A program made the position numbers and the translations under genes. DNA of 64,000 nucleotides from Irineochytrium annulatum (lineage: Eukaryota; Chytridiomycota; Chytridiomycetes; Chytridiales; Chytridiaceae): contig JADGJL010000013.1 in NCBI GenBank assembly GCA_027600665.1, positions 1-64,000 on the forward strand, in the 5' to 3' direction. Of this stretch, positions 1 to 64,000 are shown piece after piece (position 1 is the first letter of the stretch; every line of letters begins with the position of its first letter). A model generated the notes under the pieces. That model did no database searches and was not told where the DNA came from. It saw nothing but the letters and a program-made list of their open reading frames with translations.

Positions 1-115
1 AAATCTCGAAAACCCGCTTGCCGTATAGCATTATATAGATTAAACTAGAAGCTTGTAGGTTACATTAAATAGATGTTCTATATTTAGGGTCATCATTCGC
101 ATCGCAGAAGACACA

Positions 116-142
116 CTAAAGCCCCCAACTAGGGGGCTTTAG
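116..142. terminator. Perfect hairpin, possible terminator
   Basis: Eleven-base perfect inverted repeat (116-126 with 132-142) around a five-base loop, G/C-rich with an A/T base. There is no clear U-run on either strand, so termination is likely but not certain. It would serve a gene to the left of the window or the reverse-strand gene ending at 328. Confidence 0.5.
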
Positions 143-327
143 ACATGCCAATAGAGATATTTCAAGAAGTCTGATCTTCTCGGTATTGAAAAGCAGACTC
201 TTTGAACACGCACCAATGGGTACTTTGTTCTTCAATTTCTACAGATCACTTCAGAGAAGTAAGACTATGTATTCAGCCGCGGATTTACAAGTTGGTGAAG
301 TGTGAGCTTAACCGGATATCTTGTGAA
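143..327. other. Intergenic, nothing recognised
   Basis: Apart from the hairpin at 116-142, the first 327 bases hold only a second small hairpin (AGAAG/CTTCT near 165-180). I see no RNA gene or convincing ORF. Confidence 0.5.
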
Positions 328-681
328 TCAGCGACTTTTTAAAGTTTCTATATCAGCTTCCATGCGTAACTGACGGCGATTCAAAATATCAATGCTGTGC
401 TGATGGGTATTCAATTCGTTAGTTACTTTGCGTTCAGAGGCGGAGTGGGAAGCGTCAAGCCGTTTCGTAACGGTCAATGTTTCCAGAACAGCTTGTTGAA
501 GAAGTGGGATATTCTTGGTTTGTTCATCTATGGTGTCCAATCTACCATCCATGGTGTCTAATCTACTTTCCATGGTAATTAGTCTGTCTTCCATCTTTTC
601 AAGACGTACGTCGATGCTGTCGAATCGTTTGTCCATTTGTTGAAGTTGATTCAGAATCTGCCCGAGAATGGGATCACTCAT
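328..681 (-). CDS. Small coiled-coil protein of unknown function
   Basis: 117 residues. The start at 681 is chosen because an AAAGGAGAG-type ribosome binding site lies just upstream on the reverse strand; the reading frame stays open further up, but without such a site and with unlikely sequence. Residues about 8-55 are a run of heptads rich in Met, Leu, Asp and Arg (repeated R-L-x-T-M/I-D/E units), followed by a second helical stretch to the C-terminus. It should form an elongated coiled coil, probably an oligomer. There is no signal peptide or membrane segment. I do not recognise the family; many such short heptad-repeat proteins occur in Bacillota. It is divergent from the cysteine desulfurase gene and its function is unknown. 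Confidence 0.65.
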   Translation of the reverse strand: MSDPILGQILNQLQQMDKRFDSIDVRLEKMEDRLITMESRLDTMDGRLDTIDEQTKNIPLLQQAVLETLTVTKRLDASHSASERKVTNELNTHQHSIDILNRRQLRMEADIETLKSR

Positions 682-812
682 GTCTCTCTCTCCTTTTTGA
701 AATGGATATAGAACATTATACACGAAGATGCGACAATAGAGCATCCATTTCAATTTCCAATTTGACAGTACGCCATGAGATAGAAATTTAACATATAACG
801 GGGTGGAAATAA

Positions 813-1964
813 ATGAAACGAATTTATTTGGATCACGCCGCATCGACACCTATGCATCCACAAGTCGCAGAAGCGATGATGAACGTCATGACAGGACAAT
901 TTGGCAATGCATCAAGTATCCATGCCTTTGGGCGTGAAGCCAAACGGACTGTCAGCGGAGCAAGGGATGTCATTGCGGCGTCTTTGGACTGTTTCCCGGA
1001 CGAATTGGTGTTTACCGGAGGTGGCACGGAGAGCGACAATCTGGCGATTTTCGGAGCAGTCTCAGCAAGGCAAGATCAGAGGAAACATGTCATTACGACC
1101 GCAATTGAGCACCATGCTGTTTTGCATACGTGTCAGGAATTGGAGCGGCAAGGTTATGAAGTAACCTATCTATCTGTGGATCGTCACGGTCGAATAAATC
1201 TGGATGAATTGCAAGAGGCCATCCGGCCGGATACGGTTCTGATTACCATGATGTTTGCCAACAATGAAGTGGGCACCATTCAGCCGATCCGTGAGGTCGG
1301 TGAGCTTGCACGTAAACACAATATTCTGTTCCATACTGATGCAGTTCAGGCTCTGGGTAGCCAGGATATTTCCTGTAAGGAACTTCCTGTGGACCTGATT
1401 AGCTTCTCAGCGCATAAAATCAATGGGCCTCAGGGTGTCGGTGTACTCTATGTACGGCGAGGAATCGTGTTGGAAGCAAGAGCCCACGGTGGGTTGCAAG
1501 AACGTCAGCGGCGCGCTGGTACGGAAAATATCGCAGGTATTACCGGATTTGCAGAGGCTCTCAAGATTTCATCAGCTCAAAAGGAGACGCATCGTCAGCA
1601 TGATTTGAAATTGCGCAAACTTTTGTTGGAACAGCTTGAAATCCATGTGGGGACGGAGCACTTTCATGTGAATGGACACGCGGAGCATACGCTGCCGAAC
1701 ATCCTGAATATCAGCTTTCCGGAAGTGTCCACAGAGACGATGTTAATGAATTTGGATATGGAAGGGATTGCTGTTGCAAGCGGTTCTGCCTGCACTTCCG
1801 GTTCACTTGAAGTCTCTCATGTGCTCAAAGCGATGAAACTGCCTGAAACATTTTTACATTCTGCGATTCGTTTTAGCTGGGGATTGGGTAATACTACGGA
1901 AGAAATCATGATAACCGCCGAAAAAATTGGAACCATTCTTGGACGACTGCGTAATAGACCCTAA
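813..1964 (+). CDS. Cysteine desulfurase, NifS/IscS family (YrvO-like)
   Basis: 383-residue class V aminotransferase-fold enzyme that takes sulfur from L-cysteine as a persulfide and passes it to an acceptor. Visible residues are the His pair near 100-101 that stacks on PLP, Asp176 in HTDAVQA, the PLP lysine Lys202 in SAHKINGPQG, and the persulfide cysteine Cys327 in the ASGSACTSG loop. Length is normal for the family. A GGGGTGG ribosome binding site precedes the ATG. In Bacillus the homologous yrvO sits directly before mnmA and feeds sulfur to tRNA 2-thiouridylation; here no mnmA follows. The role in tRNA thiolation is inferred from family and position only, and Fe-S cluster or thiamine sulfur supply cannot be excluded. 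Confidence 0.93.
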   Translation: MKRIYLDHAASTPMHPQVAEAMMNVMTGQFGNASSIHAFGREAKRTVSGARDVIAASLDCFPDELVFTGGGTESDNLAIFGAVSARQDQRKHVITTAIEHHAVLHTCQELERQGYEVTYLSVDRHGRINLDELQEAIRPDTVLITMMFANNEVGTIQPIREVGELARKHNILFHTDAVQALGSQDISCKELPVDLISFSAHKINGPQGVGVLYVRRGIVLEARAHGGLQERQRRAGTENIAGITGFAEALKISSAQKETHRQHDLKLRKLLLEQLEIHVGTEHFHVNGHAEHTLPNILNISFPEVSTETMLMNLDMEGIAVASGSACTSGSLEVSHVLKAMKLPETFLHSAIRFSWGLGNTTEEIMITAEKIGTILGRLRNRP

Positions 1965-2128
1965 GGGGAACTTTACACATGGAACAGAAGGAGGGAAGAA
2001 GTTCCATTTCATCGGTTGGATAGAAGCGGTTTTGATGATCGGCGTCTGATTGCCACTCATCAACTTTGGGCATACCTAGCAATAGCGCCGCGCCTATTTA
2101 ATGATAAGAAGATGAGGGGGACCCAGCG

Positions 2129-2650
2129 ATGAAGCTTCAGGAAATGATCGGACTTGCCGTTTTTGATGTGGAGGACGGGAAGCAGGTCGGTAAAATCCAG
2201 GATTTCATTGTGAATGATGATTGGCAGATTGAAGGCATTGAACTTGAGAACAAAGGCCTGTTTACCAATCATGTCAAAATCGTGCAGTGGCAAGATATCG
2301 TTGCCTACGGCGAAGATGCCGTCATGATCCGTAATCAACAGGCTGTCCGCAAGACGGGAGCCGACGACATAAAATACACGTACCTCCTCGGTCGGTCTAA
2401 ATTGAAGGAGATGTCCGTGCTCACCGAAGAAGGTTTGCTGCTTGGGCGTGTCTCCGATGTTTATTTTGACCAAGAGTTGGGAAATACAATAATAGGGATT
2501 GAAATTACGGACGGTTTTGTGTCCGATCTGATCGAGGGCCGCAAATGGCTGCCATGTACAAGCGATATGTCTATCGGGGAAAGTGCCATTATGGTACCGT
2601 CTCTGAGTGAACAGCGCTTGGAAAATGCCATTCATTCTGTTAATGGATAG
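2129..2650 (+). CDS. yrrD: PRC-barrel domain protein (YrrD-like)
   Basis: 173 residues with two PRC-barrel-like units, about 1-80 and 85-165, each starting with a 'G-x-x-V-x-D-x-x-x-G-x-x-V-G' type strand pattern (GLAVFDVEDGKQVGKI, then EGLLLGRVSDVYF). PRC barrels are small beta-barrels found in RimM and photosynthetic reaction centre H subunits; the B. subtilis homologue YrrD occupies the same neighbourhood between cysteine desulfurase and alaS. A GGGGG ribosome binding site lies about eight bases before the ATG. No enzymatic residues are evident and the molecular function is not known. The 164 bases between the desulfurase and this gene hold no convincing ORF. Confidence 0.8.
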   Translation: MKLQEMIGLAVFDVEDGKQVGKIQDFIVNDDWQIEGIELENKGLFTNHVKIVQWQDIVAYGEDAVMIRNQQAVRKTGADDIKYTYLLGRSKLKEMSVLTEEGLLLGRVSDVYFDQELGNTIIGIEITDGFVSDLIEGRKWLPCTSDMSIGESAIMVPSLSEQRLENAIHSVNG

Positions 2651-2654
2651 GTGA

Positions 2655-2870
2655 ATGAATATGAAATGTCCAAACTGTAGTTCCAAAGATATCGGGAAAA
2701 TTGGTTCCCACCAGTTTTATTGCTGGGGATGCTTTATCGAATTAACGGTAAACGGTGAGAAAATGTCTGTATATCAAGTGGAAGAAGACGGTACGCTGAG
2801 CTCCCTGGATGATCTGTTTTTCGGGGACGAGCTGCCACAAGACTTCCCTCATCTTCACGCTTCTTCTTAA
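2655..2870 (+). CDS. Small zinc-ribbon protein
   Basis: 71 residues, starting four bases after the PRC-barrel gene stops, so almost certainly translationally linked to it. Two CxxC pairs (CPNC near residue 5 and CWGC near residue 25) form a probable zinc ribbon; the C-terminal half is acidic and ends in a His-rich tail. An alternative start two codons later (2661) is equally possible. A role in nucleic acid or protein binding is suggested only by the zinc ribbon. A strong terminator follows at 3020. Confidence 0.7.
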   Translation: MNMKCPNCSSKDIGKIGSHQFYCWGCFIELTVNGEKMSVYQVEEDGTLSSLDDLFFGDELPQDFPHLHASS

Positions 2871-3019
2871 TAAGCAGGATAACTTCCTCTATATGCGGTT
2901 TCATGACAATGCATGTCATGGGATGCTGTCGTTATATGATGGCACATGTATATAGATGCGGTTACATAATGGTTCGGGTTGCACATGTATGATTATATGC
3001 TACCCTTTACTGCAAAATG

Positions 3020-3052
3020 CGCTTCCTTCTCTGATGAAGGAGGCGTTTTTTT
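3020..3052 (+). terminator. Intrinsic terminator after zinc-ribbon gene
   Basis: Ten-base stem with one G-U pair (3020-3029 with 3036-3045) followed by seven Ts. It closes the yrrD/zinc-ribbon unit. Confidence 0.85.
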
Positions 3053-3164
3053 GGGTTTAAGAAAAAATGTTCGAATTGCTCCTTCCACTTCTGCGCTGTG
3101 TTAATAAATTTTACCTTTCCTACATATACTGACTCTCAGAGCCAGTCCAAAAGGAGAGATACAA

Positions 3165-4232
3165 GTGGAGCAATTAACCAAAAACAAGCTGTTCCGTTAT
3201 GCGATCTGGCTGCTGCTCGGATTAATTATTCTATATTTTATTTGGTTGCTGCGGCCTTTACTGCTTCATATATATGCATTCCTGAAAACAGTGCTGGCAC
3301 CCTTTATCGTAGCTCTTATCATATCCTATGTACTTAATCCGATTGTCAGCATGCTGGGAGGGCGCAAGGTGCCGCGTACGATTGCGGTACTGCTCATATA
3401 TGCCTTTTTCCTGACCTGCATCGGTGTCATTCTGATGAATGTGATTCCGGTATTGATTGAACAGCTGGAGGAACTCAACGAGCATATGCCGGAGCTGTCC
3501 ATGCGTGCCCAGAGCCTGATGAACAATATGGATCACAAATTAATGCCGCCAAGTGTGCGAACAGGCATGAACAGTTGGTTCTTTCAGATGGAGGATCGAC
3601 TAACTCAGGGCATTACCGTGCTTATGGACAATATCGGGGCGACCATTAATGTGTTATTCAATGTATTCATCGTGCCATTTCTGATATTTTATATGTTAAA
3701 AGACTTTGAGGTGTTTGAGCGCACTATAGTGGCATATCTCCCGCGTTCACGCCGTAAAGCGATTGTCTCCGTGATGAAAGAAATCGATACTGCACTGGGG
3801 AACTACATTCGGGGCCAGTTTATTGTCTGTGTTATTGTTGGCATCTTTGCCTACATTGGTTATATCGTCATTGATATGCCATATGCCCTGCTGCTTGCAA
3901 GCATTGTAGCTGTGTTTAATATTGTGCCTTACTTGGGGCCGTTCCTTGGTGCTGCTCCTGCTGTGGTCATGGCATCAACCGTGTCGTTTAAAATGGTGCT
4001 GCTTGTGGTCATTGTGAACACCCTGTGCCAAGTGCTGGAGAGTAACGTTATCTCTCCTCAGGTTGTGGGACGTACGTTGCATTTGCACCCACTGTCCATT
4101 ATATTTGCACTGCTCGTCGGAGGCGAACTGGCAGGCATTGTAGGTTTAATTCTGGCAGTACCCGTTTTTGCCGTACTAAAGGTGATTGTGCAACACTTTT
4201 TCGCCTATTACATCAAACGTAGGATCGACTGA
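3165..4232 (+). CDS. yrrI: AI-2E family transporter (YrrI-like permease)
   Basis: 355-residue polytopic membrane protein of the AI-2E/PerM family. It has three to four hydrophobic helices in the first 100 residues, a long soluble stretch about 95-150, then a second block of helices with the family's 'P-Y-L-G-P-F-L-G' motif near 264. It starts with GTG at 3165, eight bases after AAAGGAGAG. Family members export small molecules or ions; the substrate here is unknown. Position just before alaS matches yrrI of B. subtilis. A second family member is at 16841-18037. Confidence 0.88.
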   Translation: MEQLTKNKLFRYAIWLLLGLIILYFIWLLRPLLLHIYAFLKTVLAPFIVALIISYVLNPIVSMLGGRKVPRTIAVLLIYAFFLTCIGVILMNVIPVLIEQLEELNEHMPELSMRAQSLMNNMDHKLMPPSVRTGMNSWFFQMEDRLTQGITVLMDNIGATINVLFNVFIVPFLIFYMLKDFEVFERTIVAYLPRSRRKAIVSVMKEIDTALGNYIRGQFIVCVIVGIFAYIGYIVIDMPYALLLASIVAVFNIVPYLGPFLGAAPAVVMASTVSFKMVLLVVIVNTLCQVLESNVISPQVVGRTLHLHPLSIIFALLVGGELAGIVGLILAVPVFAVLKVIVQHFFAYYIKRRID

Positions 4233-4263
4233 TAAATAGGGTTACAACAACAGCTAGCCTGCG

Positions 4264-4292
4264 TTGACACCCGCTTGTGCTACCGATATAAT
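4264..4292 (+). promoter_or_regulatory. SigA promoter of alaS
   Basis: Perfect consensus TTGACA (4264-4269) and TATAAT (4287-4292) with a 17-base spacer. Transcription should start near 4299 and read the T-box leader. Confidence 0.9.
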
Positions 4293-4299
4293 GAGTGTG

Positions 4300-4586
4300 T
4301 ATGTTTAGAACATGAAATCGATGATGAAATAAAGTACGCCGAGGGTTCCTTTCCTCAGAGAATAGACTTCTTCGGATCAGGGTGAACCTGAACTGATGGC
4401 TGGAAGAGTCTTGAAAGATGAAGCGGCAGAAAGCTAATTTCGGAGTGCAGGACAACCCTGCCGGGAGCGACCGTTATTTCGCATGAACGAGGAGATTGTT
4501 TGTTTATCTACGCAGCAAGGGATAAACAGCAATAACCAGGGTGGTACCGCGATAACATCGTCCCTGATTATTCAGGGGCGTTTTTT
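4300..4586 (+). promoter_or_regulatory. T-box leader of alaS (tRNA-Ala sensing)
   Basis: The conserved T-box AGGGTGGTACCGCG is at 4538-4551 and an intrinsic terminator at 4559-4586 (nine-base stem, six Ts). The apical stem I pattern GATGGCTGG is at about 4395-4403. The probable specifier is GCT (Ala) at 4433-4435, followed by the usual A. The TGGT of the T-box would pair with the ACCA end of uncharged tRNA-Ala. Uncharged tRNA binding favours the antiterminator and raises alaS transcription. The specifier assignment is by pattern, not folding. Confidence 0.92.
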
Positions 4587-4668
4587 GTGTTTATTTTTAC
4601 AGAAAACAATGTTGACCAACCGGAGCGAATACGCAACGGACTATTATAATTTAATGGGGGCATCCAGT

Positions 4669-7299
4669 ATGAAAGCCAGTGAAATCCGGTCCAAATGGAT
4701 AGAATTTTTTGCAAGTAAAGGTCACAAAATCGAGCCGAGCGCATCGCTCGTGCCTCACAACGATCCTTCCCTTCTGTGGATCAATGCAGGTATGGCACCG
4801 CTCAAGCCTTATTTTGACGGACGTGAGAAGCCGGAGAACCCGCGTCTTGCGAACTCCCAGAAGTGTATCCGTACCAATGATATCGAGAATGTCGGCAAAA
4901 CGCGTCGTCACCATACGTTCTTCGAGATGCTCGGTAACTTCTCTATTGGAGATTACTTCAAGGAAGAGACCGTAACATGGGCGTGGGAGTTCCTGACCAG
5001 CAAAGAGTGGATCGGTTTCGATCCGGAGCGCTTGTCCGTAACGGTATATCCGGAAGATGAGGAAGCATTCAAACTGTGGAACGAAAAAGTGGGACTGCCT
5101 GCTGAGCGTATCATTAAATTGGATGAAAACTTCTGGGATATCGGCGAAGGTCCATGTGGTCCTTGTACCGAGATCTTCTATGACCGCGGCGAAGCTTACG
5201 GAAACGACATGAGTGATCCTGAAATGTATCCAGGTGGGGAAAACGAACGTTATCTGGAAGTATGGAACCTGGTATTCTCCCAGTTCAACCATAACAAGGA
5301 CGGCAGCTACACACCGCTTCCTAACAAAAATATTGATACAGGTGCAGGTTTGGAGCGTTTTGCTTCCATTCTGCAAAATGTGGATTCCAACTTTGACACA
5401 GACCTGTTCCAACCGATGATTCAAAGAACAGCCGCTCTTGCGGGTGTGAAATATAACGACAGTGTCGAAATCGATGTTGCACTGAAAGTCATTGCCGATC
5501 ATATCCGTACCGTTGCCTTTGCAGTAGGTGATGGCGTGCTGCCAAGTAATGAAGGACGTGGATATGTCATCCGCCGCCTGCTCCGTCGTGCGGTTCGTTA
5601 TGGAAAAGTGCTTGGACTCGACCGTCCATTCCTGTATGAACTGACTACAACGGTTGGTGAAGTGATGGGCATGTACTACCCTGAGGTCGTAGACAAACAA
5701 GAGTTTATCGCCAAAGTGATTAAAACGGAAGAAGAGCGCTTCCACGAAACACTAACAGATGGTCTGGCGATTCTGGCTGATATTAGCGGTACTGCCAAAT
5801 CCGAAGGACGCACGGTTATTAGCGGACCTGAAGCTTTCAAACTGTATGATACGTACGGTTTCCCGTTTGACCTGACAGAAGATTATGCTGCAGAGCATGG
5901 TCTGACTGTGGACCGTGAAGGTTTTGATGCTTCCATGCAGAAGCAACGTGAGCTTGGACGTGCTGGGCGTCAAGAGAGTGAGAGCATGAAAGTCCAAGGT
6001 GGACCACTTGCTGAGCTGGAGGTTAAAAGCGAGTTTGTTGGTTATACTGACCTGTTGACGGAAGCAAAAGTGGTAGCCATCGTAGCTGGTGACGCCCTTG
6101 TTGAAACCGTAGGCGAAGGACAAACGTGTCAGGTTGTTCTGGACAAGACTCCGTTCTACGCGGAAAGTGGCGGTCAAGTGAGTGATCAGGGCTTGTTGAG
6201 CGGTGCTGGTGTAACAGCGAAAGTACAAGGCTTGTTCAAAGCTCCACTAGGACAACACGTACATCTGGTAACGGTGGAGTCCGGTGAACTGCGTGTAGGT
6301 GATGTGATTAACGCTGAAGTGGATGCAGCCAAACGTGGCGACATTATCAAAAACCATACGGCGACCCACTTGCTGCACAAGGCACTCAAAGATGTGCTCG
6401 GCACACACGTAAACCAGGCAGGATCGCTCGTAGAGCCACAGCGTCTGCGGTTTGACTTCTCTCACTTCGGCAGCATTACGCCGGAAGAGTTGACTGAGAT
6501 TGAGCGTCAGGTGAACGAACAGATCTGGAATCGTCTGAATGTGAACATCGAACTGAAAGCTATTGATGAAGCCAAAGAGATGGGTGCAATGGCCCTGTTT
6601 GGCGAAAAATATGGAGATATTGTACGTGTTGTTCAAGTCGGAGACTACAGTTTGGAACTTTGTGGCGGCTGTCACGTAAATAATACTTCAGAGATTGGAA
6701 TCTTCAAATTGGTAAGCGAGAGCGGAATCGGCTCCGGCGTTCGTCGGATCGAAGCTGTAACTGGCCGTGGCGCATATCTGTATGTGGAAAGCCAGTTGGA
6801 ACTGCTCAAGCAATCAGCAGCACTGCTCAAAGCAAATGTGGCTGATGTACCTAAACGGATTGAAGGTCTGAACCTGCAACTGAAAGAAGCTGCAAGAGAG
6901 ACGGAATCCCTGCAAAGCAAGCTGAGTGCCATGGAAGCTGGTCAACTGACCGATCAAGTGGTACAAGCAGGAAATACTCAATTGCTGGCAGCACGCGTAG
7001 ATGCTCCGAACATGGATGCACTGCGTACAGTGGCAGATGAGCTGAAAGTAAAATTGCCTAACGCAGTACTCGTATTGGGTGCTCCGGCGGATGGTAAAGT
7101 GAATTTTGTTGTAGCGGTACCTACTGAACAAGTAAAACAAGGATTGCACGCAGGTAAAATCGTCAAAGAAGTCGCAGCAGTATGCGGCGGCGGCGGCGGT
7201 GGACGTCCAGATATGGCGCAAGCCGGAGGCAAGGATGCTACCAAGCTGGATGAAGCGCTGAAACTGGCGGTTTCATTGGTTAGCGGGCATACTGCATAA
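4669..7299 (+). CDS. alaS: Alanine--tRNA ligase
   Basis: 876 residues, normal for AlaRS. It charges tRNA-Ala with alanine in the cytoplasm. The N-terminal class II catalytic core is evident (motif around [17 protein letters not shown], residues about 77-95; [12 protein letters not shown] near 224). The editing domain carries the HxxxH zinc motif (HTATHLLH near 565), and CGGCH near 665 completes the metal site. The glycine-rich C-terminal C-Ala domain ends with the usual [16 protein letters not shown] near 840. The ATG at 4669 is preceded by GGGGG; the frame is open back into the leader, but that part is T-box RNA. Expression is controlled by the T-box. Confidence 0.97.
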
Positions 7300-7451
7300 T
7301 CCATTGAGCAGCTTATCATCGTCAAAATATAAATCGAAATGGTTCTGTTCATTTGTATTTTGTACCTGAGAACGACTGAAATCCAATGATGCAGTATGCT
7401 GAAGCCAGTAAAGGACAAGCAAAAAACACAATTGCCTTATCCTTTGTTTAC

Positions 7452-7480
7452 TTGTGGCAGTCAGAATATGTTATTATATA
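7452..7480 (+). promoter_or_regulatory. Candidate promoter for ireB operon
   Basis: TTGTGG (7452-7457) and TATATA (7475-7480) with 17-base spacing in the 240-base gap after alaS. The -35 is weak; no terminator for alaS is obvious in the gap, so read-through is also possible. Confidence 0.4.
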
Positions 7481-7540
7481 AACAGAAATCAATTCGGCAG
7501 GACATGGTCCCCATGTTCATGCAGGAGCGAGGTGTCATCA

Positions 7541-7801
7541 ATGGACTCCATGGATAAGACGGTTAAATTTAATGTGAAAGGTGACGAACAGGAAGCATCA
7601 TCCAAAGAGATTCTTCTCACGGTATATGATGCACTGGTCGATAAGGAGTATAATCCGATCAACCAGATTGTTGGGTATCTGATTTCCGGAGACCCGGCAT
7701 ACATTCCTCGTCACAACAACGCACGTAGTCTGGTCCGTAAAAAGGAGCGCGATGAGCTGATTGAAGAGCTTGTACGTTCCTATCTGGCCAATCACCGGTA
7801 A
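7541..7801 (+). CDS. IreB family regulatory protein (UPF0297/DUF965, YrzL-like)
   Basis: 86 residues starting [16 protein letters not shown], a close match to the UPF0297 family. In Enterococcus the homologue IreB is a small phosphoprotein, substrate of the Ser/Thr kinase IreK and involved in cephalosporin tolerance; the Thr near the N-terminus is the phosphorylated region in that family. Start at 7541 follows CGAGGTG; the second Met at 7550 is an alternative. It begins a cluster ireB-ruvX-DUF1292 conserved across Bacillota. Regulation by phosphorylation is inferred from the family. Confidence 0.9.
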
Positions 7802-7926
7802 TGTACGCCGCTTCCGCTGTGTTGCAGCCATGCAGGCAGCGGGAAATGAACCGACAGAATACAGCCTGAAGCTTGAGAAGGCGATGTTGAATCGACCTGA
7901 GCAGGCCCCAGGATGGGAGAGCATGG

Positions 7927-8343
7927 ATGAAAATATTAGGTTTGGACTATGGGGACCGAAGAATCGGAGTTGCCGCGAGTGACGCCTTCGGTTGGACTGC
8001 CCAGGGATTGGAAGTACTTGAACGCCGCCGTGATGAAGGCGAGTTCGCTCGAATTGCCGAACTTGTGCGTGAGCATGAGATTAGTGAGATCGTAGTGGGA
8101 CTTCCCAAAAACATGAACGGCACCGTAGGACCGCGCGGTGAGATATGCATTGCTTTTGCCGATCGCCTGCGGGATGAACTGAATTTACCTGTTCACCTTT
8201 GGGATGAACGGCTGACAACCATGGCAGCGGAACGTACGCTGATTGAAGCGGATGTCAGTCGGAAAAAACGCAAGCAAGTTGTGGACAAAATGGCCGCAAG
8301 CTTGATTTTGCAAAATTATTTGGATGCCAATAGTAGAAGGTGA
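7927..8343 (+). CDS. ruvX: Putative pre-16S rRNA nuclease / Holliday junction resolvase-like RuvX (YqgF)
   Basis: 138 residues with an RNase H-like fold. The DYGDRRIGVA motif near residue 6 carries the first catalytic Asp, VGLPKNMNG near 58 the second strand, and DERLTT near 95 the second acidic site. In E. coli YqgF is needed for 16S rRNA 5' maturation; the Holliday junction role is less well supported. A GGGAGAG ribosome binding site precedes the ATG. Lies in the conserved ireB-ruvX-yrzB order. Confidence 0.92.
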   Translation: MKILGLDYGDRRIGVAASDAFGWTAQGLEVLERRRDEGEFARIAELVREHEISEIVVGLPKNMNGTVGPRGEICIAFADRLRDELNLPVHLWDERLTTMAAERTLIEADVSRKKRKQVVDKMAASLILQNYLDANSRR

Positions 8344-8355
8344 GGGGGATCAACA

Positions 8356-8658
8356 ATGGCTGAAGATCAACTGGGTATGGAAGAAGAAGCGGAAATCATT
8401 TACATTGCGGATGACGAGGGTAATGAAGAGGAATTCGAAGTCATCATGAAGTTTGAAGTAGACGGTTCGGAGGCCAAGTATATGATGGTTGCTCCGGTTG
8501 AACCTGAAGATGGCGAAACGGATGTATATGCATTCCGTTATGAAGAAGAGGGCGACGATATCAAACTTTTCGTTATCCAAGATGATGCCGAGTGGGATAT
8601 CGTCGAGGAGACGTTTAATACATTTCTTGCTGAAGATGATGAAGAGGAAGCGAACTAA
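8356..8658 (+). CDS. DUF1292 protein (YrzB-like), copy 1
   Basis: 100 residues, very acidic, with the DUF1292 core (IIYIADDEGNEEEFEVIMKF, then YAFRYEEEGDD, then WDIVEETFNTF). The family is widespread next to ruvX in Bacillota and has no established function. Ribosome binding site GAGGGGG lies seven bases before ATG. The stop codon is directly followed by the start codon of a second, divergent copy, so both are translated from the same message. Confidence 0.85.
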   Translation: MAEDQLGMEEEAEIIYIADDEGNEEEFEVIMKFEVDGSEAKYMMVAPVEPEDGETDVYAFRYEEEGDDIKLFVIQDDAEWDIVEETFNTFLAEDDEEEAN

Positions 8659-8973
8659 ATGACGGAATATAGCCGCAAAGACCTGAAATGGACAGATTCA
8701 CTGCGTCTGGCATTCGGTGCTCATGTTGAGCTCGAGGAAGAGAACGGTAAATCACAACCGTATGACTTGTTGGCTGAGTTCGAAGTGAACGGTCAGCAAT
8801 ATGCGGTGCTCCGCAGTTCGTTGCGACCTTATGACGAGGTTGAACTTCTGCGGGTATCACCTGGAAGTGAGAACCAGATCATGCCAGAGTTAGTTACGAT
8901 CGACGATGATGATGAGTGGGAGAACATCTCAGAACTGTATGATGAATGTACACTCCCCATTGACGAAGATTAA
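8659..8973 (+). CDS. DUF1292 protein, copy 2
   Basis: 104 residues, beginning at the base after the stop of copy 1. The same core can be followed (YDLLAEFEVNGQQYAVLRS ... DEVELLRVS ... WENISELYDE), but sequence identity with copy 1 is low, so the duplication is old or the two are separate subfamilies. Acidic and cytosolic, function unknown. Tandem DUF1292 genes are unusual compared with the single yrzB of B. subtilis. Confidence 0.8.
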   Translation: MTEYSRKDLKWTDSLRLAFGAHVELEEENGKSQPYDLLAEFEVNGQQYAVLRSSLRPYDEVELLRVSPGSENQIMPELVTIDDDDEWENISELYDECTLPIDED

Positions 8974-9048
8974 TCAGCTTCAAATTGAAGAAACCGGGAG
9001 GGCGGAGAAGTCCGCTCTTTTTGGTTGTGTAAAGGAGTTGTTTCTTTT

Positions 9049-10089
9049 TTGAAAGGGAAAGCAATAGTAGTCATACTGCTTATCATTGTAGTTCTTGCCG
9101 GAGGCGCAGGTGTTTACGTATGGAGTATGATGCGTCCTGTGGAAGCTTCTACAGAACCGGTCGTATTCGAGATTAAGAGCGGATCGGGAACTTCAAAAAT
9201 CGCGGATCAGCTTCAAGAAGAAGGCCTCATTCGAAGCGGGTTAACCTTTAAAGGGTATTTAAAGTGGAAAAAACTAGGATCCAATTTCATGGCGGGTACA
9301 TATTCTATGAATCCTGGCGTGACATATGATGAGATTGTTAGCAAGCTGAGTAGTGGTGAAGTGGTACCGGAGGAAATGGTGAAATTCACGATTCCAGAGG
9401 GTTATAATGTTCTGCAAATGGCGGGCAAGCTTTCTTATGAGCATGTTCTCGATCGGGATGAATTCATCAAGCTGGCCAATGATCCTTCGGCCTTCGATGT
9501 AGATATCCTCAAAGATATTCCAGTGGATGAAGAACTTCGCTACGTATTGGAAGGGTATCTCTTCCCGGAGACCTACGAGCTGAAAAAGGGAAGTTCCACG
9601 CATGATGTGATGCAACGTATGCTGGAAGAATTCCAGACCAAGATCAATTCTATCCCGGATTTGGAAGCCAAGCTCCAAGAGAAGAATCTTTCCCTGCACG
9701 AGCTGCTGACCATTGCGTCACTGGTGGAGAAAGAAGTTGTAGTGGATGAGGAACGTGCACTGGTTGCAGGGGTAATCTACAATCGAATCAATCAGGATAT
9801 GAAGCTGGAAATTGATGCTACCGTGCAATATCTGCTCGACAGGCCAAAGGAGCGATTGTATTACAAGGATTTGAAGGTGAAAAGTCCTTATAATACGTAT
9901 CTGAATAAAGGCCTGCCGCCTGGTCCAATTGCCAGTCCAAGTCTTCCGTCCATTGAAGCAGCACTAAATCCGGAAGCATCGGAGTATCTGTTCTATGTGA
10001 CAAAAAAGGACGGCTCATCTGGACATCTATTTGCCAAAACGTATAAGGAACACCAGCAAAATATAGCCAAAAGTAAGGCTGCGCAATAA
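9049..10089 (+). CDS. mltG: Endolytic murein transglycosylase MltG (YceG-like)
   Basis: 346 residues: a single N-terminal membrane anchor (residues about 5-27), a LysM-like subdomain, and the YceG domain with the catalytic Glu in LTIASLVEKE near 236. MltG cuts nascent glycan strands at the outer face of the membrane and is thought to end strand synthesis. TTG at 9049 is taken as start because AAAGGAG lies eleven bases upstream; an in-frame TTG at 9025 precedes that site and is unlikely. In B. subtilis yrrL occupies the same place; there yrrM (trmR) follows, here it is missing. Confidence 0.92.
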   Translation: MKGKAIVVILLIIVVLAGGAGVYVWSMMRPVEASTEPVVFEIKSGSGTSKIADQLQEEGLIRSGLTFKGYLKWKKLGSNFMAGTYSMNPGVTYDEIVSKLSSGEVVPEEMVKFTIPEGYNVLQMAGKLSYEHVLDRDEFIKLANDPSAFDVDILKDIPVDEELRYVLEGYLFPETYELKKGSSTHDVMQRMLEEFQTKINSIPDLEAKLQEKNLSLHELLTIASLVEKEVVVDEERALVAGVIYNRINQDMKLEIDATVQYLLDRPKERLYYKDLKVKSPYNTYLNKGLPPGPIASPSLPSIEAALNPEASEYLFYVTKKDGSSGHLFAKTYKEHQQNIAKSKAAQ

Positions 10090-10103
10090 GCGGAGGGGAT
10101 TAT

Positions 10104-11033
10104 ATGAGTAAGAAACATGAACTGCTCGTTACAGCAGCGAATGTGAAAGAGGCAGAAGTGCTGCTCCAGGCTGGAGCAGATGCTCTGGTCATTGGAGATG
10201 ATCGATTCGGTATGCGTCTTCCAGGCAGCTTCAGCGTGGAGGAGACAGCAGAGGTGGTTGCCATTGCAGCCAAACATCAGGCGCGGGTGTATGTATCCAT
10301 GACGAATCTGATGTCCAACGAGCTGTTGAAAGAATTGCCCGAATATGTTCAATCACTTGGCAGAATCGGTATTGACGGTGTGGAATTTAATGATCCATCC
10401 GTGCTAGCTACCATGAAGGAATATGCTCCACATGTGAAGCTGCATTGGAATGCGGAGATGACTTCGACGAACTATGCAACAGCTAACTATTGGGGGACCA
10501 AAGGAGCGAGTCGCGTTGTGCTTGCCCGTGAGTTGAATATGGACGAGTTGACGGAGATGGTTCCTTTTCTCAAGGTGGAAGCTCAGGTTCAGGTACATGG
10601 CATGACGAATATATATCACTCCAAGCGTAGCCTGGTGCAAAGTTATATGGCTCATCAAGGACGGCCAGTCGAGGGACATCTGGGCAAAGAACGTGGATTG
10701 TTCCTGATCGAGGCTGAACGCCGGGGTGAGAAATTCCCGATCTATGAAGACATTAACGGCACACATATTATGAGTTCGGAGGACATATGCATCCTCGAAG
10801 ATCTTCATCTGTTGATGGAGGCGGGTGTACACAGTTTCAAAATTGAAGGTATCCTAAAATCACTAGCCTACAATGAAGCTGTTGTACGTGCATATCGGAC
10901 AGCGATTGACAGTTATGTTGCCGATGCTGACGCATATGCGTTCTCCGAAGAGTGGCTCGATGAGGTACGGGAGTTACAGGATCCTGAACGTGAATTGTCG
11001 TTTGGATTTTTCTATAAAGAACAAGTGTATTAA
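10104..11033 (+). CDS. yrrN: U32 peptidase-family protein, TrhP1/YrrN-like
   Basis: 309 residues of the collagenase-like U32 family. In B. subtilis YrrN and YrrO (TrhP1/TrhP2) act in prephenate-dependent 5-hydroxylation of the wobble uridine of tRNA. The TIM-barrel pattern is clear (LLQAGADALVIGDDRFGMR near 20, HWNAEMTSTN near 115, HSFKIEGILKS near 238). This shorter paralogue lacks the four-cysteine cluster seen in the next gene. It starts 15 bases after mltG behind GGAGGGG. tRNA modification is the likelier function; the old protease label is not supported for this subgroup. Confidence 0.85.
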   Translation: MSKKHELLVTAANVKEAEVLLQAGADALVIGDDRFGMRLPGSFSVEETAEVVAIAAKHQARVYVSMTNLMSNELLKELPEYVQSLGRIGIDGVEFNDPSVLATMKEYAPHVKLHWNAEMTSTNYATANYWGTKGASRVVLARELNMDELTEMVPFLKVEAQVQVHGMTNIYHSKRSLVQSYMAHQGRPVEGHLGKERGLFLIEAERRGEKFPIYEDINGTHIMSSEDICILEDLHLLMEAGVHSFKIEGILKSLAYNEAVVRAYRTAIDSYVADADAYAFSEEWLDEVRELQDPERELSFGFFYKEQVY

Positions 11034-11050
11034 TAGACGAGGTGAACAGA

Positions 11051-12379
11051 ATGGAAACAGTGGCGGTACAGCGGAAGTTCTCGGGTAAACGTAACCGTCT
11101 GGACAAACCGGAGCTGCTAGCTCCGGCGGGTAATCTGGAAAAACTGAAATTTGCAATCCATTACGGTGCAGATGCCGTATATATCGGTGGACAGGCCTAT
11201 GGACTGCGTTCCAACGCGGACAACTTCAGCTTTGAAGAGATGCGTGAAGGTGTGGAGTTTGCCAAAAAGTATGGAGCCAAAGTGTTCGTAGCGACGAACA
11301 TCTATGCACATAATGAGGATATTGAGGGTATTGAAACATACCTGCAAAATCTCTATAATGCTGGAATCTCTGCGATCATCGTAGCTGATCCGGCTATTAT
11401 TGAAGTAGCCCTGCGTGCTGTGCCAGGTCTTGAGGTACATCTGAGTACACAACAATCCACACTCAACTGGCAGGCTGTGAAGTTCTGGAAAGATGAAGGA
11501 CTTCCACGGGTTGTTCTCGGACGTGAGACCAGTTTCGAAGAGATTGAAGAGATCAAGGCAAATGTGGATATTGAAATTGAAGCCTTTATTCACGGGGCAA
11601 TGTGTTCCTCGTATTCCGGACGTTGCGTGCTCTCCAACCATTTTACGGATCGCGACTCCAACCGGGGCGGCTGTTGCCAATCTTGCCGCTGGAAGTATGA
11701 TTTGTTTGAGGATGCGAGAGAAGATGCAGTGTGGGTTAGCGAAGAGGACATGCAGATGAAGACACCTGCACCATTCAAACTGGGTGAGAACCAGCTTCCC
11801 CTGTTCCAGGAACAGGATAATTCATTCTCCATGGGATCAAAGGATCTGTGCATGATTGGCCATATTCCCGAGTTGATTGATGTGGGTGTGGACAGTTTCA
11901 AGATCGAAGGACGTATGAAATCGATTCACTACGTGGCAACCGTGGTTAACGTATATCGTCAAGCCATTGATGCCTATATGGCAGATCCGGAGAATTATGT
12001 TCTGAAACCTGAATGGGTTGAAGAAATGAACAAAGCGGCGAATCGCCCGCTGAATACCGGGTTTTTCTATGATACACCAGACCATGAAGATCATATCTAT
12101 GAACCGGAAGAAAAAGCTGTACCTTTTGACTTCGCTGGATTGGTTATGGGGTATGATGCCGAAACAGGAATGGCAACCATTCAACAGCGCAATCACTTCA
12201 AACCAGGACAGGAAATCGAATTTTTTGGTCCGGGAGGTCACTTTTTCAAACAGGTGGTTGGCGAAATACAGGATGAAGAAGGCAATGTTCTAGATGCTGC
12301 TCGTCACCCTTTACAGCTGGTTAAAATGAAAGTGGATCAGCCGGTTTCGTATTTTGACATGATGAGAAAAAAGAAGTAG
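11051..12379 (+). CDS. yrrO: U32 peptidase-family tRNA hydroxylation protein, TrhP2/YrrO-like
   Basis: 442 residues. The U32 barrel carries ELLAPAGNLEKLKFAIHYGADAVYIGG near 20, HLSTQQST near 130, and the Cys-rich signature MCSSYSGRC ... GGCCQSCRW near 185-215, which in this family binds an Fe-S cluster. SFKIEGRMKS near 285 and the C-terminal extension complete it. ATG at 11051 fits the GAGG at 11038; a GTG three codons earlier overlaps the site. With yrrN it should introduce 5-hydroxyuridine at position 34 of certain tRNAs. The methyltransferase that would convert this to methoxyuridine is not encoded nearby. Confidence 0.88.
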   Translation: METVAVQRKFSGKRNRLDKPELLAPAGNLEKLKFAIHYGADAVYIGGQAYGLRSNADNFSFEEMREGVEFAKKYGAKVFVATNIYAHNEDIEGIETYLQNLYNAGISAIIVADPAIIEVALRAVPGLEVHLSTQQSTLNWQAVKFWKDEGLPRVVLGRETSFEEIEEIKANVDIEIEAFIHGAMCSSYSGRCVLSNHFTDRDSNRGGCCQSCRWKYDLFEDAREDAVWVSEEDMQMKTPAPFKLGENQLPLFQEQDNSFSMGSKDLCMIGHIPELIDVGVDSFKIEGRMKSIHYVATVVNVYRQAIDAYMADPENYVLKPEWVEEMNKAANRPLNTGFFYDTPDHEDHIYEPEEKAVPFDFAGLVMGYDAETGMATIQQRNHFKPGQEIEFFGPGGHFFKQVVGEIQDEEGNVLDAARHPLQLVKMKVDQPVSYFDMMRKKK

Positions 12380-12449
12380 GTTTAAATACCTACAATGTGC
12401 CAAAATAGTATTATGATTTAACAAAATAGTGTTATGAAATCAACAGGAA

Positions 12450-12485
12450 GGACCTCCGTTATCGGCATATGGGGGTCTTTTTTTT
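12450..12485 (+). terminator. Intrinsic terminator after yrrO
   Basis: Stem GACCTCC (12451-12457) with GGGGGTC (12471-12477) and eight Ts. Confidence 0.85.
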
Positions 12486-12613
12486 ATAGAAAAATAGGAA
12501 TAAAGTTGTAAAAAATTTCTGGGAAATGAAAGGTGAACGAAGAAAGCTGTCGAATACTACATAATTATAGGGGAGAGACACAAAAATCTAACAAGTAAAT
12601 AACTGGCAGGTGA

Positions 12614-14902
12614 ATGGGATTGGTTCAAAAGAAGCAGAAAGACAGTGGAGAGCAAGTGACAAAAGATGAGCAGGTTAATCCTGAGCAGGTTCAGAAAGTG
12701 AAGAAAGAAAAAGTAGGTAAAAGTAAAATTACAGGGAATGGGAAAAAATTACTTAAGCTTGATCGTAGTAAACTGAAGCTGGGCTGGATCAAGACCGATT
12801 GGGTAAAGAAACAATTCAAAAACCGGGATTGGAAAAACCTTGGGGGAGCTTCTTTTAAACAAATTAGGAAGGCAAATCCGGTAAAATCCGTAGGGGTTAA
12901 ACTGTTCTTGATCTTTTTTGCGGGGATCATGATTTTTGTAGTGAGTTTGGGTCTATTATCCTATTCAAAAGCCAAGGGTACGATAGAGAAAAATGCTTCG
13001 CGTGCCAATCAGGAGACCATTGATCAGACCAAACAAAAAATGGACATTATTTTGGAGAGATTTGTGGATACATCCACACAGATTTTCTTTGATCCGGAAA
13101 TGCAGTCCTTGCTGCAAAAGATGTCAGATAAGAATCTGACTGCGTATGATACATTTGTGAATTCAAGTTCAATCAACAAGCAACTGTCCAATGTTGCATT
13201 TACAAATAAATCTATGGAAGCGATTTATTTGGTGCCTACAGACGAAACAAAGTCCGTTATGGGTACGGGCAACAACAGTTCATCCATGGGCGGTATTCGT
13301 CAGGAAGCATGGTACACTGAGTTGATTGAGTCGGGCGGTTATCTCTGGCTTCCAACCGAGGTCAAGGAAGATGGCTCAACGCCAACGTTCAAAATTGCAC
13401 GTTCCATGAAAAACTTGCAGGGGACTACTCAGTCGTATGTTCTGGTTATTGAGCTGAAGCTGGAAGTTTTGGAGGAACAATTGAAATCGCTTGATCTGGG
13501 GCCAGGAGCTGTTCTTCAACTGATTGCTCCGGATAATAAAGTGGTCGCATCCTCCATCTCGGATGGTACGGGACAAGATACAGATCTTGCATTTGTCAAA
13601 GAGTTGACCGAACCAGCAGGTAGCACGAATACGAAGTATCTTGTAGATGGAAAATCTACGGAAATGCTGGCTGTATACAGCACGATGGATACATCCAATT
13701 GGAAACTGGTTGGTATGATACCTACCTCTGTGTTGGTTCAGGATGCAAAAGGCATTCTGACCCTGACCTTGTGGATGGCGCTGGTTGATGCGGGGATTGC
13801 AGTATTGATCGGGGTCTGGATGGTGCGTATGTTTGCTCGTCCACTCGGCAAACTGAAAGACTTGATGCAGGAAGGTGCTAAAGGTAATCTTAAAGTTCGA
13901 ACACCGTACAGCTCCCAAGATGAAATCGGTCAGCTCTCTACCGCCTTTAATCTGATGATGGAGCAGATTACGAAGCTGGTTGAACAAACGAATCGTTCTG
14001 CGCAGGAAGTATTGGATACGGCGTCTGAGCTGAGCAGTGCATCCAAGAAAACGGCTGTATCCGCTTCGGAGATTGCCGTAGCCACAGAAGAGATCGCAGG
14101 CGGTGCAGGCAGTTTGGCAACCGAAGCGGAACGTGGCAATGAATTAACGGACAATATCTCTCGTCAGATGCAGAGTGTAATCGCTACTAATGAACAGATG
14201 GGTGATTCTGCTCGTCATGTAGAGAAGTCCAGTCAGACAGGAACACAACATCTGAATCAGTTGATGACCAAAACTCAGAAGACAGAAGAAATGATTGGTG
14301 CACTGGTGAATAAGGTAGATTCGCTGAAAGAGAGTACATCCTCTGTTCTTAAAGTGCTTGAAGTGCTGCAAAATATCACAAAACAGACGAATATTCTTTC
14401 CCTGAATGCAACCATTGAAGCAGCACGTGCCGGTGCAGCCGGACGCGGATTCATGGTGGTGGCTGATGAGGTCCGACAGCTCGCGGCTCAATCCAGACAA
14501 TCCATTGAAATGGTTGGAGAGATCACAGACAAAATCATGACCGAAATGAACGAGACCGTGGATGCTTTGTCTGAAGCCTATCCGTTATTTAAGGAACAGA
14601 TGGATGCGGTTAAAGATACCAACGTCATCTTTGCTTCTGTGCAGGAACAGATGGGGGCATTTGTGGAGCGTCTGGGCATGGTGACAGGTTCCATTGGAGA
14701 ATTAAACCAATCTCAAGCTACGTTGTCTGAAGCCATGAGCAATGTTAGCGCTGTAGCTGAAGAATCTTCTGCAACGTCCCAAGAAGTAGCTTCCTTGAGT
14801 AGTGAACAGCAAAATATCAGTAATCAGCTGGTAAATCTGTCTGGTAAGCTGGAGAATGTGTCCACGGAACTGAAAGAAACGTTGTCACGCTTTACGGTGT
14901 AA
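12614..14902 (+). CDS. Methyl-accepting chemotaxis protein with long basic N-terminal tail
   Basis: 762 residues. About 90 Lys-rich cytoplasmic residues precede the first membrane helix (about 95-118). An extracellular dCache-type sensor follows to about 380, then a second helix (about 382-405), a HAMP domain and the signalling coiled coil. The hairpin tip EAARAGAAGRGFMVVADEVRQL near 600 is the conserved CheA/CheW contact. It senses an external ligand and controls flagellar rotation; the ligand is not predictable. Monocistronic between two terminators. The polar tail, with repeated K-x-K motifs, is not part of the standard MCP layout. Confidence 0.92.
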   Translation: MGLVQKKQKDSGEQVTKDEQVNPEQVQKVKKEKVGKSKITGNGKKLLKLDRSKLKLGWIKTDWVKKQFKNRDWKNLGGASFKQIRKANPVKSVGVKLFLIFFAGIMIFVVSLGLLSYSKAKGTIEKNASRANQETIDQTKQKMDIILERFVDTSTQIFFDPEMQSLLQKMSDKNLTAYDTFVNSSSINKQLSNVAFTNKSMEAIYLVPTDETKSVMGTGNNSSSMGGIRQEAWYTELIESGGYLWLPTEVKEDGSTPTFKIARSMKNLQGTTQSYVLVIELKLEVLEEQLKSLDLGPGAVLQLIAPDNKVVASSISDGTGQDTDLAFVKELTEPAGSTNTKYLVDGKSTEMLAVYSTMDTSNWKLVGMIPTSVLVQDAKGILTLTLWMALVDAGIAVLIGVWMVRMFARPLGKLKDLMQEGAKGNLKVRTPYSSQDEIGQLSTAFNLMMEQITKLVEQTNRSAQEVLDTASELSSASKKTAVSASEIAVATEEIAGGAGSLATEAERGNELTDNISRQMQSVIATNEQMGDSARHVEKSSQTGTQHLNQLMTKTQKTEEMIGALVNKVDSLKESTSSVLKVLEVLQNITKQTNILSLNATIEAARAGAAGRGFMVVADEVRQLAAQSRQSIEMVGEITDKIMTEMNETVDALSEAYPLFKEQMDAVKDTNVIFASVQEQMGAFVERLGMVTGSIGELNQSQATLSEAMSNVSAVAEESSATSQEVASLSSEQQNISNQLVNLSGKLENVSTELKETLSRFTV

Positions 14903-14952
14903 CAAAAAAATAAAGCATATCCGTGAAATATGCGGATTAATATTGCTAAGGA

Positions 14953-14985
14953 GCCTGTCCCGTACATGGGACAGGCCTTCTTGCT
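14953..14985 (+). terminator. Terminator after chemotaxis receptor gene
   Basis: Perfect nine-base stem (14953-14961 with 14968-14976) followed by a T-rich tail. Confidence 0.75.
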
Positions 14986-15050
14986 GTTTACCGGATAATT
15001 CCAAGCTGTATTAGCAATAATATGTCAAAACGACAAAGGGTGAGACTGGG

Positions 15051-16862
15051 ATGCATCTCCTTGCGAAACGGCGAATCTATATAGCTTGTATTATGCTAAC
15101 TCTTGTCTTTGGATTGCTTATATTGCGATTGGGATGGGTCCAGTTCGTTCAGGTGAATCAGACGATGCCTGGATTTCACCGAACGGTACGTGAAATGTCC
15201 GTATTGCAGCGTGAACGCGGGGTGATGTTAGATCCGGGCCGTGGACAATTTACGGATTACAAAGGTGAGGCGATGACAGGTAAGCTGCAATGGGGCTTGG
15301 TTCTTTTTCCACAGGCAGTGCCATCAGGTGAACTACACAAGCAAGGGGTTTTAGAAGGCTCAGAGATGACGCAGTTGGCAGCTATATTACATACCGATCT
15401 GGATCAATTGAAGAAGGAATGGAATCGGGAAAATGCACCTCATTTCTGGACAGCAGGTGCAACTCAGCCTGTTCATTTGACAGCTGCTCAGGTGGAGCGT
15501 CTGCGTAATCTGCACCTACAAGGAGCGGGTATCTATCCAATGATGACAAGGTATCTTCAGGGGCATACGGGAATGCAGTGGATGGGTTATCTAGCTGAAC
15601 AGCCTGAGTCCTCCAGAGCTCTAACTGGGCATCAGGATGAAGTAAAACAGCCATTTGCCATGAAATCAGGGGCAGCTGGACTGGAGAGGACACTTGAACC
15701 CCTGTTGAGGGGAATTGGTCCTACGCTTGTATCACGTATGGTCTCGGGTAGTGGGGAGATTATCCCTGAAATTCAGCCGCACGTTATTGCACCGGCCAAT
15801 GGCCATTATCCTTTACGTGTAGAAACGACTGTGGATGCCAAGTTGCAGCGTGGATTGGAGCAGTTGACAGAAGAAGCTGGCTTACAAGAAGGGGCCGTTG
15901 TTGTGTTAGATGCGGCTAACGCAGATGTTCGCGCCATGATTTCAAGTCCATTCTATCAGCCACAACATGTGGACCCCAAACAATCGGCCTGGGGAAATCG
16001 TGCAGTACAGGGAGCCGTCCCGGGTTCCATTTTCAAAATTGTCACTGCGGCTGCTGCGCTGGAATACCATGCGGTTTCTCATGGAGAAGAATTTCATTGT
16101 GGTGGTGAGTATGGAAAGTATGGTTTGTCCTGCTGGAAAGAGCATGGGCATGGTAACCTGAATCTGGAACAAGGATTTGCGGAGTCTTGCAACGTCGTAT
16201 TCGCGGAAACGGCGCGCAGGCTTAGCATGGAGCAACTGGAGAACACGGCAGATCGTCTGGGACTGGCGCGACCTGTTGGTTGGGAGGGGAAAAAGATGGC
16301 AGGAATGCCCGTCTTGCGACACTTTGATCACGAAGATCACGGGCGTGTGCGAACAGAGGCTGTTTCTTCTGGTGATGAAGGTGCGAAAATACAGACAGCC
16401 ATTGGTCAGCGAGATGTGCTGGTCACACCGCTGCAAGCCGCCAATCTGATTGTGACACTGTTACATGATGGAAAGGTTAGTGCCCCACGTCTCGTTGAGA
16501 GAATCCGATATGCGGATGGTGGCATCATGCTGGAGATGCCCTTGCATGATTCTCCTTCAGCCGCAGGGCAGATTGCTCCCGCAACTGCGCATAAACTGTT
16601 ATCCTGGATGAATAAGGTAGTCCGTGAGGGAACAGGAAAATCCCTGCAGCATGCGCAGTGGCAAGTTGCAGGGAAATCAGGTACAGCTCAGGTACAGAAA
16701 CATGGGGAGAAGCGTAATCATCAATGGTTCATCGGTTACGGACCGATAGAACAACCCAAGTACGCCGTAGCTGTGCTTGTTCAAAATGTCTTTCCAGACA
16801 GCCATCATCAGGCGACAGCTCTCTTCAGGAAGGTCATGGACTATTTGGCTGGGTCCTCGTGA
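15051..16862 (+). CDS. Class B penicillin-binding protein (transpeptidase)
   Basis: 603 residues. One N-terminal membrane helix (about 9-30), a PBP dimerisation-like domain to about 250, then the transpeptidase domain with all three motifs: S326-I-F-K (nucleophile), S379-C-N, and K542-S-G-T. It cross-links peptidoglycan on the outer face of the membrane and is a beta-lactam target. No PASTA domains follow. The RxRGxIxD hallmark of the N-terminal region is replaced by RERGVMLDPGRG. Similar to the FtsI/SpoVD class, but I cannot say whether it is vegetative or sporulation-specific. The ATG follows AAAGGGTGAGA. The gene end overlaps the convergent permease gene by 22 bases. Confidence 0.88.
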   Translation: MHLLAKRRIYIACIMLTLVFGLLILRLGWVQFVQVNQTMPGFHRTVREMSVLQRERGVMLDPGRGQFTDYKGEAMTGKLQWGLVLFPQAVPSGELHKQGVLEGSEMTQLAAILHTDLDQLKKEWNRENAPHFWTAGATQPVHLTAAQVERLRNLHLQGAGIYPMMTRYLQGHTGMQWMGYLAEQPESSRALTGHQDEVKQPFAMKSGAAGLERTLEPLLRGIGPTLVSRMVSGSGEIIPEIQPHVIAPANGHYPLRVETTVDAKLQRGLEQLTEEAGLQEGAVVVLDAANADVRAMISSPFYQPQHVDPKQSAWGNRAVQGAVPGSIFKIVTAAAALEYHAVSHGEEFHCGGEYGKYGLSCWKEHGHGNLNLEQGFAESCNVVFAETARRLSMEQLENTADRLGLARPVGWEGKKMAGMPVLRHFDHEDHGRVRTEAVSSGDEGAKIQTAIGQRDVLVTPLQAANLIVTLLHDGKVSAPRLVERIRYADGGIMLEMPLHDSPSAAGQIAPATAHKLLSWMNKVVREGTGKSLQHAQWQVAGKSGTAQVQKHGEKRNHQWFIGYGPIEQPKYAVAVLVQNVFPDSHHQATALFRKVMDYLAGSS

Positions 16863-18037
16863 TCCTTCGCAGGAACAGGCGTATGCATCGCGGACTCGGC
16901 AGAACTCGTTGAGGCCGTGCTAACGGGCGGGTCCATAACCAATGGAGAAGATTCAAATTCATCTTTTGGCAGGTGAATCCACTTTTGCAGGTACCCTTGT
17001 TGTAATAGTTCTTTCAAAAGGATCAGCAGCACTGGAGATAACACTACACCAGCCAGGCCGAAGATCGAAAGGGAGATTAGCATGAACGAAAGCATCAAGT
17101 ACGCCGAAGATACACCAATCGAGTTACCCGATATCTTCGGTTCCAACAATTGTCGTGTCAGCATCGTCACTGCCAGAATCACAATCAGGCCGATGGCCAG
17201 GCTGCTATTGCCTATAATGAACAAGTAGATAATCCATGGAATGAATACAACAGGAACCCCTAGCAATGGTACCAGATCAAAAACTGCACAGACGACTGCA
17301 ATGGTAAAGGCGTTAGAGGTTCCCAAAATCAACAAACCTGCATAAATCAATACGAACGTAATGAGCATCATGATCATCTGTGCCTTCAGATACGAACGGA
17401 TCGTCTTGAACACGTGATTACGCATGAATTCAATAGCTAACTTCAAGGTTTTGGGCGTCTTCGCACGGGCAAACTTGCGCCAGGATTCAATCTCGATACT
17501 GAGAAAGAAGGCCAGAATAATCGCAATTCCGAAGTTCGTAATAAATGAAGAGAATGAACTGAGGAAACCTACAATGAATTGCGCTCCGCTCGTTACCCAT
17601 TTGGAAAGAAAGCCGGTCAGTGTTGCAAAATAATCATTCGCTTTATCCATAATTCCATCAGGGAGAGCGTCTGACTTGTCCTGGATGAATAACACCAGAT
17701 TGGTAAACTCACGCTGTATCATTTCAATGTATACAGGAAAATTATCTTGAAGATTGGATATCTGTGAGATAATAATCAAGCCCACACCAAAAAAGGCCGC
17801 GATAATTATCGCGAGAAATAACAGGACGGATATGGCAGCTCCAAGCGTCTTGGGCAGTCCTTTGCGATGTAGAAATTTGGCTAATGGCTCAATCATCCAG
17901 TACACGATAAATGAGAGAAAAACCGGTGCAGCGATTTGATATAATTGGCTAAAACTGTACATGATGACGTACACGGTTAATACGAGTAAAGCGATATCAA
18001 AGACAGTTCGCCCGTATTTTTTGTAAAGCGGTAGCAT
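16841..18037 (-). CDS. AI-2E family transporter
   Basis: 398-residue polytopic protein with about eight hydrophobic helices, including the family block near residues 245-265 (LVPLLGVPVVFIPW) and a polar Ser/Thr/Ala/Pro C-terminal tail of about 45 residues. The start at 18037 is preferred over the ATG at 18043 because AAAGGAG lies eight bases before the former and only two before the latter. A TATAAT-like -10 is visible upstream on the reverse strand near 18064-18069. The substrate is unknown. Tail-to-tail overlap with the penicillin-binding protein gene. Confidence 0.87.
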   Translation of the reverse strand: MLPLYKKYGRTVFDIALLVLTVYVIMYSFSQLYQIAAPVFLSFIVYWMIEPLAKFLHRKGLPKTLGAAISVLLFLAIIIAAFFGVGLIIISQISNLQDNFPVYIEMIQREFTNLVLFIQDKSDALPDGIMDKANDYFATLTGFLSKWVTSGAQFIVGFLSSFSSFITNFGIAIILAFFLSIEIESWRKFARAKTPKTLKLAIEFMRNHVFKTIRSYLKAQMIMMLITFVLIYAGLLILGTSNAFTIAVVCAVFDLVPLLGVPVVFIPWIIYLFIIGNSSLAIGLIVILAVTMLTRQLLEPKISGNSIGVSSAYLMLSFMLISLSIFGLAGVVLSPVLLILLKELLQQGYLQKWIHLPKDEFESSPLVMDPPVSTASTSSAESAMHTPVPAKDHEDPAK

Positions 18038-18212
18038 GGACATGGCTCCTTTGCAGGCAGATCATTATAATGTATATATTGTACACGATAGCTATCTTTT
18101 TGGGAAAACAGGATTCAAGAAAAGTCTGAACTATGATAAAATTAAAGGCGGTTTATTTTTGATAGTGCCATAGCGCACCGTAATTCAGCAGGAGAAGTGG
18201 GGAGCTTGCAAC

Positions 18213-19616
18213 ATGACAACGATACTTCAGAGTATTCTACTGTGGTTATTGTATCTTTCATCCTTTTACGCCTTTATTCCAAGTTTGGTCAGTAGGCTTT
18301 TCGGTTTTCGTGTATTTAGACGGGGGAGAAGTGATACACAATTTGCATTAACGTTTGACGATGGGCCAGATCCGCAGTATACGCCGAGATTGCTCGATCT
18401 GCTTCGTCAGCATCAAGCAAAAGCAACATTTTTTGTCGTGGGAGAACATGCCGCGAGTCATCCTGAACTCATTCAGCGCATACATGACGAAGGCCACCTT
18501 ATTGGCATTCATAATTATATTCACAAAACGAACTGGCTCATGCGGCCGCGTACGGTTCGTGACCAGATTCAGCGAACGGGTCAGATTATCCATGAAGTAA
18601 CCGGTGTGAAAACTTGTTTTTATCGTCCACCATGGGGCATTATGAATCTGTTTGATTTTTTCAGCAAGAAAGAACGAAAGATTGTACTGTGGTCTTCCAT
18701 GTTTGAAGACTGGAGAAGCCGAGTAGGTGTCCAACGACTGACCGAACGGATGCTGAAGGAGTTAAGAGGCGGAGAGGTCATGCTGCTGCATGATCGAGGA
18801 ACGACTCTTGGTGCTGATGCACACGCGCCGGAGCAGATGCTTCAGGCGCTGGAAGTCGTATTGCAGGAAGCTGAAAGGCTGGGCCTGCAAAGTGTACGTG
18901 TCGATACGTTGATGGGAGGTGTTACAGTGAGCGAATCTCAGAACAAGAATCAACCACAGACAACGTTGAAGTTATGGAAGCGGATCGTTGTTGCCTTATG
19001 GCTTGGCTGGGAGAAATTGTTCCACTGGGTATATCATCTGCGGACGGCTTCGCCAGAAGATCCCATGTTACACTTTCGATCTCGTGTATATCACGGAGCA
19101 CGAATGGAGATGAGCGATGGCCATGTCATCCAAAACGGAGATCCGGTCATTGAATTGCATTTTGACAATCAGAAGTTGTTCGAACTTGGGGTGACTTCGC
19201 GTTCAAGTATGCATTTGGCTATTCGCATGATTCGTACGATGGAACAGCAACTCCCGGATTTGGCACATATGGTGGCGCTCGATCCTGAGTTACGCTCTGC
19301 CAAAGCCATATACGGTGTAAGTATGATAAACAGAGGTCCTGAAAAATTTGGATTTACCATACAAGAATTGCCCCCTGGACCGTTCAGCGCTGCATCCAAA
19401 GTATACCTTAAACTGCTCTTAAGTGTGATCCATCCGGCAGGAACCAAACGCTTGAAACAGCGTACAGAACAATTGGTACCCAAGATGATTGCCATGCCGC
19501 TGGATATATTGTTGGAACGTTACGGTCAACATACGACACAGGTGGCTGCAACGATAGAAGAATCCAGAGATGAATCGTTGTTAATTGAACAAGAGATATT
19601 GCCAGAGCGGAACTAA
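18213..19616 (+). CDS. Membrane-anchored polysaccharide deacetylase with extra C-terminal domain
   Basis: 467 residues. An N-terminal hydrophobic segment (2-30) anchors or exports the protein. The NodB domain has TFDDGPD (47-53), H100-x3-H104 for the metal, RPPWG (138-142) and LLHDRG near 190, so the catalytic set is complete. The substrate is probably peptidoglycan or another N-acetylated glycan. A second domain of about 180 residues (about 270-440) follows, resembling the YkoP-type domain found beside or fused to deacetylases in Bacillota; its role is unknown. The ATG has AGGAGAAGTGGGGAG upstream. Confidence 0.85.
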   Translation: MTTILQSILLWLLYLSSFYAFIPSLVSRLFGFRVFRRGRSDTQFALTFDDGPDPQYTPRLLDLLRQHQAKATFFVVGEHAASHPELIQRIHDEGHLIGIHNYIHKTNWLMRPRTVRDQIQRTGQIIHEVTGVKTCFYRPPWGIMNLFDFFSKKERKIVLWSSMFEDWRSRVGVQRLTERMLKELRGGEVMLLHDRGTTLGADAHAPEQMLQALEVVLQEAERLGLQSVRVDTLMGGVTVSESQNKNQPQTTLKLWKRIVVALWLGWEKLFHWVYHLRTASPEDPMLHFRSRVYHGARMEMSDGHVIQNGDPVIELHFDNQKLFELGVTSRSSMHLAIRMIRTMEQQLPDLAHMVALDPELRSAKAIYGVSMINRGPEKFGFTIQELPPGPFSAASKVYLKLLLSVIHPAGTKRLKQRTEQLVPKMIAMPLDILLERYGQHTTQVAATIEESRDESLLIEQEILPERN

Positions 19617-19645
19617 ACGGACTAATTACACCAACCAGCAAAAGA

Positions 19646-19688
19646 AAAGGGTTGCCCTTCGCCAGATTTGGCAGAAGAGCAACCCTTT
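19646..19688. terminator. Bidirectional terminator
   Basis: Ten-base perfect stem (AAAGGGTTGC 19646-19655 with its complement 19679-19688), A/T-flanked on both sides. Serves the deacetylase gene and the convergent ilvD. Confidence 0.85.
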
Positions 19689-19732
19689 ATTTATTAGATT
19701 GTTTCCAATAGGTCAAGTATGGAATACGTAAA

Positions 19733-21418
19733 TTAGATACTCAGTACGCCACCATTGCTTGCATTGGTAACCAGTTTGGAATAACGAGCCAGGTAACCGG
19801 TTTTTACTTTCGGTTCAAAGCCTTTCCAACCTGCGCGACGACGTTCAAACTCTTCGTCACTGATGTGCAATTCGATGATACGGTTGTTCAGATCCAGCTC
19901 GATGATGTCTCCTTCTTCAACAAAGGCGATTGGACCACCTTCAGCTGCTTCTGGTGAGATATGTCCGATACTGATTCCGCGGGATGCGCCAGAGAAGCGT
20001 CCATCGGTGATCAGACCAACTTTGGCACCAAGCCCCATACCAACGATCTGGGAAGTAGGAGCTAACATCTCAGGCATACCTGGTCCGCCTTTTGGTCCTT
20101 CATAACGGATAACAACAACATGTCCTTCTTTTACTTTGCCGTTAGCAATGCCTTCGAGCGCTTGCTCCTGGGAGTCAAAGCAGATAGCAGGACCTTTGTG
20201 GTATCCACCAACCGAAGCATCAACCGCACCAACTTTGATGATAGCGCCTTGTGGTGCAAGGTTACCAAACAATACAGCCAGGCCGCCTTTTTCGGAATGC
20301 GGGTTATCCAAGTGGTGAATGACATTGGTATCCTGGATTTCTTTTCCTTCAACGTTCTCGCGAATCGTTTTACCAGTAACCGTAATACAATCCCCATGAA
20401 TCGCGCCTGGTTTCTTGAGCAATTCGTTAAGCACTGCGCTTACGCCGCCTGCATTGTGAACGTCTTCGATGTGAAGATCGGAAGCTGGTGCAAGTTTAGC
20501 AAGATGCGGAACGCGGTTAGCTACTTCATTGATGCGTTCGATTGGGTACTCGATGCCCGCTTCATGAGCCAGTGCCAGCGTGTGCAGTACTGTATTCGTA
20601 GATCCACCCATCGCCATATCCAGAGCAAACGCGTTATCGATCGCTTCTACAGTAACGATATCACGTGGTTTCAGATCCATTTTGATAAGTTCCATCAGTT
20701 GTTTGGCAGATTGTTTAACAAACTCACGACGCTCAGGAGCAACAGCCAGGATGGTTCCGTTACCTGGCATCGCCAGTCCCATCGCTTCAGCCAGACAGTT
20801 CATGGAGTTTGCTGTGAACATACCGGAGCATGATCCACAAGTTGGACAACCGAACTGTTCAAGTTCAAGCAAGCTCTTATCATCGATTTTACCTGCTTGG
20901 TAAGCACCTACGCCTTCAAATACGGAAGTCAGGGAAAGAGCTTTACCATTGCTGTCGCGACCGGCTTTCATCGGTCCACCGCTGACAAACACGGTAGGGA
21001 TATTACAGCGGAGTGCACCCATCATCATGCCGGGTGTGATTTTATCGCAGTTCGGGATACATACCATGCCGTCGAACCAGTGAGCAGATACAACGGTTTC
21101 CACGGAGTCCGCGATAATGTCACGGCTTGGCAGCGAGTAACGCATACCAATGTGTCCCATGGCAATTCCGTCATCTACCCCGATGGTGTTAAATTCGAAT
21201 GGAACGCCACCGGCTTCACGAATAGCATCCTTTACAATTTTACCGAATTCCTGAAGGTGGACGTGGCCGGGCACGATATCGATGTAAGAGTTACATACGG
21301 CAATAAATGGCTTGCCGAAATCCTCTTCTTTAACGCCCGCTGCGCGGAGCAAACTCCGGTGCGGTGCACGGTCAAAACCTTTTTTGATCATATCGGAACG
21401 CATCTTCTTGGCTGACAT
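19733..21418 (-). CDS. ilvD: Dihydroxy-acid dehydratase
   Basis: 561 residues. Converts dihydroxy-isovalerate and dihydroxy-methylvalerate to the keto acids before valine, leucine and isoleucine. The Fe-S ligands are visible: Cys in AVCNSYID near 42, CIPNCDK near 110 and [11 protein letters not shown] near 180. The C-terminal TDGRFSG and GHISPEA motifs are intact. The start at 21418 follows GGGGGGAAAC; upstream codons are rejected. It stands alone, away from other ilv genes. No T-box was recognised in the upstream 220 bases. Confidence 0.96.
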
Positions 21419-21639
21419 GGTGTGTTTCCCCCCAAATATATAATATTGAGCAACATGAATGGAAAAGTAAATGGCAGTGCATCTGTCGTTTAATTTCATC
21501 CGTACTCTAAAAAAAAGATCGGTTTGCCGGTGTCGAGCTCCCCGTAGTTTGTGAAATTCTTTGCTGCTTTAAACCCGTGAACACCCGGTTTTTCTATTGA
21601 GTCTATCACAACCATCGTCATATTTCTACAATCAATAGA
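21419..21639 (-). other. Region upstream of ilvD
   Basis: About 220 bases of A/T-rich sequence holding the ilvD ribosome binding site and presumably its promoter. An imperfect hairpin (AAACC/GGTTT near 21570-21592) is present. I see no T-box, leader peptide or riboswitch motif. Confidence 0.4.
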
Positions 21640-21677
21640 AAGAAGCCTCAAACCATTTTCATGGAATCAGACTTCTT
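21640..21677 (-). terminator. Probable terminator of the KGG-repeat gene
   Basis: Imperfect stem (21640-21656 with 21661-21677), perfect at its six-base foot, followed on the reverse strand by a T-rich tail. Confidence 0.55.
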
Positions 21678-21725
21678 GATTTGCGGGAAAACTATGATCA
21701 TGTTTCGATGTGGGAGCGGAAATCA

Positions 21726-21977
21726 TTAGTTGCTTCCGCCTTTGCGTCCAATCTCACGATAGAATTCCTTATTATGGGTTTCGGAGGTTGCTTCGCCGCC
21801 CTTGCGGCCAATCTGCTTGTAAAAGTCAGTGTCATGGGCATCTGAAGTCGCTTCTCCACCTTTTTTTCCAATCATCTGATAGAAGCTTCGATCATGGTTC
21901 TTGGATGTGGCTCTCCCACCTAATCTACCGGCTTCCTCACGGCTCATCTTGCGTTCTGACGTCGGTTGACGTGCCAT
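21726..21977 (-). CDS. KGG-repeat stress protein (GsiB-like)
   Basis: 83 residues built from repeats of about 20 residues, each with a G-x-K/R-G-G-E-A-T-S core: one degenerate N-terminal copy (RLGGRATS) and three better ones. These hydrophilic repeats define the 'stress-induced bacterial acidophilic repeat' family, to which GsiB of B. subtilis and YciG of enterobacteria belong. The protein is probably disordered and protective during desiccation or starvation; the function is inferred. AAGGAGTG precedes the ATG. No SigB-type promoter was found upstream. Confidence 0.88.
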   Translation of the reverse strand: MARQPTSERKMSREEAGRLGGRATSKNHDRSFYQMIGKKGGEATSDAHDTDFYKQIGRKGGEATSETHNKEFYREIGRKGGSN

Positions 21978-22101
21978 TACAAATCACTCCTTACAACAAT
22001 AAGTTGTTTTTTGTAGCGCGTATCCCTAAATTACCACATCATTTCCAGCCTGAAACAACCAACCAGGTTAGAATCGTTGGCGAAGAGAATCCGTCAGAGA
22101 A

Positions 22102-23142
22102 TTAGGCCGACCGTTTAAACACCTCATGTCGATTGAAAGAAAAGCGGGATATATCCGGTTCGATCAAGGGTTTGAACGTGTGGCGAACAGCCGGCAGAGC
22201 CAATGTGACTGCGAAGAGTAAAGCGATGACAAGTATGACTGGAATATACGCCGAGCTTCCCATATAACTGTAGACTCCAGACCAGATTGCGAGACGAACG
22301 AGAAAACCATGCAGCAGGAATACATAGAGTGTGCGTTTTCCAAGGTCCGTCAGTCTGGAAGTCAAGGAGGGTACCCAGGCCAAGAATAGTGCTGCCGATC
22401 CGATTTCCAGCAAATAGATGCCAAGTCGGAAGATGCCGGCATACCATTCGTGATGGCCCAATTCGGCGTAAGTCATGCTGCCGAGTAACCATCCCGATGT
22501 AATATTTAAACCGCCATACCCGATCCATACCAACAATGCAGCGGAGAGGACGGCTGCGGTTCTTCGCCCCCAACCGGATAATAAACGAGAACGGATGGAT
22601 GCCCCATAGTCATAACCGATGACAAAGAACGGCAGGAACACAAACGTACGGCTGAAGCTGAGCCAGAATCCGTCGATGGGCAAATACCCGGCAATGACAC
22701 CGAGCGCAATCGATCCAATCAGCCGATATATCGGTTTCCATGAAATCGTCAGACGAAGCAACAGTCGCCAACAGAAATGACTCGCGAGAAACCATAACAG
22801 CAAGTATGGTGCAAAGAAGGATAGTCGCATATGGGGTGTGTGGAACACAGTAAAGTCCATTAATGCGTATAAGGACTGAAATAGCACATACTGCAAGGCA
22901 ATCTGTTTCAGGACGTTTCGCCCCGAGGCCCCTTGAAGTGAGTGTGTCGCAAAATACCCGGTCACCCATACAAAGAGTGGCATGTGAAACGTATATATCC
23001 ACAAGAACAGAGCTTCTGCTCCTGCAAAGCGTGTGATGAGTGGTTCCAGTGCATTACCGGCAAGGACACAGACGATAAGCATAAAGCGCAGATTGTAAAA
23101 GAAAGATTCCTGATCATCCTGGATCAGTGTCTGATTTTTCAT
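22102..23142 (-). CDS. Acyltransferase-3 family membrane protein
   Basis: 346 residues with about ten membrane helices. The N-terminal block (NLRFMLIVCVLAGNALEPLI, then YTFHMPLFVWVTGYFA) matches the acyltransferase-3/OafA-like family, including the His of the 'F-H-M-P-L-F' motif. Such proteins O-acetylate sugars of surface polysaccharides, or resemble fucose 4-O-acetylases. The acceptor is not predictable. GGGGG precedes the start on the reverse strand. No glycan biosynthesis genes lie nearby. Confidence 0.8.
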   Translation of the reverse strand: MKNQTLIQDDQESFFYNLRFMLIVCVLAGNALEPLITRFAGAEALFLWIYTFHMPLFVWVTGYFATHSLQGASGRNVLKQIALQYVLFQSLYALMDFTVFHTPHMRLSFFAPYLLLWFLASHFCWRLLLRLTISWKPIYRLIGSIALGVIAGYLPIDGFWLSFSRTFVFLPFFVIGYDYGASIRSRLLSGWGRRTAAVLSAALLVWIGYGGLNITSGWLLGSMTYAELGHHEWYAGIFRLGIYLLEIGSAALFLAWVPSLTSRLTDLGKRTLYVFLLHGFLVRLAIWSGVYSYMGSSAYIPVILVIALLFAVTLALPAVRHTFKPLIEPDISRFSFNRHEVFKRSA

Positions 23143-23290
23143 GGTGTAGCCCCCTTATAGACCCCAGCTGCAAGGTCATTTGCATCTGTAATAAGGGTAA
23201 TACGGATGTACATTATCTATTGTGATTTAATTCACATTAGTAAGCGTTATCTTTTCTCAAAGCTGTGACAACAAAATGAACGCTCCGGGA

Positions 23291-23319
23291 TTGACAACGG
23301 TTGCATAGAGGATGACAAT
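23291..23319 (+). promoter_or_regulatory. Promoter of kdgK-eda with overlapping cre-like site
   Basis: TTGACA (23291-23296), 17-base spacer, GACAAT (23314-23319). The 14 bases at 23292-23305 match the CcpA consensus TGWAANCGNTNNCA at 13 positions, so CcpA bound there would block the -35. The promoter is well supported; the cre is an inference. Confidence 0.75.
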
Positions 23320-23364
23320 AGTAACAGAAGATGAGGAAATGTAACGATAAGGAGGGAAGAAATC

Positions 23365-24330
23365 ATGTCAACGAGTCCCAATCCAAGCCCGGAAATTATT
23401 ACGTTTGGGGAGAGTATGGGTTTGCTGACTGCCAAAGATACAAGAGGGCTGGAATATGCAGCCACACTGGACAAGTCGTTTGGGGGTGCCGAGAGCAATC
23501 TGGCTATTGGTGTATCCCGGCTTGGGCATACCAGTGGCTGGTTTGGACGTTTGGGCAATGATCCGATCGGCAACATGATTCTGAAAGTCATTCGCGGTGA
23601 AGGTGTAGATGTATCACGTGCAAGGTTAAGTGATCACGAGCCCACTGGTTTGATGATTCGTGAGAACGCTTCCGGGAAAGCCTCGGTACATTATTATAGG
23701 AAGCTATCGGCAGCAAGTGCGATTACACCAGATGATCTAGATCCCGCATATATTGCCGGAGCTAAGATATTGCACGTTACAGGTATTACAGCCGCCATTA
23801 GTTTGTCTGGACTTGAAACGGTAGAAGCTGCCATACATATTGCCAAACAGGCAGGTGTGAAAGTAAGCTTTGATCCAAATCTGCGTCTCAAACTGTGGTC
23901 AGCGGATGAGGCCCGTCCGGTTTTACTGCGTCTGGCTGAACTGGCGGACTACTTTTTACCGGGTCTGGATGAGATGAAACTTCTATACAACGAAGAAAAT
24001 GATCAAAAAGTACTTGAGCGTTTATCTGCCATGAATGCTGTGTGCATCGTGAAGGGTGGCCCTGATTTGACCTACGTATTGGCGAATGGTACCCTAACGG
24101 AAGTTCCGTACTTTAAGGCGGATCATGTTCTGGATACGGTAGGAGCAGGAGACGGATTCTGCGCGGGATTTTTATCAGGTCTATTAAAAGGATACTCCCC
24201 GCAGGAAGCAACTCGTCTCGGCAATTTGACCGGTTCCATGGTTATACAGGCTGTTGGCGATTGGGAGGCGCTCCCGACGTGGGGGCAGGTCGAGGCCAAG
24301 CTGAACAACGTTGCCCATGTTGAGCGCTAG
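23365..24330 (+). CDS. kdgK: 2-keto-3-deoxygluconate kinase (PfkB family)
   Basis: 321 residues. Phosphorylates KDG to KDPG. The PfkB signatures are present: GGAESNLAIGVSRLG near 37 and the C-terminal DTVGAGDGFCAGF near 257 with the catalytic Asp. It is followed by KDPG aldolase, which makes the KDG kinase assignment firm over other PfkB sugar kinases. AAGGAGGGAAG precedes the ATG. KDG arises from pectin or uronate breakdown. Confidence 0.92.
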   Translation: MSTSPNPSPEIITFGESMGLLTAKDTRGLEYAATLDKSFGGAESNLAIGVSRLGHTSGWFGRLGNDPIGNMILKVIRGEGVDVSRARLSDHEPTGLMIRENASGKASVHYYRKLSAASAITPDDLDPAYIAGAKILHVTGITAAISLSGLETVEAAIHIAKQAGVKVSFDPNLRLKLWSADEARPVLLRLAELADYFLPGLDEMKLLYNEENDQKVLERLSAMNAVCIVKGGPDLTYVLANGTLTEVPYFKADHVLDTVGAGDGFCAGFLSGLLKGYSPQEATRLGNLTGSMVIQAVGDWEALPTWGQVEAKLNNVAHVER

Positions 24331-24419
24331 TCGCTGCTGAAATCATATATGGCTCATCTTCGTTCTTCAAATGTAAGGCTTGTATACACAACCACCACAT
24401 TGACAAGGGAGAGAATGAA

Positions 24420-25085
24420 ATGAAGAAGCTTCAGCTGTTGCAAAAGATTACGGACAATGGGGTTGTGGCAGTTCTGCGTGCAGATTCTGCGGATCAGGTC
24501 ATTGCCATGGCCGAGCAAGCGATTGCGGGTGGCATTAAAGTTATCGAGATTACGATGACCGTACCCAGTGCACTCAAAGCCATTGAAAAATTAAGCCGTG
24601 TATACCATTGGAACACACAAGATCCAGAGAAGTTCGCGATTATTGGTGCGGGAACGGTGCTAGAACCGCAAACGGCAAGAGCGGCCATCATGTCGGGTGC
24701 CGAGTTTGTCGTCGGTCCTTCCCTGAATCCGGATACCGTTCAGATCTGCAACCTGTATCGAATTCCGATCCTGCCTGGTGTGATGACGATTGCTGATGTT
24801 CAACGCGCCTTGGAACTTGGTGTGGACATTGTGAAGTTGTTCCCGGGTAATCTGTACGATCCTTCGATTATCAAAACGATGAAAGGTCCTATGCCGCAGG
24901 CGAATTTTATGCCAACTGGTGGAGTATCCTTATCTAATCTGGGGGATTGGATCAAGGGTGGAGCGGTGGCTGTAGGGATCGGCTCCGACTTGACATCGGA
25001 AGCTGTGAAGACGGGTGACCTGAGTCATGTCCGTCGCAAAGCGGAACAATATATGGATGCTTACCGCAAGGCCAAGGCTGAATAA
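24420..25085 (+). CDS. eda: KDPG/KHG aldolase
   Basis: 221 residues. Splits KDPG into pyruvate and glyceraldehyde 3-phosphate. The TIM-barrel class I aldolase motifs are visible: VIEITMTVPSA near 40 (Glu), IGAGTVLEP near 74, and the Schiff-base Lys in DIVKLFPGN near 139. About 20 residues longer than E. coli Eda. Second gene of the kdgK operon, 89 bases downstream with its own AAGGGAGAG site. Confidence 0.94.
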   Translation: MKKLQLLQKITDNGVVAVLRADSADQVIAMAEQAIAGGIKVIEITMTVPSALKAIEKLSRVYHWNTQDPEKFAIIGAGTVLEPQTARAAIMSGAEFVVGPSLNPDTVQICNLYRIPILPGVMTIADVQRALELGVDIVKLFPGNLYDPSIIKTMKGPMPQANFMPTGGVSLSNLGDWIKGGAVAVGIGSDLTSEAVKTGDLSHVRRKAEQYMDAYRKAKAE

Positions 25086-25105
25086 TATTTTTTCAATCCG
25101 GAGAG

Positions 25106-25130
25106 GGGAGCCTGATTAACGAAGGCTCCC
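25106..25130 (+). terminator. Hairpin after eda
   Basis: Seven-base perfect stem GGGAGCC/GGCTCCC with an 11-base loop but no U-run; a weak terminator or processing site. Confidence 0.4.
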
Positions 25131-25178
25131 AATTCTGTGAGCCGCGGCACCTGCGGAAGTGAAGAAAGGTGATTAACG

Positions 25179-25943
25179 TTGAGAAATCGGTATAATACAG
25201 GGCGCAAGAAGAGGGGCATCGGGAAATTCCTGCTCGTACTTCTGGCGCTCATTGTTATTGGATGTGGATTTGTTGCGTGGAAATTATTCACACCATACGG
25301 TCCACAGGAAACAGCTCAAACGGCCATGGAAACAGTCAATCAGGTGACGGTGAGCGAACAAGAGAACTGGATTGATTTTGCGCCAGACAAACCGGCGGGT
25401 AAGAGTGTTCTTTTCTACCCTGGCGGACTGGTAAAACCGGAAAGTTATGCACCACTTGCCCATGAGCTGGCTGCTGCCGGTCATCACACGATTATTGCCA
25501 AGATGCCAGTTAATCTGGCAGTGCTCAAGCCAAACCTGGCAGATGAGATTCTGGCCGCATATCCAGATGAACAATTCGTTATGGGTGGACATTCTCTTGG
25601 TGGGTCCATGGCTGCACGTTATGTGGCGTCGCATCCTGATGCACTACAGGGCATCTTCTTCTTGGCATCCTATCCGGATGAAAAAGGAAGTCTGTTGACA
25701 TTGGGTCTACCTGCCTTATCCATTCTGGGTACCAAAGATGAGGTTGTGAATATGACCAAGTATCAGAGTGGACGTATGTATTTGCCCGCGGATACGGTGT
25801 ACTACACCATTGAAGGTGGTAACCACGCCCAGTTTGGTGATTATGGTCATCAAAAAGGGGATGGCGAGCCGGAAGTGAGTGGAGAAGAACAGCTGAATCA
25901 GACCGTCAAGACAGTGCTGGCTTGGTTAAATACTATTAAGTGA
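25179..25943 (+). CDS. Membrane-anchored alpha/beta hydrolase
   Basis: 254 residues. A basic N-terminus and one hydrophobic segment (about 12-32) anchor it outside the membrane. The alpha/beta-hydrolase fold shows the nucleophile elbow GHSLGG near 138, an acidic residue in LGTKDEV and His in GGNHAQFGDYG near 218, giving a full Ser-Asp-His triad. It fits the 'alpha/beta hydrolase family 5' group; the substrate is unknown. It starts with TTG at 25179 behind AAAGGTG. It follows eda but is probably a separate unit. Confidence 0.8.
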   Translation: MRNRYNTGRKKRGIGKFLLVLLALIVIGCGFVAWKLFTPYGPQETAQTAMETVNQVTVSEQENWIDFAPDKPAGKSVLFYPGGLVKPESYAPLAHELAAAGHHTIIAKMPVNLAVLKPNLADEILAAYPDEQFVMGGHSLGGSMAARYVASHPDALQGIFFLASYPDEKGSLLTLGLPALSILGTKDEVVNMTKYQSGRMYLPADTVYYTIEGGNHAQFGDYGHQKGDGEPEVSGEEQLNQTVKTVLAWLNTIK

Positions 25944-26010
25944 TTTAGATTAATCTGTCTGCATTAAGGATTGTATGCATTTATAGCATAACTTGATGGA
26001 GGTGTTACGG

Positions 26011-26778
26011 ATGACCATGCTTCAAGTGAATGGAGCGCAGATCCCGTGTAAGGGTATCCTGTTCGATAAAGATGGAACACTGCTGGAATTCCTCCAGTTA
26101 TGGGGTCCGTGGGCAGAAACATTACTGGATCAGTTACAATCTCGTATGAACGAACTTGGTGCTTCATTTACGGTTGAACTGGAGCACGTTCTGGGCACCA
26201 CCCATAATACACAAGGTCATATTATTGGATATGATCCGCAAGGCCCGCTGGCCATTGCAACTGTGGATGAGTGCACGGGATTGCTTGCCGGGCAGCTATA
26301 TGCAGCAGGCATGCCATGGAATGAAGCGATCACAACGATACGGCAATTCTCAAGTGTAGCCATGAGATCGGTACGAGAGCGCAAATCGGCTGAACCGATG
26401 CCAGGATTGCTGGATTTCTTGCAGAGTTGCCGGGCAGCGGACATACCTCTGGCGGTTGTCACTTCAGACAGTACAGCAGCAGCAGAGACACATCTGGATT
26501 GGATGGGAATCCGTTCCTTTTTTACATCCATTGTGGGCTGTGATCGGGTGACCCAGGGCAAACCGGATGGAGAAGCAGCACTCTTGGCTTGCCGTGAATT
26601 ACATATCGATCCTGCGGAGGCCGTTGTCATTGGAGACAGTAATGGGGATATGCAGATGGGACGACATGCAGAGGTATCCTATACGCTGGGTTACTGTCCG
26701 CAGTTAGATCAAGGATCGCACCTGGTTGATGCCCATGCCATTATTCGTCATTATCATGAGATAAGTGTGATTATATAA
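26011..26778 (+). CDS. HAD-superfamily phosphatase
   Basis: 255 residues. DKDGT at about 24-28 carries the nucleophilic Asp; VTSDST near 147 is motif II, the Lys of QGKPDGEA near 178 motif III, and IGDSNGDMQMG near 200 the metal-binding motif IV. The helical cap between motifs I and II is of the phosphoglycolate phosphatase type. The substrate is unknown. The start is set by GGAGGTG at 25998-26004; the ATG at 25996 lies within that site. Confidence 0.85.
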   Translation: MTMLQVNGAQIPCKGILFDKDGTLLEFLQLWGPWAETLLDQLQSRMNELGASFTVELEHVLGTTHNTQGHIIGYDPQGPLAIATVDECTGLLAGQLYAAGMPWNEAITTIRQFSSVAMRSVRERKSAEPMPGLLDFLQSCRAADIPLAVVTSDSTAAAETHLDWMGIRSFFTSIVGCDRVTQGKPDGEAALLACRELHIDPAEAVVIGDSNGDMQMGRHAEVSYTLGYCPQLDQGSHLVDAHAIIRHYHEISVII

Positions 26779-26800
26779 GTCACTCTGGCCAGATTGAACT

Positions 26801-26959
26801 ATATAAATTGAACAACTAATCATTTACACAAAACGGAGAGGACAGATAGAATCTGAAGAAGCGAAGCGTTAGCCTAAAAGCTTTCTAAAAGAAAGCTAAT
26901 CGGAAGGTTGTTCTGTCATCGGAGTGGTCAGTGTAAATATTCTTTAGTTCAATTTATAT
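26801..26959. repeat. Palindromic MITE-like element
   Basis: Non-coding element of about 160 bases. Terminal inverted repeats of 13 bases (26801-26813 with 26947-26959) are followed inward by further complementary blocks: ATTTACAC (26822-26829) with 26931-26938, and GACAGA (26841-26846) with 26912-26917. A central hairpin AGCTTTC/GAAAGCT is at 26879-26897. No coding capacity. It sits 24 bases upstream of the sirtuin start, so it lies in that gene's leader or promoter. A miniature inverted-repeat element or a structured RNA are the alternatives. Confidence 0.65.
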
Positions 26960-26982
26960 TGTATATAAAAGGAGGAGAGAGG

Positions 26983-27723
26983 ATGAACGCAACAGAACAA
27001 CTGGCTGCCTGGATTCAGGAAAGCTCCCGTATTGTTTTTTTCGGAGGGGCCGGGACTTCAACGGAAAGCGGGATTCCCGACTTCCGTTCGGCTGCGGGTC
27101 TGTATCAGACGGAACAGCATTCCCCTTATCCACCGGAAGAGTTGTTAAGCCGGCATTTTTTTGATCAGCATGCCGATATTTTTTATGATTTTTATCGAGG
27201 CAAAATGCTTCATCCAGATGCGGAGCCGAATGGGTGCCATCGACTGTTAGCCCGTCTGGAGCAGGAGGGAAAACTTGAGGCAGTGATCACGCAAAATATC
27301 GATGGATTGCATCAGAAGGCAGGCAGCAGCAATGTCCTGGAGCTACACGGCTCAATTCATCGTAATGCCTGTATGGATTGCAAGCAGTTTTATGCACTGA
27401 ATGATATTATACAATCCCAAGATATCGTACCTCGCTGTACCGCATGCGGTGGTGTGATCAAGCCGGATGTGGTGCTGTACGAGGAGGAGCTGGATCAGAC
27501 AACATTGTATCGCTCTATTGATGCATTGTCTTCCGCAGACCTGTTACTCGTGGGCGGCACGTCACTGACGGTATATCCAGCAGCCCAGTTAATTACGTAT
27601 TTTCAGGGAAAACATACCGTTCTGCTCAATGCTACACCTACCGCTTACGACAGCAGGGCGGATTTGCTGATTACAGAGCCGATTGGTGAGGTAATGAATG
27701 ATGTGGACCAGCTTCTTGGTTAA
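26983..27723 (+). CDS. cobB: NAD-dependent protein deacylase, Sir2 family
   Basis: 246 residues. Uses NAD+ to remove acyl groups from lysines. The Rossmann motif GGAGTSTESGIPDFRS is near residue 20, QNIDGLHQKAG near 105, the catalytic His in LELHGSIH near 125, and the zinc site is CMDC (near 132) with CTAC (near 155). Start at 26983 is set by AAAGGAGGAGAG. It is directly downstream of the palindromic element. Confidence 0.94.
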   Translation: MNATEQLAAWIQESSRIVFFGGAGTSTESGIPDFRSAAGLYQTEQHSPYPPEELLSRHFFDQHADIFYDFYRGKMLHPDAEPNGCHRLLARLEQEGKLEAVITQNIDGLHQKAGSSNVLELHGSIHRNACMDCKQFYALNDIIQSQDIVPRCTACGGVIKPDVVLYEEELDQTTLYRSIDALSSADLLLVGGTSLTVYPAAQLITYFQGKHTVLLNATPTAYDSRADLLITEPIGEVMNDVDQLLG

Positions 27724-27800
27724 ACGTATGGACTGAATAACCGCATTCTCCGGTGTTGACCGGATCAGGAGGCGGAACCTGGGGAAAGAAGGGATTCATG

Positions 27801-28808
27801 ATGGTCTACGTAGCAAGCGATACTCGCTATGAAACGATGAAATACAACCGCGTTGGACGTTCAGGTTTGAAACTGCCAGCGATTTCACTGGGGCTATGGC
27901 ATAATTTTGGCGGTATCAATAACGCTGAGAATGGACGAAATATGATCACCCGATCATTTGATCTGGGTATTACCCATTTTGACCTTGCCAACAATTATGG
28001 TCCACCGGCAGGTTCGGCAGAACAGTTGTTTGGACAGGTGCTTGCCCAGGATCTGAAACCTTATCGGGATGAACTTGTGATCTCCACCAAAGCAGGATAT
28101 TATATGTGGCCCGGCCCGTATGGCGAGTGGGGCTCACGCAAAAACCTGGTATCCAGTCTGAATCAGAGCTTGAAGCGTATGGGCCTGGATTACGTGGATA
28201 TTTTCTATTCCCACCGTTATGATCCCGAAACGCCTTTGGAAGAAACGATGATGGCACTGGATCATATTGTTCGCTCGGGCAAAGCCCTCTATGTAGGAAT
28301 CTCCAACTATCCCGCAGACCAGACGAGAGAGGCCGCTGAGATTCTCAAAAGTTTGGGTACGCCGCTGTTGATCCATCAACCGAAGTATTCGATGCTGGAT
28401 CGCTGGATTGAAGATGGTTTGCAGGACGTGCTGGATGAATATGGAACAGGCAGTATTGCCTTCTGTCCTCTGGCACAAGGTGTACTCACGAACAAATACT
28501 TGAACGGTATCCCGGAAGACTCACGTGCCAAAGGACCGTCGGTATTCCTGAATGAGAGCAACATCTCTCCGGAGACGCTCCGCAAAGTGCGTGCGCTCAA
28601 CCAGATTGCAGCAGCCCGTGGTCAGAGCTTGGCCCAATTTGCACTTTCTTGGGTTCTGCGTAATGGCAGGGTAACATCTGCGCTGATTGGCGCAAGCCGT
28701 CCTTCCCAGATTGAAGAAAATGTGGCTGCACTCAGCCAATTGGATTTCTCTACAGAGGAATTGGAACGGATTGAGTCCATTCTGTCACCCAAGTCTGATG
28801 ACAAATAA
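27801..28808 (+). CDS. Aldo/keto reductase (YghZ/GAP reductase-like)
   Basis: 335 residues of the AKR14-like group. Visible catalytic tetrad: Asp in FDLANNYGPP (with Tyr), Lys in VISTKAGYYMWPGPYGEWGSRK, and His in YSHRYDP. The C-terminal GASRPSQIEENVAAL motif binds the NADPH phosphate. E. coli YghZ reduces L-glyceraldehyde 3-phosphate and methylglyoxal; a similar detoxifying role is inferred. ATG at 27801 fits AAGGG at 27789; the ATG one codon earlier is possible. Confidence 0.9.
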   Translation: MVYVASDTRYETMKYNRVGRSGLKLPAISLGLWHNFGGINNAENGRNMITRSFDLGITHFDLANNYGPPAGSAEQLFGQVLAQDLKPYRDELVISTKAGYYMWPGPYGEWGSRKNLVSSLNQSLKRMGLDYVDIFYSHRYDPETPLEETMMALDHIVRSGKALYVGISNYPADQTREAAEILKSLGTPLLIHQPKYSMLDRWIEDGLQDVLDEYGTGSIAFCPLAQGVLTNKYLNGIPEDSRAKGPSVFLNESNISPETLRKVRALNQIAAARGQSLAQFALSWVLRNGRVTSALIGASRPSQIEENVAALSQLDFSTEELERIESILSPKSDDK

Positions 28809-28816
28809 TTAACGTG

Positions 28817-28859
28817 CAAAAGGTGCATCTTAGCCATAATGGCGGAATGCACCTTTTTT
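28817..28859. terminator. Intrinsic terminator
   Basis: Stem AAAGGTGCAT/ATGCACCTTT with a 6-T run on the plus strand and A-run on the other side; serves the reductase gene and the convergent AraC gene. Confidence 0.85.
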
Positions 28860-28890
28860 GTCGTATATGATTCTTGGTCCATTATGTTGA

Positions 28891-29865
28891 TCACCGTTTG
28901 TTTGGTTGAGCATTCGTCTGTAACCCCTGATGTCGTGGACGTGAGAGGATTTTCTCTCGATACAAGCTGGGCGCTTCACCGTGAAATCGTTTGAACTGTT
29001 TGGAGAAATACAGCGCGTCTGGCAGTCCGACCGATGCAGATACCTGTTCGATGGACAGATCCGGGCGTTCTCTTAGGAGTTGGCGCGACTTGTCGATCCG
29101 CAGTTTTAGCAGATAAGTGACTGGCGAAAGTCCGGTTTCCTGTTTGAAAATACGGGAAAGATACGCACGATTATACCCGAGACTCGCAGACATTTGTTCA
29201 ATGGAGACAGGATAGGCATACTGGGTGGACATATATTGAATCATTTGTTTCACCGTACGTCGGATGGAGGATTCACCTGGAATTAAGGTTTGACCCTGCG
29301 AAAGGTGATTCTGTGCTTCGGCTAGAATCATATATAACGTACCCAGTGATGTGAAATGGGAGCTTTCTTTGCGCTCGGCAAAAGCATCCTGCATCACGGA
29401 TAACCAATCGGATATTCCACAGGAAGGTCCGGCATGAAAAACGGACTTCTCCGGGCGGAATCCTGCCTCCTCGGCATGCTGGGCAGCCTGGCTGCCGGTA
29501 AAGGCGATCCAGCGGTATTGCCATGGGTTACGGGCATGTGACTGGTAGCTCACCAGCTGCCCGGGGTGAATGAGGAAACAATCACCTGCGGATAATTCGT
29601 AGGTGTGCAGTTCGGTACGGAACGTACCCGCCCCTTTTTCTACATAATGCAGCAGATAATAATCAAACAATTTAGGGCCGAGGGCGTGACCCGGAAGGGT
29701 CTGGCTTGCTCCGGCAAACAGGACATGCAGTGCGCCTTGCTCATAATAGACTGGATTGGAGGCAACCGAATAACTGAGTGCTCCACTTTTACCGGAAGGT
29801 GATTCCTGTATTCTTTCTATTGAAGATGCAAGCGGGTCTTTCTTGGCGTTGGATTGATCTGCCAT
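28891..29865 (-). CDS. AraC-family transcriptional regulator, probably of galKET
   Basis: 324 residues. The N-terminal cupin (about 45-175) resembles the arabinose-binding AraC domain (HYVEKGAGTFRTELHTYELSAGDCFLIHPG). The C-terminal HTH pair (about 215-310) contains YNRAYLSRIFKQETGLSP and YFSKQFKRFHGEAPS. It is divergent from galK with 153 bases between, so it most likely senses galactose or a galactoside and controls galKET. GAAGGAAA precedes the ATG, and a TATAAT-like -10 lies upstream on the reverse strand near 29898. Confidence 0.88.
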   Translation of the reverse strand: MADQSNAKKDPLASSIERIQESPSGKSGALSYSVASNPVYYEQGALHVLFAGASQTLPGHALGPKLFDYYLLHYVEKGAGTFRTELHTYELSAGDCFLIHPGQLVSYQSHARNPWQYRWIAFTGSQAAQHAEEAGFRPEKSVFHAGPSCGISDWLSVMQDAFAERKESSHFTSLGTLYMILAEAQNHLSQGQTLIPGESSIRRTVKQMIQYMSTQYAYPVSIEQMSASLGYNRAYLSRIFKQETGLSPVTYLLKLRIDKSRQLLRERPDLSIEQVSASVGLPDALYFSKQFKRFHGEAPSLYREKILSRPRHQGLQTNAQPNKR

Positions 29866-30018
29866 AGTTGTTTCCTTCTTTCCGGGATGCTCTGATCATT
29901 ATACGCCTTAAGGTCACATTTATCCATATGAAACACACATGGTTGCATTACATGAGGCACCGCTTTCTTATAAAATAACATTAAGAAAACCACAACAACG
30001 AGGCGAGGTGCAGAAGCA

Positions 30019-31200
30019 GTGAACGTAACTGAATTGAAACAAAAGTTTATTGAGAAGTACGGAGAGAGTGGAGCGGACATCCGTGTATTTCATGCCCCTG
30101 GTCGTGTGAATCTGATCGGTGAGCACATTGACTATAATGGTGGATACGTGCTTCCGGCAGCACTTGAATTTGGAACAACATTAATAATCCGTGAGCGTCA
30201 GGACAACAAGTTGCAACTGGCGTCCACGAACATGTCTTATGAAGGAGCACTGGATACTTCCACTATTGGTAAGGAGAAAACGGGTGAATGGACCGACTAT
30301 CCTGTTGGTGTCATGGTGGAATTGCAAAGCAAAGGTGTGAATGTAACGAAAGGGTACGACTTCCTGTACCACGGGGAGATTCCGAACGGGGCAGGACTTT
30401 CATCATCTGCATCTCTGGAGGTACTTACCGGATTCGCGATTCAGTCTCTGGAGGGCGTGTCGGATATTGATACGGTTCAACTGGCACTTCTGTCCCAGAA
30501 AGCCGAAAATGAGTTCGTAGGCGTCAACTGTGGAATCATGGATCAGTTCGCAGTTGCAAATGGTGCGCAGGATCACGCGATTCTGCTGATGTGTGACACA
30601 CTGGAGTACGAAAAGGTTCCTTTCCGTACAGGCTCTTACAAATTGGTCATCGGGAACACAAACAAACGCCGCGGGCTGGTGGATTCGGCGTACAATGAAC
30701 GTCGCTCCCAATGCGAGCAGGCACTTGCCATCTTGAAGGAACAGCTGCCTGCACTGAATTACCTGGCTCAATTGACGCCAGAGCAGTTCGTAACACTACA
30801 GGATCAGATCAAGGATGAGAAAGTTAGACAGCGTGCACAACATGTTGTGGAAGAGAACGCGCGTGTGCTCGCATCAGTCGAAGCATTGCAGCGTAATGAT
30901 CTGGAAACCTTCGGCCAATTGATGAACGCTTCTCATGAATCGCTTCGCGACTTGTACGAAGTAAGCTGTGATGAGCTGGATGTTATGGTGGAAGAAGCTC
31001 AGCGTATTCCTGGCACACTTGGTGCCCGAATGACTGGCGCAGGATTTGGCGGTTGCACCGTATCGCTGGTGCATGAAAATGATGTCGAGCGTTTTGTAAG
31101 CGAAGTGGGCGCTGCATATGAAGCACGTACCACTCTCAAAGGTGATTTTTATGTATGCGGCGTAGGTGACGGTGTTAAAGAATTGAAGGAGGCGAAGTAA
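30019..31200 (+). CDS. galK: Galactokinase
   Basis: 393 residues. Phosphorylates galactose at C1. GHMP-kinase motifs are intact: GRVNLIGEHIDYNGG near 29, the ATP loop GAGLSSSASLE near 124, and MTGAGFGGC near 335. GTG start at 30019 lies eight bases after GAGGTG. First gene of galKET. The upstream -10 (TATAAA near 29970) has no good -35, as expected for activation by the divergent AraC protein. Confidence 0.96.
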   Translation: MNVTELKQKFIEKYGESGADIRVFHAPGRVNLIGEHIDYNGGYVLPAALEFGTTLIIRERQDNKLQLASTNMSYEGALDTSTIGKEKTGEWTDYPVGVMVELQSKGVNVTKGYDFLYHGEIPNGAGLSSSASLEVLTGFAIQSLEGVSDIDTVQLALLSQKAENEFVGVNCGIMDQFAVANGAQDHAILLMCDTLEYEKVPFRTGSYKLVIGNTNKRRGLVDSAYNERRSQCEQALAILKEQLPALNYLAQLTPEQFVTLQDQIKDEKVRQRAQHVVEENARVLASVEALQRNDLETFGQLMNASHESLRDLYEVSCDELDVMVEEAQRIPGTLGARMTGAGFGGCTVSLVHENDVERFVSEVGAAYEARTTLKGDFYVCGVGDGVKELKEAK

Positions 31201-31201
31201 A

Positions 31202-32191
31202 ATGGCAATTTTGGTGACAGGTGGAGCAGGGTATATTGGATCTCATACGGTAGCGGCTTTGTTGGAACGTGGAGAAGAGGTTGTTGTACTGGATAACTTG
31301 CAGACAGGGCATCGTGAGGCGCTGCTGGGCGGTAAATTGTATGAAGGAGATCTTCGTGACAAAGAAATTCTGGCGAAGCTATTCGCTGAAAATTCAATTG
31401 ATGCGGTTATTCACTTCGCAGCCAACTCACTCGTAGGCGAAAGTATGAAAGACCCGGTTAAATATTATGACAACAACGTGTTTGGTACACTGTGTCTGTT
31501 GGAAGCGATGAATGCAGCAAATGTACGTCGCATCGTCTTCTCTTCCACGGCAGCGACCTACGGTGAGCCTGAGAAAGTGCCAATCGAAGAAAGCGATCGT
31601 ACAGAGCCGACCAACGTATATGGTGAAACGAAATTGATGATGGAACGCATGATGTCATGGTTCGATAAAGTTCAGGATATCAAGTACGTTTCCCTGCGTT
31701 ACTTCAATGCAGCCGGTGCGCATGAGAGCGGCAAAATTGGTGAAGATCACCAGCCAGAGAGTCACCTGATCCCCCTCGTACTGCAAACGGCTTTGAAACA
31801 ACGCTCGCATATCGCTGTGTTTGGTGACGACTATGCAACCGAAGATGGAACATGTATCCGTGACTACATCCACGTGAGCGACTTGGCTGATGCACATCTG
31901 CGTGCAGTGGATTACCTGCGTAAAGGTGAGAACAGTAACGTGTTTAACCTGGGTAACGGCACAGGATTCTCGGTAAAACAAGTGATCGAAACAGCTAAAA
32001 AAGTGACTGGCCTCGATATCCCGGTTGTACAGGAACCACGTCGTGCGGGTGACCCGGCAGTGCTAGTAGCTTCATCTGCAAAAGCGAGATCTGTTCTGGG
32101 CTGGAATCCAAAATGGACCAATCTGGAAGATGTCATTCAAAGCGCTTGGAGCTGGCACCAATCACGTCCTGACGGCTACGGAAAAAACTAG
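31202..32191 (+). CDS. galE: UDP-glucose 4-epimerase
   Basis: 329 residues, short-chain dehydrogenase fold. NAD-binding GGAGYIGSH near 7, the catalytic Ser in FSSTAATYG and Tyr-Lys in YGETK near 142-146. Interconverts UDP-galactose and UDP-glucose. One base separates galK stop and this start; the ribosome binding site lies inside the end of galK. Confidence 0.96.
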   Translation: MAILVTGGAGYIGSHTVAALLERGEEVVVLDNLQTGHREALLGGKLYEGDLRDKEILAKLFAENSIDAVIHFAANSLVGESMKDPVKYYDNNVFGTLCLLEAMNAANVRRIVFSSTAATYGEPEKVPIEESDRTEPTNVYGETKLMMERMMSWFDKVQDIKYVSLRYFNAAGAHESGKIGEDHQPESHLIPLVLQTALKQRSHIAVFGDDYATEDGTCIRDYIHVSDLADAHLRAVDYLRKGENSNVFNLGNGTGFSVKQVIETAKKVTGLDIPVVQEPRRAGDPAVLVASSAKARSVLGWNPKWTNLEDVIQSAWSWHQSRPDGYGKN

Positions 32192-32205
32192 GAGGCGAAC
32201 ACCTT

Positions 32206-33804
32206 ATGTCACAGACTCATATTGCAGCAGGTGCCACAGAGCGGACACCGGAGCAGCAGGAAGCACTGCATGCCATTGAACGTCTGGTTGCATTTGCCTT
32301 GCAGAAACAATTAATTGAGGAAGCGGATTGGGATTACAGCCGCAACCTCTTGCTGGAACAATTCGGATTCTCGGAGCCTTATGCCGGCGAGTTGGACACA
32401 ACAGTGCCCGATGGTCCACAGGCGATGCTGGATACGTTGATCGATTATGGATTTACCATTGGACTCATTCCTGAAAATAGCGATACGTTCCGTGATTTGC
32501 TGGATGCCAAAATCATGGGTCATTTGATGGCACGCCCATCGGAAGTGGTACGCGCATTCCGCCACACCGAGCAGACGGAAGGCATTGAGGCGGCCACATC
32601 TCAATTTTATGACTTGTCGATTAACTCCAACTACATTCGGATGGATCGCATCTCGAAGAACGTCTATTGGACGCAGGATACGGCTTATGGGGAGATGGAG
32701 ATTACCATTAACCTCTCCAAGCCGGAGAAAAGCCCGAAGGAAATTGCCATGGCGAAATTGCTTCCGCCACCGATATATCCAAAATGCCAACTGTGTCGTG
32801 AAAATGTAGGCTATGCGGGTCGAGTAAATCACCCAGCCCGTCAGAATTTGAGAGTCATTCCGCTGGAGCTTAACAACGAGCCTTGGTTGTTCCAGTACTC
32901 GCCATATGTGTACTACAACGAGCACTGTATCATTTTCCATCATGACCATGTGCCGATGAAACTGACCAAAGATACGCTGCGCAGGCTGCTTGCTTTTGTT
33001 GGGGAGTACCCGCATTACTTTATCGGGTCTAATGCAGATCTGCCGATCGTTGGCGGTTCTATCCTGACACATGACCATTTCCAGGGCGGACGTCATACGT
33101 TTGCCATTCAAAATGCACAGCCAGAGGCAGTCTTCCGCCATGCGGATGCACCTGGACTTACTTTGAGTCTTGTGAAATGGCCAATGTCCGTCATGCGTCT
33201 GGCTTCACACGATCCTGCAGAGCTGCTTGAAGCCGGTAACGCTGTATATGAAGCGTGGAAGGTTTACAGTGATTCGGCTGTGGATATCGAAGCATTCAGT
33301 GAAGTAGACGGTGAACAGGTACCACACAATACGGTAACACCAATCGTTCGCCGCAGTGCAGACGGTGGCTACGAGATGGATCTCGTTTTGCGTAACAATC
33401 GCACGAATGATGTGCATCCTGAAGGGATTTTCCATCCTCACCGTGAGATGCACCATCTGAAGAAAGAAAACATTGGTCTGATCGAAGTGATGGGACTTGC
33501 CATCCTGCCGGGCCGTTTGAAGGAAGAGCTGGACAGTATCGCGGATATTCTCGCTGGAGATGCCAAACTTGCTGAAGCAGCCAAAGCTTCTGATCATGTG
33601 TTGAACAAACATCTGGGCTGGGCCGAAGAGTTGGTTGAACGATTTGGGCCTAACCTGGACAAAGAACAAGCCATTTCCATCGTACAGCAAGAAGTCGGCT
33701 TGAAATTTGCCGAGATTCTCGAACATGCAGGGGTCTACAAATATGATGAAGCAGGACGCCAGGCTTTCCGTCGTTTTGTAAGCAGCATGGGATACACGGA
33801 ATAG
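32206..33804 (+). CDS. galT: UTP--hexose-1-phosphate uridylyltransferase, class II
   Basis: 532 residues, the long Gram-positive GalT2 form rather than the short HIT-family E. coli form. Transfers UMP between UDP-glucose and galactose 1-phosphate. Motifs include FHHDHVPM near 246 and GSILTHDHFQGG near 284. AGGAGGCG precedes the ATG 14 bases after galE. It ends the Leloir operon. Confidence 0.95.
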   Translation: MSQTHIAAGATERTPEQQEALHAIERLVAFALQKQLIEEADWDYSRNLLLEQFGFSEPYAGELDTTVPDGPQAMLDTLIDYGFTIGLIPENSDTFRDLLDAKIMGHLMARPSEVVRAFRHTEQTEGIEAATSQFYDLSINSNYIRMDRISKNVYWTQDTAYGEMEITINLSKPEKSPKEIAMAKLLPPPIYPKCQLCRENVGYAGRVNHPARQNLRVIPLELNNEPWLFQYSPYVYYNEHCIIFHHDHVPMKLTKDTLRRLLAFVGEYPHYFIGSNADLPIVGGSILTHDHFQGGRHTFAIQNAQPEAVFRHADAPGLTLSLVKWPMSVMRLASHDPAELLEAGNAVYEAWKVYSDSAVDIEAFSEVDGEQVPHNTVTPIVRRSADGGYEMDLVLRNNRTNDVHPEGIFHPHREMHHLKKENIGLIEVMGLAILPGRLKEELDSIADILAGDAKLAEAAKASDHVLNKHLGWAEELVERFGPNLDKEQAISIVQQEVGLKFAEILEHAGVYKYDEAGRQAFRRFVSSMGYTE

Positions 33805-33827
33805 GAATCAACATAATTAACATAACC

Positions 33828-33863
33828 CAAGAACACCCGCCCAATCATGAGCGGGTGTTCTTG
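33828..33863 (+). terminator. Terminator of galKET
   Basis: Perfect 13-base stem (33828-33840 with 33851-33863) and T-rich tail. Confidence 0.88.
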
Positions 33864-33885
33864 TCTTTCTTGATATTTGTGTGCA

Positions 33886-33914
33886 TTGGAATGAACTTCC
33901 GAGCCAGTTATAAT
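33886..33914 (+). promoter_or_regulatory. Promoter of the PPOX gene
   Basis: TTGGAA (33886-33891), 17 bases, TATAAT (33909-33914). Confidence 0.75.
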
Positions 33915-33965
33915 GGAGTGAAGTCCTAGAGTACCACAATGAATTGAGGAAATGGGGTTAATATC

Positions 33966-34553
33966 TTGGAAAAGCAGGCATTGGATATTACGTTGATTAC
34001 AGATGCTGAGGAACTGCAAGGCATGGTGGGTGAACCGCATGAACATGTGCGTAACAAGGCAATTTCATTTGTGGATTCACATGTTCAGAATTTTTTATCC
34101 ATGTCACCATTATTTTTCCTCTCCACGTCCGATCATAATGGTAAAAGTGATGTATCTCCACGGGGCGATGGAGCAGGATTCGTAAAAGTGTATGATACAT
34201 ATCGACTCGTTTATCCAGAACGCCCAGGCAATCGAAGGATAGACTCCTTGTTGAACATTCTGTCTGACCCAGGTATTGGTATGCTCTTTCTGATTCCGGG
34301 AATGAATGAAGTGCTGCGTATCAATGGTACAGCTTCCATCACCAAGGATGAAGAATTCATTGCGAGCATGGGATGGAGTGGTAAAACCATAGGTGCAGCT
34401 GTCATTGTGGATGTGGAAGAGTGCTTTATTCATTGTCCACGAGCATTCAAACAGGCTGGGTTATGGGCCCATGAAACATGGGTGGACGCTGAGGATTTGC
34501 CTTCAACGAGCGAGATGTTTAGAGCACATTTGGAGATTAACGGATTGTTATAA
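33966..34553 (+). CDS. Pyridoxamine 5'-phosphate oxidase family (FMN-binding) protein
   Basis: 195 residues. The split-barrel flavin-binding fold shows FFLSTSDHNGKSDVSPRGDGAGFV near 50, LVYPERPGNRRIDSLLNIL near 80 and the C-terminal CPRAFKQAGLW near 160, typical of the MSMEG_1061-type PPOX group. The real substrate is unknown; these are generally flavin- or F420-dependent reductases rather than vitamin B6 enzymes. TTG start at 33966 follows GGGG. Single gene with its own promoter. Confidence 0.82.
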   Translation: MEKQALDITLITDAEELQGMVGEPHEHVRNKAISFVDSHVQNFLSMSPLFFLSTSDHNGKSDVSPRGDGAGFVKVYDTYRLVYPERPGNRRIDSLLNILSDPGIGMLFLIPGMNEVLRINGTASITKDEEFIASMGWSGKTIGAAVIVDVEECFIHCPRAFKQAGLWAHETWVDAEDLPSTSEMFRAHLEINGLL

Positions 34554-34570
34554 AGTGAGTGACTATCGAT

Positions 34571-34599
34571 TTGTTTTTCTATAAACGGGGTACTATAAT
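34571..34599 (+). promoter_or_regulatory. Promoter of the alcohol dehydrogenase gene
   Basis: TTGTTT (34571-34576), 17 bases, consensus TATAAT (34594-34599). Confidence 0.8.
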
Positions 34600-34646
34600 T
34601 GGAGTTGCACAAAAAATTCTAAACTCCATTGGAGGCGACAATAGAT

Positions 34647-35810
34647 ATGAGATCATTCCAATTCTATAATCCAACCCGTCTGATATTCGGTAAAGGACAA
34701 CTGGAAGCATTAAAGACAGAAGTGCCGAAATACGGTAAACGGGTTCTGCTTGTATATGGTGGCGGCAGTATCAAACGCAGTGGGCTGTACGATCAAGTGA
34801 TCGGATTGCTTAAGGAAGCTGGAGCAGAAGTGACTGAACTGGCAGGCGTTGAACCTAACCCACGGCTTTCTACAGTGCATAAAGGGGTAGACCTTTGCAA
34901 AACGAATAACATTGACCTGATTCTCGCTGTAGGTGGCGGTAGTGTACTGGACTGCTCCAAAGCGATTGCTGTAGGTGCTAAATATGATGGCGACATGTGG
35001 GATTTTGCTCAGCGCAAAGCCGTTGCACAAGACGCTCTTCCGCTTGGTACCGTATTAACGATGGCAGCAACGGGTTCAGAGATGAACTCCGGTTCGGTTA
35101 TTACGAATCAGGATACACAAGAAAAGTTGGGCTGGGGTAGTGCATACTCATTCCCTGCATTCTCCATCCTGGATCCGGTGAATACATACACTGTTCCACT
35201 GGACCAAACGGTATATGGTATGGTGGATATGATGTCCCACGTATTGGAGCATTACTTCCATCTGGATGCCAACACACCGGTTCAACTCGGTTTCTGTGAA
35301 ACGATTCTGCGTACGGTAATGGAAGCAGCACCTCGTCTGGTTGAGGATCTGGAGAACTATGAACTGCGCGAAACGATTCTGTATTGCGGAACGATGGCAT
35401 TGAATGGTGTGCTGAATATGGGTCTCGCAGGAGACTGGGCAACACATAATATCGAACACGCGGTATCCGCAGTGTATGATATCCCGCATGGTGGCGGACT
35501 GGCGATCTTGTTCCCGCACTGGATGAAACATAACCTGGATGTCAATGTGGATCGATTCAAACGTCTGGCAATTAATGTATTCGAAGTGAATCCTGAAGGC
35601 AAGTCGGACAGACAGATTGCCGAAGAAGGTATTGATGCGCTGAGCCAATTCTGGACATCCATCGGTGCCCCTAACCGTTTGGCTGATTACGATATCGATG
35701 ATAGCCAGATCGATGTTATGGCTGATAAAGCTATGTTGTTTGGTCCATTCGGTAACTTCAAGAAACTGCAACGGGAAGATGTTGTATCCATCTACAAGGC
35801 TTCTCTGTAA
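34647..35810 (+). CDS. Iron-containing alcohol dehydrogenase (butanol dehydrogenase-like, YugJ type)
   Basis: 387 residues. NAD(P)-binding [13 protein letters not shown] near 92 and the metal-binding set: Asp and His in the [11 protein letters not shown] stretch near 195 and two His in [19 protein letters not shown] near 260. Reduces aldehydes such as butyraldehyde or methylglyoxal with NAD(P)H, or the reverse. Start at 34647 follows TTGGAGGCG; upstream codons of the open frame are that site. Monocistronic. Confidence 0.92.
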
Positions 35811-35852
35811 TTCTATAATCACATACAAGTGAACGGACACATCCTGTTGTCC

Positions 35853-35892
35853 AAAAACCGCAAGTCTCCTTTATGGGGGCTTGCGGTTTTTC
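35853..35892 (+). terminator. Terminator after alcohol dehydrogenase gene
   Basis: Twelve-base stem (35853-35864 with 35880-35891), ending in five Ts. Confidence 0.88.
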
Positions 35893-35998
35893 TATGTGTT
35901 GGATGCGTACGCGAATGATGGAGGATCTTGAAGCATGAAGTAAAGAATGTCGTGATAATACCCATTATCGGCTCCAGAATACATTTGAGGAAAGATTT

Positions 35999-36024
35999 TG
36001 AAACATTTTGATGTTAGCTACGTA
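35999..36024 (+). promoter_or_regulatory. ECF sigma (SigW-type) promoter of NfeD-flotillin operon
   Basis: TGAAAC (35999-36004), exactly 16 bases, CGTA (36021-36024), identical to the B. subtilis SigW consensus. The B. subtilis yuaF-floT operon is a SigW target, which supports the call. The transcript would start about 55 bases before the NfeD gene. Confidence 0.82.
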
Positions 36025-36086
36025 TTTATTTACATGTGGAATGCCCAGTTAGGATGAATTTGCGGCAGAGAGAGGAGGAACAGGGG

Positions 36087-36623
36087 ATGGAGACGATCTA
36101 TTGGGGGTGTCTGATCGGAGGGGCCATATTTGCGGTTGTCAGCCTGGTGCTGGGTGACTTGATTGACGGCTTGCTGGACGGGGCTTTTGAGATGCCAGGT
36201 CTTGATTTTTTTAAACCCGTTGTGTTAGCTGGTTCCATTACAACCTTCGGTGGGGCAGGCATTATGCTGACACGTTACAGTTCATTAAGTGCGATGTCGG
36301 GTCTAATATTATCCCTGCTTATAGGTATTGCTGCAGCCATGCTGGTATTCTTCGCATATATCAAACCGATGCGTAACAGCGATGTCTCGATTGCATTTTC
36401 AATGAAAGAGTTATCTGGGAAAATTGGGGAAATTACCATTCCGGTGCCGGAAAAAGGTTTTGGTGAAGTCATGATCCGCTTTGCATCCGGCAGTACGATT
36501 CAAACGGCATCCAGTTTTGAACACCTCCCCATTGCGGCGGGAGCCCGTGTTGTTGTTGTTGATGTTGTAGATGGCGTACTGCGTGTGTCGGAATGGGATG
36601 AAAATGTACTTAAAGATTTATAA
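36087..36623 (+). CDS. yuaF: NfeD-like membrane protein (YuaF-like)
   Basis: 178 residues. Three or four membrane helices (about 5-25, 38-58, 66-90), then a C-terminal OB-fold (about 110-178, SGKIGEITIPVPEKGFGEVMI ... GARVVVVDVVDGVLRV) as in NfeD/YuaF. Works with flotillin in membrane microdomain organisation and envelope stress. Start at 36087 follows AGGAGG and GGGG. Together with the next gene under an ECF-type promoter. Confidence 0.88.
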   Translation: METIYWGCLIGGAIFAVVSLVLGDLIDGLLDGAFEMPGLDFFKPVVLAGSITTFGGAGIMLTRYSSLSAMSGLILSLLIGIAAAMLVFFAYIKPMRNSDVSIAFSMKELSGKIGEITIPVPEKGFGEVMIRFASGSTIQTASSFEHLPIAAGARVVVVDVVDGVLRVSEWDENVLKDL

Positions 36624-36687
36624 AGTATTCTTGTCACCTAAGTAGTTTTAAGCACTCATCATGAATGAATAAGGGGAGAGATGTGGA

Positions 36688-38244
36688 ATGGATAGTTTGA
36701 ATTTGAATTGGGATGTATTGTTGATTCCTATAGTTGTGGTTGCTGTAATACTGATTCTGGGTTTGGCTTTCTGGGCGAGATACAAAACGGTTGGACCGGA
36801 TGAAGCGATGATCGTTACGGGGTCTTTCCTGGGTAGCAAGAATATCTCCGATGATGATTCTGGCCGAAAAATTAAGATTGTTCGTGGTGGCGGTGCATTT
36901 ATCCTGCCAGTGTTCCAGCAATCGGAGTTCATCTCTTTGTTGTCCCACAAGCTGGATGTCTCTACACCTGAAGTGTACACGGAGCAAGGGGTTCCGGTTA
37001 TTGCTGACGGTGTAGCTATTATCAAGGTTGGAGGCGCTGTAGAAGACGTTGCTACGGCAGCTGAGCAATTCATCGGTAAACCTGTAGAAGCGCTGAGAAG
37101 CGAAGCACAGGAGGTACTGGAGGGGCATTTGCGGGCCATCCTCGGTACAATGACGGTAGAAGAAGTATATCGGAACCGGGATCGGTTTGCGCAAGAGGTT
37201 CAAGGCGTAGCCGCTAGAGATCTGAAGAAAATGGGACTGCAAATTGTTTCATTTACCATCAAGGACGTACGTGATAAACAGGGCTACCTGGATGCCCTCG
37301 GTAAACCGAGAATTGCTGCTGTGAAGCGTGATGCAGAAATTGCCGAAGCGGAAGCGATGCGTGATGCACGTATTCAAAAGGCCAATGCAGAAGAACAGGG
37401 TCAAAAAGCAGAGTTGCTGCGTGATACCAATATCGCCGAGGCAGCCAAAGAGAAGGAACTGAAAGTAGCCACATTTAAGCGGGATCAGGATACAGCCAAA
37501 GCGGAAGCCGATCAGGCGTACCATATCCATGAAGCACGTGCTAGACAAACCGTAGTGGAAGAAGAAATGAAAGTTGAACTCGTTCGTAAAGAACGTGAGA
37601 TCGATCTCCAGGAAAAAGAAATCGTCGTACGTGAGAAGCAATATGATGCTGAAGTGAAGAAAAAGGCAGAAGCGGATCGTTATGCGGTGGAGCAGGCTGC
37701 CGAGGCGGATAAAGCCAAAAGAATGCGGGAAGCCGATGCTGTGCAGTATTCCATTGAAACACATGCCAAAGCAACAGCTGAACAGAAGCGACTCGAAGGT
37801 CAGGCCATGGCGGATGCAGAACTTGCCAAAGGTACAGCGGATGCAGAAGTTATTCGTTTGCGTGGTCTTGCAGAAGCAGAAGCGAAGGAAAAACTGGCCG
37901 AGGCGTTCCAGAAGTTTGGCGAAGCGGCTGTACTCGATATCATTGTCAAAATGCTGCCTGAACTGGCTGGCAAAATTGCAGAGCCAATTGCATCTATTGA
38001 TAAACTGACGGTGGTAGATACAGGTAAAGGTGAAGGTGCAGCGCGAGTGAGTAACTATGTTACCGAACTTATGGCTACGGCTCCAGAGATGCTCAAGAGT
38101 GTATCCGGCATTGATGTAGAGCAGCTGATTAAAGGCCTTACCAAGTCCAAAACACCTGCTCCAGTTGCCATTCAACAGAGCGAGGCTGTTACAACTCCTT
38201 CTATAATCGACAAGATTGTGGAGAGAGCTGGGGTTGACGAGTAA
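36688..38244 (+). CDS. floT: Flotillin-like protein (YuaG/FloT)
   Basis: 518 residues. An N-terminal membrane segment (about 9-30), SPFH/band-7 domain (about 30-200), then a long coiled coil rich in EA/KA repeats (about 215-420) and a C-terminal flotillin domain. It oligomerises at the inner leaflet and organises functional membrane microdomains. AGGGGAGAG precedes the ATG. Length matches B. subtilis FloT. Confidence 0.95.
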   Translation: MDSLNLNWDVLLIPIVVVAVILILGLAFWARYKTVGPDEAMIVTGSFLGSKNISDDDSGRKIKIVRGGGAFILPVFQQSEFISLLSHKLDVSTPEVYTEQGVPVIADGVAIIKVGGAVEDVATAAEQFIGKPVEALRSEAQEVLEGHLRAILGTMTVEEVYRNRDRFAQEVQGVAARDLKKMGLQIVSFTIKDVRDKQGYLDALGKPRIAAVKRDAEIAEAEAMRDARIQKANAEEQGQKAELLRDTNIAEAAKEKELKVATFKRDQDTAKAEADQAYHIHEARARQTVVEEEMKVELVRKEREIDLQEKEIVVREKQYDAEVKKKAEADRYAVEQAAEADKAKRMREADAVQYSIETHAKATAEQKRLEGQAMADAELAKGTADAEVIRLRGLAEAEAKEKLAEAFQKFGEAAVLDIIVKMLPELAGKIAEPIASIDKLTVVDTGKGEGAARVSNYVTELMATAPEMLKSVSGIDVEQLIKGLTKSKTPAPVAIQQSEAVTTPSIIDKIVERAGVDE

Positions 38245-38311
38245 GAAGTACTTCAAATCTTGCATGGTTGCTCTATTGACCTTAAGGCGAATTTTTGTTA
38301 CTTTTTAAGCG

Positions 38312-38350
38312 AGACGTCCGGCGCGGATTGCCCGCTCCGGGTGTCTTTTC
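38312..38350 (+). terminator. Terminator after floT
   Basis: Fourteen-position stem with one mismatch and two G-U pairs (38312-38325 with 38333-38346) followed by TTTTCGTT. Confidence 0.7.
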
Positions 38351-38410
38351 GTTCGTAACAGGGTGTGACTTAATCGCACCTAAGATGGTGTGAAAAAAGA
38401 GGTGCAAACA

Positions 38411-39265
38411 ATGAGCAGCCTGCATGTAGATAAAGCGCTAAATAATAATGTAATCATTGCACAGCATCCTGAACACGGGGAAGTCGTTGTTATTGGAAAA
38501 GGCATTGGCTTTAACCGAAAACCAAGTGATCACATTCCATTGATGGCTGTGGAGAAAATGTTTATTTTGAAAAACCAGCAGGAGCAAGAGCAGTACAAAC
38601 AGCTTCTTCCACAGGTGGATGAAGCGCTGATCGAGATTATTAACGAAGTTATTACGTATATTGCAGAGCGTACAGATGTTCCTCTGAATGAACATATCCA
38701 TATTGCATTAACCGATCACATTTCTTTCGCGTTAAAACGCAAAGAGCAGGGTATTGTCATACAAAATCCATTTTTATACGAGACTCGCGAGATTTATCCG
38801 GAAGAATATCGAATGGCAGATTACGCCATTCGTCTGATCAAAGAGAGAATGGGCGTAGATCTCGGGATGGACGAGATTGGTTTTGTTGCGCTCCATATCT
38901 ATAGTGCAATGACCAATCAAAATATATCCCAAGTACGTGAGCATTCTCAATTGATCACTGATTTGGTGAACCTGGTGTCTAATCAACTCGATTATTCGTT
39001 TGAAACGGAATCGCTTGATTACTCTCGTTTGCTGACTCATCTTCGTTTCGCTCTTGAGCGTGTTCGCCGTGGAGACAAAGTGGAAGAGCTTCATAAGTTG
39101 GATTCCCTGCTGAAGTTGGAGTATCCCGAAATGTACTCGCTTGCATGGAAACTGACCAAAGTGATGGAGAAAAGACTGAATCTGCCTGTTTATCCTGCAG
39201 AGGTAGGTTATCTAACCATTCACCTGCAACGGCTGAATCAACGGAAAGAAGAAGAGGATAAGTGA
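38411..39265 (+). CDS. glcT: PRD-containing transcriptional antiterminator GlcT
   Basis: 284 residues: the N-terminal CAT RNA-binding domain (1-60, NNNVIIAQHPEHGEVVVIGKGIGFN) and two PTS regulation domains with paired His (about 68-170 and 175-280). When glucose is transported it stays unphosphorylated, dimerises and binds the RAT hairpin in the ptsG leader to prevent termination. Position directly before ptsG and the RAT in the gap identify it as GlcT rather than LicT or SacT. ATG at 38411 follows AAGAGGTG; a GTG seven codons earlier is an alternative. Confidence 0.92.
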   Translation: MSSLHVDKALNNNVIIAQHPEHGEVVVIGKGIGFNRKPSDHIPLMAVEKMFILKNQQEQEQYKQLLPQVDEALIEIINEVITYIAERTDVPLNEHIHIALTDHISFALKRKEQGIVIQNPFLYETREIYPEEYRMADYAIRLIKERMGVDLGMDEIGFVALHIYSAMTNQNISQVREHSQLITDLVNLVSNQLDYSFETESLDYSRLLTHLRFALERVRRGDKVEELHKLDSLLKLEYPEMYSLAWKLTKVMEKRLNLPVYPAEVGYLTIHLQRLNQRKEEEDK

Positions 39266-39306
39266 CCGGTGATGGAATGACGGATTGATTTTTTTGGTGT
39301 AAAGGC

Positions 39307-39335
39307 TTGCAATAGATTAGAACTGGTGCTACAAT
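39307..39335 (+). promoter_or_regulatory. Promoter of ptsGHI
   Basis: TTGCAA (39307-39312), 17 bases, TACAAT (39330-39335). Confidence 0.8.
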
Positions 39336-39371
39336 GGTGTCCGTAATCAAGCAACTGAATAAACATAAGCG

Positions 39372-39489
39372 ACGTGTTACTGACTCGATCAGGCATGAGT
39401 TAATTTGAGTGTGATTGTTCTTACCTTATACAGGGTATGCTATACCCGAAGGTTGGCACAGTTCACTTTATTAATTCATGCCTTTTTTT
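39372..39489 (+). promoter_or_regulatory. RAT antiterminator and overlapping terminator in ptsG leader
   Basis: The RAT-like sequence at 39372-39404 includes GTTACTGACTCGATCAGGCA, resembling the GlcT target of B. subtilis ptsG. Its 3' part (39392-39404) is also the left arm of a 13-position terminator stem with 39470-39482, followed by seven Ts. GlcT binding would therefore prevent termination. A nested small hairpin is at 39433-39447. Confidence 0.88.
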
Positions 39490-39545
39490 GTGTTTCCTTG
39501 CTTGCATCACGACATATAACTTAGACGAAAGGGAGATACGACGCG

Positions 39546-41597
39546 ATGTTTAAAAAGCTTTTTGGTGTATTGCAAAGAGTAGGTAAAGCTCTTATGTTGC
39601 CTGTAGCCATTCTACCTGCGGCAGGATTGCTACTTGGAATCGGTAACATGCTGGTTAATCCAGATTTCTTGCAATATGTAACGGCGCTCGACACCCCTTG
39701 GGTGAACTCGATCGCAACAATTATGATGAACGCAGGGCAGATCGTATTCGACAATCTGGCATTGCTGTTCGCCGTCGGTGTAGCCGTCGGATTGGCTGGT
39801 GGCGAAGGGGTTGCGGGTCTTGCAGCCATCATCGGTTATCTGGTCATGAACGTCACACTGGGTACAGCCGTAGGGGTTACACCAGCAATGATCGGCGAAG
39901 TGCCTGGTTATGCCAGCATTCTGGGTATCCCAACATTGAGTACAGGCGTGTTCGGAGGTATTATCATAGGTATTGCCGCCGCGCTCTGTTACAATCGATT
40001 TTTCAAAATTGAACTGCCGTCCTACCTGGGTTTCTTTGCAGGTAAACGATTTGTTCCGATTGTCACTTCAGTTGTTTCCCTCTTGTTGGGATTAGTTCTG
40101 GTGATTATCTGGCCACCAATTCAAAATGGATTGAATGCTGTGTCTCACTTCATGGTCGATACAAGCCCGACATTGTCGGCATTTATCTTCGGTGTCGTGG
40201 AACGGTCATTAATTCCGTTTGGTCTTCACCACATTTTCTACTCCCCATTCTGGTTTGAATTCGGTGAGTATGTGAACAAAGCTGGAGATGTCATTCGTGG
40301 TGACCAGCAAATCTTCTTCAATCAATTGCGTGATGGTGTTAACCTCACAGCGGGAACATTCCAAGTTGGTAAATTCCCGTTCATGATGTTTGGTTTGCCA
40401 GCGGCCGCTCTTGCGATGTACCATGAAGCAAGACCGGAACACAAAAAGTATGTTGCAGGTATCATGGGTTCAGCTGCGCTGACCTCGTTCCTGACAGGGA
40501 TTACAGAACCACTTGAATTCTCGTTCCTGTTTGTAGCACCAATCCTGTTTGCAGTACACTGTATCTTTGCAGGTTTGTCTTTCATGACCATGCAAATTCT
40601 GGGTGTGAAGATCGGTATGACCTTCTCCGGTGGGTTCATTGACTTCCTGATCTTTGGTATTATTCCAAACCGTACACCATGGTGGGACGTTATTATTGTC
40701 GGATTGATTCTTGCGGTAATCTATTACTTCGGTTTCCGGTTTATCATCCGCAAATTCAATCTCAAAACACCAGGACGTGAAGATGCAACGCCTGAAACCG
40801 AATCTGGTGGAGGCTCCGGTTCAACGGATGATCTGCCCCATAATATTCTCGAAGCTTTCGGTGGCAAGGAAAATATCAAACATCTGGACGCTTGTATTAC
40901 TCGTTTGCGGATTGAAGTTAATGAGAAATCCAATGTGAAAAAAGATCGTTTGAAACAATTGGGTGCATCTGGTGTGCTTGAAGTGGGTAATAATGTTCAA
41001 GCCATCTTCGGAACACGTTCCGACACGATCAAATCTCAAATGCAGGATATTATTGCAGGACGAACACCAGCACCAACGCCAGTAGCAGCCAAACCAACTC
41101 CAGAAGAGGAGAAGGCACAAGGTGAGCAAGGCGAGCGTATCGTTGCTGAGGACATCGTCATGCCAGTCAATGGTGAGTTGATGGACATTACGAATGTACC
41201 TGATCCAGTCTTTGCTGAGAAAATGACAGGTGATGGATTCGCAATTTTGCCACATGATGGTACAATAACTTCTCCTGTGTATGGTAAGGTGTTTAATGTA
41301 TTTCCAAGCAAACACGCCGTGGGCATCATGTCCGACGGAGGCAAGGAAGTGCTTGTTCATATAGGTGTCAATACGGTGAAGCTGAAGGGTCAAGGCTTTA
41401 ACGTACTGGTACAGGAAGGTGATCTGGTATCGGCGGGTCAGCCGATTATGGAAGTGGATCTGGAGTATGTGAAAGCAAACGCTCCATCGATCATTTCGCC
41501 AGTTATTTTCACCAACCTGCCAGAGGGCTCCACAGTAACCCTGAAGAAGAGTGGAGTGCTCAAAGTTGGCGATCAGCCAATCATTGAGATAAAATAA
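39546..41597 (+). CDS. ptsG: PTS glucose transporter EIICBA
   Basis: 683 residues. The EIIC membrane domain (about 1-400) imports glucose; EIIB (about 430-505) has the phospho-Cys in DACITRLR near 451; EIIA (about 540-683) has the phospho-His in LVHIGVNTV near 603. Pro/Thr/Glu-rich linkers join the domains. The domain order CBA is that of B. subtilis PtsG. First gene of ptsGHI, regulated by GlcT. Confidence 0.96.
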   Translation: MFKKLFGVLQRVGKALMLPVAILPAAGLLLGIGNMLVNPDFLQYVTALDTPWVNSIATIMMNAGQIVFDNLALLFAVGVAVGLAGGEGVAGLAAIIGYLVMNVTLGTAVGVTPAMIGEVPGYASILGIPTLSTGVFGGIIIGIAAALCYNRFFKIELPSYLGFFAGKRFVPIVTSVVSLLLGLVLVIIWPPIQNGLNAVSHFMVDTSPTLSAFIFGVVERSLIPFGLHHIFYSPFWFEFGEYVNKAGDVIRGDQQIFFNQLRDGVNLTAGTFQVGKFPFMMFGLPAAALAMYHEARPEHKKYVAGIMGSAALTSFLTGITEPLEFSFLFVAPILFAVHCIFAGLSFMTMQILGVKIGMTFSGGFIDFLIFGIIPNRTPWWDVIIVGLILAVIYYFGFRFIIRKFNLKTPGREDATPETESGGGSGSTDDLPHNILEAFGGKENIKHLDACITRLRIEVNEKSNVKKDRLKQLGASGVLEVGNNVQAIFGTRSDTIKSQMQDIIAGRTPAPTPVAAKPTPEEEKAQGEQGERIVAEDIVMPVNGELMDITNVPDPVFAEKMTGDGFAILPHDGTITSPVYGKVFNVFPSKHAVGIMSDGGKEVLVHIGVNTVKLKGQGFNVLVQEGDLVSAGQPIMEVDLEYVKANAPSIISPVIFTNLPEGSTVTLKKSGVLKVGDQPIIEIK

Positions 41598-41674
41598 GAA
41601 GTGTTACGACGATGGCAAGCAAGTGTAAATATATGCAATGCCTAAACCAAACTACTGAAAGTGAGATGATTGTA

Positions 41675-41950
41675 ATGCAACAAACATTCAGAATTACAGA
41701 CGAAGATGGTATCCACGCACGTCCGGCGACAGCCCTGGTTAATACAGCAAACAAATTCAAAGGTGCAGAATCCTTTGCAGAAGCTAACGGTAAAAAAGTA
41801 ACGTTGAAATCCATCTTGGGTGTTCTTTCCCTCGGATTGGAACAAGGCGACACCATCAGCATTATCGTTGAAGGCGAAGGCGAAGCTGAAGCTCTTCAAG
41901 CTTTGACTGACGTTATGGTTAACGAAGGGTTGGGCGAAATTAATGCTTAA
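41675..41950 (+). CDS. ptsH: Phosphocarrier protein HPr
   Basis: 91 residues. His14 in GIHARPATA accepts phosphate from enzyme I; Ser46 in [11 protein letters not shown] is the HPr kinase site that lets HPr-Ser-P act with CcpA. The ATG at 41675 gives the usual N-terminus ([11 protein letters not shown]); MIVM three codons earlier is possible. Overlaps ptsI by eight bases. Confidence 0.96.
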
Positions 41951-43655
41951 TGTCTCCGGGATCGCGGCTTCGGCGGGTATTGCTATCGCCAAGGCGTTTA
42001 TCTTGGAGCATCCTGACTACTCTGTAGAAAAACGCCAAATTAACGACGTTGACGCAGAGATCGCAAAACTCGACTCAGCTCTGGGCAAGTCCCAGGCTGA
42101 GCTTGAGGCGATCAAAGAGCGTACTTTACAAGAGCTTGGCGAGAAAAAAGCAGAGATTTTTGCTTCGCATTTGCTCATTTTGAATGACCCGGAATTGATT
42201 GATCCGGTTAAAGCGAGTATTGCTGATAACATGATCAATGCAGAATATGCTTTGAATGAAACGGCATCGCAATTTATCTCCATGTTTGAGAACATGAAGA
42301 GTGCCTACCTGCAGGAACGTGCAGCAGATATGCGTGACGTTACCAAACGTGTGCTAAATCACTTGCTTGGTATCGACTTCATGAGTCCGGCTGAGATCAA
42401 TGAAGAAGTGATCGTGCTTGCGGAGGATCTGACGCCTTCCGATACGGCTCAATTGAATCGCCAATTTGTTAAAGGTTTCGCAACTAACATTGGTGGACGT
42501 ACTTCTCACTCAGCAATCATGGCTCGCTCTCTTGAAATTCCAGCTGTTGTTGGAACCAAGGACATCTTGGCTCAAGCGAAACAAGGCGATATGATCATTG
42601 TTGATGGTCTGGATGGTCACGTACTGGTTAACCCTACTGATGAAGTTATTGCTGAATACCGTACCAAACAGGAACAGTATGATGCACAACGTGCAGAGTG
42701 GAGAAAACTGCGTGATGAGCCAACAGTAACCGTGGACAACGTTCATGTTGAACTTGCAGCCAATATCGGTACACCAAATGATGTAACGGGTGTTCTGGAG
42801 AATGGCGGCGAGGCTGTAGGCCTGTACCGTACCGAGTTCCTGTACATGGGTAGAGACAAGCTTCCTTCCGAAGACATTCAGTATAATGCTTACAAAGCGG
42901 TACTGGAAAAAATGGAAGGCAAACCTGTTGTTGTTCGTACACTCGACATCGGTGGAGACAAAGAACTTCCATATCTGGATCTGCCAAAAGAAATGAATCC
43001 ATTCCTCGGCTTCCGCGCAGTTCGCCTGTGTCTGGACCGTCTGGATATCTTCCGTACACAATTGCGTGCATTGCTGCGGGCAAGCGTACATGGAAACCTG
43101 CGTGTCATGTTCCCAATGATCGCAACACTGGGTGAATTCCGTGAAGCAAAAGCTGTCTTGCTCGAAGAGAAAGAGAAGCTGGTTGCTGAAGGTATTGCTG
43201 TTTCTGACAGCATTCAACTCGGAATCATGGTCGAAATTCCTTCGACTGCAGTTCTCGCGGATCAGTTTGCCAAAGAAGTGGATTTCTTCAGTATCGGAAC
43301 GAACGATCTGATTCAATACACTATGGCTGCAGACCGTATGAACGAACGTGTATCGTATCTGTACCAACCTTACAACCCAGCCATTTTGCGTTTGGTTAAA
43401 ATGGTTATCGATGCAGCGCATCGTGAAGGCAAATGGGTTGGCATGTGCGGTGAGATGGCAGGAGACGAAACAGCAATTCCATTGCTGCTCGGCCTTGGAT
43501 TGGATGAGTTCAGCATGAGCGCAACATCCATTCTGCCAGCTCGTAGTCAGATCACCAAGCTGTCCCGTGCGGATATGCAGGAACTGGCTGCTAAAGCTCT
43601 GGATATGCAAACGGCTGAACAAGTCGTTGAATTGGTTCAAAGCATTCAAGCATAA
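41943..43655 (+). CDS. ptsI: PTS enzyme I
   Basis: 570 residues. Phosphoenolpyruvate:protein phosphotransferase. His189 in [13 protein letters not shown] is the phosphorylated residue; the C-terminal PEP-binding barrel has [14 protein letters not shown] near 330 and the catalytic Cys in [11 protein letters not shown] near 502. The start lies inside the last codons of ptsH, so the two are translationally coupled. Confidence 0.97.
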
Positions 43656-43731
43656 TGTAATTTTAAGGGGTTTCCACCCGATTTTAAGGGTTTCTTTTTC
43701 CGATAAAAAGCTGCAGTCGTGCAGCAATTTT

Positions 43732-43770
43732 GCCGGTATCCGCGATTCATTGTGGATATCGGCTTTTTTT
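43732..43770 (+). terminator. Terminator of ptsGHI
   Basis: Ten-base stem with one wobble (43732-43741 with 43754-43763) and seven Ts. Confidence 0.9.
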
Positions 43771-43811
43771 GTTATGAGCGGGGTAATATGATTCGGAGGG
43801 AAGGCAATTCG

Positions 43812-43847
43812 AAAAGCTCTTGCTGATCGGAATGTCAGCAAGAGCTT
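43812..43847 (-). terminator. Terminator of gcv operon
   Basis: Perfect 13-base stem (43814-43826 with 43835-43847), followed on the reverse strand by TTTT; it lies 20 bases after gcvPB. Confidence 0.85.
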
Positions 43848-43867
43848 GTGTGAGAACAATGATTGGA

Positions 43868-45451
43868 TTAACTGCAAGCGCAGTTCAGTACAGGTTTACG
43901 AGCTGCTGTTGTTTCATCCAGACGAGTGACCGGTGTACCGTAAGGTGCGTTGAGTACCAACTCTGGTGTCTCTTCCGCTTCTTTGGCAATCCGTATCATC
44001 GTATCAATGAATCCATCCAGCGTTTCTTTGCTTTCGGTTTCCGTCGGCTCGATCATGATGCATTCCTCAACGTTGAGCGGGAAGTACACCGTTGGCGGGT
44101 GATATCCAAAATCAAGTAATCGTTTGGCAACATCCAGTGTACGCACACCATACTGCTTCAATCCCCGACCAGACATGACGAATTCATGTTTGCATACCCC
44201 TGGATACGGAATCTCGTAGTAAGGTGCGAGACGGGCCATCATATAGTTGGCATTCAGTACCGCACACTCCGATACACGGCGCAAGCCTTCCGGTCCATAG
44301 GTGCGAATGTAGGCATAGGCACGTACCAAAATACCGAAGTTGCCATAATACGCTTTGACCCGGCCAATGGATTGATCTCCTTCACGGTCCAGTGAATACA
44401 CACCATCATCATTCTTGATCACCATCGGTTTAGGCAGGAACGGGATCAGACGGTTCTTCACCCCGACGGGTCCGGCACCAGGTCCACCACCGCCATGAGG
44501 CGTGCTCATCGTTTTGTGCAAGTTCAGATGCACCACGTCAAAGCCCATATCACCCGGACGGGTAATGCCCATAATGGCATTGGAGTTCGCGCCATCGTAG
44601 TACAGCAAGCCACCAGCTTGGTGTACGATGGATGCAATCTCCTGAATGTCTTTCTCGAACAAACCCAGTGTATTCGGGTTCGTCAGCATCAATGCTGCTG
44701 TATCCGTACCAACGGCTGCACGGAGTGCGTCCAGATCAACCAGTCCATCTGCGCGGGATGGAATCGTCACGGTCTCAAATCCTGCAACGGTTGCACTTGC
44801 CGGGTTGGTGCCATGAGATGAATCGGGCACGATGACTTTGGTACGTTGTTCACCACGACCTTCGTGGTACGCACGAATCATCATAAGTCCAGTCCATTCT
44901 CCATGGGCACCAGCGGCTGGTTGTAAGGTTACCGCATCCATACCTGTCAGCCCCGCAAGGTCATTTTGCAATGTATATAACAGTTCAAGTGCACCTTGAA
45001 TGCTGGATTCATGCTGATAAGGGTGGATTTTGGCGAAACCATTGTAACGTGCAACATCCTCATTAATCTTCGGATTGTATTTCATCGTACAAGAACCCAG
45101 CGGATAAAATCCGTTATCTACGCCGAAATTACGACGGGACAGCGCAGTATAGTGTCTGATAACATCTACCTCAAATACTTCTGGCAGTGCCGCTGCTTCC
45201 GAACGGAGCATTTCCCGGGGAATCAACGTATCAACAGCCTGACGAGGAACGTCACATTCCGGCAGGGAATAAGCGACACGTCCAGGGCTGCTGAGTTCAA
45301 AGATCAATGATTGTTCCGGAGCAGGAGATAAGGTCTGTGCGCTGAATGTTGTAGCTGTCTCAGATTGAGCCGGAGTGGAGACAGAGGCACCCATTTCAGA
45401 TTGTCCTTGTCCTTTTATCGATGTTGTCGTTGTTGTCGTTTCCTGAGTCAC
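43868..45451 (-). CDS. gcvPB: Glycine dehydrogenase (decarboxylating) subunit 2
   Basis: 527 residues. With GcvPA forms the PLP-dependent P-protein that decarboxylates glycine and loads the aminomethyl group on GcvH. The PLP Lys is in [18 protein letters not shown] near 310. The first 45 residues are a Thr/Ser/Gln-rich low-complexity stretch before the normal start of the fold ([10 protein letters not shown]), making it about 40 residues longer than usual. The GTG start overlaps the gcvPA stop (GTGA). The protein ends in a Cys-containing tail (NCACS). Confidence 0.94.
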
Positions 45452-46803
45452 AGCGATCCCTCCAATACTCGTGCGAATTCGTCGATCTCTTCTTTGCTAC
45501 GTCGTTCGGTTACGGCGATCAGCATATGTCCGGCAAGCTCCGGATAATCACGTCCAAGTTCATAGCCGCCAATAAAGCCCGCATCCAGCAGTTTTAGTTG
45601 AAGGGCATCGATGTCAGTTCCTTCAGGCAGCTTAATCACAAATTCATTAAATGTTGGCGCCTTAAACGTCAGGCTAACACCGGGAATCGCAGTTAATGTA
45701 TTTAAGGTGTAATGACTCTTTTGCAGATTCAGATCCGCGACATCAATCATGCCTTGTTTACCCATAATGGACATATATACAGATGCGCTGAGTGCAAGCA
45801 GAGCCTGGTTGGAACAGATGTTGGATGTCGCTTTTTCGCGGCGGATGTGCTGTTCACGCGCTTGCAGTGTGAGTACAAATCCACGTTTGCCGTTGCGATC
45901 CGTTGTCTGGCCTACAATGCGGCCAGGAATACGGCGCATGTGAGGCTGGGATACGGCGAAATATCCGCATGTCGGGCCGCCGAGTGAAGCGGCGATGCCA
46001 AGGGGCTGCGCATCACCTACAACGATGTCGGCACCCAGCTTGCCTGGGGCTTCCAGCAGACCCAGCGATAGCGGGTTGGCACTTACAACGAGTAGGCCCT
46101 TGTGCGCATGCACGAGGTCGGCCGCTTGTTTTACATTTTCCACGGCACCAAAGAAGTTCGGGCTCTGGATCATGACAGCTGCGGTATCATCCGATATGGC
46201 GGCTTGCAGGGCATCCCAGTCCGTGACCCCATCCTTATAACCGATCTCGACAATCTCCAGACGGAGTCCGTGCGCATACGCCTGCAATACCTGACGGGCT
46301 TCCGGATGAACGGTACGGGATACGATAAGCTGTTTGCGACGAGTTGCCGCTGCGGCCAGATTACCTGCTTCAGCAAAGGCGGTTGCGCCGTCATACATAC
46401 TGGCATTGGCTACAGCCATACCGGTTAATTCACAAATGTAGGATTGAAATTCGAAAATGGCCTGTAGTTCACCTTGACTGATCTCAGGCTGATAAGGTGT
46501 GTAGGCAGTGTAGAACTCGGAACGTGAAATGACATGATTGATGACGGAAGGAACATGATGATCGTATATGCCTGCGCCGAGGAAGCTTGCGTGTGTTTCG
46601 AAATTGGCGTTGGCACCAGCTTGTTTGGACATGTGCCGTGTCAGCGCATATTCATCAAGTTTGGAGGATACGGGCAGCTCGCCCTGATAACGAATCTCCT
46701 GAGGAATGTCCTGGAACAGTTCCTCCAGTGAATCCACACCGATGGTTGCGAGCATGGCACTCTGATCCTGTTCTGTCATGGGAATGTAGCGGTGCTTGCT
46801 CAT
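45448..46803 (-). CDS. gcvPA: Glycine dehydrogenase (decarboxylating) subunit 1
   Basis: 451 residues. The partner half of the split P-protein; class I/II PLP fold without the PLP lysine. Typical N-terminus [22 protein letters not shown] and the [15 protein letters not shown] and [14 protein letters not shown] motifs. Overlaps gcvT by ATGA and gcvPB by GTGA, so the three are translated together. Confidence 0.95.
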
Positions 46804-47936
46804 GATTGATCAGCTCCTTGGGTAGGTGTCTTTGACGTACGTGTCCGTTTATGAAAAGGGGTCTTTACGACCTCGGCTTTCAGTTTCTTACCTCGAATCT
46901 CAATCTCAAGTGGGGTTCCGAGCGCAGCATATCGGCTGTCGATGAGGGCAAGCCCCAGATTACGCTTCAATGTAGGTGATTGCGTGCCTGTTGTTACTTC
47001 ACCAATCTGTACGCCTTCGGCGTAAATCGGATAGTGGGGGCGGGGGATACCGCGCTCCAGCACTTCGATGCCAACCAGTTTGCGGGCTGGCCCGTCATTT
47101 TTTTGCTGTAACAAGGCTTCGTGTCCGATAAAAGGTCCAGCATTCAGTTTCACAAACATACCAACGCCAGCTTCAAGCGGAGAGATGGTTGCCGACAATT
47201 CCTGTCCATACAGGGGCAGCCTAGCTTCAAAGCGCAATGTATCCCGGGCACCAAGTCCGGTTGGCACCAGTCCGTGACCTTCGCCGGCTTGCATTAATCC
47301 GTTCCAGACGGTAGCGGCCTGTTCTGCTGGAATATATAGTTCAAAGCCATCTTCACCGGTATAACCGGTACGGGACAACAGCAATTTTACTCCACAGACT
47401 TCGGCATCCTGCACAAAACGAAACGGTTCAATCGTGGATACATCCGTTTCGGTAACTTTTCCGATAATATCCACAGCCAGTGGACCTTGCAGGGCGAGTA
47501 GCGCCGTCTGCTCCGAATCGTTGGTCATGTTTACGCCAGGGATCAAGTGCTCTTGCAGCCACGCCCAGTCCTTGTCGATATTGGAGGCGTTAACGACGAG
47601 CATATAATGCTGATCTCCCAGCTTATACACGAGCAGATCATCCACCACACCACCATCTGGATAACACATCAGGGTGTACTGGGCTTGACCGGGAACCAGC
47701 GTGGTTACATCATTGGTTGTCATTTGTTGCAAAAAAACTTCAGCCTGCTCACCCTGTACAGTGAATTCGCCCATATGGGATACATCAAACAGTCCAGCAC
47801 GCTCACGCACCGCTTCATGTTCTTTCTGGATTCCGCTGAATTGCACCGGAAGCTCCCAGCCTCCAAAATCAATGCACCGTACGCCTTCGTATTGCTGATA
47901 CAGGGGAAAGAGTGGTGTTCTAAGCAAATCGGACAT
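46800..47936 (-). CDS. gcvT: Aminomethyltransferase (glycine cleavage T-protein)
   Basis: 378 residues. Transfers the methylene group from GcvH to tetrahydrofolate, releasing ammonia. Conserved VSHMGEFTVQG near 50, DDLLVYKL near 100, RTGYTGEDGFELYIP near 190 and the C-terminal GEVTTGTQSPTL. Start at 47936 follows GAGGTG by five bases. First gene after the glycine riboswitch. Confidence 0.95.
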   Translation of the reverse strand: MSDLLRTPLFPLYQQYEGVRCIDFGGWELPVQFSGIQKEHEAVRERAGLFDVSHMGEFTVQGEQAEVFLQQMTTNDVTTLVPGQAQYTLMCYPDGGVVDDLLVYKLGDQHYMLVVNASNIDKDWAWLQEHLIPGVNMTNDSEQTALLALQGPLAVDIIGKVTETDVSTIEPFRFVQDAEVCGVKLLLSRTGYTGEDGFELYIPAEQAATVWNGLMQAGEGHGLVPTGLGARDTLRFEARLPLYGQELSATISPLEAGVGMFVKLNAGPFIGHEALLQQKNDGPARKLVGIEVLERGIPRPHYPIYAEGVQIGEVTTGTQSPTLKRNLGLALIDSRYAALGTPLEIEIRGKKLKAEVVKTPFHKRTRTSKTPTQGADQS

Positions 47937-48100
47937 CAAATCACCTCGTCATGGGCCGTCAAACGGCCGAATATGCAATCGTGGATCAATGAACCAGGGT
48001 ATTTTTTAATTTTTCAGCTAGAAGTCATTCGTAGATAAGTATGGTAAGGCAACTATGGCAGCGCCGATTGAAATCCTGTTTTTCGTTTTTTTGGGAAAAA

Positions 48101-48162
48101 GGAAAAGGACAGGCCAAAGAATCGGCATGCCAAGTAGCACGCTGTATTCTAAGGCTCTGTCC
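48101..48162 (-). terminator. Riboswitch-controlled terminator of gcv operon
   Basis: On the reverse strand GGACAGAGCC (complement of 48153-48162), the 3' end of the second glycine aptamer, can pair with GGCCTGTCC (complement of 48107-48115), followed by TTTTCC and more Ts. Since the left arm is shared with the aptamer, glycine binding should prevent this terminator (ON switch). Confidence 0.7.
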
Positions 48163-48376
48163 CTTGTACCTGAGAGTTACCCCGCTGTATTTACAACAGG
48201 TTTCCCCTTGGGTGATCATAACGCCCGTACAGGGCGAATAGATGCTCTCCAGAGTTGCGTCCCGTAAAAGTCCTTTTGCCTGAGAGATTCACCCCCGCTT
48301 ATCGGTGGTTTACTCCTTCGGCGTTACCTCATGTACATCCCGAATCGGGTGTCACGGGTAATCTCTCCCTTTACAT
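48150..48376 (-). promoter_or_regulatory. Tandem glycine riboswitch
   Basis: Two similar aptamers on the reverse strand. The first (about 48376-48270) begins GGGAGAGATTACCC, contains GCCGAAGGAGTAAACC and ends AATCTCTCAGGCAAAAGGAC. The second (about 48262-48153) begins CTCTGGAGAGC, contains ACCCAAGGGGAAACC and ends AACTCTCAGGTACAAGGGAC. These are the conserved cores of glycine aptamers, joined by a short linker. Located before gcvT. Confidence 0.95.
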
Positions 48377-48625
48377 TCATCCGCGGGTATAACATAGTCC
48401 ATTAAACACATTTACTCTCCTCATTAAAACGTGAATCCACTACTGATGTCAAGAACGATATCATTGATATTGAATCAAAACCGAATATTTATTATATTTT
48501 AAATGATATTGTTCGTGTATTTAAAAAGACTGCGCTTACTATTCTAGTTTTCACCAGTATATGTAGAAAGAGTGTATTTAGGTTACGGTTTGGAGAGGCC
48601 GTTATCAAATAAATTGTGAGGTATC
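48377..48625. other. Divergent gcvT/gcvH intergenic region
   Basis: A/T-rich gap holding the gcvT promoter (reverse strand, upstream of the riboswitch; TATGTT-like -10 near 48394) and space for gcvH regulation. No ORF or RNA seen. Confidence 0.4.
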
Positions 48626-48655
48626 TTGACATTTGAATCCGAAATATCATACGCT
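48626..48655 (+). promoter_or_regulatory. Candidate promoter of gcvH
   Basis: TTGACA (48626-48631), 18 bases, TACGCT (48650-48655). Consensus -35 but weak -10. Confidence 0.5.
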
Positions 48656-48723
48656 ATGTTCTGGGAAAAAGGTTAAGGTCAAAGAACGCATGCACTCATT
48701 AATGAAAAGCGAGGCGGATATCG

Positions 48724-49116
48724 ATGAGCGAATTGAAAAGTGATTTCCTGTACAGTGAAGAGCACGAATGGGTGCAAACCGTAGGGGAGGATACTGTACG
48801 TATTGGCATTACCGAGTTCGCGCAGCATCAGCTGGGTGACATTGTGTTTGTGGAATTGCCTGACCTTGAATCCAATGTAAAAGCAGAAGACAGCATTGGA
48901 ACGATTGAATCGGTCAAAACGGTGTCGGACTTGTTCTCTCCCGTCACAGGTTCAATTATTGCAGTGAATGATTCGTTGCAGGACTCGCCTGAACTTGTGA
49001 ACAGTTCTCCTTACGAGGAAGGCTGGATGATTGAGATCCGTGTTGAGGGAGATCTGACAGCAGCGTTGTCTACATTGATGAATGCAGATGCGTATCGTAA
49101 ACATACGGAAGAATAG
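48724..49116 (+). CDS. gcvH: Glycine cleavage system H protein
   Basis: 130 residues. Carries the lipoyl-aminomethyl intermediate between P, T and L proteins. Lys65 in IESVKTVSDL is the lipoylation site. It starts with MSELKSDFLYSEEHEWVQ, normal for the family. It is divergent from gcvT-PA-PB, so it is outside the riboswitch transcript and has separate control; in Bacillota GcvH also serves lipoate relay, which may explain this. Confidence 0.96.
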   Translation: MSELKSDFLYSEEHEWVQTVGEDTVRIGITEFAQHQLGDIVFVELPDLESNVKAEDSIGTIESVKTVSDLFSPVTGSIIAVNDSLQDSPELVNSSPYEEGWMIEIRVEGDLTAALSTLMNADAYRKHTEE

Positions 49117-49183
49117 GCTCAACGGACTTGTACTTATTAACATATACTTTATAAAATAATGAAATTAGCTTCATATTGTTTCG

Positions 49184-49217
49184 ACCTGTGTGAGCCGGAT
49201 GCTTGCACAGGTTTTTT
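49184..49217 (+). terminator. Terminator of gcvH
   Basis: Seven-base stem ACCTGTG (49184-49190) with CACAGGT (49206-49212), then five more Ts. Confidence 0.85.
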
Positions 49218-49535
49218 GTGCTTTCCAGGAATGGTTTTGAATAGGGATCGAGGCAGATTAGGGATGTAAATCACCTGATTGGACCAAGCTATAGGTTAGA
49301 AAATGATGCTGGAAATGACAAAAGTCATAGGCAGGAAAAGCCTTGTGTACCAATGGTTTTAGCCATTATGCATCAATAAAAACGATTACATAACCTAATG
49401 TTGTCATCATTGTTCATGACGAAAGTACGCTTTCATTTCATTGAACAGGAGAGCATTCTCGCTTAGGATTACAGCAGGGGAGAAATGATACCCCTTTCAT
49501 AAGTCATAATCACTTGATCCAAGGAGGATAATACA
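49218..49535. other. Regulatory region upstream of mtlA
   Basis: Over 300 bases without a gene. It holds a cre-like site (49376-49391), a partial second one (near 49421-49438) and the mtlA ribosome binding site AAGGAGG. A direct binding site for MtlR is expected here but I cannot delimit it. Confidence 0.5.
49376..49391 (+). promoter_or_regulatory. Candidate cre (CcpA) site upstream of mtlA
   Basis: ATAAAAACGATTACAT matches the degenerate cre consensus WTGNNARCGNWWWCAW at all but one position. Catabolite repression of mannitol uptake by CcpA would be expected. Confidence 0.6.
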
Positions 49536-50990
49536 ATGAGTAATTTGGACCAATCGTCCAATTCCAAAGGTGGGCTACGGGTAGGTGTGCAACGTTTTGG
49601 CCGATTCCTGAGTGGTATGGTCATGCCGAATATGGGAGCGTTCATCGCTTGGGGATTAATTACGGCCATGTTCATTCCAACAGGCTGGTTCCCTAACGAG
49701 ACACTAGCACAGTTAGTTGATCCAATGATTAAATATTTGCTCCCACTGTTAATTGGTTACACCGGGGGTACGATGGTGCATGGTCAGCGTGGTGGTGTCG
49801 TAGGTGCCATTATGACCATCGGGGTCATCGTGGGTAGTGATATTCCGATGTTCCTCGGTGCCATGATTGCCGGACCACTGGCAGCATGGATCATCAAAAA
49901 GTTCGATAAATCCATTGAAGGTAAAGTTAAAGCCGGATTTGAAATGCTGGTTAACAACTTCTCAGCCGGTATTATTGGCGGGATCTTGGGGATTTTTGCT
50001 CTACTGGGTATTGGGCCAGCTGTAGAAGCGATTAGCAAAGTATTGTCTGCCGGTGTGCAAGGTCTGATGAATCTGGGCTTGCTACCGCTGGTCAACCTGA
50101 TTATCGAACCAGGTAAAGTGTTGTTCCTGAACAATGCAATCAACCACGGTATTCTAACACCAATTGCAACAGATCAGGCAAGAGAATTAGGACAATCTGT
50201 TCTATACATGCTTGAATCCAACCCGGGTCCGGGACTTGGTATCTTGCTTGCTTACTGCTTCTTCGGACGCGGAATGGCCAAATCTTCTGCACCAGGTGCC
50301 GTTATCATTCATTTCTTCGGGGGAATTCATGAGATCTACTTCCCTTATATTCTGATGAGACCGATTCTGATTCTTGCCGCAATCGCGGGTGGCGTCGCAG
50401 GTACATTAACATTCATGCTCACCGGAGCAGGACTTGTTTCGGCACCATCACCGGGTAGTATTATCGCGTATTTCCTGTTAACACCAAAAGGTGGATACCT
50501 GCCAATGCTCGCAGGGGTGCTTGTAGCAGCAGTCGTTTCATTCTTGATTGCAGCAGTGTTGCTGAAAACGGGTAAACAAAAGGACGAAGATTTGGAGTCC
50601 GCATCCAGTCGGATGAAAGACATGAAGAGTCAAGGAACCGTGCCAAACGCAGGCATTACAGCTAGTCATCGTGAAGCAGACAGAGCTTCAGATAAGGCTT
50701 CTTCTACAGTGAAAACAGATGTGAAGAAGATTGTCTTCTCCTGTGATGCAGGCATGGGGTCGAGTGCCATGGGTGCTTCCATTCTCCGCAAGAAGATGAA
50801 GGCAGAGGGGATTGACGTTACGGTGACCAACACGGCCATCAGTGATATCCCGCCGGATGCAGATGTGGTAATCACACAACAAATATTAACCGATCGTGCC
50901 CGCTCCGTTGCGCCGAACGCAGAACATATATCCATCGACAACTTCCTAAAAAGCCCGGAATACGATGCGCTTGTTGAACGTCTGAAGTAA
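49536..50990 (+). CDS. mtlA: PTS mannitol transporter EIICB
   Basis: 484 residues. EIIC (about 12-345) with eight or so helices begins VGVQRFGRFLSGMVMPNMGAFIAWG; EIIB (about 390-484) has the phospho-Cys in FSCDAGMGSSAMGAS near 406. EIIA is encoded separately by mtlF. A charged Ser/Asp linker joins the two domains. First gene of mtlARFD. Confidence 0.96.
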   Translation: MSNLDQSSNSKGGLRVGVQRFGRFLSGMVMPNMGAFIAWGLITAMFIPTGWFPNETLAQLVDPMIKYLLPLLIGYTGGTMVHGQRGGVVGAIMTIGVIVGSDIPMFLGAMIAGPLAAWIIKKFDKSIEGKVKAGFEMLVNNFSAGIIGGILGIFALLGIGPAVEAISKVLSAGVQGLMNLGLLPLVNLIIEPGKVLFLNNAINHGILTPIATDQARELGQSVLYMLESNPGPGLGILLAYCFFGRGMAKSSAPGAVIIHFFGGIHEIYFPYILMRPILILAAIAGGVAGTLTFMLTGAGLVSAPSPGSIIAYFLLTPKGGYLPMLAGVLVAAVVSFLIAAVLLKTGKQKDEDLESASSRMKDMKSQGTVPNAGITASHREADRASDKASSTVKTDVKKIVFSCDAGMGSSAMGASILRKKMKAEGIDVTVTNTAISDIPPDADVVITQQILTDRARSVAPNAEHISIDNFLKSPEYDALVERLK

Positions 50991-51028
50991 TTGCGCGCAA
51001 TCGTTTTCCCTGAGCCGGAGGCTGAGAT

Positions 51029-53131
51029 ATGAGTATTACCAAAAGACAACGTGAAATCGTGGAGTTTCTGCTGGAGCATCCACATGAAGTCACTGCCGGT
51101 GAAATTGCCGTTGAAGTAAAGGTTAGTACCCGAACGGTTCACCGGGAGCTGCAAATGATTGAACAATGGCTTGAACCTTTGGGCATGAGGCTGGAAAAAA
51201 AATCAGGAACCGGTATCCGAATTGATGCCAGTTCCGATGATCTGGCTGTATTGCGCCAGCAACTGGAGGGTAAAGAATATGTAGAGTTTACGCCGGAAGA
51301 GCGTAAGCTCTTCATGCTTTGCATCCTGCTTGATGAAGCGGAGCCTGTGAAGTTACTCGCTCTGGCTTCGGATTTGAAAGTGACCGTATCCACCGTAACC
51401 ACAGATCTGGATGATCTGGAGTCACGGATTCGTCAGGCGGGACTGAAGCTGGTTCGCAGACGTGGATATGGCGTCAAGATTAACGGGAGTGAGACGATTC
51501 ATCGCACAGCCATAGCTGCACTTGCTTTGGAATTTCTGGATGAATCCGACCTGTTCGGAAGACAACCTGAACAAGGTGGCTCCATCGTAAACCAAAAATT
51601 GCTGGATATGATTGGACACGGTGATGTGCTTACGATCGAAAATGCGTTATGGCAACCAGATATCGAATGGCTGGAGAACATCCCGGAACGCCAATACATG
51701 AAGCTGCTGATTCAATTATCCGTCGCAGTTGTACGTATTCGTAAAGGCTTTGGCATTGGCCGTATTTCTCCGCGAGAGAACATGGAAGATGCAACTGCAG
51801 AGCAGGATGAGATGAAGGTTCCACCTTATATGGCTTCCCGCTTATGCGGTGTGTTATCCACTCAACTGGGGCTGACATTCTCCCAAGATGAGCAAGCTTA
51901 TTTTCACAGATTATTAGTTGAGACAGAGCAGCGAATTCACTCTTCGCGGCTGTTGCCAATCGACGACTTGATTTTACTGGACAGGGTACATTCACTGATT
52001 GATCAGATGCAGGCAAGAACGCATTACACCTTTCATGAGGATCGATTGCTTCGTGAAGGTCTGCTTGGTCATATGCAACCTGTAATGGAGCGAATTGAAG
52101 GGCAACAGATGATACGTAATCCGCTACTGCAGCAGATTCGCAAAGATTATGACTCCCTGTTCGAAGAGGTCAAACAATCTGTTGGGCAAGCTTGGCCAGG
52201 CACAGACGTTCCGGATGAGGAAATTGGTTTCTTGGTCATGCACTTTGGGGCTTCCATCGAGAGGTTGCGTACATTGAAACGGGAGATCAGGGCGATCATC
52301 GTGTGTACAAGCGGAATTGGATCATCGCGCATGCTATCCAGCCGATTGTCCAAGGAGATTCCCGAGATTCGAATCATGGATAGCGTGTCCTGGTATGAAG
52401 CTGCCCGGATACCTACAGATCAGTATGATCTGGTGTTATCGACGGTCGATCTGCCGATGGATGAGCATCAGTATTACAAAGTGAGTCCACTGCTTACGGC
52501 AGAAGAGAGCGAACGTCTGCGTCATTTTATCCGAACAACAACATTACAACGACAGCATAATAAGCCCCGTGAAGCAGAGGTTCAGACAACAAGTCGTTAC
52601 TCAGACCCTGATGGAATGGAAGCTATTTTAGTTGAAATCGTCCGAATTATCGGCAAGTTTCAGGTGTACCCGCTGGATAATCAGGATATCGGGTTCTATA
52701 AAACGGTGTATGCGATGTGCAACGTGCTCCATGGAACGGGCGTGTTGAAGGAGCCAGAGGAGATCGCAAAACGGCTGGAGGCACGTGAAGCAGTGGGGAG
52801 TCAGAAGATTCCCGGCACAAGACTTGCTCTGTTTCATACACGAAGTGAGGGAATATACAGGCCGTCCATTAGCTTGTTTCAGCTCACGGAACCACTTCTT
52901 CGTACGCCGGATGATCCGGCAGGAGTTACCCATGTTCTTTTGATGCTCGGTCCGAGAGAATTATCCAAGGAAAGCCTGGAGGTTCTCAGTGAGATTAGCG
53001 CCCTGTTATTGCAGGAAGAAATGATTACATTGCTGGAAAAGGGAATCAGGGATGAACTCATTCATTACCTTTCCCAGGAACTCGTTGGATTCTATCGCAG
53101 TAAAACCGAAATTGGAGGTCAACCACTATGA
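51029..53131 (+). CDS. mtlR: Mannitol operon transcriptional activator MtlR
   Basis: 700 residues. Two N-terminal HTH domains (about 1-60 and 85-150), two PRDs (about 180-400), a Gat-type EIIB-like domain with Cys in VCTSGIGSSRML near 430, and a C-terminal EIIA-like domain with His in ALFHTRSEG near 597. PTS phosphorylation of these sites tells it whether mannitol is being transported. Within the operon, unlike in B. subtilis where mtlR is separate. The end overlaps mtlF by ATGA. Confidence 0.93.
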   Translation: MSITKRQREIVEFLLEHPHEVTAGEIAVEVKVSTRTVHRELQMIEQWLEPLGMRLEKKSGTGIRIDASSDDLAVLRQQLEGKEYVEFTPEERKLFMLCILLDEAEPVKLLALASDLKVTVSTVTTDLDDLESRIRQAGLKLVRRRGYGVKINGSETIHRTAIAALALEFLDESDLFGRQPEQGGSIVNQKLLDMIGHGDVLTIENALWQPDIEWLENIPERQYMKLLIQLSVAVVRIRKGFGIGRISPRENMEDATAEQDEMKVPPYMASRLCGVLSTQLGLTFSQDEQAYFHRLLVETEQRIHSSRLLPIDDLILLDRVHSLIDQMQARTHYTFHEDRLLREGLLGHMQPVMERIEGQQMIRNPLLQQIRKDYDSLFEEVKQSVGQAWPGTDVPDEEIGFLVMHFGASIERLRTLKREIRAIIVCTSGIGSSRMLSSRLSKEIPEIRIMDSVSWYEAARIPTDQYDLVLSTVDLPMDEHQYYKVSPLLTAEESERLRHFIRTTTLQRQHNKPREAEVQTTSRYSDPDGMEAILVEIVRIIGKFQVYPLDNQDIGFYKTVYAMCNVLHGTGVLKEPEEIAKRLEAREAVGSQKIPGTRLALFHTRSEGIYRPSISLFQLTEPLLRTPDDPAGVTHVLLMLGPRELSKESLEVLSEISALLLQEEMITLLEKGIRDELIHYLSQELVGFYRSKTEIGGQPL

Positions 53132-53562
53132 GTATGTTAACAACAGATAAAGTCATCATGAATGCGACGGCTCAGGACAAATACGAAGCGATTCGTATGG
53201 CAGGACAGATTCTGAAGGATGCGGGACATATTACCGCTGATTACATTGAGAAGATGATTGAACGTGAAGAGATTGTCTCAACCTATGTAGGGAACGGACT
53301 TGCGATTCCGCACGGTACGAAGGAATCCAAAGCATTCATTTTATCCACAGGCATTTCCGTTATTCAGTACCCACAGGGTGTTGATTTTGGCGATGAGAAG
53401 GCTTATATGGTCATTGGTATCGCGGCTCAAGGCGGGGAACATATGGAGATCTTGACTAGCATTGCGGTGATCTGTGCTGAGGATGAGAACATGGAGGCCC
53501 TGCGTCTCGCGAAAACAGCCGAAGAAGTTATCGCTATTCTGGAAAGTGAAATGGAGCTATGA
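53128..53562 (+). CDS. mtlF: PTS mannitol EIIA
   Basis: 144 residues. The phospho-His is in GLAIPHGTKESK near 62. Receives phosphate from HPr and passes it to MtlA. Coupled by ATGA overlaps to mtlR before it and mtlD after it. Confidence 0.95.
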   Translation: MSMLTTDKVIMNATAQDKYEAIRMAGQILKDAGHITADYIEKMIEREEIVSTYVGNGLAIPHGTKESKAFILSTGISVIQYPQGVDFGDEKAYMVIGIAAQGGEHMEILTSIAVICAEDENMEALRLAKTAEEVIAILESEMEL

Positions 53563-54704
53563 AGGCCCTACACTTTGGCGCAGGTAACATTGGACGCGGT
53601 TTTATCGGATTAATCCTCTCCCGGGCAGGGTATGAGGTGATTTTTTCAGACGTGAATCAGACATTGGTAACCACTCTCCAGCAACGGGGTCAGTATACGG
53701 TGGAACTGGCTAACGAGAGCAAGGATCAGGAGACCGTGACAGGCGTAAATGCGATCGATGGAACTCAGCTGGAGACGGTTGCCCAAACCGTTGTGGAAGC
53801 TGATCTGATCACAACCGCAGTGGGCGTGGGCGTACTGAAACATATTGCACCAGGTATTGCGAAGGGACTTGAAAAAAGACTGAATTCTGGTCCTGCACAA
53901 AACCCTCTTCACATTATTGCTTGCGAGAACGCCATTGGAGCCAGTACACAATTGAAAGAGCATGTATATGCTCTGCTCAAAGATGAGACACGTTCCCTTG
54001 CGGATCAGTACGTGTATTTTCCAGATTCGGCCGTAGACCGGATCGTGCCTATCCAGCATCATGAAGATCCTCTGCATGTACAGGTGGAGCCTTTTTACGA
54101 GTGGGTGGTGGATCGTTCCCAGATGGCCCCGGCATTCAAACCGGTTGAGGGCATTCTATATGTTGATGATCTGGAGCCTTATATCGAACGGAAGCTGTTC
54201 ACGGTTAATACAGGACACTGCGTTGCAGCATATATCGGTCATGTACACGGGTATGACACGATTCAGAAGGCTATTGCCGACGAGAAAGTGAAATCGATTG
54301 TATACGGTGCTTTGCAGGAAACCGGAAAAGTATTGGTGAAGCGTTTTGCATTCAACCCGGAAGAGCATGAGCAGTATATTGTCAAAATATTGGGACGGTT
54401 CGTCAACCCGTATCTCACTGATGAGGTTACTCGTGTTGGTCGTTCCCCGCTGCGCAAATTGTCTCCGAATGATCGTCTGGTTCGCCCTGCCCTTCAGGCA
54501 TATGCGGATGGAACCGAAACGATCTATCTGGCTATGGGCATGGCAGCAGCCTGCAAGTTCGATGTCTCCGATGATCCGGAAGCAGTAGAACTACAGGACA
54601 TGATTCGCCAGAAGGGAATTACAGCTGCGCTCCACCATTACACGTCGATGGATGAGCATCATCCGGTGCTTGAACAGGCTGTTGCCCAGTATAACCAAAT
54701 GTAA
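53559..54704 (+). CDS. mtlD: Mannitol-1-phosphate 5-dehydrogenase
   Basis: 381 residues. Oxidises mannitol 1-phosphate to fructose 6-phosphate with NAD+. The N-terminal motif FGAGNIGRGFIG near 6 binds NAD, and KLFTVNTGHCVAAYIGH near 212 carries the catalytic Lys. Last gene of the mtl operon, ATGA overlap with mtlF. Confidence 0.96.
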   Translation: MKALHFGAGNIGRGFIGLILSRAGYEVIFSDVNQTLVTTLQQRGQYTVELANESKDQETVTGVNAIDGTQLETVAQTVVEADLITTAVGVGVLKHIAPGIAKGLEKRLNSGPAQNPLHIIACENAIGASTQLKEHVYALLKDETRSLADQYVYFPDSAVDRIVPIQHHEDPLHVQVEPFYEWVVDRSQMAPAFKPVEGILYVDDLEPYIERKLFTVNTGHCVAAYIGHVHGYDTIQKAIADEKVKSIVYGALQETGKVLVKRFAFNPEEHEQYIVKILGRFVNPYLTDEVTRVGRSPLRKLSPNDRLVRPALQAYADGTETIYLAMGMAAACKFDVSDDPEAVELQDMIRQKGITAALHHYTSMDEHHPVLEQAVAQYNQM

Positions 54705-54745
54705 GAGCAGCGGTAGCCAGCTAACAATATAGATTAGGCATAATG

Positions 54746-54784
54746 AAGAAGAGCCATACAGTTGTTAACTGTGTGGCTCTTCTT
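54746..54784. terminator. Bidirectional terminator
   Basis: Eighteen-base stem with one G-U pair (54746-54763 with 54767-54784), T-rich on both strands. Serves mtlD and the convergent CWC gene, whose last codons it overlaps. Confidence 0.88.
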
Positions 54785-55016
54785 TTGGTTGATGTTTACC
54801 GGCATAGTCATCCAAACAGCGCTGACATATACACGATTTTCGGCGCTGTTCTGCCGGAATGCGGTCAAATACACCCTCGGGGAAAGTAGCCCGGTTACAC
54901 CAGCATTCCGAATGAGGATGTCCTGCGGCATAAGAACAGCGATTAGGTTCACCGCATAATGGGCAGACAAGAACATCGATAGGGATGTGCTCTTGATCGT
55001 CTTGTTCTGCAGACAT
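54765..55016 (-). CDS. Cysteine-rich CWC family protein
   Basis: 83 residues. Eight Cys in a pattern with VCPLCGEPNRC near 18-28 and the ECWC motif near 41, ending in CICQRCLDDY. It matches the small 'cysteine-rich CWC' family, probably a zinc-binding protein of unknown function. Start at 55016 is set by GGGAGGG. It follows the MutS2-like gene by 146 bases on the same strand and may be cotranscribed with it. Confidence 0.82.
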   Translation of the reverse strand: MSAEQDDQEHIPIDVLVCPLCGEPNRCSYAAGHPHSECWCNRATFPEGVFDRIPAEQRRKSCICQRCLDDYAGKHQPKEEPHS

Positions 55017-55162
55017 ACAGTTCTTCCCTCCCTGTGGAATAGCTACGAGCTGAAGTTGAACATACTGCTCCCAGTATAACAGAAATGCGTCAGTGATTAT
55101 GGAATTCACTGTGTATATATGACTTCCAGTTTACCACCACATCTGCTTCTCCCAGGGGTTAT

Positions 55163-57175
55163 TCATTCATCAGGCGGTAATTCGATCTGTAGGCCTTCCA
55201 CATGTTTGCGTCCCATCAACTTACGTTTCTTTCGATTTTCCTTTGTTTCCAGCACAATGTCCAAGTCATAATCGTCACCTGGATAAAGCTCATCGGCAGA
55301 TATATGCAGGGTCAGGCGTTTCTTATGGATTTTGACTTTGCGTCCACGTATCATGACCCCGATATTTCCACGGCTATCCTCCACATCACATACGATTCCC
55401 GACTGATTCAGATAGGCCGCATACACCCGATCCCCTTTGCGAAACGTTTTGGCAGGAGCAGCAGAATCCAACTCTCTGGTTGTTCGCTGTTTGTGGAGAC
55501 CGATTGAATTTTTGGATTGCTTCGTCTGATTCAACTGATTTCGATTGGATAACTCTGTCGGGTCGTCTGCCTCCTTAGCGGAACGCTCCGGCGTCAGGAT
55601 CGGAGTTTCCATAGGAGGTGACGTGAACACCATTGTACGATCTCTCGAAATACTTTGATCTGACAGGGACTTGGAACGCTCGATAATTCGCAGTGGCATG
55701 CCCAGCTTTAATGCGATGGAATAAGCATAGCTCTCACCAGCTTCTCCGATACGCAATCGATACAGCGGCTGGAGAGTAACGGTGTCAAATTCCATACGGG
55801 CATTTTCGAATCCTGGCGTGGCCGCAGCAAAATGTTTGATTTCACCAAAATGAGTTGTCGCCACAACGGTTGCTCCGCGGCTGTGCAACTCCTCCAGCAT
55901 GGCAATGGACAGTCCGACACCTTCACCGGGATCTGTGCCGGAAGCCATCTCATCAATAAGCACCAGAGTTGACGTATTGGCCTGTTCCAGTATGCCAATC
56001 ATATTGCGAATGTGTGCAGAGAATGTACTGAGCGCCTGTTCCAGACTCTGCCCGTCACCAATATCAACCGCTACCTCGTTATAAACAGCCATCTCGCCAC
56101 CTTCATCCACCGGAATAAGCAAACCGGATTGCATCATCAGGGTTAACAAACCAAGGGTTTTGAGTGCGACCGTTTTACCCCCGGTATTCGGGCCCGTAAT
56201 AATGAGCGACGAATACGTCCTGCCAATGGCAAAATCAAGCGGAACCATGGAAGAACCCATGAACGGATGACGTGCACGTTGAAGGCTGATGTGGCCCTGA
56301 GTATTGACTTGAACGGTACGTCCGTCCATGGTGGCCGCATATTTGGCTTTGGCAAACAGGAAGTCCAATACACCAACCGTTTCGGTGTTCAGTGCGATTT
56401 CACGGTTATACGATTCGGCCAGAGAGGTTAAATCACCGAGAATTCTCATCTCCTCTCGGGACTCCTCCGCTTGTAGAGCGGCCAATTCCATCTGCAGACT
56501 TACTAACTCAACAGGTTCAATATATACGGTTTGCCCGCTTCCGGATTCATCCAGCACACTGCCTTTCACCTGTTTGCGGAACTCTTTCTTAATGGGCAGA
56601 ACGGTTCTTCCTCCGCGTTGGCTGATGACATGCTCCTGCATAATGGAACGATGTTTACTCACCAGAGAATCAAGCTTTCGTTTCATACGCTCCTCATTCA
56701 CCGTCATTTTTTTGCGAATACGAGTCAGCTCCTTGCTTGCTTGATCCTGAATGCGTCCACTATGGATGCAGCGCTCGATCTCACGCAGCAAAGGTTCGAT
56801 CAGAATCATGGATGCTGCATAGCGACTAACGGTGGGAGCGGCCCCAGATTTGCCCTCCATGTACTTCATGAGTTGTGCACAGCTCCGCAGGAACTGAGCA
56901 AGATGACTGAAGTCACGTTCACTGAATAGATAACCGGTGCCAAGCAGATCCATAATCGTTTCCATTCCGTCGAGTGAAGGGAGGGGGATACTGGCCCCGA
57001 AACGAATCAACGCAGCCGCTTCTGCTGTTTCTTCCAGGCGCAGCTGGATTAGGCGAGCATCTACCATCGGTTTTAGTTCTCTGGCATAACGTTTGCCCAG
57101 ATAAGACAGGGCGCAGTCTGCAACATTTTTTTGAATTTGTGGATAACCTAGACTGTTTAATGTGTTCTCATTCAT
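55163..57175 (-). CDS. MutS2-like ATPase lacking the Smr domain
   Basis: 670 residues. The N-terminal lever/clamp part (about 1-290) matches MutS2; the MutS-type ABC ATPase has Walker A GPNTGGKT (328-335), Walker B LVLIDEMASGTDPGEG (Asp408, Glu409) and the H-loop ATTHFGE near 441. A KOW-like domain follows at about 579-622. Standard MutS2 is about 785 residues and ends in an Smr nuclease; here the protein stops after KOW, and the coiled coil between ATPase and KOW is replaced by a short polar linker. No Smr sequence follows the stop, so this is not a frameshift. MutS2 has been shown to act on stalled, collided ribosomes; a ribosome-related role is inferred. AAGGAGAG precedes the ATG. Confidence 0.85.
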   Translation of the reverse strand: MNENTLNSLGYPQIQKNVADCALSYLGKRYARELKPMVDARLIQLRLEETAEAAALIRFGASIPLPSLDGMETIMDLLGTGYLFSERDFSHLAQFLRSCAQLMKYMEGKSGAAPTVSRYAASMILIEPLLREIERCIHSGRIQDQASKELTRIRKKMTVNEERMKRKLDSLVSKHRSIMQEHVISQRGGRTVLPIKKEFRKQVKGSVLDESGSGQTVYIEPVELVSLQMELAALQAEESREEMRILGDLTSLAESYNREIALNTETVGVLDFLFAKAKYAATMDGRTVQVNTQGHISLQRARHPFMGSSMVPLDFAIGRTYSSLIITGPNTGGKTVALKTLGLLTLMMQSGLLIPVDEGGEMAVYNEVAVDIGDGQSLEQALSTFSAHIRNMIGILEQANTSTLVLIDEMASGTDPGEGVGLSIAMLEELHSRGATVVATTHFGEIKHFAAATPGFENARMEFDTVTLQPLYRLRIGEAGESYAYSIALKLGMPLRIIERSKSLSDQSISRDRTMVFTSPPMETPILTPERSAKEADDPTELSNRNQLNQTKQSKNSIGLHKQRTTRELDSAAPAKTFRKGDRVYAAYLNQSGIVCDVEDSRGNIGVMIRGRKVKIHKKRLTLHISADELYPGDDYDLDIVLETKENRKKRKLMGRKHVEGLQIELPPDE

Positions 57176-57247
57176 GCGTAATCTCTCCTTGAATTTGAAT
57201 TGGGATTGCAGTTGACACGCGAAACATATTCCTGGAAAACGCAAAAA

Positions 57248-57280
57248 GGGCGGAGAATGAACAAACGTCATTCTCCGCCC
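57248..57280 (-). terminator. Second leader terminator before MutS2-like gene
   Basis: Perfect 13-base stem (57248-57260 with 57268-57280) followed on the reverse strand by five Ts. It lies only about 70 bases before the MutS2-like start and has no U-run on the forward strand, so it belongs to the leader. Confidence 0.85.
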
Positions 57281-57320
57281 TAAATATATGGAAAAGCAAA
57301 GTCCACTACAGGTCTATATT

Positions 57321-57348
57321 AAAAAATCCGCGCTGAACTCAGCGCGGA
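57321..57348 (-). terminator. First leader terminator before MutS2-like gene
   Basis: Stem TCCGCGCTGA/TCAGCGCGGA (57327-57336 with 57339-57348) followed on the reverse strand by six Ts (57321-57326). Outer complementary segments 57311-57317 and 57350-57356 could extend or compete with it. Confidence 0.85.
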
Positions 57349-57496
57349 AATAGACCCGGACAATGACAATCCCGGAGGCGATTTATGATATCCGCTGTTC
57401 TTAACTAAGTACAGGGATCTGGCGCATCATGAAATACACGTATGCCATGTGGGCACAAGCGCAATGAAAGGCCAAACTCCTGAATATGAAACTTGG

Positions 57497-57520
57497 TTAG
57501 TTAAGAACATTCACCGACAT
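57497..57520 (-). CDS. Seven-residue leader peptide (candidate)
   Basis: ATG at 57520 reading MSVNVLN then TAA. AAAGGAGAG (57529-57537) lies nine bases upstream, as strong a ribosome binding site as any gene here. The last four codons including the stop are the 5' arm of the long leader stem, so a ribosome on this ORF would change the RNA fold. Too short to have homology support. Confidence 0.55.
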   Translation of the reverse strand: MSVNVLN

Positions 57521-57555
57521 TAAAAATCTCTCCTTTGATTGAGGAATATGCAACC

Positions 57556-57585
57556 AATATAAACTGGAAATTGGTTTGAAGTCAA
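57556..57585 (-). promoter_or_regulatory. Promoter of the MutS2-like gene leader
   Basis: On the reverse strand TTGACT (57585-57580), 18 bases, TATATT (57561-57556). Predicted start near 57549, about 370 bases before the MutS2-like ATG. Confidence 0.75.
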
Positions 57586-57651
57586 CCTTAGAATAAATGA
57601 GTGGACTTGAATAAGAATGGGTTTTAAAATAACAATAGTAAAATAATCCAA

Positions 57652-57665
57652 TGAAAGCGATTTAA
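57652..57665 (+). promoter_or_regulatory. Candidate cre site before the AraC-type regulator
   Basis: TGAAAGCGATTTAA matches TGWAANCGNTNNCA at 13 of 14 positions, 37 bases before the start codon. Confidence 0.5.
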
Positions 57666-57701
57666 TATAATAAACATACATATTAAAGGAGGATGCTCTT
57701 T

Positions 57702-60038
57702 TTGCCTAAGTATTTACTGCGTTTGCTCTGCTTTACCCTGATCCTCGGAGCCCTTCCCGTTATTGTTATTGGTTCGGTCTCGTACACGATTGCATCACGT
57801 GACATTGAGCAGAAAGTGCGTGAAAGCAACCTTCAGATATTGCATCAGACCCAAATGCGGGTAGAACAAGTTCTGCGCAGCCTGCAATTATCATCCATTC
57901 AGTATGTCAATTCACCCCTGGTACTTCAGGCGATGAAGAAACCGCTGGACAGCAGCGATTTTCAGGAGATTCGTGACCTTACGTCGGGCTTTAACAACTT
58001 GCAAGCGGTTACGAACATTGACCAAGCCTATCTGGTTAATCTGGACGAAGATTGGGTTGTTTCGATGCGTTCTTTTGGCAAATTGGATGATTTCAGCATT
58101 CGGGACCGGATTGGTTCTTATCTGACCTACACTAACAGCCTGTTCTGGGTCACTCAAAATGCCAGTTCAGCCAAAGAAAGTGTACCCGTGTCAGCTGGCA
58201 TGGGGGAACTGACACCCGAACAGGCACCTACTCTCATTTCATCGGATAATGTGGTCAGTATGGTATTCAAAATCCCGATGATGCCAACGAATGTGAAACC
58301 AAAGGGATTTCTTGTGATTGATATCGCCGATACGGAAATAAGTACATTCTTGAGCCGAAATGCGAATTCCGGAGATATGTACGTTTTGGATCGGGAGCAG
58401 AAGTATTTTCTAAACGATGTGCAGCAAGATGGGAAATATGACATGCTCAATAAGGAAATTGATGAAATGGTGCAAACGACAGGCCAGCCAGAGGGGTTCT
58501 TCAGCTCAGAGGTGGAAGGTAACCAAGTGGCGGTTAGCTATAGGCAATCTCCACTTAATGGCTGGTTATACGTGTCCGTTGTATCCCTTGGGCAGATCAC
58601 GGCCCAATCACAGAAAATTGCATTGGTTACCGGTGTCGCTACACTGGTCATGTTATGTGTAACGGGATTGGTCGCCATATACGGCAGTCGGCGGATGTAT
58701 TCACCGATCTCCAGACTGCTGCAATTTACGAAAGGGTTGGATTCCCCAGTTATTCCATCAGGACGCCGTCAGGATGAATTTATCTATATTGAGGAGCAAT
58801 TGTCAACCTTGTTCAGTTCGGAGAAAACGATGCGTGAGCAGATGAAGGGTCAGCATGTGCATCTCCAAGAGTTTTTTATGACCAAACTGCTAACAGGCAA
58901 AATCTCGGAAGAAGATTTCAGATATCAGGGAGAATTGTATGACTTCCCGACCGGGTGGGCAAGTCTTGGCGTACTCATGCTCCAGATGGATACGTTGGAA
59001 GGGACCCGATATGAGGAGCAGGATCGGGACCTGCTGCTGTTTGCTGTCAACAATATGGTAGGTGAACTCCTTCCTTCTGCAGTTCGGTTCACCCCGGTCA
59101 TGCTGGATGATGCCCAAGTCACCGTACTTGCCTCTGAACTCACGGATGAGGTGAAGCTGAAGGAATGGATGCACACCCAGGCAGACTGGATTCGCGAACG
59201 TGTCGTGACCTATCTGAATCTGCCCGTAAGTATTGGCATCAGTCGTTCGTACACTTGTATTGGTGATACGCCAAGAGCGGTCCAGGAGAGCCGCGAGGCT
59301 CTGCAAGGCCGGGTAAGTCTGGGCAGCCGTATTATTTTGCATTACGAGGATATACAGCCACGTGGTCAGATGGAGGCTGCGTTGTATACCCAGTTACGGA
59401 TGATTGAAGATCAGCTCGCTTCCGCGCTCAAGCAAGGAGATGAAGAGAAGACAGACGCCTATTTTACGCAATATTTGGGGTTGCTTGCAGATAAGAAGCT
59501 TCATTTCAGTGAATACCCCGTCATTATGGTTCAGTTGCTGTCTCGTGTATATCAGCTTGTTCAGGAGCAAGGTGGAGATGTGGCTGAAGTACTGGGTGAA
59601 AAAGCATCCATGTCACATCTGCTAAAGTTGTCCACATTGGACGAAATGACCAATTGGTTCCGCAAGCGGCTGTTCCAGCCTGTCATTCGTTTTTGGCGAG
59701 AGCAGGAAGAATCTCAATACATGAATATTGCAAGGCGCATGATTCGTTTGATCGAGGAACGTTATGATCGTGAATTATCGCTGGAGGCCTGTGCCGCTGA
59801 GCTTAATTTTCACCCTGTCTACCTAAGTCGGGTATTCAAGAAGGAAGCGGGAGTCAATTTTACGGAGTATCTCGCAGAATACCGTATGGAAAAAGCGAAG
59901 ACCTGGCTGCAAACAACCAATCTTAAAATATCGGAGATTGCGGAGAAATTAAACTATACCAATCCGACCGCATTTATCCGTACGTTTCGCAAAATCACAG
60001 GAACTACCCCCGGCAAGTACCGGGAGCAGCAGCGATAA
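57702..60038 (+). CDS. Membrane-spanning AraC-family regulator with extracellular sensor
   Basis: 778 residues. TM1 (about 5-28), an extracellular Cache-like sensor (about 30-300), TM2 (about 308-330), a cytoplasmic linker, and a C-terminal AraC HTH pair (about 680-775, with YLSRVFKKEAGVNFTEYL and AFIRTFRKITGTTPGKY). This one-component type, common in Paenibacillus, senses sugars or their binding protein outside and activates the neighbouring ABC operon. TTG at 57702 is chosen because AAAGGAGG ends directly before the ATG at 57693. Confidence 0.9.
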   Translation: MPKYLLRLLCFTLILGALPVIVIGSVSYTIASRDIEQKVRESNLQILHQTQMRVEQVLRSLQLSSIQYVNSPLVLQAMKKPLDSSDFQEIRDLTSGFNNLQAVTNIDQAYLVNLDEDWVVSMRSFGKLDDFSIRDRIGSYLTYTNSLFWVTQNASSAKESVPVSAGMGELTPEQAPTLISSDNVVSMVFKIPMMPTNVKPKGFLVIDIADTEISTFLSRNANSGDMYVLDREQKYFLNDVQQDGKYDMLNKEIDEMVQTTGQPEGFFSSEVEGNQVAVSYRQSPLNGWLYVSVVSLGQITAQSQKIALVTGVATLVMLCVTGLVAIYGSRRMYSPISRLLQFTKGLDSPVIPSGRRQDEFIYIEEQLSTLFSSEKTMREQMKGQHVHLQEFFMTKLLTGKISEEDFRYQGELYDFPTGWASLGVLMLQMDTLEGTRYEEQDRDLLLFAVNNMVGELLPSAVRFTPVMLDDAQVTVLASELTDEVKLKEWMHTQADWIRERVVTYLNLPVSIGISRSYTCIGDTPRAVQESREALQGRVSLGSRIILHYEDIQPRGQMEAALYTQLRMIEDQLASALKQGDEEKTDAYFTQYLGLLADKKLHFSEYPVIMVQLLSRVYQLVQEQGGDVAEVLGEKASMSHLLKLSTLDEMTNWFRKRLFQPVIRFWREQEESQYMNIARRMIRLIEERYDRELSLEACAAELNFHPVYLSRVFKKEAGVNFTEYLAEYRMEKAKTWLQTTNLKISEIAEKLNYTNPTAFIRTFRKITGTTPGKYREQQR

Positions 60039-60050
60039 AACAAGCCTGTT

Positions 60051-60076
60051 CTGCCTGCCATGGAGGCAGGCTTTTT
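60051..60076 (+). terminator. Terminator after AraC-type regulator
   Basis: Stem GCCTGCC (60053-60059) with GGCAGGC (60065-60071) and five Ts. Confidence 0.88.
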
Positions 60077-60286
60077 CATGTTCAGGTGTAGGGAAAAGGC
60101 CACACTTATCCATGAAGTTAAGACAGGAATATGGAGGTTAAAAGCAGTTCATTGCGCCTTTCATTTCTGTGAATGAAATCAGATAAACCCTTGCTGCATA
60201 AGGAATAACAAAAGGCTAAAACGAGACGATAGCCAGTCATAGGTTTATCCTCCACAATGAAGATATGAATTCAGGAAGTGATCTTT

Positions 60287-60300
60287 TGTAATCGTTTCCA
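60287..60300 (+). promoter_or_regulatory. cre (CcpA) site of the ABC transporter operon
   Basis: TGTAATCGTTTCCA agrees with TGWAANCGNTNNCA at every fixed position. It lies 20 bases before the first permease ATG, a roadblock position. Confidence 0.75.
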
Positions 60301-60319
60301 ATGTGGGGAGGAAGACACT

Positions 60320-61273
60320 ATGAAAGCCGAAACGGCGGCTCGAACACGGCCCGCTACCCGCAGTGACAAAAACCTGCTGTGGAGGGACATTATCAAAAAC
60401 CGGTGGCTGTATATCATGTTAATACCGGGTGTGCTTTACTTTGTTATTTTCAAATACATACCCATGTATGGCATCACGATGGCTTTTCAAGATTACACAC
60501 CTTACAAGGGCATCTTGGGGAGTGACTGGGTAGGGTTCAAACATTTCCAGCGTTTCTTCGGAGAACCCCAGTTCTGGACATTGTTTCGAAATACGTTTTT
60601 ACTCGCCATTTATAACATTGTGTTCTTTTTCCCGCTGCCGATTGTACTGGCACTCATGATGAATGAGGTTCGCCGTGAACGCTTCAAACGATTTGTACAA
60701 ACGCTTGTTTATGTTCCGCACTTTGTTTCCTGGGTTGTTGTTGTCGGTGTGTTCTACATGCTGTTCACAACCGAGGGCGGTGCGATTAATGAATTGCTCT
60801 ATAACCTGACTGGACAAAAAGTGGCGTTCCTGCTTGAACCCGGATGGTTCCGTACGATGATTGTTGGACAATCCATCTGGAAAGAAGTCGGTTGGGGCAC
60901 GATTATCTTCCTTGCTGCACTTTCCGGTGTTGATACACAACTCTATGAAGCTGCACGGATTGATGGTGCCAATCGCTGGCGCCAAACCTGGCACATCACG
61001 TTGCCGGCCATTCGCAGTACAATCGTCATTTTGCTTATTCTGCGTCTGGGCAATTTCCTGGATACAGGCTTTGAACAGATCTTCCTGATGCTGACTCCGA
61101 CGAACCGGGATGTGGGCGAGGTATTTGATACCTACGTGTACACGAAGGGGCTCACCCAGGCACAGTACAGTTATAGTGCTGCTGTCGGGTTGTTCAAATC
61201 GGTTGTCGGGCTGGCGCTTGTCCTTGGTGCCAATACGCTGGCCAAAAAATTCGGGGAGGAAGGCGTCTACTAA
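60320..61273 (+). CDS. ABC sugar transporter permease (LplB family)
   Basis: 317 residues with six membrane helices and the inner-membrane EAA loop (YEAARIDGANRWRQTWHITLP near 213). N-terminal KNRWLYIMLIPGVLYFVIFKYIPMYG is characteristic of the LplB/YtcP group in oligo-uronide or polysaccharide ABC importers that share an MsmK-type ATPase encoded elsewhere. Start at 60320 follows GGGGAGGAAG. Confidence 0.92.
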   Translation: MKAETAARTRPATRSDKNLLWRDIIKNRWLYIMLIPGVLYFVIFKYIPMYGITMAFQDYTPYKGILGSDWVGFKHFQRFFGEPQFWTLFRNTFLLAIYNIVFFFPLPIVLALMMNEVRRERFKRFVQTLVYVPHFVSWVVVVGVFYMLFTTEGGAINELLYNLTGQKVAFLLEPGWFRTMIVGQSIWKEVGWGTIIFLAALSGVDTQLYEAARIDGANRWRQTWHITLPAIRSTIVILLILRLGNFLDTGFEQIFLMLTPTNRDVGEVFDTYVYTKGLTQAQYSYSAAVGLFKSVVGLALVLGANTLAKKFGEEGVY

Positions 61274-61318
61274 CCCTCGGGAGCAGACGTTCTTCACCAG
61301 ACAGGAGTGAACATTAAG

Positions 61319-62191
61319 ATGCAACAGGATAAAACGTGGGGCAACCGGATCTTTGATTTTCTCAATCACGGCTTGCTGCTGTTGATTGGTATCGTGACGG
61401 TCATACCGTTCATTTATATTTTGGCCGTATCGTTTACCAGTCCGCATGAAGTGGCCAAGGGAGGATTTATTCTTTTTCCAAAAGAGTTCTCTCTGGCTGC
61501 ATACCGCTACATTTTCTCAACGGATACCTTGATTCGCAGTCTGGGTGTATCGGTCTACATTACGGTGATTGGTACCTTTATTAACCTGTTGTTTACGTCA
61601 CTTATGGCGTATCCGCTCTCCAGAAGATATTTGCGTGGACGCCAGCCCATTTTGCTGGGTGTATTGTTCACGATGCTCTTCAGCGGCGGGATGATTCCAA
61701 CGTACTTTGTCGTGAAATCTTTGCACCTGACGGATACGTTATGGTCGCTGATGCTGCCTACCGCTATTAGTGCGTTTAACTTGATTGTACTGAAAAACTT
61801 CTTCCAGGCTATTCCCGATGAACTGGAGGATGCAGCCAAAATTGATGGATGTAACGATGTCGGCGTATTGTTCCGGATTGTACTGCCGTTGTCCATGCCA
61901 GCCATGGCGACATTTTCACTTTTTTATGCAGTGGCCCACTGGAACAGTTTCTTCAGCGCTGTAATCTATATCAACGATAGTGAGAAATGGCCTGTCCAAG
62001 TCTGGCTGCGTGAGATTGTCATTCTGGCACAGAGCCGAATCGGAGACACGAGTATCGAAGAGACGGAGATCCAGCCGCTGACCATTCGCATGGCGGTTAT
62101 CGTATTCTCCACGATCCCGATTATGCTGGTGTACCCATTCCTGCAAAAGCACTTTGCAAAAGGAGTAATGCTGGGTTCGGTGAAAGGTTGA
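61319..62191 (+). CDS. ABC sugar transporter permease (LplC family)
   Basis: 290 residues, six helices, EAA loop near 183 (LEDAAKIDGCNDVGVLFRIVLP). Typical C-terminus YPFLQKHFAKGVMLGSVKG. Forms a heterodimer with the preceding permease. ATG at 61319 is preferred over GTG at 61307, which overlaps the AGGAG site. Confidence 0.92.
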   Translation: MQQDKTWGNRIFDFLNHGLLLLIGIVTVIPFIYILAVSFTSPHEVAKGGFILFPKEFSLAAYRYIFSTDTLIRSLGVSVYITVIGTFINLLFTSLMAYPLSRRYLRGRQPILLGVLFTMLFSGGMIPTYFVVKSLHLTDTLWSLMLPTAISAFNLIVLKNFFQAIPDELEDAAKIDGCNDVGVLFRIVLPLSMPAMATFSLFYAVAHWNSFFSAVIYINDSEKWPVQVWLREIVILAQSRIGDTSIEETEIQPLTIRMAVIVFSTIPIMLVYPFLQKHFAKGVMLGSVKG

Positions 62192-62260
62192 GTCTTCACA
62201 TGCTTCAAAGTCAGTTCAATATGACAATTTAACTGCATAAAAAAGGGAGGTTTTCATGTT

Positions 62261-63760
62261 ATGAAAGCAACAAAAAAGAAAGCCGTAGCTGTCTTGAGCA
62301 CACTGGCACTGGTGACAGGGTTGCTGGCAGGATGCGGATCAGACGAGGGTCAGGCCGCCGAGGGCGGCGTACAAAATGTATCCATAGCCATTGCGCAGGT
62401 GGGTGATGTGCCAAGCAAAGGCAATGAAGTTCAGCAAAAGATTGAAGAGTATACCAACACCAAGCTGGATATCCAGTGGATACCGGCTTCGGCCTATAAT
62501 GACAAAATTAACGTGATGATCGCTTCAAGCGATATGCCAAAAATTGTGAAGGTGCAGTATAATCCGACCGTGACCAGCGCTATGCGTAATGATGTGTTCT
62601 GGGAAGTGGGGCCTTTGCTGAAAGACTACAAAAATCTGTCGGCTCAGAACGAGCGTTTTTTTGACAACATCAAGGTAGAGGGCAAAATCTACGGAGTTCC
62701 AGTTTTCTCGGATATCGCGCGGGCCACGGTGATCTATCGCAAGGATTGGTTCGAGAAGCTGAATCTGAAGGTGCCAACCACACCGGATGAATGGTATGAA
62801 ACGATTAAAACACTGGCGACCTCCGATCCGGATGGAGATGGTCAGGATAATACGTTTGGATTGATGCTTTTCAAAAAATATAATGAGGACCAATATTCCT
62901 TCACGACGCGCCTGGGCGTAAGTTTTGGTGCACCTAACAAGTGGAAAGTTGAGGAGGATGGCAGCTTCACGCCTGAATTCATGACGCCGGAATATATGCA
63001 GGTGCTGGATCTGCTGAAACGGTTGTATGATGAGAAACTGCTGAACCAGGACTTTGCCGTATTCGATTCTACGGAAGCGGAGAAAAAGTATGATTCTGGC
63101 GTTGTGGGTATCCGTGTAGGTGTTGCTCAGAATGGAAAAAGTCAGCAAGAGCGTCTGTCCAAAAACAATCCGGATGGTGTGGTAGACATCGCTGGTTTGC
63201 TCGGACCCAATGGAGATCGTGTTGCAGGACAGACGGGTAACTCGGGCATTCTGGCATTCCCTAAATCGACGGTGAAATCGGAAGAAGAACTCAAGAACCT
63301 GCTCTCCTTCCTGGATAAACTGATGGACCCTGAGATGGCTACCCTGTTGATGCGTGGCATGGAAGATAAACATTACACTAAAGTGGGCGAAGATCAGGTG
63401 GAGATGAGTGACTTCGATGCATTCCAGCGTGAAGTGAAACCTTACCGTGACAACCTTCCTTATGTCGAAGGGTATAACGTACCGAAGTTGAAGGATACGG
63501 AACTGGGTGAAAAAGGTACGGCACTTGCCAAGGAACTGGCGGAGCATGCTGTGCCAAACCCTGCGCTAACGTTGTATTCCCCAACATATGGTGACCGCGG
63601 GGCGGATCTGGATCAGGTGATTGCAGATGCACAAACCAAATATATCATGGGCAAGATCGATCTAAGTGGCTGGGAAAAGGAAATTGAGAATTGGGGCAAT
63701 GCGGGTGGAAACAAGATTCGTGAGGAATATGCCGAAGATTATAAAAAACAGGCTCAATAA
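62261..63760 (+). CDS. Sugar-binding lipoprotein of the ABC transporter (LplA-like)
   Basis: 499 residues. A lipoprotein signal peptide (1-24) with the LLAGC lipobox, lipid-modified Cys at 25. Family 1 solute-binding fold with VIYRKDWFEKLNLKVPTTPDEWYE near 155. It delivers an oligosaccharide to the two permeases. GGGAGG precedes the ATG. With a GH105-like gene next, the ligand is likely a pectin-derived oligosaccharide (inference). Confidence 0.92.
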   Translation: MKATKKKAVAVLSTLALVTGLLAGCGSDEGQAAEGGVQNVSIAIAQVGDVPSKGNEVQQKIEEYTNTKLDIQWIPASAYNDKINVMIASSDMPKIVKVQYNPTVTSAMRNDVFWEVGPLLKDYKNLSAQNERFFDNIKVEGKIYGVPVFSDIARATVIYRKDWFEKLNLKVPTTPDEWYETIKTLATSDPDGDGQDNTFGLMLFKKYNEDQYSFTTRLGVSFGAPNKWKVEEDGSFTPEFMTPEYMQVLDLLKRLYDEKLLNQDFAVFDSTEAEKKYDSGVVGIRVGVAQNGKSQQERLSKNNPDGVVDIAGLLGPNGDRVAGQTGNSGILAFPKSTVKSEEELKNLLSFLDKLMDPEMATLLMRGMEDKHYTKVGEDQVEMSDFDAFQREVKPYRDNLPYVEGYNVPKLKDTELGEKGTALAKELAEHAVPNPALTLYSPTYGDRGADLDQVIADAQTKYIMGKIDLSGWEKEIENWGNAGGNKIREEYAEDYKKQAQ

Positions 63761-63784
63761 AGAGCCGGAAGCGGAGGCTTGATC

Positions 63785-64000
63785 ATGAAGGAAACATTGC
63801 AACTCACATCGGTGCGCATGGCACAGCAATTCATGGAAAGTTATCGCAACCATGAGCTGTACTCCACTTGGCATTATGAAAATGGCTGCTTTCTGAAAGC
63901 ACTCGAGGAGCTGTACACGCACACCGGGGAGCAAAAGTATTTTGACTACATCCGTGAGCTAATGGATCATTTTGTTCAGGAAGATGGCTCGATTCGTTCC
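63785..64000 (+). CDS. Glycoside hydrolase, GH105-like (start only)
   Basis: The first 72 codons run off the window end. The translation contains WHYENGCFLKALEELYTHTG and YFDYIRELMDHFVQEDGSIR, resembling the N-terminus of unsaturated rhamnogalacturonyl hydrolases (YteR/YesR, GH105) in having a Trp-x-Tyr-x-x-Gly block and an (alpha/alpha)6 helix pattern. GGAGG precedes the ATG, 24 bases after the binding-protein gene. Other (alpha/alpha)6 enzymes such as GH88 are possible. Confidence 0.7.
   Translation, partial: MKETLQLTSVRMAQQFMESYRNHELYSTWHYENGCFLKALEELYTHTGEQKYFDYIRELMDHFVQEDGSIRS

Follow-up and report, generated by a model that had tools for sequence, protein, structure and literature searches.

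What controls the MutS2-like gene on the minus strand of the window (the whole stretch of DNA analysed here, 64,000 nucleotides), and what might its product do? The first-pass annotation had placed this gene behind a ribosome-mediated attenuator, in which a promoter, a Shine-Dalgarno (SD) sequence, a seven-codon ORF, a 13-base inverted repeat and two terminators follow one another. All of these elements were located on the minus strand, and they are given below together with the two strands of the predicted antiterminator.

57556..57585, minus strand: promoter TTGACT-18-TATATT, recognised by its sequence pattern.
57526..57536, minus strand: SD region of the leader ORF, AAAGGAGAGAT, kept across an alignment of 44 leaders.
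57497..57520, minus strand: leader ORF ATGTCGGTGAATGTTCTTAACTAA, seven codons, MSVNVLN*.
57497..57509, minus strand: arm 1 of the anti-antiterminator stem, made of the last ORF codons and the stop; the stem covaries.
57431..57455, minus strand: hairpin TGCC-CACAT-GGCA (57455-57443) followed by the T-rich TGTATTTC (57438-57431), where relatives show a pause-like signal.
57396..57408, minus strand: arm 2, TTAGTTAAGAACA, partner of arm 1 or, by way of its 3' portion plus an extension, of terminator 1.
57391..57400, minus strand: 5' strand of the antiterminator, GAACAGCGGA, predicted to pair when the ORF is masked.
57335..57348, minus strand: 3' strand of the antiterminator, TCCGCGCTGAGTTC, equal to the 5' arm and loop of terminator 1; pairing predicted.
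57321..57348, minus strand: terminator 1 with its U tract (hairpin 57348-57327).
57247..57281, minus strand: terminator 2.
55163..57175, minus strand: gene of a MutS2 paralogue without SMR domain, 670 aa, ATG at 57175, matching TIGR01069.

The two 13-base arms (57509-57497 and 57408-57396) form a perfect inverted repeat with 88 nt between them, close to the 90 bases or so that had been claimed, and the claimed alternative pairing into a terminator was recovered between 57400-57391 and 57348-57335. The 12-base core of the repeat, allowing at most one mismatch, occurs at only two sites in the 64 kb (0.22 expected), and two occurrences were seen in none of 100 shuffles. The 374-nt leader folds with a z score of -8.6, which none of 100 shuffles equalled, and the leader up to terminator 1 with a z score of -6.4. 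Taken singly, the promoter hardly rises above chance, as the region holds 15 promoter-like sites against 10.4 ± 3.2 expected. Terminator-like sites are common in the region as well (9 against 5.8 ± 2.4 expected), which would suit the view that the two hairpins simply end some other transcript, the ORF and the repeat having arisen by chance. However, the neighbouring gene on the other side (57693-60038, plus strand) is divergent, so that terminators 1 and 2 can hardly serve another minus-strand gene and no such gene ends there; moreover, the order of the elements is conserved and the stem covaries, as described below. We therefore give this view a next to negligible probability. The paralogue's own SD starts at 57190, outside both terminators. 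No Rfam family scored above its gathering threshold at the leader, the best match below threshold being L20_leader (17.1 bits, E 0.89).

Conservation was assessed in relatives taken from one genome-contig scan. The best 80 of 184 were used, which are 51-95% identical and belong to Paenibacillus, Brevibacillus and one record labelled Neobacillus; with the window they make 81 leaders, many of them from close relatives, so that the leader counts are not independent. A seven-codon ORF behind an SD-like sequence was found in 80 of these 80 relatives and in the window (81/81), the search having required L or F, then N, at the peptide end, and in the relatives it lies 212 to 486 nt upstream of the matched coding start. 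The SD, the start and the in-frame stop of the leader ORF are conserved. In 78 of the 81 leaders at least 11 of the 12 positions of arm 2 match, terminator 1 is present in 79 and terminator 2 in 76, and the elements predicted at the locus thus recur upstream of its orthologues. A promoter matching at 10 or more of 12 positions precedes the ORF in 76/81 leaders, compared with 1/81 after shuffling. In the leaders of two species (L081 and L083) the ORF is accompanied by a single terminator and a weaker arm 2 (8 and 9 of 12), and the switch predicted for them is small. As a separate observation, terminator 2 (57247-57281 in the window; also L004-L083) keeps a core of GGCGGAGAATGA...TCATTCTCCGCC, of which both sides change together in some clades as judged by eye.

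The anti-antiterminator stem was examined with a covariance model, R1, of 160 positions, built from 44 leaders. Model matches numbered 107, including seven weak antisense ones, and 100 at a stricter cut-off; the covariation set consisted of 100 leaders aligned to R1, an alignment that leans to the model and in which related rows inflate the counts. The stem was paired in 95.3% of cells, against at most 44.3% when it was slid along the alignment. Cells with changes on both sides numbered 56 compared with a shuffled mean of 14.5, and the covariation score was 0.158 compared with 0.055; neither value was reached in any of 500 shuffles, whereas two weaker measures were reached in 8 and 20 of 500. 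The first-pass annotation had called for covariation in the 13-base stem, and the double changes supply it. Of the 12 stem pairs, 8 were invariant in the initial alignment of 44 leaders, so the support comes from the wider family. Compensation is also visible in the raw sequences, where GTTCAGATCTC goes with GAG(T/C)TCTGAAC and GTTCTGATCTG with CAGAACAGAAC, and where a TGA stop lies opposite TCA in four records; as a counter-case, TCA lies opposite a TAA stop in six leaders, which leaves that position unpaired.

The peptide behaves differently among close and distant relatives. In the 81 closest leaders 67 peptides start with MSV, and of the 16 peptide types all but one have VLN or ILN at the end (the search itself required L or F, then N). 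Such constancy would be expected if the ORF were a sequence-specific arrest peptide, with M-S-V-x-V-L-N stalling in the presence of one drug or metabolite, and there are precedents in the RLR motif of the hflXr leader (PMC6310831) and the RYR motif of the tlrB leader, as given in the accessible parts of the sources. In the wider family, however, the peptide drifts to forms such as MITGVLNS, MFAGVLNS, MRVMVLNF, MLVSVLI and MITGVQIS: codons 2 to 4 vary widely, and the ends (VLN, VLI or VQI, some with one more codon) change along with arm 2, so that the stem can account for the conserved VLN. The arrest-peptide reading was set back once these peptides had been compared, and we regard it as unlikely. 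That the stem covaries while the peptide drifts suggests that the leader ORF is a generic stall sensor tolerant of its own sequence. Generic stall sensing has likewise been proposed for very short uORFs and PLSA drugs by the authors of PMC10201436, in the portion of that paper available.

Two side observations concern the ORF. One leader (L211, genome G427) carries a natural early stop at codon 4 with both arms intact, and its relative L213 has CAA at that codon. On the plus strand of the window (57385-57408), the complement of arm 2 and its extension reads MISAVLN, seven codons with GGAGG ahead, directed towards the divergent gene; a similar complementary-strand frame (MISxVLN, LISxVLN and the like) occurs in 61/81 leaders and may result from the pairing with the leader ORF.

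With regard to the switch itself, the leader was to be folded with and without a ribosome on the ORF, and the outcome depended on the stage of transcription. When only the part as far as the loop of terminator 1 was folded, the mean number of pairs between arm 2 and terminator 1 rose from 1.0 with the ORF free to 8.2 with the ORF blocked (nucleotides up to position 23 of the ORF). Masking gave at least three additional pairs in 74/80 leaders and a loss of three in none (80 of 83 leaders, with L007, L026 and L040 skipped). In a broader set of 92 leaders the corresponding means were 1.3 and 10.5, compared with 5.7 for a shuffled terminator arm; 84/92 gained at least three pairs, none lost three, and 84 exceeded their own control. 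This set derives from 97 leaders (L196, L211, L265, L267 and L344 skipped, L344 being folded separately) and holds three places twice (L270/L283, L271/L287 and L273/L290). The switch was not clearly predicted in L070, L072, L077, L081, L083 and L118 of the 80-leader fold, nor in L204, L213, L235, L236, L260, L261, L263 and L339 of the 92-leader fold, L260, L261 and L263 being leaders of BpsA-like genes. Per locus, the duplex energy was only weakly better than that of shuffled terminator arms (mean z -1.17), at most 10 of 200 shuffles being as good in 10/80 loci. The gain in antiterminator pairing appears at the loop stage, whereas complete terminator 1 had a mean probability of at least 0.98 with or without the ribosome mask (79 leaders); the loop-stage fold was chosen after this equilibrium fold had shown no change. 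Since complete terminator 1 wins in either case, the switch would have to be kinetic, a race in which pausing could be of use. A candidate NusG-dependent pause signal, a hairpin with TTNTTT behind it, separates the ORF from arm 2 in 23/34 chosen representatives against 2.3 expected; the exact TTNTTT is missing in the window, which has TGTATTTC instead, and in 10/34 representatives.

The alternative pairing accounts for terminator 1, but no counterpart was found for terminator 2. An antiterminator for it was sought between arm 2 and terminator 2, and none was seen (mean z -0.34, 73 loci); nor did the freed 3' arm of terminator 1 offer a consistent partner (mean z -0.25, 25 loci).

Considering the anatomy, conservation, covariation and predicted switch, as well as the association with the paralogue and the place before resistance-type genes described below, we judge it very probable from the sequences that the leader is a conserved ribosome-mediated transcription attenuator. 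Under unstressed conditions ribosomes would finish translating the seven-codon ORF and detach, its end would pair with arm 2 as anti-antiterminator, and terminator 1 would then form and end transcription. A ribosome-targeting drug or another stress would hold a ribosome early on the ORF and so cover arm 1; arm 2 with GAACAGCGGA could then capture terminator 1 by its 5' arm and loop while the 3' arm has yet to be transcribed, and the polymerase would continue, presumably passing terminator 2, towards the MutS2 paralogue.

To see which genes follow such leaders, matches to R1 in five genome samples were assigned by tblastn; the samples overlap, and their counts are not to be summed. The training set already included BpsA-like genes: two of its 44 leaders, first found by a plain pattern, stand before such genes, and R1 was thus not built blind to this class. 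In the family of Paenibacillus sp. OVF10 (G001), 82 of 98 sampled genomes had a match, with 85 copies in all. Behind these stood 80 genes of the MutS2 paralogue (in the case of L209 matched over 109 residues only), four BpsA-like genes (one of them, behind L158 in G440, matched over 113 residues only and looking interrupted) and one contig end. Of the 16 genomes without an R1 match, 11 had no paralogue, with only full-length MutS2 and weaker MutS-type matches, and five had one by protein search; each of these five paralogues lies behind a 7- or 8-codon ORF, with matching arms in three as judged by eye. In L310 (G438) and L311 (G411) the paralogue lies behind the seven-codon ORF MSVVGSK with no recognisable arm 2, possibly a leader of different design; these two proteins show 37% identity and were assigned to the paralogue by their length and the absence of SMR.

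Among 250 genomes of the class, 41 had R1 matches, and the 48 matches preceded 36 paralogue genes, 10 BpsA-like genes and one APH-like kinase gene, the remaining one being the antisense of another match. In the family of G277 a match was found in 27 of 80 genomes, always before the paralogue. In the order of Brevibacillus reuszeri (G004), 25 of 39 genomes had together 40 matches, and the 31 examined were divided between the paralogue (18) and BpsA-like genes (13). Finally, 14 of 398 genomes of the phylum had one match each, preceding 10 paralogue genes, three ABC exporter genes and one ABC-F gene. Across the five samples, all examined matches thus precede five types of gene, except for the antisense and the contig-end match. 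A plain pattern gave 13 matches in 12 of the 398 genomes, six of them leaders of the paralogue; the other seven were rejected as leaders upon inspection. A second plain pattern matched in 35/98 genomes.

The BpsA-like protein matches the branched-chain polyamine synthase C-terminal domain (PF01861, 143.9 bits), and its solved relatives are named N(4)-bis(aminopropyl)spermidine synthase. Its genes follow leaders L149, L153, L158, L226, L260-L265, L267, L275-L277 and L356-L365, and G440, G451, G491, G630 and G635 are among the genomes that carry one leader copy before the paralogue and one before a BpsA-like gene. The ABC-F protein (448 aa visible) scores 380.1 with the NCBIfam model for ribosomal protection-like ABC-F, barely above the cut-off of 380. 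Its leader has the ORF MFIHVLN, the same arms and a different terminator, with a predicted antiterminator of GAACAGC and GUUGUUC when the ORF is masked, and it is the weakest R1 match (E 3.6e-4 per genome, 398 genomes searched). The APH-like kinase is a marginal APH match (24.9 bits against a cut-off of 23.2). The ABC exporter is similar to MsbA-type transporters, its visible part scoring below all 25 cut-offs shown. Terminators 1 and 2 are both visible in five inspected leaders of BpsA and APH genes.

The occurrence of the leader before BpsA-like, ABC-F, ABC exporter and APH-like kinase genes points to ribosome-targeting antibiotics. A broader reading is that the leader senses general translation trouble (starvation, ppGpp or failing initiation) and not drugs, the paralogue being a general stress gene. 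A sensor of wide range has been described in E. coli, where the toiL uORF answers at least five classes of inhibitor (PMC12121999, in the available text). However, the ABC-F, ABC exporter and APH-like kinase clients are of drug-defence types, each in few genomes, and the leader ORF has no run of codons for one amino acid; we consider the broader reading rather improbable, if somewhat less so than the arrest peptide.

The protein behind the leader is a MutS2-like protein as far as its core is concerned. It scores 586.5 bits against TIGR01069 (cut-off 400), over profile positions 1-513 of 790, which is the core only. It is not MutS2 itself: Pfam detected MutS_V only and no Smr match, and with the SMR domain absent we filed the protein as a MutS2 paralogue. 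The Walker A region is invariant in 27 aligned proteins, and a motif of the H-G-K-G-x-G type occurs in none of 31 paralogues compared with 22/24 canonical proteins, a comparison in which a few rows may be badly extracted. The AlphaFold model (mean pLDDT 76.7) shows the core and a five-strand KOW-like barrel (583-625), with a short, basic, low-confidence tail where SMR would sit. The closest solved structures are MutS2 proteins, including that of B. subtilis bound to collided disomes (7qv3).

The assembly also encodes a full-length MutS2 with 36% identity to the paralogue, though it is possibly a mixed assembly. Nine further genomes carry both proteins, one with a stop inside the full-length match. 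In a quick tree, 23/24 canonical rows group with support of 100 and 26/31 paralogue rows with support of 88. Four rows (L081, L083, L222 and L319) have very long branches, probably an artefact of longest-ORF extraction, and L310/L311 fall outside both groups; the tree is for these reasons used as weak support only for paralogue and canonical MutS2 being separate groups.

Two minor observations concern the surroundings of the gene. A small cysteine-rich CWC protein (PF14375; window 54765-55109, minus strand) is encoded behind the paralogue, and a relative of it lies downstream, inside the fetched flank, in 30 of the 80 loci (best 80 of 184); the CWC gene is possibly co-transcribed with the paralogue in part of the genus. 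The paralogue gene of the window shares 93-95% identity with Paenibacillus from the amylolyticus/xylanexedens group, yet the whole assembly comprises 26.9 Mb in 1082 contigs, perhaps mixed or contaminated.

What the paralogue might do can be approached through B. subtilis MutS2, a ribosome-splitting ATPase with which it shares the MutS2 core and a KOW-type domain; in place of the SMR domain, which the B. subtilis protein needs to bind collided ribosomes strongly, the paralogue carries its short basic tail. According to the accessible part of PMC10897456, loss of MutS2 makes B. subtilis hypersensitive to chloramphenicol, tetracycline and erythromycin. Without SMR the protein binds ribosomes much less strongly; mutation of KOW or SMR nevertheless causes only a modest sensitivity to erythromycin, whereas a Walker B mutant is as sensitive to it as the deletion. 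By analogy with these mutants, an SMR-less copy made on demand could act on stalled ribosomes before collision, its MutS2-type ATPase dismantling them without the SMR collision sensor. The paralogue might instead act on DNA, in anti-recombination or repair, given that the family model is named endonuclease MutS2 and that MutS2 of Helicobacter has been described as inhibiting recombination (PMC4739419, in the part available). A stall-sensing leader would fit a ribosome factor; this, the close structures, with 7qv3 among them, and the retained KOW-like barrel all argue indirectly against a role on DNA, for which we see little likelihood.

The likeness to ABC-F attenuators drawn in the first-pass annotation was apt: the closest designs in the literature consulted are the vmlR and hflXr leaders, and one leader copy itself precedes an ABC-F gene. 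As far as the accessible text of PMC9226507 goes, the B. subtilis vmlR leader likewise has its uORF in an anti-antiterminator stem and sets an antiterminator against an intrinsic terminator; it has a pause hairpin with TTATTT, to be compared with the candidate hairpin plus TTNTTT of 23/34 representatives here, and is induced by lincomycin. It differs in its three-codon uORF, MIN, in a fourth hairpin that sequesters the SD of the gene and in the ABC-F gene downstream, whereas the present leader has 7-8 codons, the arms GTTCTTAACT/AGTTAAGAAC and a second terminator. The CplR, VmlR2 and LsaA uORFs are also different, with the consensus MR[I/M], MK[L/Q] and MAGN over 3-4 codons in the available part of PMC10201436. 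The hflXr leader (rli80) of Listeria monocytogenes places an extra copy of a ribosome-splitting factor under short-ORF attenuation, as predicted here for a putative splitter, with an anti-antiterminator, an antiterminator and a terminator; another copy in that genome takes no part in resistance (PMC6310831, as far as available). Its ORF has 14 codons and an RLR motif, compared with 7 or 8 codons and no such motif here; the present leader further has two terminators and serves several gene families, and HflX is unrelated to MutS2. By analogy, a paralogue that keeps the MutS2 core and a KOW-like barrel and has lost SMR would follow the logic of HflXr. The toiL-topAI system has a uORF that senses several drug classes, as the leader ORF here would, but acts on topAI translation and Rho-dependent termination and not on an intrinsic terminator (PMC12121999, same portion). 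In the literature within reach (titles and the starts of abstracts, most subscription papers lying outside), no such leader and no inducible MutS2 paralogue were described.

In its widest form our proposal, which we hold to be evenly balanced between right and wrong, is that the leader is portable between genes, senses stalling independently of its peptide and marks a so far unrecognised regulon of translation stress in Bacillota. The leader's main client would be an additional ribosome-splitting protein, a MutS2 rid of SMR and thereby able to dismantle single drug-stalled ribosomes, and the BpsA-like relatives of polyamine synthases would be a second class of drug-tolerance genes, so far unsuspected, under the same control. 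If this is true, the paralogue would be the second ribosome-splitting factor, after HflXr, that is switched on only when ribosomes stall. With the covariance model such genes can be found through the leader instead of the coding sequence, and both a possible role of SMR-less MutS2 proteins and BpsA-like enzymes as drug-tolerance factors and stall sensing without an arrest peptide can now be tested. Elsewhere in the window (48155-48380, minus strand), tandem glycine riboswitch aptamers were detected with scores of 65.5 and 33.9 bits.
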